From Gossypium raimondii (Eukaryota; Streptophyta; Magnoliopsida; Malvales; Malvaceae), in the NCBI RefSeq assembly GCF_025698545.1, contig NC_068575.1:52771980-52835979 (forward strand): a DNA stretch of 64,000 bases, given 5' to 3'. A program made the position numbers and the translations under genes. Positions 1-64,000 of the stretch are shown here, one piece after another. The notes under the pieces are model-generated. The model was not told where the DNA came from. It was given only the letters and a program-made list of their open reading frames with translations, and made no database searches. Positions within the stretch are counted from its first letter, which is position 1; every line of letters starts with the position of its first letter.

Positions 1-383
1 ATACACATTTAATTAGTTTTATTTTTAATAAAATTTTCTAATTTATTCATTCAATTTTAATCACCTTACAATTTATTCATTGTATTATATCTACGATCCA
101 ATTTTAATATATTGAATATTTGTTTTTAATCAAGTTCTTTACTTGATTATATCTAATGTTCCAATTTTAAAAATTGAATATGTATGTGCATGCACATTTA
201 TACCGAATACATATTGAAAGAGAGAATGTGTGAAGGGCAAATGGCTTGATACATAATAGAAGGTCAAACCGAAGATAATTAAAATTTATTACACATCATA
301 CTCAATCAAATGCTTTTAAGAAAAAATTGATTTATAACACACATGGACATGCATAAATAAATAAGCAAGGAAAGAAAAGGGAA
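1..383. other. AT-rich sequence, no gene seen
   Basis: This edge is AT-rich and has no coding signal that I recognise. Further exons of the kinesin-13 relic that starts to its right would be expected here or beyond the window edge, because that relic reads leftwards. I see no clear motor-domain match in these bases. Confidence 0.4.
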
Positions 384-2006
384 TTACTTTCTATCACTCA
401 AAAGGTCAAAGAGTTTTCCACCATATATCTCAAAATAGCTAAGCCACAATTTAAATCTCATTGTGATAAACTGGTGATGCAAGAATCTAATGAGGTCTTG
501 TGCACTCGAGAGGTAATGGTCGCATTGTGAACGTCTTGCCACTACGAAATAAAAATATATTTCGTGAACTGAAATTAGCAACAATACCACGAACCATGAA
601 CTGCAAAAACAAGGAGATGTGAAACAAAAGACTATAAACCAAGGAAAATAAGAAAATGACTATCATGTCTTAGGCTAATGTGATTTCTTTAGTTTACAAT
701 GAGCTTTCTTCTCTTTTACGAAACTAGTTCTTTTAGCACTAATTCTCTCATCGGTCTCAAATTACAAACCCAATCATATGCATCAATCTACTAATAATTC
801 TAAATCTTCCAAATAGTTTCCTCCATTCATTTAAAATATCATGTACATCAATTTACAAAAAATTATAGTTCCAACTAGAATCTAATTTCTTCATGACTCT
901 TTAAATTTGGGGTCTGGCAATGTTTCTAAACCAAAGCAACCATTCCTGGTAAGGCATAAGGGCACAAGAGTAAATGTAAATTGATGGAATATAAAATAAG
1001 ATTGACGCTAAAAGGAAGTTTACACATTTAACAGCCAAAACTAATTCACTATGAAGTTCTGAGGATTTACAATGATTCAAAAACTACCACTTTAATATTC
1101 ACGAAAAAGCTATATTTAGAAGAAACTGAAAGGAATAGATGGCTATACACCATCCAAGATGCATGTAAGCTTTGAGATTCAAAAATAGTAGAACTGCATG
1201 ATGTAAACAATATAAACTTTAAGCAATCAACCAATGTGGAATTCTCTGGCTAAGTTATGTTCAGTGCACAATATAACCATACCTCGAAAAGAAGCTCAGA
1301 TCATCAATAGCATGAAGATCCAAAAGGCCACTCAAAATCCCCTTGAACTCGGAGAATGGAACCCATCGATGTAGCCCGCCTCCGAACTTTGGGCGGTTGG
1401 TGTGTATGGCTCCAAACCAAATTCACCATTAAATTTGAGGTTCCTCATTAATTTGAATAGTCATTGCTTCTCTTGAGCAGATTCGCCTCATACCCCTACA
1501 TGTATGTAATAGTAACTTCCTCATTACCTTGTCAATACTAAAATGATTTTTCCCACCAACTTCATGCAAAAAGGGAAGAAATTATGCATTCCATAAACTC
1601 GAATTGAATATAAATCGCGAAAAGGAATAGAACATTTCCCTTGATTAAAAGGTGATGGCAACAATTAAAAGTACATTAACCTAAATCAAATTGCATAGAA
1701 TTATAGAAACAATAGAAACATAAACAAATAAAATACATGTGGTAAATTAAAAGCGGAACAACAAGACTGCATGAGTAGATTAGGAAGGAGGCGTTGGTCG
1801 ATGCACAGAGAAGTCAAGGAGAGGCGGATCTTGCAATCCAATGATTGCAAACACCGTGCCATAACAAAGATCACCAACATCTCACCGGCGGGACCAGCAT
1901 TGTTGAAGGACCCGCCGCCTCCAACGTGATCGTGAAAGCTGTCAGCAGAACATTGCATTCTCATGATCGGCCACCGTGTGGTACTGCGATCGCTTTTATG
2001 AGCCAA
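384..2006 (-). pseudogene. Kinesin-13 (kinesin-13A-like) pseudogene, 5' half
   Basis: Kinesin-13 proteins are microtubule-depolymerising motors; the plant 13A form acts at Golgi vesicles and in cell-wall patterning. On the minus strand three blocks follow the family in order. About 2000-1760 is the N-terminal exon, with decayed pieces ending in IDQRLLPNLLMQ. About 1500-1285 carries LMRNLKFNGE and EPYTPTAQSSEAGYIDGFHSP. About 560-387 holds a decayed P-loop (GKTFTM) and then RFKLWLSYFEIYGGKLFDLL, followed by a donor-like gtaatt. Reading frames are lost inside each block and stops occur, so this is a relic rather than a gene. Exon-like spacing shows it came from a genomic copy, not from a processed mRNA. 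The rest of the motor domain would lie off the left edge. Confidence 0.8.
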
Positions 2007-2835
2007 TTTTTAAAATTTGTTTATCAACGCTACCATAAGAAAAGAGATCAAATTTCGAAATAATAATAACAACAACATCAATACAAAGAAAATAAGAACA
2101 TAACTAAAAATTACTTACGAGGTGGAGAAAATCCAAAATTCAAGAAGATGTAAATGTATTTCTTGAAAATGCAATTTCAATAATTCGTGAAAATTTCTTA
2201 AACCTATCCAAGAAAAAATTACTCAAATTCACGCATTAAAATTATATAAAAAATAGTAGAAAAACAAATAAAATTACCAGATAATGTTGAAAAAAAGACA
2301 AAAGGAAGACGACGATTGAAGATCTACGAACGATCGAGAGAGAAATCAAATTATAAAAGCGAAAATAGTGTTTGATTTTATTTAATTTATTTGCTTTTCT
2401 CGAGAAATTAAAAAAAATCGATGAGAACTGAAATCAAATAGAGGGAAAAATTAAGATTCTTTGTATATAAATACCAGTGCCATGCCATGCCCACCACACG
2501 TGAAAAAAACCTATATAAAAAAGAGAGGTAAAAAAGAGAAGGAGAAGAGGCGATGAGAGTGGAGAAGAAAGCTAGAAGGAAGAAACATGAGACGTTGATT
2601 TTGAGTAAAACAGAAGCAGGAATGGGGAGGGTAAAACAGGGACCAAAACTGAAGCAGCGCCTAAACTGAGCTCAAAAGAGGGATTAGAAATTGGTGGATT
2701 TCACCGATTAGATCAGTAATGGTTTAGCCCCGTAATAGCAATACATTAAACCAAACAACGGATTAGAGGCGTAATAAGTGGGGCCCACTGATTAGGGGTG
2801 TATTGGTAGCCAATACACCCAACCAAACATGGCAT
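2007..2835. other. Intergenic, possible small transposon relic
   Basis: No gene is seen. Positions 2690-2835 look like a small nonautonomous element: related words about TAATG, ACCAAAC and GGGGCCCACTGATTAG occur in both orientations near CCAACCAAACATGGCATTAG. No clean terminal repeats or target duplication could be drawn by eye. A purine-rich stretch at 2510-2600 could be the old leader of the kinesin-13 relic. Confidence 0.35.
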
Positions 2836-2980
2836 TAGATTTTAGAAAATTTGCACCATTACTGATATAAGTAGAGTAGGAGTTCACTTTATTCATAATA
2901 GTACTGCAAATCTTGACCGCATAATTGGTTTCACCAAACTTTACAAAATGCATATCGGTAAATTTGGTGCATAAGTTAAG
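2836..2980. repeat. Direct repeat copy A flanking the WEE1 relic
   Basis: A segment of about 140 bp matches 4515-4655 in the same orientation, roughly 80 percent by eye. Shared words include ATATAAGTAGAG, AGTACTGCAAATC and TTTCACCAAACTTTA. The two copies bracket the WEE1 relic. Their origin is unknown: they may be parts of an old interspersed repeat or of a tandem duplication of the WEE1 tail. Confidence 0.65.
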
Positions 2981-3094
2981 CCACTTTCAACAAATGCCCA
3001 CAATTCGAAACAGGATCAGCTGATTGCAAGGTCTCACCACTTCCACTCAACAGCCTTTCTAGCTTGCTGCATCGACACATATAATAAATATGCT

Positions 3095-3720
3095 CAGGCT
3101 TTTATATTTTTCGAAACCTTCCCAAAAATTAGATTTTCAACTAATTCTTTGCGGAAGGCCGCCGTATTGGATCATGATCCACCATGACCTGATAACAATT
3201 ATTAGACCCATCAGATGAAAAAATCAACATGGACCAGCCAAGGATGAACCAAAGAGAAACTTGCTCCTATATATGGTATGGAATCTGTATGTTTCATACG
3301 TCATAGGGTTACACATTTGGGATTTATTTATACTAATCTCACGAATTAAGATTCATTACATGTAATAATCCGATCAGATTCTATATTGTAGTATAGAGCT
3401 TCTCTGTTTGACAAGCTCTTCCTCACAACACCAGATCGGTTTTGCCTTGCATTTTTTTAATTTATGACCACTTACATAATAGTAACCGCTAAAGAGAAGA
3501 TATCAACCTTGTCAAGATGATCATAGTTCTCGTTAGGATTTCTTGAGGCATGTAATGTGCATCACCCTCTTCAACTGGCAGCTCTTATTTAGGAGAGTTG
3601 CACATCCAAAATCACCAAGCTTATAAACACCATTCTTCACATATGCATTATCAGGTTTTACATCCAAATGAACCATTCTTCTTACATGTACAAACTGTAG
3701 TGCCTTTGCCATCTGCAAAC
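3095..3720 (-). pseudogene. WEE1 protein kinase pseudogene, 3' exons
   Basis: WEE1 phosphorylates and inhibits cyclin-dependent kinases at the DNA damage and replication checkpoint. The minus strand shows a decayed exon at 3718-3485. It has an acceptor-like tttgcag, then AKALQFVH, HLDVKPDNAYVKNGVYKLGD (the catalytic HxD loop with D and N kept) and FGCATLL. In a shifted frame it continues GDAHYMPQEIL and YDHLDKVDIFSL, ending at a gtaagt donor. A second block at about 3190-3100 reads VMVDHDPIRRPSAK, the end of the kinase domain. Indels break the frame between these parts, and the upstream ATP-binding exons are not visible to the right. It is a relic of a genomic copy with intron borders still recognisable. 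Confidence 0.8.
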
Positions 3721-4514
3721 CTTTTCACATCAGAGTGGAAGATAGAAAATAGGGAGGAATAAAACATAAACATAAAAACCTATTGGCTTAAAAAGTGTGA
3801 CAAGAAAATGCATTAAAAAGTACTGTGTACTAAGTAGAAGGGAAAACCATGGAGGACTGTGAGCAGGAAACTATTGTTTTGATCCTAAACTCCAAATACA
3901 ACCATGTAAGCATAAGTTTAGAGGTTGAAAGATATTATTCTCATTCTTTGCAGAAAATGAAGGTCAGGTATAGTCCTTTAATAACCATGAAAGGTGCAAA
4001 GAGAAGATATATTTGGCAAAGATTATGTGATGTTAAGTCATAAGAAGGTGATTCGAACCAACCTTTTCATTTTCAAAACATTATCTATACTTATATTCTG
4101 CCTTTTTTTCTCAGATAAGGGTAATTGAAATCCCCAACCATTATTTTCAATTAAAATTGATAATTGATAATGAGGCGTAAAGTGACATGCAATAATTGTC
4201 ACATGCCATTTAACTACTAGACCGACACCAAATCATTGACGATGCTAAAAGGCAAATCCCAATTTTAATAAACGAAATGAAATTTTAAATATAAAAAATA
4301 ATATTCTGAAAGTTTAGGTACCACAATAAAAAAAAATTGCTAAAATACAAGAGTTATAAATGGTATTATACCATTATCCTAGCTTCCATGTGTAACGGCC
4401 CAGGTCTTAGTGGTACAAAGATCAAATTATATGAAGACAGTACTGAGACTAATTTGAGCAAGTTTGATCCAAAAATATCAAACCTTGCCACTTGTAGCAC
4501 CTGCCTTGAAAAGT
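3721..4514. other. Intergenic between WEE1 relic and repeat copy B
   Basis: No gene is seen. At 4389 a TGTAACGGCCC word resembles the start of the long LTRs found further right in this window, so an old LTR scrap may lie here. No second boundary or target duplication was found. Confidence 0.3.
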
Positions 4515-4655
4515 TGAATTTTACTAAATTTGCAACGTTACAAATATAAGTAGAGCAGGAGCTCACTTTAGTCAAAATAGTACTGCAAATCCTCACCGCC
4601 AGGTTGCTTTCACCAAACTTTATAAAATACGCACTAACAAATTGGGTGCATCAAT
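4515..4655. repeat. Direct repeat copy B flanking the WEE1 relic
   Basis: Partner of 2836-2980 in the same orientation. On the minus strand an open frame runs through it and beyond (about 4366-4650), with no family that I recognise. The two copies keep the same frame over about 35 codons, which may be chance or a trace of past coding. Confidence 0.6.
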
Positions 4656-5540
4656 GCAAACACACTCAAATTCACATTGTTTTTCAAATATTATATAATT
4701 TAAAACTATTTTATTTTTAAATATAATGGTTGAATTATGTTTACTGTATGGAGTAAATATGTTGGGTTGGCTTATTTTGTTTTGCTTTAATGAGTTTTGT
4801 TTTTCCAAAAGAAATATTTTTGAAATAATTTTCATTTTATTTGTTTATAATCTAATTTGTCTTTTCGTGATTGAGATAGACACATATACCAAGAATTTAA
4901 TAAAGCAGACTATTAATACATTCAAAATAATATTAAAACAAAATGTCATTTGATATCTATATTAAAAAATTTAATTTTACACTTATTTTATAATACACAT
5001 TTAAAGTGTTTCAATCCACTTTTGTTTTCTTTTTCTATTTATATATGATTATCTGAATTTGTAAAATGGTTAGAGAAAACAATGCATGTAATGTTTTGAT
5101 TTTAAGGATTATTGTTGTTTACTTTTTGTTATGAATATTAAAATTTAAAGCCACAGAATTATCAATCCACTCTTTTGTCTCAATTATCAAATTTCTTTTA
5201 AAATACTAAATTATTAATTATAATTTTAAATTTATATTGTAGGTAAATCCTTTTATGTGTAAAAAATTTGGATAAATTAAATATATAAAAAAAGAAGTAT
5301 AATGACATTACGAAGCTAATCAATGTTGAATGTAGAATTGATGGAATAAATCTTGGTTTTCATTAAGGAAGAAATGAGAATATTGGGATGGAAGCTGGCG
5401 TAGGGACAAAGCGAAACTCGGCCGCTTTTGTCGATTCGCCTTCTCTAAACTAACGAATGCTTCATTCAAAACCCAACCCAACCCAACCCAACATATATGT
5501 ATTTGTATGTCTAAACTGTTTTCTTTTTTAACTGTTGCCC
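4656..5540. other. AT-rich intergenic, ATG18a upstream region
   Basis: Very AT-rich and without a recognisable gene. Toward the right end lies a short AACCC repeat (about 5465-5490). The likely 5' leader of ATG18a then begins, with CT-rich tracts at 5580-5660. No convincing TATA box was identified. Confidence 0.4.
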
Positions 5541-5699
5541 CCCAAATAAACCATAACCACCAATCCAAAACAAACAACTGTCCTCCTCCTCCGATTTCCA
5601 GCACGACACCATCGTGATTTGCTCTCCCCTTTCTCTCTCTACCCATCTGTTTCCGTCCTCTTCCTCTTAATCATCCATATTTCGTTACTAAATCCTTCC

Positions 5700-8600
5700 A
5701 TGGCTACCCTTTCAGCTAGCCCTAGCCCTAACCCTAACCCTAACTTCCGTTCCCCAACAGACCAAACCGACCACGACCCGGAATCTCTACCTCACATGGA
5801 GCTTCACCCTTCTTCTGACCAGGACCCCACCCCCAACTCTAACCCTAATTTCCACGCCGTTCTTCCGACTCCACCCGAGGCGATTGCTCCTGCAGCGGCG
5901 GCAGCGCCCTCTCTTCTCCACATCTCCTTCAACCAGGACCACGGTTGCTTCGCCGCCGGGATTGATCATGGCTTCCGGATTTACAATTGCGATCCATTCC
6001 GCGAGATATTTCGCCGGGATTTCGATCGCGGGGGCGGTATTGGAGTCGTTGAGATGCTTTTCCGGTGCAATATTTTGGCTCTTGTTGGCGGTGGACCTGA
6101 CCCGCAATACCCACCCAATAAGGTTATGATATGGGACGACCATCAGAGCCGATGCATCGGCGAACTTTCGTTCCGTTCCGAAGTAAGATCGGTTCGGCTT
6201 CGGAGGGATCGAATCGTAGTTGTTTTGGAACAAAAGATTTTCGTCTACAATTTCGCGGATTTGAAGCTGTTGCACCAGATTGAGACTATCGTAAATCCTA
6301 AGGGACTCTGCGCGGTTTCTCAGGGGGTTGGGTCCTTGGTTTTGGTTTGCCCTGGATTGCAAAAGGGGCAAGTTAGGGTGGAGCATTACGCCTCGAAGAG
6401 GACCAAGTTTATCATGGCTCATGATTCAAGAATTGTGTGCTTCGCGCTTTCGCAGGACGGGCAGTTGCTTGCTACCGCTAGCTCGAAAGGGACGCTGGTT
6501 CGAATTTTTAATACTGTTGATGGTAGCTTGCTGCAAGAGGTATACCGTTAAATACTATTTTGTTACTTCTTTCTCATTTATTTTGGAACTGAATTAGGCA
6601 GATTGGGTGGGTTTAAATTTCTGATAATGCGATGAATTGTTTCAAAATTCTTTTAGTTGACTCGTGATACGGTAATCTTTTAGTCAAATTAATACGAAGA
6701 CACATAATTTGTAAGAGATTTCATTAGAATGTTCGCCCAATGATGCTCAAACTAGAATTTTGTATGTTTTGCTGCATCTGCTCTATTTCCATCTTATTAT
6801 GTCAGCTTGAAAAAGGTTAATATATTTTTCCGAGTTACTTGCAAATGCTAGCAAGTTGAGTTATATGTGAGAAACTGGGACCAAGATTAGGGCATTCTAA
6901 TCGAACAGATGGGGGATACTAACTAGTTCATAGTTAAGTATGTGTCTAAGTAATCCAGTTTTTTCATGGTTTTCTACTAAACTATCATGTCATGTGTTAC
7001 GAGTGTTAGATATTGTTCTTTTGAATTTTCTAGATGCAGTGAGTGCAGCATATTCACAAAATCATTTTAGTGGCTTTAGTGATTCTTACGGTTCTGGGCT
7101 ACATTGAGATTCCATAATAATTATCTTACTTACTATGATTCAAAACATTTGCTGACATTCTGGAAGTTTTCATGTGTATAAATATAGGTAAGAAGGGGGG
7201 CAGATAGAGCTGAAATTTATAGTTTGGCGTTCTCTTCAAATGCCCAGTGGTTAGCAGTTTCAAGTGACAAAGGCACAGTCCATGTTTTCAGCCTTAAGAT
7301 TAATGGTGGATCTCCAGGTATTGACAGGTCACAAAGTGCTTCCGACCCTGTTACATCACCGCATTCCTCTCTTTCTTTTATCAAAGGTACGGTGCTCTCT
7401 TTAGCCCACTACTTTTTCTATTGCCATCTATTCGAACTTGTAATCTTGTCTTAAAGCAATTAATTTATTCGAACAGTTCTCTTATCGATAAGTTTTTGTG
7501 CAACAAAATAGAATCTATTATAGGAAAAAATTCAATGCCAATTGCCCCTTAAAACTTCCTATTCGTGATTTTCTGAGATTATTGTCACCTTTGCATGAGA
7601 AACAAAATTACAAGTGTTAGTTGGATGCTGCTGGGGAATCAGCATTCTAATAATGATGAGCTCCTAGTCAATTGGTGTTTAAAATAGGGTTAAATCACTA
7701 TTTGGGACCTGAACTTGGCAACAAGTTGGGGCCCGAACTAGGTAATTTTTTCCATATTGGGGCTTAAACTTTTTGTTGTTCAAGTTAGTCCCTGAACTTG
7801 ATAATTGTTCCCATGTTGGGGCTTGGACTTGGCAATTGTTCCCATATTGGGTCCCGAACTTTAGGGTTCTTAAGGAAATATCAGTGATTAACTTGGACGC
7901 AAAAAGTTCAGGCCCTAATTTGGAAACACTTGCGAAGTTTTGGGGCTAACTTGGACAAAAAATGTTCAGGCCCCAATGTTAGAACAACTGCCTAGTTCAA
8001 GACCTAACTTGAACTAAAAAGACGTTTAGGCCCCAAAAAGTGATTCAACCCATTAAATAATGTCTTCAAATTTTGTGAGTGATATGATGAGCATCTAAAA
8101 TGGGCTTTCTGTTTATAGGAGAGTTGTCCAAGTACTTCATCTAGCAGAGAAAGTAACCCACTTGAATAGAATGTGACATCGAACAAGATTGTGTCAAATA
8201 TATTTACTTGGAATTATGCATTTGATTTTCTTCTGTTTGGTTTTTTGGGGGCAGTAAACCAAGAAAAGCATCTAAAATCCTAAATTGATTTTCCATTTGC
8301 AGGTGTGTTACCCAAGTACTTCAGTTCAGAGTGGTCAGTGGCTCAATTCCGCCTGGTTGAAGGTTCTCAGTACATTGTTGCTTTTGGTCATCAAAAGAAT
8401 ACAGTGGTAATTCTTGGCATTGATGGAAGGTAAGAAAAATCAAATACTAGTAGATGTTATTTAAAATTGCTTAGAGCATCTATCCATGAGAATAAAGTTT
8501 TCCATTATTTCTGTTAAATTGAGTTTATAATGCTCTGGTAAATCAACAATCTAATATATAGGGCGGCTATAGTTAGGTATTTTGTGGTTAATCAGTAACC

Positions 8601-8973
8601 TTGGCATAGGAGTGGTTGATCCGCCACTTTCCTAGAGTTAAATGTTTTTAGAAGCACAATCTTTATGAAATTTCATTAGTACATACATAGGAAGTTTCGT
8701 CGAAGCATCTGTATGTTTTCAAGGTGGTTTCTCTTGATGGCCAAAGACCTTTGTCTTCTCCTGTGTGTGTGTGTGTGTGTGTGTGTTAGATTTGTTGTTT
8801 GCTGCTGCTACATGTTCCTTTTGTTTTAGTTTCTTATTACAAAGGCCACTGACTAAAGTGTAATGGGGTTTTATGGATGAAGCTTCTACCGATGCCAATT
8901 TGACCCGGTGAATGGTGGGGAAATGACCCAGCTGGAATATCACAACTTTCTGAAGCCTGAGGCAGCTTTCTAA
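5700..8973 (+). CDS. ATG18A: Autophagy-related protein 18a (PROPPIN, WD-repeat)
   Basis: ATG18 PROPPINs bind phosphatidylinositol 3-phosphate on the growing phagophore and help ATG2/ATG9 supply membrane during autophagosome formation. Model: exons 5700-6539, 7188-7386, 8303-8429 and 8883-8973, all GT-AG, giving 418 aa, close to the usual length. The ATG at 5700 is preferred because the upstream in-frame ATG at 5619 adds a hydrophobic stretch foreign to the family. Residues 1-70 form a low-complexity Pro/Ser/Asn leader. The seven-bladed propeller follows, with VKSVR-like, VMIWDDHQ and [11 protein letters not shown] blade strands. The lipid-binding motif, FRRG in yeast, is VRRG at residues 281-284, right after intron 1, followed by [11 protein letters not shown] and [11 protein letters not shown]. 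The C-terminus ends [20 protein letters not shown]. Intron 2 hosts a foldback element, and intron 3 has a GT microsatellite at about 8764-8786. The next gene is a GSTF, as beside ATG18a in Arabidopsis. Confidence 0.93.
7684..8055. mobile_element. Foldback MITE-like element inside ATG18a intron 2
   Basis: The ends are inverted copies: GGGTTAAATCACTATTTGGG on the left against AAAAAGTGATTCAACCC on the right. Both arms carry repeated words of the type CTGAACTTGGCAA and AGTTCAGGCCC, so most of the 370 bp could fold on itself. There is no coding capacity. Flanks TTTAAAA and ATTAAAT may be worn target duplications. It is probably a nonautonomous DNA transposon; the superfamily is not assigned. Confidence 0.7.
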
Positions 8974-10745
8974 TGTGCTGCATTTATTTATAATATTTTT
9001 CTATTTATCGGGCATATAAATATATTGTATATTTTAAGGTTCTACCACCTTTTCCCCTAATTTGCCTGATGTATTCTTAATTTGTAAATATACAAAGCTA
9101 TATAGATTTGTATAGTTTGGAACGGCGTACCCAAAAGATATTATATATATAAAAACCTGTTCATTTCATTGTTTAATTTCCTTTTCTTTTAAGGGTAGGT
9201 ACGTAGAGGCGGCATAGCAAATTTACAATGCTAAATCCTACACTTTAATAATAGATAAATTTTTTGGATCCAGCGCGTAATTATCTTTGAAATCTGGTTG
9301 TTGCAAAATCAGAAATTGAAAAACTCGACCTAATGTTGAAATGGTTTTTGCTTAAATTTCAAGGATGTTTTTTAGATAGTAAAAAACTGTTTGTATGTTA
9401 TAAGTTATGCACAAATCAATTCACAAAGGTGAATTTATTTTCCAATAAAAAACTTAATATGGTAAGGTTCCTTTGGAAATAATTGTTATTTAAAATAAAA
9501 GAAAGAGCTTACCTTATTTCAACACAATAAAACAAAGTATAAAATAAATTTAGACCAGTGTAGAAGTCATAACCGAAAGCTGTTGATTCTCCTCGTATGA
9601 ATAAATGTCCGAATAACATAATCTAAAGAACAAATCTCAAGATGATGCTTTGGTTTGTTATTTGACCATTTTTTATGCAGGGCACTGAAAACTGTGGTTT
9701 GACCAGACTCTGTCATTATATATTGCCAATAAATTATATAAATCATCCACTTAACATTTATTATGTATAATCAACGCTAATACTTCATTTATGTTCTTAA
9801 TACATGATTATTACTAAGAAACTTCATGAGAAAAAGTAGGAGAGTAGGTTCTTATTTTTTAACTTTCTTACAAATACTAAATTACACATATATAATATAT
9901 TATTACTCTTTAGTAAATGTGACTTCTCATTGATAGAAGTTTGATACGAGTGAAAAATATATTTGTTAAAATATTTATATAAAAATTTTGATTATAAAAT
10001 ATTAAAAAATTATAATAATATAAATTATGAATTTTTGTTGTACCAATTGTTGACTCAAATATTGAAATAATACATGGTTTAAAGAGACATTTTAACACTT
10101 TGTTTCCCTTGTAATTTGAAAGAGAATGATAAGTAATAAGATAGTATTATGTTGTGTGTTCATGCTCAACCAAGTTTTGTTAGAATTTTTTGTCCAACCA
10201 AAAACTATTGGTGAATAAATAAGACAATAAATATTGGTCCCTACATATATAGCATGTGGTTCATTAGTTATGTCTAAACACACCAATGGGAAGGTTCACC
10301 ATAACTTGTCCACTGAGACTTCACATGCTAACACTGTCCATGAAACTTACCTCTCAAAGGAAAGATATACTTGTAGAAGGGAGAGTTTTTAAAGCAACTA
10401 ACATCTTGGAAGGATACCTTCAATTTTTATAAGACATTATCAATTAAAGAAATGATATTTGAGTCTTTGATTAAGTTTAGGAATTCTAATAACGATTACA
10501 AAACTCATAAAGTTAAAAAAAAAAAAATCATCTTTTTATGGGTAGAATACATATCATCAAATCAATTTTAAATTTGATTGAATTACACATTTTATTAAAT
10601 ATTTGTTATATTGATCCCACTCAATAATAATGTATTACCAATTTGGGTTTAGGTTCAATTTTTTATTTTTCAAAATAAGGGTAATCAAAAAGCTTTTCAA
10701 GGCACTATCCATACAGTAGTCATCTATTTCACATTTGCAGACCTA
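8974..10745. other. AT-rich intergenic between ATG18a and GSTF
   Basis: About 1.8 kb with no gene signal. It begins with the likely ATG18a 3' untranslated region (AT-rich, ATATTTTTC-type words near 8995) and ends at the GSTF promoter. No clear transposon ends were found. Confidence 0.45.
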
Positions 10746-10749
10746 GTAT

Positions 10750-10757
10750 TATATAAA
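10750..10757 (+). promoter_or_regulatory. TATA box of the GSTF gene
   Basis: TATATAAA lies 109 bp upstream of the GSTF start codon. It is followed by a CT-rich stretch (10770-10830) typical of a plant 5' leader, so transcription would start near 10785. No as-1-like TGACG element was recognised close by. Confidence 0.6.
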
Positions 10758-10865
10758 GACAGTTGAAGCTCCCTTCCTTTCACTTGCGCTCTTTATCTCT
10801 TTCAGCTTCATTGCTTACTTCTTCTCCTTTATTTACTTTCACACTCAAATCTCAATAATAATAAA

Positions 10866-11732
10866 ATGGCCCTCAAGTTGTACGGGGCAGCCATGTCCCC
10901 CTGCACCTCTCGTGTGATGACCTGTTTGCATGAAAAAGAAGCTGATTTCGAGCTCATTCCAATCGACCTTTTTGCCGGTGAACACAAGCAGCTTCCTTTC
11001 CTAGCCAAGAACGTAAACCCGCAGTTATTCTTTTATTTTAGTCACTATATATTACGAGCATTTGATAGTTGCTTAGAGTTTTCATGGCTTCTTTTTAATT
11101 TTGTGAAATATATTTTGCAGCCCTTTGGTCAGATTCCAGCGTTAGAAGATGGCGATCTCAGTCTTTTTGGTAGGCTGCTGTTATCACTTTGTGGTCCAAA
11201 TATTTGATAGAAAAAAAAAATAAACACTTGTTTTGATCATTGTTTTTTGTAATGTTTATGTACATCAGAATCTAGAGCCATCTCAGCATACGTGGCTGAA
11301 AAGTATAAGGAAGCAGGCCATGATCTAATCAGGTGCCAAAGCCTAAAAGAAGCGGCTGAGGTGAAAGTGTGGATGGAGGTGGAATCCCAGCAATACCATC
11401 CCGCAATTTCCCCAATCATATTCCAGTTCTTTGCGGCACCTCTGCAGGGAAAAGTCCCCGATCAAGCAATCATCGATGAAAACTTGGAGAAGCTAGGCAA
11501 AGTGCTGGACGTATACGAGGAGAAACTGAGCCGCACCAAGTACCTTGCGGGTGATTTCTACAGCTTGGCCGATTTGTTCCACTTGTCTTTCACTTACTAT
11601 TTCATGAAAACCCCTTGTGCTAACCTGATAAATGAGCGTCCACATGTTAAGGCTTGGTGGGAAGATATTTCCTCCAGGCCTGCTTTCCAGAAGGTGGCTT
11701 CAGCCATGACATTCGGCGAGAAGGGGAACTAA
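10866..11732 (+). CDS. GSTF13: Phi-class glutathione S-transferase (GSTF13-like)
   Basis: GSTFs conjugate glutathione to electrophiles or reduce organic peroxides in the cytosol. Exons 10866-11012, 11121-11169 and 11269-11732 give 219 aa, the normal phi length and the normal two-intron layout. The N-terminal thioredoxin fold reads MALKLYGAAMSPCTSRV. Ser11 sits at the usual catalytic position, followed by GEHKQLPFL, then NPFGQIPALEDGD with the cis-Pro, then ESRAISAYVAEKY with the Glu-Ser pair that holds glutathione. The C-terminal helical domain has LGKVLDVYEEKL, YLAGDFYSLADL and HVKAWWEDI. Similarity in the final third (TYYFMKT, LINERP, WWEDISSRPAF) points to GSTF13 rather than the stress-inducible GSTF6/8 branch. 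A decayed second copy lies 1.3 kb downstream. Confidence 0.93.
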
Positions 11733-13015
11733 ACTGATCATCAAAGGGTTAACTTTTTTTAATTATTATGAAATTTTAAACAAGTTTTGGCATTGTTGGG
11801 ACTTAGGGGTTGGTTGTTTTCACTTGATTGTTATGAAAATTTATAATAATTTCAAAATGTGATGCTTGTGCGTTTCTCTCTGGCCCTGATTACTATACTA
11901 CTATCAATGTGACAATATATGCAGAAGATTCTGAGCTCATTGACTGTATATTAAACTGCTAATTATAGAGAACTTTGTTTGATATATTATGGGAGATTGT
12001 GATGCAATTATATCGAGGTGATCTGGCGTAACCCATGATGTTATTCATACGCTTCAGGAATTTAAAAATGAAAAATCTATGTACATATCATAATGCATAC
12101 ACTTGTGAAAGTGAAACCACGTGTCTTGATTGTTCATCTGAATTTCTGCTATATGTAATCCATAAAATCTACTTTCACGTTCAACATGTTTATATATAGA
12201 GTTCCCATTGCAAATCTGCTGTTTTGTCTCCCATTCAGAAAGGTGTGGAGTTAATCCACTTTTCAATTATACATTACAGTTTGAACATAAGAAAATCTTT
12301 GCTTGAGGCTCTTCGGTGCTAGAAAATGGTGATCATGTGGGATTTTCTTTTGAGTTTTGACAACTTTGTACTCTTTCCTACCTTTTTTTAAAAAATTTCG
12401 TCGTCCAAATCGGCTGCTGTAAAAAGTTTTCTATGGGCACTAATAAATTTGAAGATGCAAAGCTCAGTTATTTTCATCCACAAAATTCAAAATTAACAAC
12501 TTTTGTCTAATTATACATGCGTTTGTCATCATTCATATTTTCATTACATCAACATTTTTTTCTACCTTTTACTTAACTCGCTTTAATGGATATCCTGAAA
12601 AATATATATTTTTATTAGAGATAGTAAAGCAATGAATCAAAATGAGACAAGAAGTGTTATAAAAAATCATTTTGATGATTACATATCCCAAAAGTCACTA
12701 GTGTTGAGGTTCAACTTTAAGTTTTAAGAGGTAATTTATCCACAATATAATTTTTAAGTCACTTAAATATATCTTTCGGAAAGAAAATAAATGTGTTGAT
12801 ACACCAGTTCGACTTGGGAACAACTTTCACTTTAATTTGTCTACATCTTAATTTACTTTGGTTGTGTAAGACTCCCCTAGTAGCTTAATTTCTGTATTTG
12901 CTAATGATAAGCAGGATAATGCCTTGTATCGGACAATATTTTAATTTGATTTAATGGTAACCGATTAAAAAAAACCGAAGGAAAACAATGGGACTTTCGA
13001 TCTCTTTATATAATA
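11733..13015. other. Intergenic after GSTF, no gene seen
   Basis: The first 250 bp are probably the GSTF 3' untranslated region. The remainder is AT-rich, with no coding signal or transposon ends that I can support. Confidence 0.4.
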
Positions 13016-13115
13016 TATGCACCAAAATCTAAAAGAAGCTTGCATTGTTAGGTCAAAGACAAAGACTCAAATGTGGATGGAGATTGAACCCAACAGCTTA
13101 ACTCTGCAACCTTCA
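13016..13115 (+). pseudogene. Remnant of a second GSTF copy
   Basis: The bases CAAAATCTAAAAGAAGCT and, shortly after, ATGTGGATGGAGATTGAA match CAAAGCCTAAAAGAAGCG and GTGTGGATGGAGGTGGAA of the intact GSTF exon 3 (11337-11385). In translation this is NLKEA then MWMEIE, aligned to SLKEA and VWMEVE. A small insertion separates the two words and the rest of the exon is not recognisable. It is best read as what is left of a tandem duplicate. Confidence 0.6.
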
Positions 13116-13329
13116 CCTAAGTTTTTATTAAGTGGTGGTTGTCTTTTGAAATTAGTCGAGTGGACCACGTTCATAATGTCGAAAACTCAACCTGAAATGT
13201 GGTAAAATTGCTGTCACAATGCATGGGGTGGAGTTCAATGGCTGAGGCAGAGCTGGCTGATCATAAAATATTGAGTTTGAGCTAGTTCCCATTATTTGTC
13301 TAAGGCTGGAAAGCAGAAAAACGAAAGCA

Positions 13330-14070
13330 TTATTGATTAGTTTCTAGGAAAATGAGCATTAATTTCATGACTGCTCTCACTTTCTCAGCATCATCCCATT
13401 TCCCCATCTCTGCATACAAATTGAACAACACAATAAAGTAAGCGTTGATAGCTGGCTCCAACCCCGCAAGTTTCTTAGCACCAATCTCACTGCATTCCAA
13501 ATTCCCATATGCTCTACGAGCAGCAAGCAGCATTGTTGTAAGAATAGGATAGAATTTTCAGTTTAACTGATTTAATCGTTATAAAATAAAAAAAATTATA
13601 TTAAAAAAGAAACTAGGAGAAAACAAGAATAAATAATAATAACATAAACATTCAATTTGTAAATTATAATAAATAAAATTAAATATTTAAAATAACTTAA
13701 ATTGGGTTCAAAAGATTTTATAATAGTTTTTTTATCCGATTTGACCAATTTTTTATCGATTCAATTTTCTTTTGATTTTAAAATATCAAGTAAATCGATT
13801 GGACAGATTATCAATTTTTAATTCAACTGAAGCATTAATATTGATCTCGGATAGACCTCTATGCTCTAACAGGCATACCCGGATAAATCTAAACCACCCA
13901 ACGTGCCAAGAGATCAATGTATTATGCATAATGTTTTTTAGACCAGGCAAGAATCCAAACTTCCCTTGAACTAAACAAGCATAAAGCAGCCCAGCTAAAG
14001 TTACATCATCATTCTTAAAGCCTTTTTCTTCCGTTCTATTAATCAAACCACCAGACCAAAACCGTTCCAC
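13330..14070 (-). pseudogene. Pentatricopeptide repeat (PPR) gene relic
   Basis: PPR proteins bind organellar RNA. Two minus-strand pieces match the end of a PLS-type PPR protein. The first, about 14030-13930, reads EKGFKNDDVTLAGLLYACL, the usual PDDVTLAGLLYACVHAG-type line. The second, 13533-13350, reads LLAARRAYGNLECSEIGAKK, LEPAINAYFIVLFNLYAEMG and WDDAEKVRAVMK, the E motif. Between them lie about 240 bp of AT-rich sequence and lost frame. No other PPR units are visible upstream, so this is a short 3' relic. Confidence 0.75.
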
Positions 14071-14243
14071 TTATATTGAAGGTTCAGCACATTAGTGTGA
14101 ATTTATTGGAAGAAACCACAGAAGTGGGTCAAGCAAAAAAGGGTAGGCTTTCAAAGGTAAAGGAAATAAGTTCTAACATCTTATGTTATTTAACAGTGGT
14201 TGTTGGGCTGAGAGCAAAAATTGAAAATTAAAGTGAAGAAAAT

Positions 14244-14314
14244 TGCGCATCCGGGGAATCGAACCCCGGTCAGTACCGTGGGAGGGTACTATGATACCAC
14301 TACACTAGATGCGC
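14244..14314 (-). tRNA. tRNA-Gly (anticodon CCC)
   Basis: The 71 nt minus-strand sequence folds as a tRNA. The acceptor arms are GCGCATC and GATGCGC. The anticodon stem is GTACC/GGTAC around the loop CTCCCAC with anticodon CCC, reading GGG. The T arm is CCGGGGTTCGATTCCCCGG. The A box (TAGTGTAGTGGT) and B box (GGTTCGATTCC) are both present, and the discriminator base is A. There is no intron, and a T-run follows on the minus strand as a polymerase III stop. It looks functional. Confidence 0.95.
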
Positions 14315-15498
14315 TGGACCATCCAATGTTACCATACTTATTTATATAACTATAAAACTTAGTCGTTCTTTAATAGAGAAGGTAACCAAACCTGCGTAGG
14401 AAACAAGAGGTTCATTCAAAGGTTGAAGAAGAAAGGAAAACTGTAGAGGGAAAATGATAATAGTAGGGTTAACCGGAGGGTCGCATTGGTGAAGTCTACA
14501 GTTTCTTCCCTATTATTTTATCCATAGTAATTAGTTTTGGTTTTGCAGGATGCGTTGAAGAGGGGCACAGGCGGGTACAAAAACGTGGTGGCTGAATTTG
14601 TGCCGGACATTTAACTAGGTGATAGTCAAGTTGATGGTTTGAAGTTGGGCCAAATTGTCTTCTCTGATGACTCCGAACGTCAACTCCTTAGTCGATAAAT
14701 GTTCTGTAATTTTCTCGTTTTGACGAGCTGGCCAGCTTAACATTGGGAATAGCCTTTCCAAGCAATGCTTATCTACTATTATACTACTATTGTAGTCTAC
14801 TAGTCTTGGAGGTGGAACGTTTACCATCAAAATGTTTAATCGACCTTTTAGTGTAAAGTTTGTTCTTATTTAGTTTACTTAAATACTTGGCATACTTAAG
14901 TCATCCCATATGACCATTATCACTTACCTTGTCATGAAACTGTGGATTCTTTTGATTTGGAAATGTGGGTAAAGTTTGTTCTGACATCGTTTTAGAAATT
15001 CTGAAGCTTTGGATAGAAGGGTATAAGGTAATCGTTCTTGATATTCCACTGTTGTTTGAGGCGAAGATGGATAAGTGGACGAAACCCATTGTTATTTTAT
15101 GGGTTGATCCTACCGTGTTGAAAAATGGCCAACCATGCTGCTGTTATGTTTTTGTTAAAGTACATGCTACTATGATGATTTTGTTGAGTGCATACAGTTT
15201 GTATGCATGCTGCAGCAATTGTGCATGTTGCAGCAACATATTTTCTGTTTTAGTTGCAATGTAATTTAGTTTGGTTGAAAATGAACTTTGATGTTGATGT
15301 TTTGATGGGATGATTGAGGTGATAAGTCAGCTTATCCATGTGTACAGGCAATGTTTTAATAGTCCTAATGCTGACTAGTGGGGTTAGTTGAATATTTGGT
15401 GATGTATTTTGACTATAAATGTATTGTTTTTATATTGAATGAGCAAGCATATCAATTGTGTAAAGCGGATTGTTTCCTTGCTGCATGTTTGTGAATAA

Positions 15499-16262
15499 GG
15501 CTTAGTTTGGATGGGCGGTGTGTTTACCTCCGGTGAGGTTAAAAACAGCGGTGACGGTGAGATTAGTTACTGTAGCGGTGAGATTGGATACTGTAGCAGT
15601 GAGATTAGAAACAATGGTGGAGTGTGTGTTTGGATTCAAACGCAATTGTATGTGATGAGGTAAGAATAAAAATGACTATTAAGGACACAGATTAGAATTG
15701 ATATTTAATAGAAGTTTTTAAATTATTTTTCTTTTATAAAATTATTAAAATATGTGAATTTATAAATTAATTTAATAAAATATTAAAATGTATCTTCCGA
15801 TATTTTATTATAAATATTTTAATAAATTATATAATCAATTTAAATTATTTAATAGATAAAATGATAATTATTTTTAATTTTTTATAGTTAAATATTCTTT
15901 TATAACAATGATAAATATTATTTTCACAAATAGTAACATTATACTTGGATCAAATTTTGAAGTATCTAAACGGATGGTTTTTAATAAAAAAAAATAGTAA
16001 CATAAGACATAACAAGTTTCAAGGATAAAATGGTAAAATAATAAATAAAAGTATGGGTATTTTTGTCAATTAAAAATACTAACTGCCCTAGTGAATTTTA
16101 ATTGCTGCAGAAATCTCCAGCTGATTTTCAGCATATCAGTGTGGTGAAAATGCATTTTCACTGAACTGTCATGCTGAACCAAACAACATAGCAGTGAGGT
16201 CGGTAGCAGTTATTTACCCCAACTGCACCTCATTGGCATTAAAAGCGAAACCAAATGAGGCT
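15499..16262. mobile_element. Nonautonomous TIR-type element in the CoaE relic
   Basis: The left end GGCTTAGTTTGGATGGG faces CCAAATGAGGCTTAAG at the right, an imperfect inverted match (GCCTCATTTGG). Subterminal words with TACTGTAGCGGTGAG and GAGGTGCAGTTGGGGTAAAT recur in both arms, a style known from hAT-like MITEs of rosids. The centre is AT-rich and noncoding. No certain target duplication was found. Confidence 0.55.
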
Positions 16263-16332
16263 TAAGTAAATTGTTCTTTGTTTCTTCCTCCTTTGCCTAA
16301 GTAAATTATTCTTTGTTTCTTCCTCCTTTGTT
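16263..16332. repeat. 35 bp tandem duplication
   Basis: Two adjoining 35 bp copies start TAAGTAAATTGTTC and TAAGTAAATTATTC, with one or two differences. They lie at the right border of the preceding element. Confidence 0.85.
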
Positions 16333-16989
16333 CTCTGTATTGTTCTTTTCTTTTGCTGCTGTCACAAACCCAACATACCACTTCGAAGACTCGTGGGAAG
16401 AGATAATTCAACAGAGGAGGATGCCAGGAATAGGATCAATGCTCAGATGTCTCTAGATTCAAAGAGGACACTAGCAGACATGGTGATAGATAACACTAAA
16501 TCACTTCACGACTTGCAGGAAAGGTTTGCCCTTGACTTGGACTGAGTTGTGGCTTTCGAGGGACGGAGCTTTGTCAGCATCAAGATATTATTCATCAATC
16601 CATATGTACTACGATCACAACCAACTTGAGGATTAAAACTGTTTATATCCGTTGACTATTCTTGATGGCGGGAAGTGATATTTTCGAGGTTTTATACGAG
16701 TGAAGAGAAGATAGACGAGACTTATGCCTGTCCAATTTTGTAAATAAGAATTCCATACTGTACCTCTTACTTGAGGTTATAGAACTTTATTGGTTTTCTT
16801 TTGATTGTTGCTTATAAACAACGAAGTATCTATTTGTTTAACAAAATCTTACTAACAAATAGTCATGTGTGTGTGTTTGCGTCTATTTGTCTCTATCATT
16901 TTAAGACAAAATTTTGGCAGTTGCCTTATGTCCAGCAGCAGAGAGATAGAATCCTTTGTAAATTACTAGGTTCTATACACAAATCAGCT

Positions 16990-17345
16990 CAGGCCTGTAA
17001 TGACCTAAGGCATCAAAGGGAGAAGGTAAAATGGCATAGAATTGTATGGTGCCATTTTAATATTCCTAGACATTCTATTATTTACTTGGCAGAAAACTCT
17101 AAATCGGTTTCCTACAAAAGATAGAATGAGATCAACAGGGTTTGACATGCCATGTTACATGTCATGAGGAAGTGGAGAGTATGACCACATTTTGTTCAAT
17201 TGTATGTATTCTGGGCAACTGCGGCAAGAATTATTAATGCTTGTGGCATAAGTAAAGCTGTAGGGAGTTGACATAACCAACTCACTACATAGCCAAATTT
17301 GTGTTATTAAGTGATGACAATAGTTGTACTTGGTGGCTAATTCCA
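16990..17345 (+). mobile_element. L1-type LINE fragment (zf-RVT region)
   Basis: Decayed coding sequence on the plus strand resembles the zinc-binding segment after the reverse transcriptase of plant LINEs. It reads WHRIVWCHFNIPRHSIIYL, then, across frame changes, words like EYDHILFNCMYSGQLRQEL and ACGISKAVGS. The usual continuation about RLAWTAFIYYIWRERN is not clear. It is a short fragment without intact ends. Confidence 0.6.
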
Positions 17346-17496
17346 CTTAACTGTATTGGTCGCTTGTTTTGTATGGATAATCATGATTGACTTATTTATT
17401 TTTTAAATTTTGGATAATCATGATTTATGTATGGCCATTACAGGTATATTCTTTTCATTCTTTATTGGAATGATAGTTTTTTCAATGAGGTACTTT

Positions 17497-17570
17497 GTTT
17501 TTCTTTTTTTGAAATAAATACTATAAAATTCATTAATTGCAAAGAGAAGTACAATCAAGACTAGCAATAT
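17497..17570 (-). mobile_element. 3' end of an L1-type LINE, split by insertions (part 3)
   Basis: Read on the minus strand, this holds the last codons of an RNase H-like domain (ASLDCTSLCN), a stop, a short 3' untranslated stretch and an A-rich tail (17497-17512). The 5 bp AATAT at 17566-17570 is the duplicated target of the copia element to its right. The upstream parts of the same LINE lie at 22463-22729 and 25527-25715. Confidence 0.7.
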
Positions 17571-17999
17571 TGTTGGAACAGTGGTAGCAGCAGCAAGCAA
17601 AAACATTAACAGCAAAGCAAGCAAAAACAGAATGAAAAACAAATGCCAAAATGTAACTAAAGGAAATCACACATTTTCATTCAAAATTTGAAAATATATT
17701 GTGCTTACAAAGTTAATTGAACAGTTACCTAAACACTTAACTGCTCCCACTACTTTGTCTAATAGCTAACTTATGAAATACATAAAAACAAAGTTGATAA
17801 TGTCAGCTATTACATCCATCAGATTCAAATCCAAAAATCTACTAACTTTAGATATCAAGTTACAAGCCAAATTGATCAAGTTACAAAAGAACTAAAAGAA
17901 ACAAAATGACTAGGCTGCTTTTGGTTCAGTCTCGATGCTGGCATACTAGCTGAGCTGCTACTGCTGGTCACTTGTTGCATTGCAGGCCAATGTTTAACA
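17571..17999 (-). repeat. Copia 3' LTR
   Basis: This 429 bp repeat starts TGTTGGAACAGTGG and ends CAATGTTTAACA. It matches the LTR at 22036-22462 with about 23 differences and two or three small indels by eye. Confidence 0.9.
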
Positions 18000-20900
18000 C
18001 TCCTCCTTGGACTGTATGAAGCAAACATCAATTGAATCTTTTAAGACTTCAAATCTTGTTGTACCAAGAGGCTTTGTCAAAATATCAGCCAATTGATTTT
18101 GTGAACTGTAATGAATGAGACTAACTTCTTTGGACTATTCAGCCTCTCGAACAAAATAAACCTTAATCTTAAAATGTTTGGTCTTGCCATGAAAAACTAG
18201 ATTCTTGGCTATGGCAACTGTTGATTGGTTGTCTACCATGATCTTAGTATATTTGTGTTGCTCTTCATTTAGATCACATAACAACTTTCTAAGCCAAATG
18301 GCTTGACTGACTGCTGCTGCAGCTGTTATATATTATGCTTCAGCTGTTGACTGAGCAACTGTTTGCTACTTCTTAGAACTCCAACAGAAAACTCCCGAGC
18401 CAAGTGTAAAGAAATAGCCTGAGGTACTCTTCATGTCATCAATAGACCCAGCCCAGTCACTATCTGAGTAACCAATCAGCTTAAGCTCACTTCGTTTATT
18501 GAACATGACCCCAAACTTTAAAGTTCTTTTAACATACTTGAGTATCCTCTTAGCTGCCTTAAAATGTGTTGTGTTACAACAATGCATGAACCTTGACAAT
18601 ATGCTAACAACATGCATGAGGTCAAGTCTAGTTGCTGTTAAGTAAAGTAAACAACCAACTAAGCTTCTGTACTCCTTTTCATCAACCCTTTCTTGATTTC
18701 TAAAACTTGCCAGCTTCTCCTTTTGAGCCAATGGTATGCTCACTGATTTGTAATTTGTCATGCAAAATTTATTGCGAATTTTCAAAGCAAAGGCATGTTG
18801 ATTGATAAAAATACCTTGATCAGACTGGTTCACTTCCATACCAAGGAAGTATGTCATGATTCCTAAGTCAGTCATGTCAAACACCTTTTGCATTTGTGTT
18901 TTGAATTCTTGGATCAAATCTTCCTTGCTTCCAGTCACCAACAAATCATCCACATAGATTGAAACAATCAGCAATGTCTCATCTTTAGACTTCTTCACAT
19001 AGAGTGTTGGCTCACTCAGGCTTTTCTCAAATTCGAGCCTAGACAGGTAAGCATCAATCCTGTCATACCAAGCTCGAGGTGCCTGCTTCAGGCCATAAAG
19101 AGCTTTCTTCAGCCTATAGACTTTGTCCTCTTCTCCTTGGACTTTGAATCCATCTGGCTGCTTGATATATATCTCTTCTTTGAGAAAACCATTTAATAAA
19201 GCTGACTTAACATCAAGTTGATGGATTTTCCATTGCTTCTGTGCAGCCAAGGAAAACAGAAGCTTGATGGTGTCTAGTCTTGCCATTAGAGCAAATGTCT
19301 CCATAAAGTCAATGACATGCTGCTAGCCATACCCTTTCACCACAAGCATTGCCTTGTGTTTGTTCAATGATCCATCAACATTAAATTTGGCTTTAAAAAC
19401 ACACTTGACACCTATGAATTTCTTTTGATCAAGTCTATCTACCAGATCCCAAGTGTCATTTTTGTAGATCATATCAATCTCAGCTTCTATTGCCTCTTTC
19501 CAGTGCTTGTTTCTCACAGCCTCTTCAAAGCTTGAAGGCTCAACTATAGCCACATTACATCTTTGATAGATGTCAGCAATAGACCTGGTCCCTCTCACAA
19601 GAAGATCATCCACATTTGCATTGCTGAGCTCATTTTCTGTTGGTTCCAAGTTACTGTCAATTTGTTTTTCTTCAAACTGACTTGTATATGAACCATCCAA
19701 GTTCCAAAACTTTTCTTCATCAAATTTGACATCACTACTCACCAAAATTTTTTTGGTTGAGGGATCAAATACCCTGTAGCCCTTCTTGATGCTACTGTAG
19801 CCAACAAATATGCCAGGAACTGACCTTTTCTCAAGCTTAGTTCTTTTTTCTGCAGGTACAAGGACATAACACATACATCCAAATACTTTCAAATGAGAAA
19901 CAGATGGCTTGAGTCCATGCCATGCTTCAAAAGGAGTCTTGCCCTTCACAGCATATGTTGGCAGCTTGTTGAGCAGATACACTGAGGTATTGACACCCTC
20001 AGCCCAAAATGTACTTGGAAAATTACTTTGAAATAGCAAACACCTAGCCATGTTCATCATTGTCCTGTTCTTCCTCTCACATACCCTATTTTGTTGAGGA
20101 GTATATACTGTGGTTAACTGATAATGGATCCCAGCCTGCTCACACAACTTTTAAAATATTTCAGACAAGTATTCAATGCTATTATATGTCCTCAAAGCCT
20201 TAATCCTGTAGTCTGCTTGATTCTTAACTAAAGCTTTAAATTTTCCAAAAGCTTTAAACACCTCAGACTTCTGTTTCAAGAAGTAAACCCAACAAAATCT
20301 GGTCAAATCATCTATAAATAGAACAAAGTACTTACTGCCATTTAGTGAAGAGGTCTTCATTGGTTTACAAACATCAGAATGTACTAATTCAAGCCTTTCA
20401 CGAGCCCTCCATGCCTTGTTGACTGGAAAAAGTAGCCTGGCCTGTTTACCAAGCTGACATACTTTACAAACAGTCTCTCTTGCCTCAACCTTGGTCATGT
20501 CCTCTGCCAAATTTAGCTTGTGCAACAAATCAAGTGACTTGAAATTAGCATGGCCTAGTCTCCTATACCATAAGCCAGCATTGTCAGTTAAGCTTGTATA
20601 AGCCTTCTTCTCAAGCTGACTTACATCAAGCATAAAGCACTTATCTGTCATAGGTACTGAGACTATTTCCTGACCATGAAAATCTTTAATAACACAAGAA
20701 CCATCCTTGAAGACTAGTGAATAGCCTTTTTTAACCAACTGACCTATACTAAGTAAGTTCCGATCTATATCAGGTACATAAAGCACATCTGAAATAACTT
20801 GTTACCTGAACTAGTGTTGATCACATCATCACCTCTACCTTTAGCTTCAATCAAGTTCCCATTGCCTATCTTGATATTTGAGGTAAAGCTTTTATCAAGG

Positions 20901-22035
20901 TCCTTGAACAAGCTTTCATCAGCTGCAATATGGTGTGAGCAACCACTATCCACAAGCCAACTGCATTTGACTTTGCTTGTGGTTGCAAAGCATAAGGCAG
21001 TAAAGACATGCTCCTCATGAGCTTGTAGGTCATTAGCAGTCTTAGCTTATATTTGCTACAGAGCTTGTGGCATCTCCTTGTTCTTGCACACCTTCTTATG
21101 ATGACCATACTGTTTATAACTTTTACACTGAACATCTGGTCTGTTCCAGCAGTACTTCTCTAAATGATTAGTTTTCTTGTAGTGAATGTATTGTGGGAAC
21201 CTCCTTCTCCCTGCATCTCTTCTTGATTTCTCCCTTCTATCAAACCAAGGCTTCTTTGCTTTCTGACTTGAGCCTGAGCCTTCTCTGGCTTTTGCTTGGA
21301 AGGCTCTCTCAGGGTGCTCTTCCTGCCTATTTGCCCTCCTTTGCTCAAGTGCATAAAGAGAGTTCACCAACTCAGATAAAGAAATGGTTGTGAGATCCCT
21401 CGAGTCCTCAAATGAGGAGATCTTTGACTCAAACCTCTCAGGGAGAGTGGTGATAACCTTCTCAACATCCCTTCTGTCACTGAAGTCTTCTCCTAGGAGT
21501 CTAATATTGTTAACAGTAGCTATGATCCTATTAGAGTATTGCTTGATAGTCTCTAACTCTTTCATTTTCAAATTTTCAAATTCCATTCTAAGGTTGATTA
21601 CTTGTTGCTGCCTTGTCTTATCTGATCCCATTAACTCCTCCTTTAGCCTTTCCCATGCTTGCTTAGGTGAGTTACAAGCTATAATTTGAGTGGAGATTAC
21701 ATCAGTCACTCTATTCTGCAGGCAGGCCATGGTTTTGTGCTTCTCGGCTCGCTCCTCACTATGTTGCCTAATCTGTGCAATGGTGAGATTTGCCCTCAAT
21801 GGAGGTGGTTCAACATCATTCTCAACTACACTCCACAAATCATGGCTTAGAGGTAAGTTTTCATCTTAACTACCCAAATGTGGTAGTTCTCTCCAGCAAA
21901 CACAGGTGGTAGAGGTGGTGTGAAACTCATATTGTTGAAAACAAATTTGATAGCCTCGATATTTAAATTTGTTTTGACAGATAAGACTCAACAAACAATA
22001 GAGGCCCTCAAAGACAACAGGCTCTAATTACCATT

Positions 22036-22462
22036 TGTTGGAACAATGGCAGCAGCAGCAAGCAAAAATATTAACAACAAGCGAGTAAAAACAGAATGAA
22101 AAATAAAGGCCAAAATGTAACTGAAGGAAATCACACTTTTTCATTCAAAATTTGAAAATATATTGTGGTTACAAAGTTAATTGAACAGTTACCTAAACAC
22201 TTAACTGCTTCCACTACTTTATCTAATAGCTAACTTATGAAATACATAAAAAAAAAGCTGATAATGTCAGCTATTACATCCATCAGATTCAAATCCAAAA
22301 ATCTACTAAATTTAGATATCAAGTTACAAGCCAACTTGGTCAAGTTACAAAAGAACTAAAAGAAACAAAATAACTAGGCTGCTTCTGGTCAGTCTCGATG
22401 CTGGCATGCTAGCTGAGCTGCTACTGCTAGTCACTTGTTGCATTGCAGGCCAATGCTTAACA
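22036..22462 (-). repeat. Copia 5' LTR
   Basis: This 427 bp repeat starts TGTTGGAACAATGG and ends CAATGCTTAACA. It is followed directly by the AATAT target duplication. Confidence 0.9.
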
Positions 22463-22729
22463 AATATGCAGAACTACCCTGGGCACCTCATCTACCCAAT
22501 ACAACAGATCACTAAGATCATGGCCACATTTTGCAAGATAGTGTGAGCCACTTGGTTACCATCATTAGGAGAGTATTCATAAATACAAGAGACAAAACGT
22601 TTCTCCTTCAATTTACAATTTCTAAGTGCTATGCCCATTTCTGAAGGGTCCCTAAGACCCTTGCTTCAGACGTTCAATTATCACGGCCTCGTCTTCTTCA
22701 ACCATTATCTGCCTAAAGCCAAGATCGCC
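22463..22729 (-). mobile_element. LINE RNase H-like segment (part 2)
   Basis: Minus-strand frames show the middle and end of an RNase H-like domain of the kind carried by plant L1 elements. FRQIMVEEDEAVIIERL comes first, a decayed stretch follows, and then LLYWVDEVPRVVLHI at the left border. It is separated from its neighbours by the solo LTR on the right (target TCGCC) and the copia element on the left (target AATAT). Frame breaks in the middle show that it was already decaying. Confidence 0.7.
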
Positions 22730-25526
22730 TGTAATGGCCCAAATTTGAGGTTATCGGAACAGTGGTTTCGGGACCACAAATCCGATGAGAAAAATTTTAT
22801 TTTTCTTATATTTTTATGGTCTACAATTTCACAAAATGATTTCGTGAAAATTTCGTTCGAAAATTTCGACGTTTGGGCACTCAATTTAGTCAAAAGGACT
22901 AAATTGTAAAAAGTGCAAAAGTTGAGTTCTACATGTTAGAGGTGTCCAATTGTTATGAAACTTTAAATTGGAGGTCCTTATATGGTAATTATACCATTGG
23001 TAACTTGGTAGACAAAATGGACATGAGATAAGTGAAATAGAAAATTTTTAAGTTAGGGGCAATTTGGTAATCTAGTAATTAAAATGAATTAAAAGGAAAA
23101 AGATGGCAAAATCATCATCTTCTTCATTAGGACGAAATCAGCAAGGGGAAGCCATAGTTAGGGTTTTCAAGCTTCCAAGCTCCATAGTAAGTGATCCCAA
23201 GTCCCGTTTTAATGTTTTTACGTTTTTGAGTCCCGGTAGCTTAATTTAGCTTATTCTAGCAATAATTTAACCTAGGGTTTATATTTGGAAAAATACCCAT
23301 AGGTGAAAAGTGTTTATTTTGATGTTTTATGATAGAATATGAAGCTAGAAATTATGTTAAACAACTTTTGCTAAGCGATTTTAAGTGAAAACGAGTAAAA
23401 CGACATAATCGGTAAAAATACCTAATGTTCATAAGTACATGTTAGAGTGGGAATTTGATGTTTCCATAGAAGGTAAAAATGTTCAGAATGTTATAAAACA
23501 TAAGAATAAGAGATGAAGTTTAATTTCCGTGCCTTGGGGCAAAAATGTAATTATGTAAAAGTTTAGGGGCAAAATTGTAATTTTAAAAAAGTTAGAGTCG
23601 AGGGCTGTTTTGATGAATGTGATTATTAAATAAGTTAAATTTACTATTTTAGATGAAGAAGTACGAAACTCGAGGTTAGACAAAGGGAAGAATAAAGTTG
23701 AAGACTAAGTTGGTGAATTTGGCTATAATTGGTACCGAGGTAAGTTTACGGTAAATAAATGCAATATTTCAATATTTATTATCAATGCTGTTATTTTCCA
23801 GCAACTATGAATTTATTTTATGAATTTATTTGATGATGATCTAAGCATGAAATGATAGAGAATTAAAATTAAAAGTCCAGTTGATACATAAGGATGGTCT
23901 TGGATACGAATGTCATGACATTTGGGTAAAGAGGTCCCATGTAAGACCTTATGCAGGACATGGCATTGGCACCGAGATGAGAGGTCCCATGTAAGACCAT
24001 GTCTGGATATGGCATTGGCACCGAGATGAGAGGTCCCATGTAAGACCATGTCGGGATATGGCATTGGCACGAGATGAGAGGTCCCATGTAAGACCATGTC
24101 AGGACATGGCGTTGGCACCGAGATGAGAGGTCCCAGTAAGACCATGTCTGGGACATGGCATGGGCACCGATATGAGAACATCCCATGTAAGACCATGTCA
24201 GGACATGGCTTTGGCATGTTATTATCAGAAGAGACCCGAGTATCCTTATTATTCCAATGTAGCTCAACGGGCTTGTAAACGAATCATGTTCATGAAAGTT
24301 CAGTTTAAAGCATAAATGGCAAGCTCAGGTAAGTTATAAGAGTTAAGAACTTATTATACTATCAATTGATGTTCAACGATGCAGCAAGAGTTGAGTAAGT
24401 TATGTACACAAGTATTCTAAGTAAACAAGCAAGAGAACTAGTATGAGATTAACTAAAGAGTAAACTAGAGATATAGACATTTGAGTTTAATTATTTAAGT
24501 TAAATATTGTTATTTATTTGCTAGTAAACTTACTAAGCTTTATGCTTACTTCTTTTATTTCTTTCTCTTATAGTATTGCAAAGCTACTTCAAGGATCCTA
24601 AAGAAGTCGGAGATCGTCCACACTATCAACCACAACTGCTCGGTATTTTATATCGAAACACGTTTGAGTTATGGCATGTATAGGGATTTAGTTATTTTGT
24701 ATGTTTGTGATTATGATTTTGCTAAAGAATGGTATGTAAGTATTTGATGATGTATGGTTATTAAAATGGTTAAGTATGAAGGTATTTGTTGTTATAAGAG
24801 TCTAGGTGATAAATTATGTATGGAAATCATGAAAGGATGAAATTTTGCAAAGAAACAAAATTCAGGCAGCAACAGTGACGTGACTTTGAAAAATCACCCA
24901 AGATAGTATAAAATGAATTAGAGGGTAAATAATATATGGAATTAAATCTTGTTGAGTCTATTTTCATGGAAAAATAACGGTGTAGCGAAAGGAATTTTAT
25001 ATTTTAAGATATGTGAATTTTCGTGAGACAGGGTCAGAACAGTTTTTGGTGTCCCCTATTTTGAGTTCAGAAAATAATTAAAAATTGTACAAAAATGGTT
25101 ATGAGTTATAGTTTATATGTATAGATTTCTCATTGAGTCTATTTTCTGTAGAAACAAGTAAGAACTTCATATGAAAATCCTACAGTGAGAAAACTTATTT
25201 TTAGTGACTAGAGGTCAGGGCAGTCAGGTGGTGAAACAGGGGAGACTTTAACTAATAAACTGTACTAATTGGCTGAACCAAAAATTCTAAAAATTTTATG
25301 GTGAGTAGATATATGAGTCTAGTTTCAGGGAAAATTTACAGAATTAAATTTCGAGTTCTGTAGCTTGAGTTATAATTAATTTAGTAACTGCTGCGCGATT
25401 GGACAGATTTGCTGTAAATAGTGAAATGAATTTTCAAACCTAGTTTGTATGCTCCGAATTGGTAAGATAAGCTAAGTAATGCCTCGTGCTCGATACCGGC
25501 AACGGTCTCGGGTAAGGGGTGTTACA
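22730..25526. mobile_element. Long solo LTR (gypsy-type, fossil), 2.8 kb
   Basis: It starts TGTAATGGCCC and ends GGGGTGTTACA. It is flanked by a perfect 5 bp duplication TCGCC (22725-22729 and 25527-25531). No second copy of either end and no gag-pol coding lie inside, so it is best read as a solo LTR left by recombination. The ends resemble LTRs that are common in cotton. It contains a 49 bp minisatellite at 23931-24220. Its reverse complement is related to the LTR at 35903-38734. Assignment to Ty3/gypsy is from remembered LTR ends, not from coding. Confidence 0.8.
23931..24220. repeat. 49 bp minisatellite, about 6 copies, inside the solo LTR
   Basis: The unit begins GAGGTCCCATGTAAGACCAT and continues with a GGACATGGCATTGGCACCGA core. 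Six units follow one another with small differences and 1-2 bp length changes. The apparent minus-strand reading frames here are only the repeat read through and are not genes. Confidence 0.9.
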
Positions 25527-25715
25527 TCGCCAGTGAACTGCAAAGCATGAAAGCATGCGCAAGCCTCAAACCATTTCTAGAGGGGACATATAAGGGAAAG
25601 GAACCATACCAGAATCCAACACCTCTCTATTAAAGTTTCGCACCACAAATCTAGCTGCTCCTCGTCTCACAGCAATACACAGAGTGATGGGTGCTGAATC
25701 CATCGTTAATAAAGC
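25527..25715 (-). mobile_element. LINE RNase H-like segment (part 1)
   Basis: On the minus strand the RNase H-like domain opens with VRRGAARFVVRNFNREVL, then SGMVPFPYMSPLE, and after a shift words like CACFHALQFTG at the TCGCC target. This is the upstream piece of the same LINE end as 22463-22729 and 17497-17570. The reverse transcriptase is not seen to its right, so the LINE seems truncated at its 5' side. Confidence 0.65.
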
Positions 25716-26960
25716 TTAAACCTAAACATAATATAAAATTTGCAAATATAGGGTTGAGTTCGAATTTCTCAAAATTAAGACACTTGTGGACAGTTTCATG
25801 CCCACTCGTCTTGCAGTCCTGCCTAAAATTAAAAGTGATTAAAGTATCATAAAATTAAATAAATAAAAATCGAAAAAAATAGTGAAGTAGTAAATAAAAA
25901 GTGATTTTAAAATTAAAAAGAATGAATCAAACTAATAAAAGTTCCAATTTTAGAAGCGACATCAGCCTTGATTTCAGAATTAATCACAGATTATATCCCT
26001 TTTCACTTATTAATAAGTCAGTTATAATGATCAAGAAACAATTTCAAGCCACCAATCTTTACTTAATCGTGGAAACAACTTTATGATTAACCTTTATCAA
26101 GTGAATAAATTTAAAATAGCTTTCATGATTTAATTTAAAATCTACCATTGATTTTAAAACAACTTATTTAATTGTCTTTTAATTTTCATAATTGCTTATT
26201 TAATTTTTCAATACAATATAGAACTATCCCATAAATATATGTTTCTAGGTTGCTTATTTAATTTTTCAATACAATATACATTTAAAATTTTTATTTATTC
26301 ATTAATTTTATAATATTTGAACTTATATGTTGAATTTCTATTATGATTCAAGTAATGGTTTTTTGTTGTTGTGGTACATATTTACATTTTAAGAGAAATA
26401 ATTGATTACATTCAAAATTAAAATTTTAATTATGTTTTTAATATATCTTAAGTTTTCCATAAAACATATTTTAGAATAATATAAAAAATTTAATAATAAT
26501 AGTGTGCAACCCAATTTATAAGTAATTTTTAAAAAGCTTTTAGAAGGATAAATATCAAAACTATACATAAACTTTAATTCAATGTGCAATCTCATACATG
26601 AATTTTGATTTTGTGTGATTTTATACATGAAATTTTGATTTGATTCAGTTTTAAAAATCACTAACAACATTGCTGAATTAGCATCAATTTAAAACGGAAA
26701 TTATATAAAAATAATTATATTAATTCAATAAATAAATAAATATATGATTTCATTTCTTTATTAAATCGATGCTTAAATTTTTAATAAAATAAAATATTTT
26801 AATTAAATAGTTTTAAATTTATATTAGAAATAGTATTTTAAATACAAATTATGAAAAGTATTTTATTTTAAAAATATTTTAATAAAAAATTTAGGAATTT
26901 TTTTATTACTAAATATTAGAAAGCATTTTTTGCATTAAAATTTATTAATTATAGGTTTTT
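25716..26960. other. AT-rich, no gene seen
   Basis: A strongly AT-rich stretch with no coding signal, tRNA or clear transposon ends. A word GGTTGCTTATTTAATTTTTC with the following AATACAATATA occurs near-identically at about 26190 and 26250, a small local duplication. Confidence 0.4.
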
Positions 26961-27410
26961 AAAAAGAATATGAAAGTAGCGATGAATTTTGGTAACGAGT
27001 CAGCCTTTAAAGTTGAAATAAGTGCGATGTTGGAAGGATTATTCTTAGCTTGGGATAAAGGATTTCGGAAAGTTGAAGTTAAGTGTGATAATGCTTTGTT
27101 GGTTGAATTACTTTTGTTTGGTGGAGGAGCTAGTAGTAGTTTAGTGGAACTACGGATGTTACATCAAGTTTTGCATCGGAATGAGAGATTCGTATCTGAC
27201 ATATCCCGAGAACTCTTAATGGTGTTGCTGATTACATGACTAAATGTGCTAATATAGGTAGTTCTTTGATACGTTCATTTAGATCCCCATCAGCTTTGGT
27301 CATGAACTTGTTGGAAAGAGATCGCAGCATACCTATTTTTTGTTGATTAAGATTTTATCTAATGTAATCGCTTAATGCTGTCATTTTCTAAAAATAAAAA
27401 ATAAAAATGA
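26961..27410 (+). mobile_element. L1-type LINE 3' end with RNase H-like domain
   Basis: The plus strand encodes FKVEISAMLEGLFLAWDKGF, KVEVKCDNALLVELLLFGGG and, after a small shift, NGVADYMTKCANIG and MNLLERDRSIPIFC before TGA at 27344. An A-rich AAAATAAAAAATAAAAATG tail follows at about 27393-27411. This is the RNase H-like C-terminus typical of plant L1 elements: an Asp of the active site in KCDN and a late Asp in VADY. The 5' part is missing. It is a different copy from the one split around the copia element. Confidence 0.7.
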
Positions 27411-27626
27411 AAGTATATTGTTAAAAAATGTCTTTTTAATTTTTTTTTAAAAAGCAGATTTTCAACTGTTTTAAAATTTTATTTTACATTAAAAGTTTGT
27501 TATCAATATTTAATAATTAGTCCTTTTACTATTTTAAATTATTTAAAATTTAGTCTCACTACAAATTTATATTAGATTATTTTTTTATAAATTTATTCAG
27601 AGAATTAATTAAATATAATATAGTAA

Positions 27627-29052
27627 GGGCAATTTACCAAAAAAAGCTGTTTTTTTCAAAATTTACCGAAATGGGCTGATTTTTTGATTATTTACCGGTA
27701 AATTTTGAATGTAGATTGCCCAATTGGATGTAGATTGCCATCCACTAGAACTTGATGTTGTTCCCCAGTACGTATTTTCAGCATCAAACGTCGAGCCACC
27801 GACGTACATGTCTCATCCACCGACAGAGTGTTTTGCGGGGGATGTGCATTCGACACCGCTTCTAGAACATGGGTCATTCAGTATTTTGTAACCCGCTAAC
27901 CGAGTGTCGGCCGAGGTCGTGTATACATCTCGAACACCGACGAAGTACATCAGTTGGCGACGTAAATTGTACATATAACTCAATATAAGTTGCTCCGCTA
28001 GCAATATGAGTCTGCACCATTGCCTCCAAGCTACGAGCACCTTTTATGTCGAACGAGTCATATGTCACCGGATCAACACAAGAACAAAATCGATACATGA
28101 TTGACAGAACTTTCATTGGCGTCGTTCCGAAGATTTTACGCCTAATTCTTTTACGAAGTTCTATCAAATTTATGTTCTGGTTAAATGACAGTCGCACCGT
28201 ATTCTTCGACAAAAAAACAACACCATTCTCGGTGTGGCAAACCTCACCATCGTAGTAAATAACAGCACTAATACGTTCACTCATTCTGAAACTCTAACTT
28301 TATTAGCCTCTCTAAATTGTTTCTGCTATGACTTATGCATTCTAAGAACATTTTCTGCCTCATTTATAGCCTCATTAAACTTGTTATCAGTAGCAAAATC
28401 GCGTCCACGAGGCGATTTCACAATTCTTCTCAAATAGCATCCCGGTAGAAGCGATTTTATACTATTTGCTCAAAAACGTTAAAAAAAATTATTTCTTACA
28501 TGACCTACTGTAGCAAAATCACGTCCACGAGGGCGCGATTTCACAATTTCTTCTCAAATAGCATCCTGGTAGAGGCGATTTTATACTATTTGCTCAGAAA
28601 CATCAAAAAAATATTTCTTACATGACCTACTGTAGCAAAATCGCATCCACGAGGGCGCGATTTCACAATTTCTTCTCAAATAGCATCCTGGTAGAAGCGA
28701 TTTTATACTATTTGACCAGAAACGTCAACTCGAAATAATTTATTCCGGGACCTAAAAACCCTAAAAAGCCTGAACCCTAAACCCTAAAAGCCAAAAAAAC
28801 CAAACGTGAAAAAAAAACGTCAAAATCGCGTCCCCAGGAACGCGCTATGTGGCAAGACATCGCGTCCACGTCAGAGCGACCTGCTGACGTGGAAGGAAAT
28901 CGCGACGTGGATGCGATGTCCTGACACATACCCTGACATCGCGCTGACGTGGACGCGATTTCCCGGAAAATGGCCCATTCCGGTAAATAATCACAAAATC
29001 GGCCCATTTCGGTAAATTTTGAAAAAAGACGGCTTTTTTTGGTAATTTGCCC
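27627..29052 (-). mobile_element. Mutator-like element (MULE), deletion derivative
   Basis: Inverted ends of about 90 bp begin GGGCAATTTACC on the left and GGGCAAATTACC on the complementary right end. They share AAAATTTACCGAAATGGGC and are flanked by a perfect 9 bp target duplication ATATAGTAA (27618-27626 and 29053-29061). The minus strand 28284-27690 has a decayed start of a MULE transposase: MSERISAVIYYDGEVCHTEN, SLEAMVQTHIASG and repeats with RHSVSG/RHSVGG. Only the N-terminal region remains; the zinc-finger and catalytic domains are absent. It cannot move by itself but could be moved in trans. Confidence 0.88.
28390..28735. repeat. 120 bp tandem repeat, 3 copies, inside the MULE
   Basis: Copies begin with GTAGCAAAATCRCRTCCACGA at 28390, 28510 and 28632 and share GCGATTTTATACTATTTG. 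The third copy diverges at its end. They lie just upstream of the transposase start on its strand, so they may be the element's own promoter-side repeats. Similar GCGATTT/GCGTCCACG words continue to about 28960. Confidence 0.85.
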
Positions 29053-29262
29053 ATATAGTAATTGATTTTAACAGTAAAAGTCTAATAATTATTTTTTAAT
29101 TAAAGTCAAATTAATTATATTTTTAATTATATTTATTAATTATCTGGATGCATGTCCTTTAAAATTTGACGTTTTCTAAATTTTTAAGAAAAATTTTTAC
29201 TTTTAAATATTGTTGCAATTTTAATTATATACATTTAAAATTTTAACAAAAAAATTATATAT

Positions 29263-29602
29263 TTAAAGGCTAATATTAGTTTGCCCCCTAAACTTGTTCA
29301 AAAGTGCCTAGTTGATACTTGAACTTTTTTTTTATCTAGTTGGTATCTAAACTTGTATTCCATCACCCAGTTTGATACCTCCGCATTAACATTGTTAGTT
29401 TGTGCTGACGTGACACTAATGGCCAATTCTATAATGACGTGGCAACCTCTCAATATGACATGCGGTAGATATAAATTAAAAAAATTAAAAATATTTTAAA
29501 AGTATAAATTAAAGTAAAAAAGTATAATTTTTTGGACAAATTCAAGTACTAACTAGATATTTTTAGACAATTTCAGGGGCAAACTACGTGTTAATCCTTT
29601 AA
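29263..29602. mobile_element. MITE-like inverted-repeat element
   Basis: The left end TTAAAGGCTAATATTAGTTTG with GCCCCCTAAACTTGTTCAAA faces a right end whose complement reads TTAAAGGATTAACACGTAG and TTTGCCCCTGAAATTGTC. The arms match over about 60 bp with differences. It is noncoding. A short-TIR family with a TA-like target is possible but not shown. Confidence 0.7.
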
Positions 29603-30620
29603 TATGAATCACAAAATATAAGTTAAGGTTATAAAATTGAAGTACCAAGTACATACTAGTGACACCAAAAGTTAGGCATCCTAGGTTTTAAAATTTTAAT
29701 TCTAATAAGTAGAAATAACTGAAGATAATTACTTCATATGATTGAAATCATGTATTTTGTTAAAAATTATTATACTCTTTTGAAACTTATATTTTAATTT
29801 GAGATATTGAATTATTTTATTTTTTAGAAAATTTATTTTATATTTACAATTTCGAAACAGTTTATACTTTTTAAAATGTTTTTAAAATATAAATTTTGAA
29901 TTTTACATAATTTTATTTATTTTTAAAGAAAAGGGCCTGATCCAAAAAATATAAATATGTTAAAAGCTAAAAATATTGTTTTTTCTTTTATAATTGCAAA
30001 ATTAGACGAAGAATCAAATTTTTAAAATTAAAAAAAACATAGATTTAATATCTCATATCTAAACCTTTTATCCACTACACTTTTTTTTGTCAATATGTCG
30101 TATACTTTAAAAGGATATTCTATGTATTTTAATCCATAAGATTTTTTTCAGTTATCTTTCCGAAAGTTAAATCCAAATAATAGAAAAAAGCCTACAAAAG
30201 ATTGCCCCTATTAAGTTTGGTACATTTGTAATTATGCTTCATTCAAGAATGCTTTGGACTTTGGAGCTTTTGGTATCCAACTAGAAGTCTAGAACAGGCT
30301 TTGCGTCATTTGGGATTTGGATGCTTGTAGTGTGATCGTAAGATCTTACGAAGCTTAGACCTCTTCTTCTATTCGGGCGACGTCATGGCGGTTCACAGGG
30401 TTCGGATTCAAAAATAAAACTGATTTTTTATCTTTATAAAATTTTAATGTTTAATTTTTAAAAATAACAAAATTTTAATTTAATTTTTTAAAAAAATATA
30501 AATATATAAAAAACTTTCTTTGAAAACATACCATTTAATTTCAATCTAAATATTTTTCTACCCCATATATCTCACATTAATTCCCTTCCAGCTCCAACCA
30601 TTTTTCTTACACTTTTTTTT
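29603..30620. other. AT-rich intergenic, upstream of the desiccation-related gene
   Basis: No gene is seen. The sequence is AT-rich up to about 30540 and then becomes CT-rich before the TATA box of the next gene. Confidence 0.4.
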
Positions 30621-30621
30621 C

Positions 30622-30628
30622 TATAAAA
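30622..30628 (+). promoter_or_regulatory. TATA box of the desiccation-related gene
   Basis: TATAAAA lies 53 bp upstream of the chosen ATG at 30675, preceded by a T/C-rich stretch. Transcription would start near 30655, which makes the in-frame upstream ATG at 30651 (VMHVHP frame) unlikely to be used. Confidence 0.6.
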
Positions 30629-30674
30629 GGCAACGGTGTGTTCGGTCATGCATGTTCACCCCATTCCTCCATCG

Positions 30675-31827
30675 ATGGCTATTCGCACTCGCTTCTCTGC
30701 CTTCCTGCTTCTGCTTCTCCCATTGGAATTCATTGCTGTTATGGGGGTTACACCTCCTCTTCCTCTTCCTGAGTGCAGACCCATTCTGGCTGTCGATAGA
30801 GACCTAGTCCAATTCGCTTTAAACTTGGAATTCTTGGAAGCAGAATTTTTTCTGCACGGTGCACTTGGTATGGGGCTTGATGTCTTGGCACCTTCTTTGG
30901 CCCAAGGCGGTCCTCCTCCAGTTGGTGGAAGGAAGGCCAATCTGGATCCCATCATCCGTAGAATTATAGAGGAATTTGCTTATCAGGAAATTGGACATCT
31001 CAGGTTCCCCTTCACCTATACATCCCATATTTGCATGAGACTAACAAATGGAATTAATTATTCAAACATTAATTAATCAATGACGAAATCTTGTTACTTG
31101 TATATGTGTATGAAGTAGTGCTGTAAAACATTTAACTTGCAGGGCGATCACAGAGTCTGTAGGAGGAGTGCCGAGGCCTCGACTCAATATAAGTGCCGAG
31201 GCTTTTGCCGCATTTTTTAATCGAGCAATGAATACCACATTATCTCCTCCATTCAATCCGTACGCCAATTCCCTCAACTATCTCTTGGCGTCCTACGTTA
31301 TACCTTATGTAGGACTCGTAGGTTACGTTGGCACTATCCCTAACCTTGTCGGACGCACCAACTGAGAAGTAAGAACATTAACTTCTTTGTCCAAAAGCTA
31401 TGTATATTCTTCCTTAATTTCTGTATTTATGGTATATTACTTTGTGGTTTAGCTGGCTGCTTCACTGCTGGGGGTGGAGTCTGGACAAGACGCAGTGATA
31501 CGGACATTACTGTACCTGAGGGCAAATGAGAAAGTGAAGCCATATGGAGTAACCGTGGCAGGTTTTACCGATCGTATCTCGGAAATAAGGAACAGGCTTG
31601 GCAGATGTGGGATGAAAGATGAAGGCTTGAAGGTACCAAAGCAACTTGGTGCAGAGAACCGAACTACCAGTAACATCCTATCGGCGGATGCTGATTCCCT
31701 TTCGTATTCACGGACGCAGCCAGAAATTTTGGGGATAGTATATGGAACTGGCGACGAGAGTAGGCCTGGTGGATTTCTGCCTGATGGTGGAGCTGGGAGA
31801 ATCGCCATGCGATTCCTCGCTACTTGA
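30675..31827 (+). pseudogene. Desiccation-related protein PCC13-62-like, one in-frame stop
   Basis: PCC13-62-type proteins are secreted ferritin-like proteins that accumulate on drying; their function is unclear. Exons 30675-31003, 31143-31368 and 31453-31827 join in frame with GT-AG borders. A signal peptide (about residues 1-24, rich in Leu) precedes the ferritin-like region: LVQFALNLEFLEAEFFLHGA, GLDVLAPSLAQGG, IIRRIIEEFAYQEIGHLR, AITESVGG and, in exon 3, LLGVESGQDAVIRTLLY. The last part has FTDRISEIRNRLG and YGTGDESRPGGFLP. The only defect seen is TGA at 31363-31365, six bases before the exon 2 donor. It would end translation at 183 of an expected 309 aa. The three exons otherwise read as a full-length gene (PCC13-62 is about 313 aa). 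It is either a recent null allele or a sequencing error. Confidence 0.85.
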
Positions 31828-33085
31828 AACTAAGCGATCGCGTATATATAAAATAGGGGTCATATATAATAACCACTTGTTAGTCACGTGAAACTCCCAT
31901 GATGTTGTTAATTTATACTGAAGCTTTACAAAAATTAATGGGCTACATCTTATAATTTTATTTTTCACTTACATTTGTAACAATTTACTATTAATATAAT
32001 AATACTAAATCTTAAATCCAATCCCTAATATTAACCTTAACTCGTCAATTTAAACTTTTTAAAAACTTTTCAACTTTAAAACATTATTCTTAAATCATGG
32101 GCGAAGGCAAAATAATTTTTAGGGATCGAAATTAAATTTTAATTTTATTATAGTAAAATGTAATTTCATCATTTGAATAGTCTATATCTTTATAATTTTT
32201 AAAAGATTAAATCAAATTTTTATCATTTTTAAGGGAGACAAAGTGTAATTTTACTTTTACTAATTTAGAATTTAAAAAAAATAAAAGGCCTAAATGAAAA
32301 AAAAATTATTTTAGAGGAGCCGGGGGCCCTGCTAGCCCTCCTGACTATACCCCTTTCTTAAATCTTTTGAAAATTAAACCTATCGTGATTTCAAAATCTC
32401 ACGGATTTTATTATTCTATTCTTTTCTAAATTATATCATTGACAAAGAGTATTTGTTAGTCTCTTTTTATGTTAAAAAAATTAGAATATTTCGAAAGTGA
32501 CTAGATTAAATTAGCCTCTATATTATTAAATAAATTAATTTAGCCTTTATATTATTAAAAATTAAATAAATTTAAATTGTAATAGAGTTAACTTTGATTG
32601 TATAAAATTTTATTGAAAATTATTTTTCCAATTGCGATTAAATTTCAAATAAAAGATTTAATTTACATAATAATAAAAACTTTTAAAATATTAAATTTAT
32701 TAAACAATAAACAATATCTTTTAAATAGTAAATGTTAACAAAGATGATGCATGTAATAGTTTGATTTTATTCATAGTTAAACAAATGTATTAATTGTAAT
32801 TGAGTCTAATTGTAATTATGCAGATTACTTATGATTGTGAATTGCACTTGTAACTTAAAAGAATACAATGTGAAGTCTCTTGAAATGTTATAATAAAAAT
32901 TACCATTAAAAGCTTGCAAAAAATTATCATTAAAAAAATCGCGACCAATGTTCATTCCCTTAATGGACCTACAAAATGTAGAGGATTAATCATTGAGCTC
33001 TTTTCGGTGGATATTTGGGAAACCAAAAAATTTACCATTAAATTTAGAAATTTTAATTGAGGTTAAAAAATGGGATTTAGATTTT
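31828..33085. other. AT-rich intergenic with a short interspersed repeat
   Basis: No gene is seen. About 32098-32352 resembles an interspersed repeat common in cotton, running from GGGCGAAGGCAAAATAATTT to GGAGCCGGGGGCCCTGCTAG and CCTCCTGACTATACCCC. Its ends are weakly inverted (GGGCGAAGGCA against GGGTATAGTCAGG), so a small nonautonomous element is likely. Confidence 0.45.
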
Positions 33086-33086
33086 G

Positions 33087-33582
33087 GCTTGAATAAAAAT
33101 TGGCCCCTAAGCTATGAAGCTTTTCCCATTTAGGTACCTAATCTTTTTTTTTTCTTCCAAAAGTGGTACCTAAAGATTGATTCCGTTATCACTTTAATAT
33201 CCAATTGTTAGCTTCCATTAAAAAAAATCTCTTATCCAGTCATATTATGACATGTGTTATTTTAATTAAATAAAAAATTAATTTAATATTAAATCAAATG
33301 AATTAAATTATCATTTAATGAATAAAAGAGATAGAGGAGAAATATCATATTAAATGATAATTTAATTTAATTTTTATTTAATATTAAATTTATTTTTTTA
33401 TTTAATTAAAAATTCTACATGTCATAATATGATTGGGTAAGAATTATTTTTAACGGAAGCTAACGGTTGGGTCAAAGTGAAACATAGTCAAACTTTAGGT
33501 ACCACTTTTGACCTAAAAAGGTTTAGGTAGCTAAATGGGAATAATGTTATAGTTTAGGGGCCAATTTTTTTATTTAAGTCTT
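33087..33582. mobile_element. Foldback MITE, near-perfect palindrome of about 500 bp
   Basis: The left arm has TTGGCCCCTAAGCTATGAAG, CCCATTTAGGTACCTAA and ATTATGACATGTGT. The right arm carries the same words in reverse complement, down to GTTTAGGGGCCAA. Arms of about 240 bp meet near 33335 in AT-rich sequence (TTAAATTATCATTTAATG). The whole can form one long hairpin. It is noncoding. Confidence 0.8.
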
Positions 33583-33602
33583 AGATTTTTAACTGTATAC
33601 GA

Positions 33603-34108
33603 GTTAATTCCACTGTGCATCCCCAAACTATAACTTTCATTCTAAATTGGTCTTCAAACTTTAAAACATTCTAATTACATCCCAAACTATCGAAATTATA
33701 TCAATAAGGTCCTTTTGCTAAAATTGTTAATTTAATTGTCATATGAGACGTTAGATCTTATATGACACGTTTTAAAATGAACATTTTAAATAAAAATTAA
33801 TATTGTGAAAATGGATATTTTGTAAATTTTTGAGATTTTCAAATATTTTTAAAAAGTTTTATCGTTCATTCTCTCTTTTTCAATTTTATTTTAATTTTTA
33901 GTTTTTACTTTTCAAAGTTATGTGGTGTTTTACTTATCCCACATAATATTTGACATGTCATTTAATTATTAAATTAATGGTTTTAATGATAAAAGACTTG
34001 TTTGATATAACATCAATAGTTTAAGGATGTAATTAAAATATTTAAAAATTTTAAAAATTAATTTAAAATAAGAATCATAATTTAGGGATGTTTGGTGCAA
34101 TTTCTATA
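33603..34108. mobile_element. Second foldback MITE-like element
   Basis: The left arm CATCCCCAAACTATAACTTTC, then CTAATTACATCCCAAACTAT and TCAATAAGGTCCTTTTGCT, is mirrored by the complement of the right arm: ACATCCCTAAATTATGATTC, AATTACATCCTTAAACTATT and ACAAGTCTTTTATC. It lies about 20 bp after the previous element and is followed by a TA microsatellite (about 34105-34127). Confidence 0.7.
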
Positions 34109-34127
34109 TATATATATATATATATTG

Positions 34128-35540
34128 TTTGGATATCTATTTGAATTTGAGTTAAAAAAAAATTGGATTTAGATTGAAATGATAATGTGAAAATTTTGGA
34201 GGTTTGTTGCCTTTTATTAAACTAGTAGGTTTTAGCGGTATTGGACCTAGTGTTATGAGACTAGAACTTTAGTCTCGTAATCCATGCGGTTTTAGGCGAT
34301 TCATTCGCTTCAAAAATGCTTAAGTTAGCCTAACTCCCAACAATTGTGGATTCACATAGAATTCTTCTAAGGCACCAACGCAAAGCAAAACGAAAGCAAC
34401 TTAAAAGATGAACGAACTCGAAAGAAAAGAAAATCCACAAAAAAAAACCTCCAAAATTAATGTTATGGCTAATAGTCGATAAACATGACTATTACATGGC
34501 TTTTCTTTATATGATTGTATTACCTTCATGTTTTATGTTTTAATGTTAAGTTAAGCAGTGATATTTGGTATATATGATTGTCGATGGGTTGCTTTGAACA
34601 AGATGATTACTAGAAATTCAGTCGAAATATTACCAGAAGTTCTCCTATCAGAAGTGTCATTGTAGCAAAAATAAAGAAAACAAATAAGTTGTTTCATTAT
34701 TTTTAACCTCGTATTAAATGTAACAACCTCATTTTTTCAACTAAGATCTAAATCTCTCTCCACTAACCAAGTAACTCGCTTTCTTACAAAATACATTGAC
34801 AATCATAATGAATTCTTAAAGAATAGATTAAGTGTTCAGCTCTCTTCTATTCAAACTACACAAACCTCTAATATATGGATAAAAATTAATTACAACCAAA
34901 ATTTTACTAAAATAACCTCTAGGGTTCAAGAAGGATAGGGAATGACTTCATTCGATTTGCAATTTTTCAATGGTTTCCATGCTAGATTTTGTAGAAAAAT
35001 TTCCCCACACAGTTTTTCAATGTTTTCCCAATAGCATTGAGCCATGGTAGGCATTCCAAAATGATGAATAGTTGACGGTAATCTCAAGTATCACTAACTC
35101 TTCTTTTTAATTATTTTCTCTGGCCCAAAAATAAAAAAGAGAGGAGTGAGAAACCTCTAAATTAACCTTCCTCCATAATTCTCTCCTCTACTTATTCTGT
35201 CTCATGCTCTTTGTTTTGCTACCTACTCTTGTGCCTTTATAAAAAACAATTTCTTTTACAAATAGGGTTATATATGCAAAAATCTTATCTTCATTTCTTT
35301 AAAATTTTTAATATTATATAAAATTATACATTCATTACTCAAACATACAATTTTCACTTTAAAATGGTGAGAAATATCTTAAAAATTTATAATTCTATTT
35401 AAACCATTGAAAATATATATATAACTTTCTCCCTTACAGTGTTGACAACGTGATCGCTTTATTTTTAGCAATTTGGCCTTTTTATTTAATATAAAGACAT
35501 CTTTTAGGGTAATCTAAGACATCACCTTAAAATAACGTCG
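34128..35540. other. AT-rich intergenic, no gene seen
   Basis: About 1.4 kb with no coding signal, tRNA or clear element ends. Confidence 0.4.
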
Positions 35541-38500
35541 TTTTTATTTTGGTCATTTTAACTTTTTTTGTCTATTCAGTTATTGTCATTAGAAATATTG
35601 ACCAAAATAATAACTCAACCATTAAACCCTTAATGAATTGCTAATTGGACCTGCAAAAAAAGAAAAAATTATTCTTTTAGTCCTTTTAAAAATTACAAAA
35701 TTTCAATTAACACCATTGCTATATCCGTGAAGTTTTAATTTTTTATGTTTAGACAAAGAAAAAGACAACGATTTACTGTAGCTCTACCCTCTATGACGTC
35801 GTCACCATCTCTGCTCCATTATCTTTCATCCGAACAAAAAAAACTTTGTTATGATTTCCATTTTAAAGAAAAGTAGAAGTAAAGCAAATGAGGAAAATAT
35901 ATTGTAACACCGTAACATGTCTCAGTTACCAGATTAGGATTACGAAGTATTACGACACACATTCAATCAAATGATATCACGAAATCATTCAAATATTAAT
36001 TTAAATATCTACATTCACTCCACACATTAAGCATAGCATACATACACTTATAGGCCTTCAATCGAGCTTACGATACCTTAAAAATAGTTTAGAAACAATC
36101 CGTGACTAATTTGAACAAAACAGAATAACATAGAAAATTTTGAAAAAATTTAGAAATAAGGGTCACACGGCCGTGTGATAAAGCCTAGACCATGTGGTTC
36201 AGAAACATGGCCGTGTGGCCAAACAGTGTACAATTCAAAATTTGGGTCACATGACCGTGTCGCAAATCGTGTGCCCACCAGTGTGCAAATCAAAATAAGA
36301 CATAGGGTCGTGTGAGGTGGTCGTGTATGGCACATGGCCACGTGATAGCCTGTGTCCCAAGTCGTGTGCACCTAAAATGACTTCCAAAACAAACTAAATC
36401 ATTACCCATTTCTTAGGTGTTAAACCAAACCAAAAACAAACATTCATATACCTTTAAAACACATTTAAACAAGCTTAAAACATACCCAAACATACAACCT
36501 AAGTGCCTAACCAATATGCCCTCAATGGCACCACATTTCATACACTAACCAATTTACATTCAAAGTTCACAAGTACCTACTTTAAGCACATACCAAACTT
36601 ACAATTCATCTACTCCATTCATATCTAAGTCTACCATAACCTATTCATTCACGAGTAACCTAAAAAAAAAAAGAGCAAAACCTATACATATGAACCTTTA
36701 CAAGCCAAAAGCCAAAGACAAATACAAGTGAGCCAAAATCAAGTTTAAACAACATTATCCATGTATAAGATGTATCACAAGTAAAAGTATCCAAAATATA
36801 TACAAGACACACTTATTACATGCCAAATAACCCAAAAGTAAACATGTCAAAATATACCAAAAGATATCTAGATTGATGTGATCTAAAGATTGATCCAATC
36901 GTCCAATTCCACAAAACGTTATCTACAAAGAAACGGGAAAATGACACAAGTAAGCTTCAATAGAGCTTAGTAAGTTCAACGGTTGAAACGATAAAACTTA
37001 CCGAATAAACGTAGCAATTATACATTAACATGACTAATAAACAATAATCATGTCAACCACAATCATTTAACAGGTGGGTTTATGTATATATGAGTTGCAT
37101 AATCTATGCAATCACACAAGATCATTTGATATCAAGTCACGATAATATCAGACAATCATGCAAACATTTATATAATTCAATAACAAGTCATCTACCACTA
37201 GAAATTTGCCTGATGAATGATATAACATATACAGATACGCGGTTATCCACCCGAAACACGCCAGAAAGCTCAAACGAGATAAACCAACCGAGAAACACCT
37301 TGGCACCAAGTGCCTAGCACGTAGGCTAACATTCCTTATAAAACACACCTAGGCACCAAGTGTCAAGCCCGAAGGCTTTATATCCGCCCTCGATAACACG
37401 CTAGAATCACTGTAAATATAACACGGTAGTTTACAACAAATGTTGAACTCCGATATATTCAGTGGGTAATAACAAGTCAGGAATCATTATCTCATCACAA
37501 GTCAATCTCGTACAACATGCAATATAACCTATTGGCATGCCAATTGTATCCTATCCTATGTTCATCCGGGCTTGATTTACATAACCGTATAACAGTTTAC
37601 ATTTCAATCATTTTCTCACCAATTCAATCATAACATTTCAATTTATAACCAATGTCATCGAATTACATAATTTTAATAATAACATTACTAGAATACACAA
37701 AATAATATCGTATGAACTTACCAAGGTTAAAGTGCAGAAATAGCAAAATTCAGGTACTAATCAACAACTTTCTCTTTCCCCCGATTATCTACTGGTTCTT
37801 GATCTATAAAATAATTTATTTCAATTTATTAGCTTCAATTTCATGTAGTATTCAATTTAATACATATTTTTCCTATTTACAATTTTTCACAATTACCCCA
37901 AACTTTTACACCTTAATTAATTTGGTCCCTAAGACCAAAACAAGATTATTTTCTCAATTAATCCTTATACTCAAGTGCCAAATTCATTTACATCCAAATA
38001 TAGTCCACACATGTTGGAAATTTTTCAAGAAAATTATGCCTATTTTAACTTATTTTCAATTAAATCCTAAACATAAAAACTAATGAAAAATTACTTTACA
38101 ACTAGATCAAAACCATCATCAAGCTTCAAGCTCAAGAATAAACACCAAGAAAATTTCAAGAACATCAATGGCAAACTTTATAAACTTTGACAGTATTTTA
38201 AAATAATTTTGAGATAACTAAATTAAGTTATAACCATATCAAAAACATAAAATTTATAAAAATCGACAAAAATAACACTTATATGCATAAACTTTTGCTT
38301 GACCGAAACTTAAGCTTCTCTAATGGAGTTTCTTCCTTCTATTTTCGGAGAAGAAATAAGGTAAAGATGATGCTTACCCATTTTAACTTTTTTATTATTT
38401 TAATCATCATATTTTAATTAAATTATAACATATATCTAATAGATTAAGTTTGGTGACAACCGGCCATTAACAAATATATGGCTAAATTGCCATATATAAA

Positions 38501-39488
38501 ACCATTATACTATGTTTTGTACTCTAACTATCCTTTAGCAAATGATTTTTTTACAAATTTTACGATTTAGTCATTTTTCTTTAATTAGCCAACAAAATGT
38601 TAAAATTTTTAAACTAAATTTTAATATGATACTAATGACCTCATAAATATTAAATAAGTAATTACGGACTCACATGTCAAAATTGTGGTCCTGAAACTAC
38701 TATTTCCAACACCACTGAAAAATAAACTGTTACAAAATATGAGTTGGGTGGCTTGTCATGATGTTGAACTCAATTATAGTATACTATGATTTATGTCTGC
38801 CATTTTTTTGAGGTTTTTATTCAAGAACACACACCCTTGAAAGGAGGCAAGGCACGAATTTCCTGAAGAGGACAAAAAGCATGAGATACGGTCGTGGTAG
38901 AAAATTCCCTTTATTTTTAGAAAGTGACCTCCGTTTATTTTTTCTTCCTTTAATTTTGAAAATTCTCCAGAAAAAGAAAAAGTAAGAAACAAAGTGACAA
39001 CATGATAATAAAACTACAACTAAGCATTCATTAGCACTCTGAAAATCATTAGAGTTTGAATTTCACTAATTATTATACTTTTTGATGGGTACTTTTAGAA
39101 GTAGAAGAAGAACCCCGACTACGGTCATGCTACTGAAATCCAAACCAAAGTCAACAGCGGCAACAATGGAGGAAGAAGAAGGTATTGAACCAATGATGAT
39201 GTTTTCTAGGGTAGAAACCATGATAAAGTTTTCTGGTTCAGATGAAAGACGAGGGAGCGAAGATACTGACAACGTCATAAAGGGTGGCGCTACGACAAAT
39301 CGTTGTCTTTCCTTTGGCCTAAGCATAAAAAATTAAAACTTCACAAGTATAAGAATTGTGTTAATTAAAAATTTTTAACCTTTAAAGGGACTAAAAGAAC
39401 AATATTTTCCTTTTTTTTGCAGGTCCAATGGTACCATTTTGACTGTGATTAAATTGACAACAAGAAGTTAAAATGACCAAAATAAAAA
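35541..39488. mobile_element. Long inverted-repeat DNA element interrupted by a solo LTR
   Basis: Arms at 35541-35862 and 39208-39488 are inverted copies. Shared words, left orientation: TTTTTATTTTGGTCATTTTA, ATTGGACCTGCAAAAAAA, GAAGTTTTAATTTTTTATG and AAAGACAACGATTT. The outer limits are not fixed because no target duplication was recognised. The centre holds the solo LTR 35903-38734 and about 470 bp of unique sequence. Without the LTR the element would be about 1.1 kb. The small frames inside the right arm are not conserved with a known protein. It is probably a nonautonomous MULE or foldback element. Confidence 0.65.
35903..38734. mobile_element. Second long solo LTR (gypsy-type, fossil), 2.8 kb
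   Basis: It starts TGTAACACCG and ends with CTGAAAAATAAACTGTTACA. Its ends match, in opposite orientation, those of the LTR at 22730-25526: both have TGGTCCYGAAACYACTRTT near one end and TGTAACACC at the other. Repeated CACACGGCCGTGTG-like words lie at 36160-36365 and GGCACCAAGTG words at 37305-37365. There is no gag-pol coding. AAATAT-type words occur on both sides, but an exact target duplication is not certain. It looks older than the first copy. Confidence 0.7.
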
Positions 39489-42400
39489 GGGCAGGATGGA
39501 TTCCGATGTAATTTAATTTTTTTAGTATGAAGTTAGTGTAGAAGGTGAATTTAATAAATTATAAGTAAAAGGAGTAGAATATATTAGTTAATTGTTAATT
39601 GAATCGAAACTAAAAGCAGTTATGTAGGGAAGGCGAATCAATTTTTATGTTTAGACTCGGACCATTCTTTTTGTTCTTTTCTTTTTCTATTGTTAAAATG
39701 GGAATATCAAGTCATTCAGTTAATATTCTTAATCTGCTCCCAAACATCCTTATCCACAATCAACATTCTCCTCCTCACTTTTTCAATTTTTACGATATTT
39801 AATTATAAAGAAAACTATAAATTAATCACCCGTTAATATTGTGATGGAAACATGACTTGACAGTATTAAAATTAATATAATAATTGTGTCAATTTTATCA
39901 TAATTTTTAAAAATTATTTTCGATATTTACATATTATCTCAATCTTTAGCACATGAAAATATTTAAAAAATTCTAAAAAGTAAAAATTTTAAAAAATGAA
40001 ATCTTTCAATATTTTTATTTTTATTTTTCTTTGCGCTTCAAAAGATTGGAGCTTACAAGAATATTTTTCCTTTAGAAAGAAAAAAAAATCTCATTTCAAC
40101 GTTGATTGAATTAGGAGAAACTCAAGAGGTTTTAAAATTTTTGTTTTTGTTGTTCCTTTGGCTTTGTCTAATGGGATTAGAATTTTAGGTTGGTAACTTG
40201 TGCCACCTTGAATTTAACTTTAAATTTGCTTAGGTTAGTTTTACTCTCGAAAAGTGAGAATTTACAAACGAAATTTTTTAAAGTATCGAACTTAGCAGAA
40301 GCAAACTCAAAAGCAAATAAGCAACAACCGAATAGAAAAACCACAAAAAAGCAAATAACACGCTAAATATTTGAGTAAATGCTCTCAAATATATTATATT
40401 ACACAATGATGAAATGATTACAAATGAAGAGCAAGAACTCTATTTATAGTTGGTTCAAAGGTATAATTTAAAATACGACTGAAATTAAAAATAATCTACA
40501 AGTTGAAATTCCTAAAAATTTTAGATACTTTACAAGATCCTTTTAAGATTTATAATATTTACATTGGTAAAATAAAATTATTAGAATGTATATATATTCA
40601 CCAAACTAAATAAATGAGTATTGAATCTCTTCATCAATTCTGGCGGGCCAAATAACTTCAAGTGAACAAGATAAACTATCAAAATATGTTTGCATGCACA
40701 TAGTGATGACAGAGACTAGTAGAGGAATTCTTGAATAATTAGCCTGCATATTTGACGAGGTTTTATAATGTTTTAGTTGCATCTTTTTTGAGGATTTGTA
40801 ATTTTAAATTCGTTTAATCTATTGATGCAAGAGATTCGACTTTTTCTGTTCTTCCTAACAAAAAGTTAATCTAATGATTCAATTTTCTTAAAGTTGAGCC
40901 CAACTTAAAATTAAAATGAAGAAAATACCCCAAGTACTATAATAGTAACAAAATACCCCCAAGTTTAGCTAAAAGTGGAGAATCAGATGAGGTTTTGGTT
41001 CATTTTGTATATGCTCTTGCTGCGGTTTGGTAATAAATTACTTTGTTTAATTTGTTTGATAAAAGTTTACTGGGTCCGCTCTGTATTGTTATATGTTATT
41101 AAATATTTTTAATTTTAAATTTTCTATAACATTTTTAATAAGTTTTATTTATGCTTTTTAAAATGGCTTAATTGATTTTTTAAATTTGTTATTGTGTTTT
41201 ATATATAAATATTAAATTTTAATAGAGATCCTATTTCACTCATTCATCTAATATATAAAAACTAATTTACTTTTTAATAGTAATTTTACCTAAACTTTTA
41301 TATAAAGAGCAATAAGAAGGATTCTGAGTTTATTGGGTATGACTTGTATGGGTTTTTGGGTTTCCAAATTTATTGGTTTGTAAGTTTTAAACAATGGATT
41401 CAATATCGAGATAATATGCAATATAAATGTTGAAGTTTAAATTTGTTATTGTTTTAATTTTTGAATTGTCACATTATTTCTCTATCACAAAATTAATGAA
41501 AGAGTGTGTTTGAATATTTCATTTTTTAAGTGCAAAACTCTAACAGCAACACTACTCGAACCTAATGAACACCCTAACCATCAGGCTAACACACAAGGTC
41601 CATTATTTATTTCAATTTTTTAATAAAATAAAATATTAGTATTTTCTACATTAAATGATAAGCAGCATTTTTTTTGTTGAAAATTTTATATCAAGCAAAA
41701 AATTAAAATGACTATTTTATAATTTTCTATAATTGGATGACAAAAAACCTAAATATAAAATAATTGAGTGTCTTGCAATGTAATTTATCATTTTCTATAT
41801 TAAGAGAAACAGCATTTTCTTTTTTGATCGGTGTCGATTTTCCAATTACTGATCGAATCTGAAATAGATCATATATCTTTTGTCTTTGCCTTCTTAGTAC
41901 CCTCTTGTATTTTGTTTGGACACTACGCATGAACTGTTTTGTTCTTCTTTTGAAAATATCTCCCATTTCGACCACAGACCCAGTGTGCAAAGATCCTTTA
42001 AATAATCGTCCCAATGAATCCCCTCAGTCATTCGATGAATTTAAGACAATTATCCCTTGCTAATTAAATCATACCCACCTTAAACAAATCATTAATCTTT
42101 CATTATTCCCTTTTTTTTCTTTTTTCCTTTTACAACATGTGGATCAAACGCCACATGAAACTGTTGGATTTGACATCATTATTGCTGAAAGATGCTACTG
42201 CTATTCATATTATATATATTCCGTACTTTTAAAAGCAGTTTACGAGTCCTTTTCTCCTTTTTTCTCCCTTGTACCCCATGGATTTCTTTTGGCAGTGGAA
42301 AGTACAGTCATGACACTTCATGTGGTGAGGGGAGCGAGACGGACTGGGACAATATTTACTTTTCATAAAAGAAACTATATGCGTGTGTGTATATATATAT

Positions 42401-44049
42401 ATATGTATCTGGAACATTAATTAGGGTTTAGTGCAGGTAGTTCATACACTATATATAACAAATCCCTTTCGTTTTAGAGAAATTACCTTGTATACATATC
42501 ACACTTGATTTGTGTGTGCCACAGTTTGAAGAATAAAGTGTGATTAAAATTTGTTTTGCGAGTTCATTCATGCAAGACCAATATGTGAAACACGACAGAT
42601 TCCAGGCAAATCTGTCGAAAAAGCAAAGATTTGAAGGTCATATCTGGTAGCCATATTAGGCACCTCTTCTCCAATCCATCATTTCAAGCTGAAAGCGATG
42701 TAAAAGAAGAGGGGATGCATGCGCATAACATATCATAGGGCACGCACGCTAGCTGGAGGTAGAAATGTTGGGAGTAAATGGCTGAAGTTATGATTATGTG
42801 CAAAGAAGCACAGTGTTGCATGCAGGGATTTCAAACCGGCAGTGTGGGGCACATGTTTGAAGAAAGGCTATCCAGTACTGGAAAAGTAAGGGGGGGGGGA
42901 ATGCTACAGCCAAATATATATAATTAGTTGAATTGCACAGTTGGATTTGATTGATCAATGGATAGGAATATATACGATTGTGATTGAAAGAAAGCTAAGT
43001 GCCAAATTATCCGGAAATCTTCGTCAAGAATAAATCATTGTGAGACCTTGGTGACACATGCTTCTCCCAAAATATCGCAATAAAGCTCATAGATCATGAT
43101 GGACCATACGCTATGGCTGTATACATGCACATACACATACACATACACATGCATGCACTCAATAGTTAAAGGTTGTCACTCTGCCAAATGCTCTTAGCGG
43201 AGGAATCCTATAGAACGATGGATGCATGTTAAAACTTTGGTTATTATATTCTCTCTCCATATCATCTATATATATGTACCTAATTAAGGACTACAGTAAA
43301 TCCGAAACTTTTGCGTAACCCATTAATGCTAATCCAATATCTTACTTCTCTCGGTTCTGATGTGCACGATCTCTTTTTGGTTGAAATGTTGTTGGAATCA
43401 AAATCAAACTGTTAGTGCCTAAGCGCCAATGAAACAAAGGGAAAATGGCCATTATCAGAGTGTTTTTCTTTTTGATGTCTTGTCAAATTAATGTTTCGTT
43501 GAAGAATAACTGTACAAAGCAGCTTTCCTATTCCTAGTTACCAGTACCATACGTACTGTAGAAAGCAGCTTTCCTATTCCTAGTTATCCAGTACCATACG
43601 TACTCCTTGGCAAAGACGTCTGGAAAGAAACTTAATCGCTTTATACTACTATACAACTACAAAGCACTTGGTGTTCAAAACACTTTTTCCAAATTATATA
43701 TATAATAAAATTTTGAAGTTTAGTGCTCATTCACCTCTCATCCACTGTCTTTTGAGAAAATTACATAATCAAGCATTTTAATCAAAGAATGGTATGGAAA
43801 ACTAAAGTTAATTATAATATTAATCTTTTCATGAATACACAAATAATATATGTGAGGTATTGGAGAGTAAGGTAGAAAACAGAAATAGTCAATTGCACAT
43901 AAGATGAAGATTACATTCATAGCTATAGTCTGATAAACTGGGTCACCAGATTGCTTGTGATACAACCCACTAGAAACTATAGCAATAATTTAGCTAGCTA
44001 GACTGAGTGGACAAACTAAACCAAAGAAAACAAAGTTAAGATTCGTTTA
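39489..44049. other. Intergenic, mostly AT-rich, no gene seen
   Basis: About 4.5 kb. A minus-strand frame at 41727-42014 encodes a basic 95 aa peptide with no recognised family. There are TA-rich microsatellites at about 42389-42405, and an ACATAC repeat at 43127-43150. Two adjoining 46 bp copies at 43516-43605 share AAAGCAGCTTTCCTATTCCT. The right end includes the GH3.9 3' flank. Confidence 0.45.
43516..43605. repeat. 46 bp tandem duplication
   Basis: Two copies of AAAGCAGCTTTCCTATTCCT followed by CCAGTACCATACGTACT, differing by one inserted base. Confidence 0.85.
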
Positions 44050-47000
44050 TTAGCCATTCAAGGGAACCCATTTGGGATCCCTAGGACTAGAGAATGATGC
44101 CAAGGCATGAGAATTAAGCAACTTAAGAGCAGTACTAGACTTGATGCACCTTGGTGTTTTGTACTGATTAATTGAGCCCCCTTGGCTGATGAACAAATCC
44201 ATCAATGCCTCGAATGTCCCAGGCTCAACAACCCGTATCTCAAGTGGTCCTATGGTCTTTTCCTGGCTACGGCATTGCCTGTAGACATAATCGAGCTCTT
44301 CTTCCACAGTAACACAACATTCTTGTAGCAGCTTAGCATCAATGGAGGTGGCTGAGTCTACCATTTGAATTTCCCAGAAGAGTACGTAATGTCCAGGGAC
44401 AGAGGATGTATCGGCATAGCTGGTGTACTCCACAAGCAAGGCGTTGTAGGGTTCTAACAATTTCTTTGCTGTGGTGATGCTTCTGTGAAGATCTTCCTCG
44501 TTGGTTTTGTCATTGTCAACGCTAAGCACAACATTCCTCCTGCATATGAATCGGAATTGTGGGGCTTGGTTGTGAAATCCAGTCACCTGGAGCACATCTC
44601 CGATTCGATATCTATAGAGACCTGAATCATTAACCAAGCATCAACTAGTTCAGATGGTGACAACAACGATAGCAACATGCAGAGACATATTTGTTTTCTA
44701 GAAGACTTGTTTAATTGTGATAAAATATTTTATCAGTAGCAAACTAAAGGAAACATGAGTTTTCGCGTAGAATTCATGTGAATTTGAAAGCTGACGGACA
44801 AAGAATTAATGAAATACCATTTTTGGGCTATTTAATTGTCTTAACAAGGTACTGCTCTTACCAGAGAAAGTAGTAACCACCAATTCATAATAGCTGCCAA
44901 ATTTAACATTCACCAAATCAACAAGCCTGTCATTTGGCACTGCCTCCTCTTCATCTATGTCCATGGCAAGTGCTCCATTTTCTCCCAAAGGTAAAAATTC
45001 AAAGTAACCCATGTTAGGCAAGAGTGTAAATGCTACTTCTGCAGGGTCACATATTGGTTTCAAGTTGACACCAAAGTAACACTCGGATGAAGCATACATA
45101 GTACAAACCAAAGGCAACTTTCCTGCACTGTAATACTCGAGAGGTGGTATATACTGTGCCATGGAGCCAGTAACTACAGCCTCGATGTATTTGGCCCTGG
45201 GCCATAGGTGACACAGGATTCCTTTCCAAGATGGACGGCTACAGATGCTCTCAATCTCATCAGCCAGATCGGGGTTAGGTGATGATAGTATAGACATCAT
45301 TGCTGACCGGCATGCAGGGTCTATTATCGACAGGTCAAGATGGCCGGTGCGGATATCATTGCATAGTTGAGCCCACTTACGCTCAAGAAAAGATGTGGCT
45401 CGGAGGAGAGCCGATGCAAATACAGCCCCTAATCTCATAACCTGGTGACGATGTACTAGACCAGCAAGCAACTGGCAGTACATGCTTTGGTTGCTATCAT
45501 TGCACAAGATAGCCTGATCTGGGCTTGTAAAGTCATTAAATGGGTCTCGTGTTCGGCACTTGAAGTGCTTACTCTTGTAGTAGCTGGTGAGCACAGTGCG
45601 AAATGGCAGACCACAAGGTGTAGATAATTCAGCCTTGACAAAGTATAGATACATGGCCTTGCCGTCATCAAGACCGGGAATGTACCTGAAAATCAAAATG
45701 TCAATACAGGCATCATTGTAACCAAAACATCTACATTTAATTGGAGAAGACTTAGTGTGTGCTTACTGAGAAATTCATTATTCAGTTCTGAATATCTTTT
45801 ACGATCATTATACTTGAGACACTATAATAGTGCTTTCATTAACCTCAATGCTACTATGCAAAAAGTCTGAATGCGGATGAGAGCAAAGTTCTTTTTCATG
45901 CATTACACGCCAACTTGCACTAATAACATCATCTAAATTCTAAAGACTGAGCAACTTGTGAGTGGATAAAAAGTTCTTTTACACACGCACACGCTCTCTT
46001 TCTCTCTAAATCAACAAAGGAGACAGTAAATTGAATTTCACATGCAAGTACTAAACCCTACACTTTTTTTTCTGTCAAAATAGAGAAAGAGGCTATGAGA
46101 TCAGGGACTAAAACAAAATATTATCATACTATTCTGGCCCACCACGAGTCAGATGTTATACTAACAATGCTTTCGGTCTTTGGAGGGTTTTCTCGTGCAC
46201 TAACCCCCGCATGGTTCACCAATATTCATTTTAAACTAAAAGTTTTGGTGGCTCAACTCAAGTAGGGATTGTTCCCACAAGTACTGAGGTCGTAGCAAAT
46301 TCTTCTTTCAGTCTTGTTAAAGGATAGTAGTGCGTACAGTTTACCCTTCAAACACTATACGTTATGGCTTTTTCTATGCATCAAATCATATTCGTCCTTA
46401 AACATTGCTCAGAATGGAGAATCCAAAAACTTGTGGTGGATGGCACAGATGCAATAAAAATTTTTAAACAAAAATATGGAATAACATCTTCTCAAGAGCA
46501 AAGTGATAGAAACCACTTCAAGAAAGAATAAAGGATTAAAAAAAATACCAAGATAGTATTAAGCTGCTACCAAGTCCTAGAAACGACCAAACATGCATGC
46601 ACAAATGCATACACACACAGTTATAATTGGCATGATGGAATCAACGGAAAACAATATAGAGAAAAGAATAAAGGAAGAAGGATATTGTAAGATAACTGGT
46701 TCATAATTGGCATGATGAGATTATAAAGAAAGGTCCGACGGTCAAGATCTTCTGCTATTGATGGCGTTAATTTAGGCTCTCCAGCAGATGTCCCCGAGCT
46801 GCAATTTGAGAAACATGTTTCAATTAACTTACAACATAGAACATAAAATATGTCCAAAAATAAAAACAAAGAACAAGCCATAATGGTATAAAGAGTTGAG
46901 ATAATAAGAGAGAGGAAACCTGCACAGAATTTCAGTTATGGGTTGACCAGTGATGAGGGAAGAGTCTTCACCATTAGCAATTCTCTGGATATAAGGATAG

Positions 47001-47209
47001 ATATTCTTGTAGGTAATAACCGGGACACAACTTTTAAACTGAGAAACATCTATAGATCCATTCATATACTTATTCAAATACTCAGTTTCTGCATTTCGCT
47101 TTAATATTTCTTTCAAGATGCCATACTGAACATCACCAGCTGTCGTCGTTAACTTTTCAATCTCCTTCAAGGCATCTTCACCCTTGTATTCCAGTTTCTT
47201 CCCATCCAT
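44050..47209 (-). CDS. GH3.9: GH3 acyl-acid amido synthetase, GH3.9-like
   Basis: GH3 enzymes adenylate plant hormones (here probably indole-3-acetic acid) and join them to amino acids in the cytosol, lowering free auxin. Exons on the minus strand are 47209-46920, 46798-46697, 45685-44862 and 44621-44050, all GT-AG, giving 595 aa. ATP-binding signature [10 protein letters not shown] spans the exon 1/2 junction. Then come [30 protein letters not shown], the acyl-pocket strand [29 protein letters not shown] (adenylate motif) and [19 protein letters not shown]-terminal pieces [20 protein letters not shown] and [12 protein letters not shown] are typical. The N-terminus ([18 protein letters not shown]-type line, ITEILC) and C-terminus ([11 protein letters not shown]) fit Arabidopsis GH3.9 better than GH3.5, 3.6 or 3.17. 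In Arabidopsis GH3.9 affects root growth and fertility. The start at 47209 is chosen over 47242 by family N-termini. Confidence 0.93.
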
Positions 47210-47298
47210 GTTATGATTTAAAGGAACAAGTAGAGAGTTCACAAAAGAAATAACAAAAGCAATACTTCTTTGATCACAACTGACAAACTAGAGGTTCT

Positions 47299-47306
47299 AT
47301 ATATAA
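47299..47306 (-). promoter_or_regulatory. Likely TATA box of GH3.9
   Basis: TATATATA, read TTATATATAG on the minus strand, lies about 90 bp before the start codon, leaving a leader of some 60 bases. Confidence 0.5.
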
Positions 47307-50300
47307 CAAGTTTGGTTTGTCATGTGCCTGCTGAATAATAGACGTATTTTCCCCACATTTACAAGCCGATCATTAGAAGCATATGGTGCTGGTTTGGTTT
47401 TTTCTGTTCAGATAAATCAATATTCCGCTGATATGATCTGTACTGTAATGTGGACCCTCACTTGTTTTTCTTGATTAGAAAACAATGACCTCATCCAACA
47501 ATATAGTGGAAATGGTCTTTCATGAATTATACAATAATTCAACTAATAGTCCATCATTTAATGTAATGATTTAAGACAGAAGATTCTAGTTTCTGTAGCA
47601 GCCATTTGAGCAAAAATGTTGAAGGATAAGTGTAAGGAACTAAGACGAGTAAAACAGCCTTTCATCAAATATGAAACTATGAGTTTGCATACCTTGAAAA
47701 GTTGTACTAAATGGTCATGATATTTTCATGTGCACTGCACAACAGTATATCATACTGATTCTTCAATTTGACTGCAACATGTGACATATTTCATAATCAT
47801 ACATGGATCGTATATTCTGGTCAGTGGCAAGGTTGTTGGTATCTGGTTCTAGTTCTAACATCAGTTATTGTCCATAAGATGGAACTTTTTCATATTTCTT
47901 TTCCCCATAAAGGGATGCAAAAGGCCAAGAAAATCAAACTCCTTCCGTTTAGTATCTGTTCTCTTTCTCCTTTTATTTATTTTCCCCATAAGTGACATGT
48001 ATAGCAACAAAACTGGAAACCATTCTCCCTCTCAATAGCCACGTCTAATGGTTAACAAGCTGCAACGGAAGGTAATTCAGAACAAGTCAAGTTGCAGGTA
48101 TAAAAGGGTCAATCACAACTCCCATTAACAAAAAGTTATTCATCAGTACCATATAAATGACATGGAAATGAAATGTAAGAAATTCCATCCTTGTCCTCAA
48201 TGATAGAATTTGAACAAAAGCTCCTAAAGAAAATAAGAAACAATCTGTACCATTCAATCAAATTTGAGATGCTGAAGGGGATTTGCCATTATTAGGATCC
48301 TTATACGAGCGAGCCTGTATGCATTAATCAATACCTTTAGAACATATGCCATTCAGTAATATTGTGTCTGCATCATCTGTTTTATAGAATGGTGAGAGAC
48401 ACGTATGCTGAAGAAGTGCCAACAGATTCAATGTCTCTCCCACATGACAAATTTGAAACATACAGTGCGGCTGCAATAAAATTTTTATTTTTCCATATCT
48501 AGGAAGCTTGTGATAGTGCAGAAGAAAGTAAGTCTACTATGCATTGTTTTCCAATGACTATCTAATTGGAGCATAAGGCATAGCATCACTAAAAGCATGA
48601 TCTCCTACAATATCCACTTGAAATTGAGTCTGTGCAATTTTAATTTCAGCAGACTCATCATAGTAACTCATAGAGTGCATCACCATCTTTTCTTCTGATT
48701 CTGAAACGATTTCTTTTCACAATCCTACGATAGTTTGGATATTTAGTGCTTTGAATACAAGCATATAGTTTATTTTATGGTCCACCACCTTTACTTCAAG
48801 AAAGTGCACGAAATAAAAAAAAAGATGTTGAAAGGAACCTTAAACTAAATACTTATAAGTAATTAAGGAAAAAAATAGTGGTATTACAATTTATATGAAT
48901 TATAATAATTGGAGAACCAAAATAAATAGTGCACATTTCTTCTTGTTCAAAAGGAAGTAACATTTGCCAGAGATATAAATAATTTACCAAAGGAAATCAT
49001 ATCATTTCTTTAAACAGACAAGGTTTTAAATGGTTCCACTTCATTCTGAAGTCCTATCAAATCTACTCAAAGACAAAATGCAGTCATGGAGGATGCATGC
49101 ATGAATGATCACTGTTACTGCAACCAACATTATTGAGCAAGACTTTGGACAGAAAGAAATATAAAAGAATATGCCAAATAAGATGTACAGCCAGCTTTGG
49201 AGGAAAGGTAGGTTTTTTTCTTTTTTTCTTTTTTGAGAAATATGTGAGAATGAAAAATGTCCCTCCATAAACCTTAGCTCATTGATCAAGGTGATTCATT
49301 TAACTTTTCTGTAATATGGTGAGACAGACACTGTTGGTTTCCAACTTAAATGGCCTTTAACTCTTTCGTTTCTCGGCGTTAATCGAATTCTCTACAAGCA
49401 TAATAAGGGTCATCTCATCTCATGTGGAACTCAGTGGAAGAAATATCATGAAGCACAAATCCAAATTGATAGAGAGGTTCTTCTTTGACTAAGTTGTAAG
49501 GCAATTACAAAACCAGTATTCTGGTTGTCTGAGGTCACCACTCACTTCAAAGACCCATATTTTGAGAAAACGTCTAGATTTGAATCATAGAAGCTTCAAT
49601 AAATGAATTTTTTGAAAATACCTTGTCTCACCATCAGACACGACGGTGCAAGTCTTTTAAGTCTCAAACACTGAGTTTTGTCCTTGAAAATGAATTTTAA
49701 CTACCTATTTTAATTTTTTTACAAATCTTATTTATATTAGTAAATCTCATATACACAGTCTGGATCGGTTCAATTCTTTAATTAACCAAAGTAAGAATAA
49801 AATATCACCAAAAGTTTGAATGCTGCTTTTCTGGGCACTTTTTCCTCTTCTACCAGGGACAAAGGACTTGTCAGCATCTGATGCAATATTATTCTTGATG
49901 GTCAGTATCACAAACTTTCATTTTACTAAGACCGCTAATTTTTATCACTCCAATTATTAATTATTTCATATAGATATTTTCTTTCTTTTCTTTACGTTTC
50001 TTCTTGGTCTTAGGCAGCATCATAACTCTTCTGTAGCTCCAAAACATCATCATGAACCATTCTGGGAGGTATTGAGAATGTCTACGAGGGAGCTAAAATA
50101 ATTCAGTATCATTCCTAATCAATGAATTGCTTTGGAGTGTGTTAATGTAATTTAAGAAACAGGTAATATTGAGTTAGTTTACCAATAGAGAACATGAGAT
50201 ATCTCAATAAAAGACGCATACATGATCAAAATTTGAGAATACAAAAAAGTAACCTACTAAGTTGAGAGAGGGTTCTCAAATTTCTAAAGCAGATACTTCG

Positions 50301-52486
50301 AAAGAAATTACAAGTAGTTGCTTTAAAAGTTTGAGGAGATATCAGAACAAAAACATTTTTATGCAAAGCAGAATTTAAAGATGAGCATAACCTGATCAAG
50401 CTTTTTACAGAAGAGTTGGACAGGTCAGACATAACTAATTGTGCACTGCATACATAATTGTTGTTCAGAACTGTATATCCTGGATTTATTTCTATGTAGT
50501 GCATGCCTCCTTTTGCCTATTTCATTTATTAAAATAGAAATTCTATATGCACTTCATTACGACCATTGCTCCAAGTACCACTGGTCCACACCTATCTTTT
50601 GTGTGTGACCTAACCAATGTTTCTTGTGTAATATCTGAATAGCTACAAGAGAATAGCCATACTGATGTGAGCATAAATTAGAGGTAACTTCTAATTATGA
50701 AAACTTCAACAATCCAAGAAAACCCATTGAACCGGAGTTGGACGTTTCCAAAAGAGAACAATGAAGTTACCGCAGCACATTCCCTTTCCATCCAAATGCT
50801 CACAGTTAGTTCAAGAGTGTGGCCTCTGGTAACAAGCTTGCCTGTTCCTGTTGCTGAATTTACGCAACAGGAATTCAAAAGATAATATTAACTTAGCTAT
50901 GAAAGGTTTAAACCCCCAAATATTATTTCCCAATGGATGCTAGCCTCTTCATACATCGTTAAGAACAGTGAAATTTAGTATCAGGAATTTCAAATTTAGA
51001 CACAAAAAATTTGTGACATCTATGACAAAAGGAAAATAGTACCAATTGGTCTTTTCACTCTCCACTACATCCACATTCCACAACACCCCTGTTTGGACTG
51101 ATCATCAAGCAAGAAGATATCTCGGTGATCAAAATTTATCTGCTAATTCTAATTACACAGGTACCTTCTGGCAGAAGTAAAATTAGTAAAAGGAAAAGCA
51201 TTAATTCATAGTTGGGTAACTTTTCACCTTGAGAATGGCAAACTTGCTGTTTTTTTAAGAGTTCCACTGTGAGAAAATCCGAATATAGCCAATAGGAATG
51301 AATCAGTACAACTCTTCCATCACATCAGTAATCTTACTTCCTAATCCACCAAACAGTCGACTGTCAATTGGCCAGAGTCATCAAAAGGCAACCCTATTTA
51401 ATATACTTTTGAGCAATCTCTAAGACTCAAAAGCAGCGACGTCCCAATCATTAACCCCATCGCAACTTAAAAAAAAACATCACCTCAATTCCACTAACAT
51501 GACCACCAAAGCATTATACAGAACATCATGTACGCGTCTTATATGAATGAGAGTAGGTGATACAAAAGAACTTCTATGTTGTTTCACATAGAATTAACAA
51601 ATAATTTCTCATAGAATAGGTAATATAAATGTGGCAAATGCTTAAATATGAATGTTAGGGTGACAAAAATTCATTGAAAAAAAATAAAAGAGATAACAAA
51701 ACAAAAACAGACATAAAATATCATCTATGAACACTCTAGCAAAAGGAGAAAAAGAAAGTTACAGCTTAAAAGCACCTACAGTTCTTCTGCAGGCCCCGTT
51801 TGCTAGGCCCGGACTTGATTCGACTTGAAAAATGAGTCTAAAAATTTGTTCAAGCTTGACCTAGATAAAAATATTAAAACATGGACCCGACCTGGTCCAC
51901 CTATTTTAAAATTTTTATATTATATTATTTTTTACATAACTTTTAAATATATATAATACATCAAAAATATTAAAATAAATAATTTCACCTAAATAATACT
52001 AAATAAAATTAAAATAAATATTTTCACCTAAATAATACTAAGATAAATGCAACTTAACAAGAAAATATCTCTAAAATAATAACAAAATTAACAATAAAAA
52101 AAGTGTTATACAATATCCAAACAATAACAATAGTAAAAATAACAAAAAAAATAATTTCTTTTTTTTTGTAATTTAGTGAATTCAAGCCGAGCTCAGACAA
52201 AAAATATCTTATCTAATGCTTGGCTCATTTTTAAAACCGACCTTATTTTTTCACCAAACTCATTTTACATACCTATATATTTTTGTTCAAATCTCTCACT
52301 TTTCGGTCAGCTAGGCTGTTCTGATTTGAAACTTCCCCCACATTTTCAAGTCTTCAACAATTATATGTAAAACGACAACGTCTCAAGCATCAGTCAGCAG
52401 CGCCTAGAGTATGTGTGGAGTACTTAAAAAAGACTTTAATAAAATACAGTTGAGATAAAACTGTTTAGTTTGGTCGCGAAATCTGA
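47307..52486. other. Long shared upstream region of GH3.9 and LPA1
   Basis: GH3.9 and LPA1 are divergent and 5.3 kb apart, with no gene that I can support between them. GAGACA at 48396 and TGTCTC at 48432 form an inverted pair of auxin-response-type words 1.2 kb before GH3.9, possibly by chance. Exon-like minus-strand pieces (about 50110-50010 and 49915-49850, the latter reading ASDADKSFVPGRRGKSAQKS) have no recognised family. A repeat lies at 51770-52330. Confidence 0.4.
51770..52330. repeat. Interspersed repeat upstream of LPA1
   Basis: The left side GGCCCGGACTTGATTCGACT with GAAAAATGAGTCTAAAAATT faces a right side with AATGCTTGGCTCATTTTTAA and, beyond it, ACCTATATATTTTTGTTC. This pattern of GGCCCGG, AAAAATGRG, AAAATAT and an AT-rich centre recalls a repeat frequent in cotton. 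The centre has a short duplication, AATATTTTCACCTAAATAAT. The end lies only about 150 bp before the LPA1 start codon. Confidence 0.5.
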
Positions 52487-55400
52487 ATGGCTGTGGCTGC
52501 TCTGGCACTGAACCAGCAACTCCTTTGCTTTTCATACCCAAAGATAAGAGCAAAATCAAGGCCATGGTTCCCGCAAAAAACAACCCTTTTGAATTCTCAA
52601 AAGAAGCCTCATATCTTTATAGTTTCTTGCTCTTCCTCTCCAACTTCCCAGTCCCCAGAGGCCAATGTCCAGACTGCTGAGTCTTGTGTCAACCTGGGTC
52701 TGTCCCTCTTCTCCAAAGGACGCGTACGCATTGATCTCTTCTTGTTTTTGCAGTATTTTTAGGGTTCTATGGTGTTGATGTCTTCAATCTTGGTGATTTT
52801 TTCATAGAATTAGAGCCAAAAGTTTTTCTTTTCTTCTAGCAAATGGGTTTTCTTTTCCGTTGTTTCTTAAATGGTTCCCTTGGATAGTACAGGACAGTGA
52901 TTTAGTTTGAATGTGTCTCTCATGGTCTGATATGTAGGACAGGTTTCTACTTGAACAAGATTGCATGATATCTTGTTTAAAGGTTGCTCCATTTCTTTTC
53001 ATTCTTTTTTTCTTTTGGCTGCTTGGTATGTTAAAGAGCTTAATTTTATTGTCTAAGTATTAAATTGCTGAGCATTTTGCTATTCCTACAGTAGCTTGAC
53101 TCACATTATAGTGCATAATTTAAAGAGCGAAATCATGCTGGTTTGATGACACGCAAATTCGTCCTAGCTCAATGAACAGCAAACTGTATCTAGGAAAATT
53201 TAGATTGAGTTCTGGATTGATTGGTTTCCATAGAACGATCCTCTAAAATACTCTTTTGAATTCATGAATTTATTGATCACTTTCTTCAGAAGTTCAGATT
53301 CTTAGATAGTTCATTGTTCTGCATTGCTTTAGATACTTGTCTCTACAAACCATACTTTTATTTGGAAATTCAAATAATATTTTTTGTAAAAAGTGCTTCA
53401 TATGTCAAATGGATATTTCAGGTTAAAGATGCTTTAGTCCAGTTTGAAACGGCACTTAGTTTAGACCCAAACCCTGTGGAAGCCCAAGCTGCTCTCTATA
53501 ACAAAGCCTGCTGTCATGCCTACCAGTAAGGATTTCTGATCCTTTTTCCTTTTTCTTTTAGTAGTTATTATTTCAAATTACCATGCATGATTCCAGAAAT
53601 TCTCGTTTACTTTAGGGAAGAGGTGAGTTCTGAAATATAACTCCCTTCAGATGCATCTGTAAAGTATATAGCTTATGTATAGTATTCATAATCACACCTC
53701 CATCTGTCTGCCTAAGTCCCTGGATTCCTGTTATATGAAATCCGAAAGTTCTGAGAATCAGGCCTCATCTATGTTTTTGTTATAATACTCTTCTGCATCA
53801 ATTTCAAGTAATGATTTAGTACTAAATGGGGCTGTTCTTAGTAAGAATCCTTTTTTTCTTTTTATTTGTTTTGTTTTTATTGAGGAAGAGGGGAAGCAAA
53901 GAAAGCTGCTGAGTGTCTCCGTACTGCTTTGAGAGACTACAACCTTAAGTTCGGTACAATTCTCAATGATCCTGATCTGGCCTCCCTTAGAGCATCACCT
54001 GAGTTCAAGGAATTGCAAGAAGAGGTATGTTGCTTAAGTTTTCTTCCAGACACTCCTCTTTCCCAATCCCCACCAAGATATCCAAGTGCTATGATTATGG
54101 AATCAAATGAAATTATTCATTCACATGAAGCTCAAATTACTAAGAGTTGGTATTGCTCATAAGTATTTGTTATCTTTCCAGGCCAGGCTGGGTGGAGAAG
54201 ATATAGGCTACAGTTTCCGAAGAGATCTCAAACTTATCAGTGAAGTCCAGGCCCCATTTCGTGGAGTTAGGAGATTTTTTTATGTGGCATTCTCTGCAGC
54301 TGCTGGAATCTCGCTGTTATTCACTGTACCCAGGCTATTTCGTGCTATTAAAGGAGGTGATGGTGCTCCTGATATTTGGGAAACTGTTGGCAATGCTGGC
54401 ATAAATATTGGAGGTAAATTGTGAGATGTGTTATATATATATATATATGTCATTTCATGTAATCTCGTTTACTTTCTTGGTGTGACCATCAAGCTAATAG
54501 TTTGTAACTGGCTTTTTAAAATGACTAAGTTCTTGAATCAGCTATCTACAGGTATCATTGTTCTTGTGGCGTTATATTTCTGGGACAACAAGAAGGAGGA
54601 AGAGCAACTCGCACAAATATCCCGAAATGAAACACTCTCTAGGTTGCCTTTACGCCTTTCCACCAATCGGATTGTGGAACTTGTGCAGCTACGAGACACT
54701 GTTAGACCAGTTAGTATTTTTTTTTTTCTTTTGGTTGAATATTTTTCCAAGTTCTTGCTGCTTCATGTTTGCAAATTTAGGTAGATAGTTATGCCTGTGT
54801 TGTCACTGTAAAAGTATATTCTTCAAAAATAATGTTGCTAATAAGCAATTTTTTTTCACCGTGACCATAAGCAAATTAAGAATTAAAAACCTTCATCTCA
54901 TTTCATCGTGAGATAGAATTAGATTTCTTGCGCTGGATTTGGTAAACATACTTGACATGTTTCCAAAGTAACCAAAGTATTAAAATTTAAGCTTATAATA
55001 ATTAATAAATAAAATGTTACAGCTCTATGAGAACAACCATAACAATAATCAGTTTTGTTTTGTTACCTCATTATTTAGTGAATGCTACTGCTCGGAGTGG
55101 TGATCGAGACAAAGAAGACGAGTTGGAAGGCAAAACTGAGACCTAGACCATTGGATCAGAAGTCTTTTACACTTACTATAGAAGACTATATTAGTATTGA
55201 CTACTTTAGTCGAGTATGGCTACGTCTTAGTGCACTGTCTTTCCTATTTGGTCAACAAAATACATGCCACGCGCAACTTTTACTTGTATATTGCTAACTT
55301 GCATGTTGATGCATTATTTTATGCCTTCTCCTATCTATTTGGTTTTTATCATTACATTCTAATTGAAGGTTGGATTCAGGTTATTTTAGCAGGGAAAAAA

Positions 55401-56686
55401 GAATCTGTTTCTTCAGCTTTACAGAAGGCTGAGAGATTTCGAACCGAGCTCCTTAGACGAGGTGTTCTTCTAGTTCCTGTCATTTGGGGTGAAGGTAGAA
55501 CACCGCAAGTGGAGAAGAAAGGTTTTGGTGTTTCTAAAAAGGCAGCTACTGCTCTTCCTTCTATTGGGGTAAACTACAAGTTTCTGACCTATTGTAGATT
55601 ATTAGCCATATAAGGATAAGTCTTGTCCACTGATCATATTTTCATTGTTCCTATAGTTATTAGGACTTCTTATAAGTTTACTTTGTGGCTTATATGTGAT
55701 GTACTATGCATGTGACTGTCTTTATGCTCTGGTGTACTTGTGCTGATATGCTGAATATACATTTGGTTGCTGTCTTATATTAATCAACTTTACATGGAAT
55801 TTCAGCTCTGGAAATATTACTGCATGCACTAGGTGTGTTTTTTTAATTAAATTCCTTTCTCCAAACATTTTATCTATCACTGTCATGGCAGGAAGACTTT
55901 GAGAAACGAGCTCAGTCTATAACTGCAAAATCAAAGTTGAAAGCTGAAATTCGATTTAAGGCTGAGGTTATTTCACTGGAAGAATGGGAGAGGTCACCTG
56001 CTACTCAATAATTATTATTGTTTGTTCTTATTTTTCATTTAGATAACGAAGGTCTTTATTCTTGTATCTCTTCAGGTTACAAAAGTTTGACTGTTTCCAA
56101 ACATTGATTATATTTCCAGTTACCAGTCATATGCTCAAATCTTCGTTCAACGTCTTTCCTTCTGTTAGCTTTACTATATATTTTTTTTTTACTGAAGATT
56201 CTTACTTACTCAGGTGGATCAGGGATCAACAAGAATCTGAAGGAGTTACCCCTGGTGAGGATGTCTACATAATTTTGCGCCTAGATGGTCGAGTCCGAAG
56301 ATCGGGAAAGGTAAGAAAATTGTTGGAAACTTTTGCTGCCTCTTTTTGGCCTGAGATAATTGCAAATATCAATTATCAGAGGATGTCACAAGTTAGTATA
56401 GGAAGGGTTATGACTGATTGCTGTTTTCTTTTCTTTTCTTTTTTCTTCAAAAATTTGGATCAATTAGCGTTCCTTCAGCTGGTGGTTTCTTTTTTCATGG
56501 CTGCTAAATAAATCAATCTTATAATTCTCTATCTAAGATTTCAAATATCAGTAATGCAATATTGGAAATTTTTTTCCTTTGTTGTCATGGTAAATTTTTT
56601 CTTGTTTGCAGGGAATGCCTGATTGGTCACAAATAGTGCAGGAGCTGCCTCCAATGGAAGCATTGCTAAGCAAACTTGAAAGATAG
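52487..56686 (+). CDS. LPA1: LOW PSII ACCUMULATION 1-like, TPR membrane protein of plastids
   Basis: LPA1 is a chloroplast thylakoid protein that helps photosystem II assembly by interacting with newly made D1. Nine exons: 52487-52723, 53422-53525, 53889-54024, 54182-54413, 54552-54709, 55380-55568, 55892-55992, 56214-56310 and 56612-56686. All borders are GT-AG and in frame, giving 442 aa (Arabidopsis about 453). Residues 1-50 are rich in Ser, Lys and Gln with few acids, as in a transit peptide. TPR-like helices follow (SCVNLGLSLFSKGR, ALVQFETALSLDPNPVEAQA, CLRTALRDYN). After EDIGYSFRRDLKLISEVQAP come two hydrophobic segments, about 191-212 and 231-248. A soluble domain ends the protein (VILAGKKESV, RRGVLLVPVIWGEGR, GEDVYIILRLDGRVRRSGKG). 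Exon 3's acceptor (gaggaag/A) is the least certain border. RALF lies next, as RALF1 does in Arabidopsis. Confidence 0.92.
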
Positions 56687-57994
56687 AATTTATGTTACCA
56701 ACCCTTATTTTAGTGCGCTACAAACTTGAAAGCTGATGGGAATCTTCTTTGTTTATCTATTCTTTAAGCATTGTATATTTATTACTTTGTACATCACAGC
56801 ATGCAAGATTTTGAACACGATAAAGAACTTAATTTCGATAGCCTTTATTTCACTATTATTGAGCTTTTAACAATGTTTAATCAGTACCCCCTTTTCCTCT
56901 CTTTTTCTTTTATTTTCTTTTCAGAGGTTGGCTTTATGGTGTACTTTATTGGCTTACTATATAGTTATACCAATCACGCTGTTTCACTTTTCCATCCTTT
57001 GTTATGATTTGGTTGCACCAGCTGTTTATAACTCTCACCGCTTACCAACAGCTCTGAACTGGTAAAAAGAAAGAACCCTCTTCTTCTGGGATTTTCACAT
57101 TACTATTTCTGTCATTTAGCTTGTATTAGGTATGGAAGAGGTCATATATTTACAGCTTAAACAAAGATTTCGAGGAAGTTTCTAAATAGCTATCCAGGCG
57201 AGTTTGACCTTTGTACAAGAGCCATTGAACATATCAGCTACCCGTATCACTGAATACATATTTTTGTCTTCCATTGTTGGGTTAGGTTCTGCTTTTTATT
57301 ATTATTCTAATTGTTCTTGTATTAGTCAAGGGATTAGGACAGCCAAACTATTGAAGGTTGTTGGACAAACTAGCCTCTTTTTCTTTTCTTTTCTTCTTCT
57401 TTTTTTTTTTTTTTTGAAGTTTTAACCAAATTAATTATATCATATAAGCCTCTACCCATGACCCATGGGTTAACCATTTGCCGCCTCGGTGTGCTTGGAC
57501 GTTAAACCATCATTATCTCTACATGTGCAAATTTACAATGTAGTTCAATGTAATCTGTCTAAATATTTTACTTTTAATTAATTCTTTGAACCATATTATT
57601 ATCTATCCTATCAATTTAATCTTTTAAAACAATGAAAACAACAAACATAAATTCTTCGGTTTCAGCTTGTTACATTATCATATTCAGTATTACAAAGTTA
57701 TTAAGTAACCATATTTTGAAGCTTTCTTTAGATGTTGCTCTTTGGCCTTTTCTTTTTTTCGTTTTTATATTTATTTTTTGGTTTAGTGGGGGTACTGGTT
57801 TGTTCTTTGTCTGTAAATATAAAAAGAACCTAACCACGGGGCCAATGTCATTAGTCAACGACTCAATGTCGATCTTCCAACTCTCTTATTTAGTAGCTTT
57901 AAAAACAAGTTGCCGCACCCTCTCTCTTCTTGTCCCAACTTAAGCAATTGCTTAATAGAAATACAAACGACAGCCAAAACAAAACGTCAACAAC
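56687..57994. other. Intergenic between LPA1 and RALF
   Basis: This holds the LPA1 3' flank and the RALF promoter. A T-tract of about 20 within a pyrimidine-rich run lies at 57378-57414; in minus orientation it could be the A-tail of an old retroposon, though no body is recognised. No gene is seen. Confidence 0.4.
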
Positions 57995-58342
57995 ATGGCT
58001 AATCCCTCTTGTTTTCTCCTGCCTGTTTCATTGATCTTTGTGGCTCTGATCATGGCCTTGTCGACCGTCGACACAAGTGCTGAGCACCATTTGAGCTGGA
58101 GTCCAAACAAGTCTGGCTGCCAGGGCTCAATGGCCGAATGCATGGCTGAGGATGAGTTTGACATGGACTCCGAGATCAACAGGCGCATATTGCAGACCAC
58201 ACAGTACATTAGCTATGGAGCTCTGCAGAGGAACACCGTGCCATGCTCACAAAGGGGTGCATCATACTATAATTGTCAACCGGGAGCACAAGCTAACCCT
58301 TACAATCGAGGCTGCAGTGCCATTACTCGCTGCCGGAGTTAA
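57995..58342 (+). CDS. RALF: Rapid alkalinization factor (RALF) preproprotein
   Basis: RALF peptides are secreted ligands of FERONIA-type receptor kinases; they raise apoplastic pH and restrain cell growth. A single exon encodes 115 aa. The signal peptide is about residues 1-29. The propeptide is acidic (AEDEFDMDSE). The site-1 protease recognition motif RRIL is at 63-66, giving a mature peptide of about 49 aa. The receptor-activating YISY is at 71-74, and four Cys at 84, 94, 107 and 113 form two disulfides. It resembles the RALF1/22/23/33 group; the exact orthologue is not decided. It is tail to tail with HSBP, the arrangement of RALF33 and HSBP in Arabidopsis as I recall it. Confidence 0.95.
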   Translation: MANPSCFLLPVSLIFVALIMALSTVDTSAEHHLSWSPNKSGCQGSMAECMAEDEFDMDSEINRRILQTTQYISYGALQRNTVPCSQRGASYYNCQPGAQANPYNRGCSAITRCRS

Positions 58343-59073
58343 GGTTTCCTGCTCTCCTCTTTTTCTTTCGGTGTCATTCATTTCTCTGTTTATGTTGTTG
58401 AAGAAGTTCCCATGTAATTCTTTTGACCTTTAATTTGCTGTTTTGGAATTTGACCTTCAACTTTAAATAAAAAGAAGGAACATGAAGTTGTATTCTTCTA
58501 ACAAGTACAGATCATAACCAACTTTGAAATGCTATTTACCATCCAATAATAATCCAAGTTAAGTTGAAGCACCATCCATTGAATTCAAATTTTAATATGA
58601 CAACATATGATTACGTCTGGTTCCGAAGCATTTTCCAGATGAAGTGTGAACTAGGATAAATGTCTTCATAAAGACAACTTTAGTCATAATCTCATTAAGT
58701 TCATAAAGCATTTCAAGCTCTGAAATTTGGGATGTTAACATAGATTGAGTATTGAGGTTAATAGCAGCATATTGTCTCTTTAAGTTTAATGAACAATCTT
58801 AAACTGTATTTTTGCTATTGCACAGTGATAAGAGATGAAATGTGAACAAGCCACTCATATCATTAATTCCCTCTACTGGTGTTAAAAGCAGATAATTATT
58901 TATCCCACTACAGAGAAGAAATACTTGATACAAATAAAAAAGGGGGAAAAAAAAAGGGACACTCAGTAATGTCCCTGGTCTCTGGCCAAAAGTAATCTCA
59001 AATAAAACAACATATCACCAAATTACAATCATAATTCATAGCCAACTGTTAAAAACACCCTTGAGGCCAAGCT
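58343..59073. other. 3' flanks of RALF and HSBP
   Basis: This is the shared downstream space of two convergent genes. An AATAAA-type word (AAATAAAAAG, about 58464) may serve RALF polyadenylation. No other gene is seen. Confidence 0.45.
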
Positions 59074-60556
59074 TCATGCTGAGCCTTCCTCTTGCTTTGC
59101 TTCATCCAACTTTTGGTTCGATGGGGCTAATGGGGAAGGAGAGCCCTCCACTCCCATCTCTGCTTTTAGGTCATTAATGCTCTGCTCCAGCTCATTTACA
59201 CGGTTTCCCATTTCATCAAGTGCTTTGGAGTTAAGTAAAAAATAGATGTCCCACAATTCACAATAATACTAAAGTAAAAAACTATTTGCATACTAATTGG
59301 TAATTAACTATCTATTTCCATTTAAAGTATTATTGCTATAATAGAGCAAAAACATAACAAAGTTCCAAACTTCTTAAAATCTGGCCAGCAAAACAGTTAT
59401 TAGATACAGCTTCACATCAGTCTCGCGAAGCTTAACCTTTTAGCCCAGATTTCCCAATAGTCCAATAAGTAGACAAAAGAAACTAAAGCGCACATTGCTT
59501 TAGGTTCAATAAAGAAGAGAAAAGGATAAAATTTTCATGAACCTATCTTTCACTAATACTTCATCCATGAAGCAACTATGCGACATTTTATACATTTCAT
59601 AAAGCTGCTATCTTAGGATTTAAAAAGAAAACACTTCAATGAACTTTAAGAACACGAGAAAAGGATATTCTTTGTGATAATGGAATCAGACATTGTTTGA
59701 AACCTAGATTGCTGCAACAAAATCTTTGTCAATAACAGAACAACATTCCAATAAGAGAATCCAGTTATAACTCACCATTTGTTGAAGAAGACTTTGCACC
59801 TGCAAAAATTAGACAAAGAAAACATTACTCCAGACTTATAAGAAAGGCACGTCAAAGACCACAATAAACAATTGCTGAATTACATCCAGTACAGACTATG
59901 ATCTGGCTTGGCAATCTAAAAGTTTGGAATTAATGAAATGATACTAGCAGAACAGCAAACATTAAAAGCAGTAATGGTTCATGTTATGAAGAAGGGTTGA
60001 TGAACTCACAAAAACAGTCATATCAGCAGTGCTTTGCTTTGAATCTTCAGAGCTATGCCCGTCCTGCAAAATGTATACCAGTCGGTACAAAGAACTAATC
60101 CCTAATACAGATTGTTTAACTCAAAACTGCAGTTTGATCAAATTGTCAAACATCTGGAAATTATAACCCTCTTCTAACTTAAAACAAATCAGTAAAAATT
60201 TGGGTTGGCTGGGGTCTCAAAACAACTAAAACTCTAACAGCAGCATTGCAAGCACGAACAATTTGAATCCAATGAAGCTAACAATTTCTTTTATAAAGTT
60301 AAAAATCAAACGAGAGATGAGACAGAAATGCATATTGTTGAGAAACCGTGAAGATTCACAAGTCAGAGAAAAACGGGTCTAAAACAAGTCGAAAACAACA
60401 ATCTTTTTTTATCAAAACTTCATGAACCATGACTTGACTTTTGGATCGTAAAATTTATGGGAAATTAAAAGAAATAGAACAAATGATAGCGACGAAGATG
60501 AACAGCTCCAGAGTTTGGAGAATGAAGAAAATAAAAATAAAAGTAAAATTGACCAT
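59074..60556 (-). CDS. HSBP: Heat shock factor-binding protein (HSBP), with a U12 AT-AC intron
   Basis: HSBP is a small coiled-coil protein that binds trimeric heat shock factors and shuts off the heat response; in plants it also matters for seed development. Coding exons on the minus strand are 60556-60554 (only ATG), 60063-60010, 59799-59776 (24 nt), 59711-59669 and 59219-59074, giving 89 aa. The core is a heptad-repeat coiled coil: DMTVFVQSLLQQMQSRFQTM, SDSIITKIDEMGNRVNELEQ, SINDLKAEMGVEG. An acidic tail follows. Introns 1-3 are GT-AG. Intron 4 (59668-59220) starts ATATCCTTTT and ends with TTACTTAACTCCAAAGCAC, matching the minor-spliceosome AT-AC class. The frame is only continuous with these borders. 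The leader and start codon share the first exon. Confidence 0.93.
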
Positions 60557-62157
60557 GCTAGGCAGTGGATCTTGGGTAGTTGATGACGCCGCACCTCAGT
60601 TGCTAACCGTAGCTTCGATTCGAAAACTTGGATGCGTCGAGGGAAAACAGAAGTGATCGCTGCGTGCTCATTTTAAAGACATGGGTCACGTTCAACGCCT
60701 TTAATTTACAAATATGCCACTCCCACTTCAAACTCTTTTTTTATTATTATTACATAAGATTCAACTTCCAATCTAGCTTTTTTATATGCTCTATTACAAA
60801 TTTTTTGTGAATATTAATGAAGTTTGGATGATGGCATTTTTGTCATTGAGAATATTAATGCAAAGCCCAATAGGAGCGGCAAAGTACATTCAAAATTCAA
60901 ATATTTGGGCTCAGTTACAACCTTGTGTGAGGCTTTCCTGCTTTTCATGACCGGACCGGACCAGACCAGCGAAAATAATCAAGAAAGTGTAAGCTTCAAT
61001 TTTCTTTTCAGAAATAAAAATGGTCAATTTAAGAATAATTATTTGATTCGAATGAACTTAAAAAAAAGTTAAATAACTAATTAAGCACACCTGACAGTTT
61101 ACTAAATATAATAATTCTTAACTTATGAACAGTAATCTAGTGGATCCATAAAGAGAAAATTATTCCCATGTTGTGTTTCCATTATTATAAAAAATAATGA
61201 TTATATTTCGTAATAAGATTGCGTAAATATAAAATACTCTAAGCTTAAAAAAGTTTTAAGATTATGCTTGTTATCTAAGATACCTTAATGAATAAACCGT
61301 AATAAGATTACACTCTATGTTAGGGCATTTTAACACTATTTAAGAGTCTGATATTATAAGGTGACCAAAATATTGACAATCCAAACATTCCATAATATAA
61401 AATTACAAACCGTAATGTAAGACTCAGCCAACCAATAACAGACTTGTGAGCAGTATGATACGCTTTAAGATTCTCAAAGATGAAGTGAGAAAACAGAGAA
61501 AATGATGGTGATGAGTCGGAAGATGGTCGTCAACCCCCAACATATATGATCTTTTAATTGTCAATACTTCCGGACCATCCTCGTATGCACGTATCATATT
61601 TGCTAATAATATAAGTTATGCGGTCCACGAGTATCAGCCATTGAAAAGAATAAAGAAAGCAAGGAACTGCAGCACCCCTAATCTTATTCCTTTAAGACTC
61701 ATCACCATCTTCCTTCTGTTCTTTCATCATTCTTATCCTAATTACTCTAAAAACAATGAAAGAGGAGATACAGAGAGAGACTAATGATATTGGTTCAACT
61801 TCCATACATCATCCCATCAATGTTACTCGCTTTCTTTCAAACTTAAAACCAGATTACATTTTTTCTTAATAGATGTCTGATTGATTTAAATGCTCTTTCT
61901 TTCTTTCCTTCTATCAGTAAGTAATTGTATCAGCTACTTACAACAATAAATGTCACTGCTTCATGATGCAGAGCAAGATATATACATGCATCGGTCTCTG
62001 ATTGAATTACAATATAGCAATTTTCCTCTGGAAAGCATTTACAACTTTTAGTACCCAACATGGATAAGAAACAAAAGTATACTATTTCTCCTAACCTAAA
62101 ACATAAAGTTCCCACTGCATACACAACATTTGAACATCATAAGATCACATATACAAC
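60557..62157. other. Intergenic between HSBP and XXT
   Basis: This contains the HSBP leader (60557 to about 60660, minus strand), its promoter and the 3' flank of the xylosyltransferase gene. The sequence TTATGCGGTCCACGAGTATC near 61615 and other GC-richer words have no assigned role. No gene is seen. HSE-like nGAAn arrays were not recognised with confidence. Confidence 0.4.
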
Positions 62158-63582
62158 CTAAGAAGAGGATACCTTAACCGCTTTAAAAGCTGGATGAAGC
62201 GATCTAAGTACATCTTTCACCTCAATGGGATTCCTGCTCCCGTTTCGAACTTTCTTCACCCTTCTACTAGCCAAAGATTTCTGAGTAAACCCATAAATCT
62301 GAAGAATCTGATTATCCCCAAAGTTGAATGCTCTATCCATCTGCTTCAAGCACCTCTCAACAGGGTAATTCCCCAACTTCCCACAAGGCTTACACCCCAC
62401 AAAGTGAGTCACCAATGGCCAACGATGATCACCTAAACCTGGGTGATAAGTTTCAATCATTACCTCGTACCTATCAACCAAAAGCCCCCAATAACCATGC
62501 AAATAATAAGCATGCTCAAGGTAAACCTTATCACCCCACTGCTCCCTTTGAGTGGCCAACAAATAAACCATTGCAGACTGATCATCAGCTTCGAAAACAG
62601 GACGGTTCTTAAGTTCCCTGGTCAATACCTTCCCTGCTTCATCCCTAATCTTCCCTTTAGGACCCATTGGAGCCCAAGCGTCAAGAAGATCAAGTGCCCA
62701 TTGCCCATTCCTCAACAAAAAACTCCCAGTATTTAACCCAATCCAATTCTTTTGATCATAAACCCTCTCATTCCAGCCATGCATAACCAAGTTCGAGTCT
62801 TTATACCTTTCCCAAGGAATCTCAAAAGCCATGTCGGTAAACATCGCGTCACTGTCCATCCACCACAGGAATTCCACATCCGGATGCGAAAGCAAAACCG
62901 TTCGAATCAACGGTAATTTGGCCCAAAACCCTGCCATTTCTGCATCTAACAGCGCCATATTGTAAAATATTTCTATCCCGTGTAACCTACAGTAATCTAT
63001 CTTGTTCTTCGTTGATTTTAACAAGTAATGATCACCAACCGGGTTCTCACACGGCTTGGGAGATGAACCAGTGACTAAAAGAACCCTCGGTTTGTTTGGA
63101 CCGATGAAATTTGGATAATCAGGATTTTCTTTCAGCCATTCAGATCGCTGCTTGTCCCAATCGGAGATTTTCGGCCCAAGAGAATATGGCTTGTCGGGAT
63201 CGAGTTTCGAGTCATCGGATTCCTCGTCAACTAATACCTTATTTAACTCGAAATCATTGTAATTATTGGTTTCGGCGTTGGTGTCGCTGGCGACCTCGTT
63301 ATCGGACGAGGTCGTTTGAACTTCTTCGAGTACGCGGTGCGTCCCAGCGCGTCTCCGGAAATAGAAATGGTCGCGAATCTCGACGAAGTCCTGCTCCGGA
63401 GTCCCGAATTTCCCGGCACCAATAGTGCCACGTAGAACGACTACGGTGAGGACGAAGCAAAAGACCGTTACCTTGCAGCGACGAAGAGTTCTGTGGATCT
63501 TTCTACACCTTTGAGCTCCCAAACACTTGCCTATCATCTTTCCGGTTGCTTGCCCCACCCGCTCTTGGTTCAACCCAAACAA
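62158..63582 (-). CDS. XXT2: Xyloglucan 6-xylosyltransferase (GT34, XXT1/XXT2-like)
   Basis: XXTs transfer xylose from UDP-xylose to the 6-position of glucose in the glucan chain, making the XXXG pattern of xyloglucan in the Golgi. One uninterrupted exon of 474 aa has the type II layout: a short cytosolic tail, a membrane anchor at about residues 38-52 (VTVFCFVLTVVVLRG), a variable acidic stem (about 85-130) and the catalytic domain. Conserved lines are YSLGPKISDWDKQRSEWL, NKPRVLLVTGSSPKPCENP, HGIEIFYNMALLDAEMAGFW, the DxD motif in WWMDSDAMF, GWNERVYDQKNWIGLNTGSF, ADDQSAMVYLLATQ and HFVGCKPCG. It is nearer XXT1/XXT2 than XXT3-5; the choice between 1 and 2 is not firm. Family alignment also allows a start at 63537 (MIGKCLGAQRC), 15 codons later. 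Confidence 0.94.
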   Translation of the reverse strand: MFGLNQERVGQATGKMIGKCLGAQRCRKIHRTLRRCKVTVFCFVLTVVVLRGTIGAGKFGTPEQDFVEIRDHFYFRRRAGTHRVLEEVQTTSSDNEVASDTNAETNNYNDFELNKVLVDEESDDSKLDPDKPYSLGPKISDWDKQRSEWLKENPDYPNFIGPNKPRVLLVTGSSPKPCENPVGDHYLLKSTKNKIDYCRLHGIEIFYNMALLDAEMAGFWAKLPLIRTVLLSHPDVEFLWWMDSDAMFTDMAFEIPWERYKDSNLVMHGWNERVYDQKNWIGLNTGSFLLRNGQWALDLLDAWAPMGPKGKIRDEAGKVLTRELKNRPVFEADDQSAMVYLLATQREQWGDKVYLEHAYYLHGYWGLLVDRYEVMIETYHPGLGDHRWPLVTHFVGCKPCGKLGNYPVERCLKQMDRAFNFGDNQILQIYGFTQKSLASRRVKKVRNGSRNPIEVKDVLRSLHPAFKAVKVSSS

Positions 63583-64000
63583 TGCCGGATTGGAGAATTG
63601 AGAACCCTATGATTTGGGAGATTCTGAGAATGATTATGGAAATTTTCTTAAGGACGCAAAAAAAGTTAAAAGAAAGATGTTTCTCTTTGAATCCAAAACG
63701 TCTTATTTGTTATCCCGACACAAATTTGAGAACAGCTGTTGGGTGATGCCGGGACCCACCGCGACGTAGTTGGAACGAAAATAATAATAATAAAAATAAA
63801 AACCCTTAATTTAGGATTTATAAGTCTGCGTTTGTAATAAACACTTAAATAGATAAACATTGTGAGCCGCTTGATCTATTTTTAGGTGGTATTTTACGAG
63901 TACGATAATTAGAAGTGGAATTTCTTTTTTTTTTTATGAAAACTAACATAAAGAGTTATTTAGTTAGTTTAACTTTTTTTAAAACAGCTAAATGTGGTTT
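63583..64000. other. Upstream region of the xylosyltransferase gene
   Basis: The putative 5' leader and promoter of the minus-strand gene. An ATAATAATAATAAAAATAA tract lies at 63781-63799. No other gene is seen up to the window edge. Confidence 0.4.

Follow-up and report, generated by a model that had tools for sequence, protein, structure and literature searches.

The window, by which is meant the whole 64,000-nucleotide stretch of Gossypium raimondii DNA analysed here, carries a gene for a heat shock factor-binding protein (HSBP). Read along the minus strand from 62500 to 57500, this gene is composed of five coding exons. The first three introns are of the GT...GCAG kind, and the fourth, which is also the last within the coding sequence, is bounded by AT and AC. 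The individual features are as follows.

60554..60556, minus strand: HSBP exon 1, whose coding part is the ATG only, with the donor GTCAAT next to it (gene model)
60010..60063, minus strand: HSBP exon 2, with GT...GCAG introns of 490 nt and 210 nt on its two sides
59776..59799, minus strand: HSBP exon 3, followed by a 64-nt GT...GCAG intron
59669..59711, minus strand: HSBP exon 4, ending ...ATC ACA AAG A (gene model and paralogues)
59220..59668, minus strand: intron 4, U12-type AT-AC, 449 nt, phase 1 (borders, frame, paralogues and snRNA pairing)
59660..59668, minus strand: U12-type 5' splice site ATATCCTTT, the same in all five intact paralogues found (also snRNA pairing)
59230..59238, minus strand: U12-type branch-site region TTACTTAAC, with putative branch A at 59231 (pairing with the genome's U12)
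59220..59221, minus strand: 3' terminal AC, present in all five intact paralogues found
59074..59219, minus strand: HSBP exon 5 and stop codon, IDEMGNRVNELEQ... (gene model)

An exon 1 that closes with a solitary start codon (ATG followed directly by GT) recurs in five of five HSBP genes, four of them judged by eye, and the exon 1 donor of the window gene is odd at its +3 position. Downstream, and tail to tail with the HSBP gene, a gene for a RALF-like secreted peptide can be made out by eye on the plus strand at approximately 57995-58360. Part of it (58130-58335) is also matched beside the HSBP gene of C8 (L035 6389-6597, oriented), which suggests a joint duplication of HSBP and its RALF-like neighbour. 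At the gathering threshold, Rfam has a single match in the window, a tRNA-Gly (CCC) gene on the minus strand at 14244-14314.

HSBP, a family that includes maize EMP2 and Arabidopsis HSBP among the HSBP1 proteins, is thought to restrain the heat-shock response. Removal of intron 4 from the joined exons of the window gene yields a protein of 89 amino acids. Residues 15-62 of this protein match the Pfam HSBP1 family (PF06825) at 79.5 bits against a cut-off of 28.6, and residues 12-56 match human HSBP1 (PDB 3ci9; E 8e-11). Both alignments cross the exon 4/5 junction, the latter ungapped over it, so that the window protein shares with the family the coiled-coil core on either side of the intron. 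The intron splits codon 42, and because this codon lies inside the conserved coiled coil, residues gained or lost at the junction would show; there are none. The join reads ...SIITK/IDEMGNR..., exactly as the earlier note had proposed when it placed an AT-AC intron at 59220..59668 of the minus strand and joined ITK to the downstream frame.

The intron itself is of the ATATCCTTTT...TTACTTAACTCCAAAGCAC type, opening with ATATCCTTTTCT and closing with TTTTACTTAACTCCAAAGCAC when followed on the minus strand from 59668 to 59220. The U12-type consensus, as given in part of PMC2831892, has the 5' site ATATCCTT and the branch site TCCTTAAC. Among plant U12-type introns, those with AT-AC termini make up 26% in Arabidopsis and 23% in soybean (Table 2 of PMC7367187), and intron 4 resembles this class in its ATATCCTT 5' site, its terminal AC and its want of a pyrimidine-AG acceptor, the T-rich-GCAG end present in the gene's other three introns being missing here. 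The likeness extends to the CTTAAC/CTTGAC branch site, whose branch A is followed by 11 nt, and to the presence of one minor intron among major ones. The sole difference seen is at the third branch-site position, where the genes of C11, C8 and C12 carry an A and the consensus a C (TTACTTAAC vs TTCCTTAAC). The branch site of a U12-type intron lies 8-20 nt from the intron end. At the locus the putative branch A, 59231, is followed by 11 nt of intron, which bears out the branch-like site that had been described about 11 nt before the terminal AC.

DNA and protein searches of the 750.8-Mb genome, the comparison being confined to G. raimondii, returned four further intact HSBP genes at C12:1.29M, C8:40.34M, C3:6.33M and C10:44.93M, the window gene being that of C11. 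All five have the same exon structure and an AT-AC intron 4 at the same codon, the removal of which gives an open HSBP of 84-89 amino acids. At the frame-restoring border, where either AT-AC or GT-AG termini were looked for, AT-AC is found in every case. The extended 5' splice site, sought as [AG]TATCCTT, is ATATCCTTT in all five, and the branch site is TTACTTAAC in C11, C8 and C12 or TTCCTTGAC in C3 and C10, in each instance with 11 nt after the branch A. The genes fall into two clades, C11/C8/C12 and C3/C10, between which the intron 4 bodies, aligned and stripped of the first 15 and last 28 alignment columns, share 41-48% identity. All five introns begin with the same nine bases, and no 8-mers are common to all of them other than ATATCCTT and TATCCTTT, which lie at the 5' end. 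Between the clades, the C12-C10 pair is saturated in dS; in the remaining five pairs dS is finite, at 1.76 or above, and dN/dS is 0.03-0.11 (codons 1-62). The window gene compared with its paralogues gives dN/dS of 0.05-0.18 over the same codons.

Within the second clade, the C3-C10 comparison (L023, L024) stands at dN/dS 0.67, as against 0.03-0.18 for the eight remaining comparisons in which dS is finite (codons 1-62), which makes relaxed constraint on one of the two possible. The C10 copy bears several core changes, for example DERG for DEMG, and from its sequence it may be decaying or changing function. Protein matches at C3:39.2M, C2:12.9M and C6:28.4M (E 0.19-0.96) are weak and were set aside as chance. 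A processed copy, as proof of the junction, was sought with a spliced-junction pattern allowing up to three mismatches; it matched nowhere in the genome, nor did the reversed control, and a more diverged copy would escape such a pattern.

Pairing with the snRNAs of the same genome points in the same direction. The window 5' site can form 8 contiguous pairs with U11 and 7 with U6atac, G-U pairs being allowed; across the five genes intron 4 can form 7-8 and 7, respectively, compared with 5-7 and 4-6 in 11 control GT-AG introns of the HSBP genes, so that the U11 ranges touch at 7. For the branch site of the window gene, 11 of 13 possible pairs with U12 are formed, and the five intron 4s reach 9-11 of 13 vs 5-10 in the same 11 controls. 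A score of at least 9 is attained by 3.1% of shuffled tails, and since two of the GT-AG controls get that far as well (intron 2 of C8 with 10, intron 2 of C3 with 9), the branch score alone is not decisive. The genome yields one match each above the Rfam cut-off for U6atac (98.3 bits), U12 (90.3) and U11 (78.9), these counts being lower bounds. No genome match was obtained with the Rfam model of U4atac, a search that was likewise silent in 14 of 14 controls and hence carries no weight, and an exon-by-exon search of the genome for the U11-48K zinc-finger domain found none. Taken at the level of sequence, the assignment of intron 4 to the U12-type AT-AC class is strongly supported by paralogue conservation, by pairing with the genome's own snRNAs and by the presence of minor snRNA genes.

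Rarity of the motifs contributes little to this assignment. In 200 dinucleotide shuffles of the window, read on both strands, [AG]TATCCTTT occurs on average 2.4 times, as against 2 in the window, and ATATCCTTTT 0.57 times, its window count of 2 being reached in 18 of the 200. The whole AT-AC pattern, with 5' site, branch site and terminal AC within range, gives two rows in the window that have one 5' site in common, for a shuffle mean of 0.21, and two rows are reached in 7 of 200 shuffles. By itself the 5' motif is weak evidence and is not striking in 64 kb. A chance origin was rejected on conservation and not on motif rarity, the 5' motif being common in shuffles; it is the exact placement at the exon border, along with conservation in all five intact paralogues found, that argues for a real intron.

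The genome also holds seven partial HSBP copies, which were left out of the count of five. Six belong to one repeat family and are listed here; the seventh (L026) lies at C12:1260940.

C1:16.22M (L030): repeat-family copy, ATATCCTTTT kept, 3' end gone
C5:42.86M (L031): repeat-family copy, ATATCCTTTT kept, 3' end gone
C11:31.13M (L032): repeat-family copy, both ends kept, 5' site ATATTCTTTT, part of the intron lost
C3:59.29M (L033): repeat-family copy, branch site and 3' end only
C12:32.58M (L034): repeat-family copy, ATATCCTTTT kept, 3' end gone
C8:26.03M (L042): repeat-family copy, neither the 5' nor the 3' motif matched

Unlike the intact genes, none of the seven has both ends together with an intact 5' site. 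The exact U12-type 5' motif is lost in L032 and L042, as would be expected where constraint is absent, whereas all five intact genes have retained it. The L026 fragment (C12:1260940-1261039) resembles exon 4 of the C12 gene and is followed by ATATCCTTT, with no matching 3' splice end within the 2.5 kb read. The HSBP pieces in the repeat family are 92-97.5% identical to the C8 gene at 40.34M (L035), introns included, the 27-nt pieces being 100% identical, and the kb-long flanks of the copies match each other and not this donor. From these sequences it seems that a large repeat family has captured a piece of the C8 gene and multiplied it; no ends of the element were located. Near L030, the sole copy scanned for arrays, there are tandem arrays with AAACGCCGCTAAAG-type units.

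Such copies invite the reading that the window gene is itself a pseudogene or mobile-element fragment, its AT-AC border a relic. This is highly improbable, as nothing is missing from the window gene, which has a start, a stop, an open frame and three canonical introns, and its dN/dS of 0.05-0.18 against the paralogues (codons 1-62) indicates purifying selection. Moreover, five of the six repeat-family carriers were compared with the window, and they match it inside the HSBP gene only (60081-58904). The other reading to be weighed is that the major spliceosome removes the intron through a GT-AG pair in or near the interval, for instance GT 59653 to AG 59223, giving an altered HSBP. The earlier note had stated that no GT-AG borders restore the frame, which is wrong. 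Enumeration of GT/GC-AG, AT-AC, AT-AG and GT-AC pairs running from exon 4 to the first 60 nt of exon 5, introns being at least 40 nt long, gave 46 pairs in the window gene that keep the downstream frame, made up of 20 AT-AC, 20 AT-AG, 4 GT-AG and 2 GT-AC. The four GT-AG pairs would all harm the protein, however: the mildest (GT 59653, AG ending 59223) would lengthen the most conserved part of the coiled coil by 6 residues, and the other three delete 9, 21 and 25. Only the AT-AC pair 59668/59220 joins ITK to IDEMG exactly and has a U12-type 5' site; another AT-AC pair, 59678/59230, leaves the length unchanged, yet replaces ITKI by SKAL and opens with a 5' end that is not U12-like.

By a looser test, in-frame GT/GC-AG pairs occur in all five genes (5 in C11, 7 in C8, 3 in C12, 20 in C3 and 12 in C10), and in C3 and C10 the best GT-AG pairs, from the best two per gene, alter the length by only +1 and 0. 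Those same pairs nonetheless overwrite conserved IDE(M/R)G residues, and no two of the five genes have the same donor-acceptor combination in their best in-frame pair, again from the best two per gene. C3 and C10 lack the AG on which the mildest pair of the window gene relies (...CAATGAAC and ...AAACGCAC), and the acceptor is without the T-rich-GCAG end of the gene's other three introns. Following this enumeration in all five genes a U2-type GT-AG rescue was rejected, and splicing of this kind is considered very improbable. The best explanation of the whole, with a probability of roughly 0.96, is that 59668-59220 is a genuine U12-type AT-AC intron, whose removal by the minor spliceosome is needed for full-length HSBP.

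Actual splicing of intron 4 by the minor spliceosome is something that we infer from sequence. U11 and then U6atac would recognise the 5' site ATATCCTTT, and U12 would pair with TTTTACTT(A)ACTC, so that a purine bulges out. The minor spliceosome would then join AAG-A to TT-GAT, restoring K-I-D. The AT-AC termini place intron 4 with the AT-AN introns that depend on DROL1/TXNL4B and CENATAC. CENATAC, the human partner of TXNL4B, is selective for AT-AN introns (available text of PMC8280824), and DROL1 is the plant orthologue of TXNL4B, mutations of which impair AT-AC U12-type splicing in Arabidopsis (as cited in PMC11039992). On C1 the G. raimondii genome has a gene for a TXNL4B-like protein, which is among 17 exon-level matches to the Dim1 family and fits TXNL4B with E 5e-35 vs 1e-12 for the U5-15K paralogue. 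Efficient removal of the AT-ended intron 4 would probably need such a TXNL4B/DROL1-type subunit, as in Arabidopsis.

Were intron 4 retained in the window gene, translation is predicted to stop after ITKNILFSCS, 7 codons past the junction, giving a 48-residue HSBP that lacks half of the coiled coil and would presumably have lost its function. Predicted products of the other four genes are 48-77 residues long and are likewise cut in the coiled coil. As retention would truncate HSBP in mid coiled coil, the full-length protein needs intron 4 removed. The proposal that HSBP output depends on the minor spliceosome is thereby upheld for the full-length protein, insofar as the U12-type assignment and the predicted truncation, both read from sequence, are correct.

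It is a further step to regard the intron as a regulatory switch, in which heat or stress would alter minor, or specifically AT-AC, splicing and through full-length HSBP the duration of the heat-shock response. The AT-AC form is kept in all five intact paralogues found and retention truncates each of them in the coiled coil, as a switch would have it. In humans the basal retention of AT-AN introns is relatively high (available text of PMC8280824), and Arabidopsis DROL1 mutants have AT-AC splicing defects (cited in PMC11039992). Stress-activated p38MAPK stabilises human U6atac and increases minor splicing (in the part of PMC3728624 available), although by analogy this would mean more HSBP splicing under stress, not less. 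Against a switch, the retained frames have in common only NIL, which is fixed by the splice site; F comes next in four of five, after which the tails differ, so that nothing in them speaks for a selected short isoform. That all five genes keep the intron is simply to be expected, since the minor spliceosome cannot do without its signals. It has been suggested that AT-AC introns largely escaped class conversion because the major spliceosome recognises them poorly (section of PMC7367187), and so their persistence needs no regulatory benefit; a pan-eukaryotic survey, in its available text, argues that much of the evolution of minor introns may be accounted for by neutral processes (PMC10639083). 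On balance a regulatory switch is unlikely. Slightly less likely still is the broader proposal that plant HSBP genes form a conserved AT-AC regulon, in which a temperature-dependent DROL1/TXNL4B-CENATAC branch would set the length of the heat-shock response through all paralogues at once. That minor splicing tunes this brake on the heat response is, by analogy, possible.

A full-text search combining HSBP names with U12 and minor-intron terms found no paper, U12 databases and supplements lying outside its scope, and the available portions of PMC3422263, PMC11911268 and PMC6971990 contain nothing on HSBP or on heat together with minor introns. It is well supported that HSBP intron 4 is a further example of a known intron class, one that may well already be listed in U12 databases. 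Gene finders that admit only GT-AG borders would misannotate the window HSBP gene and its four paralogues. The AT-AC intron has outlasted duplications so old that synonymous sites are close to saturation, and the analysis indicates that a negative regulator of the heat-shock response in this plant depends on an intact AT-AC minor intron.
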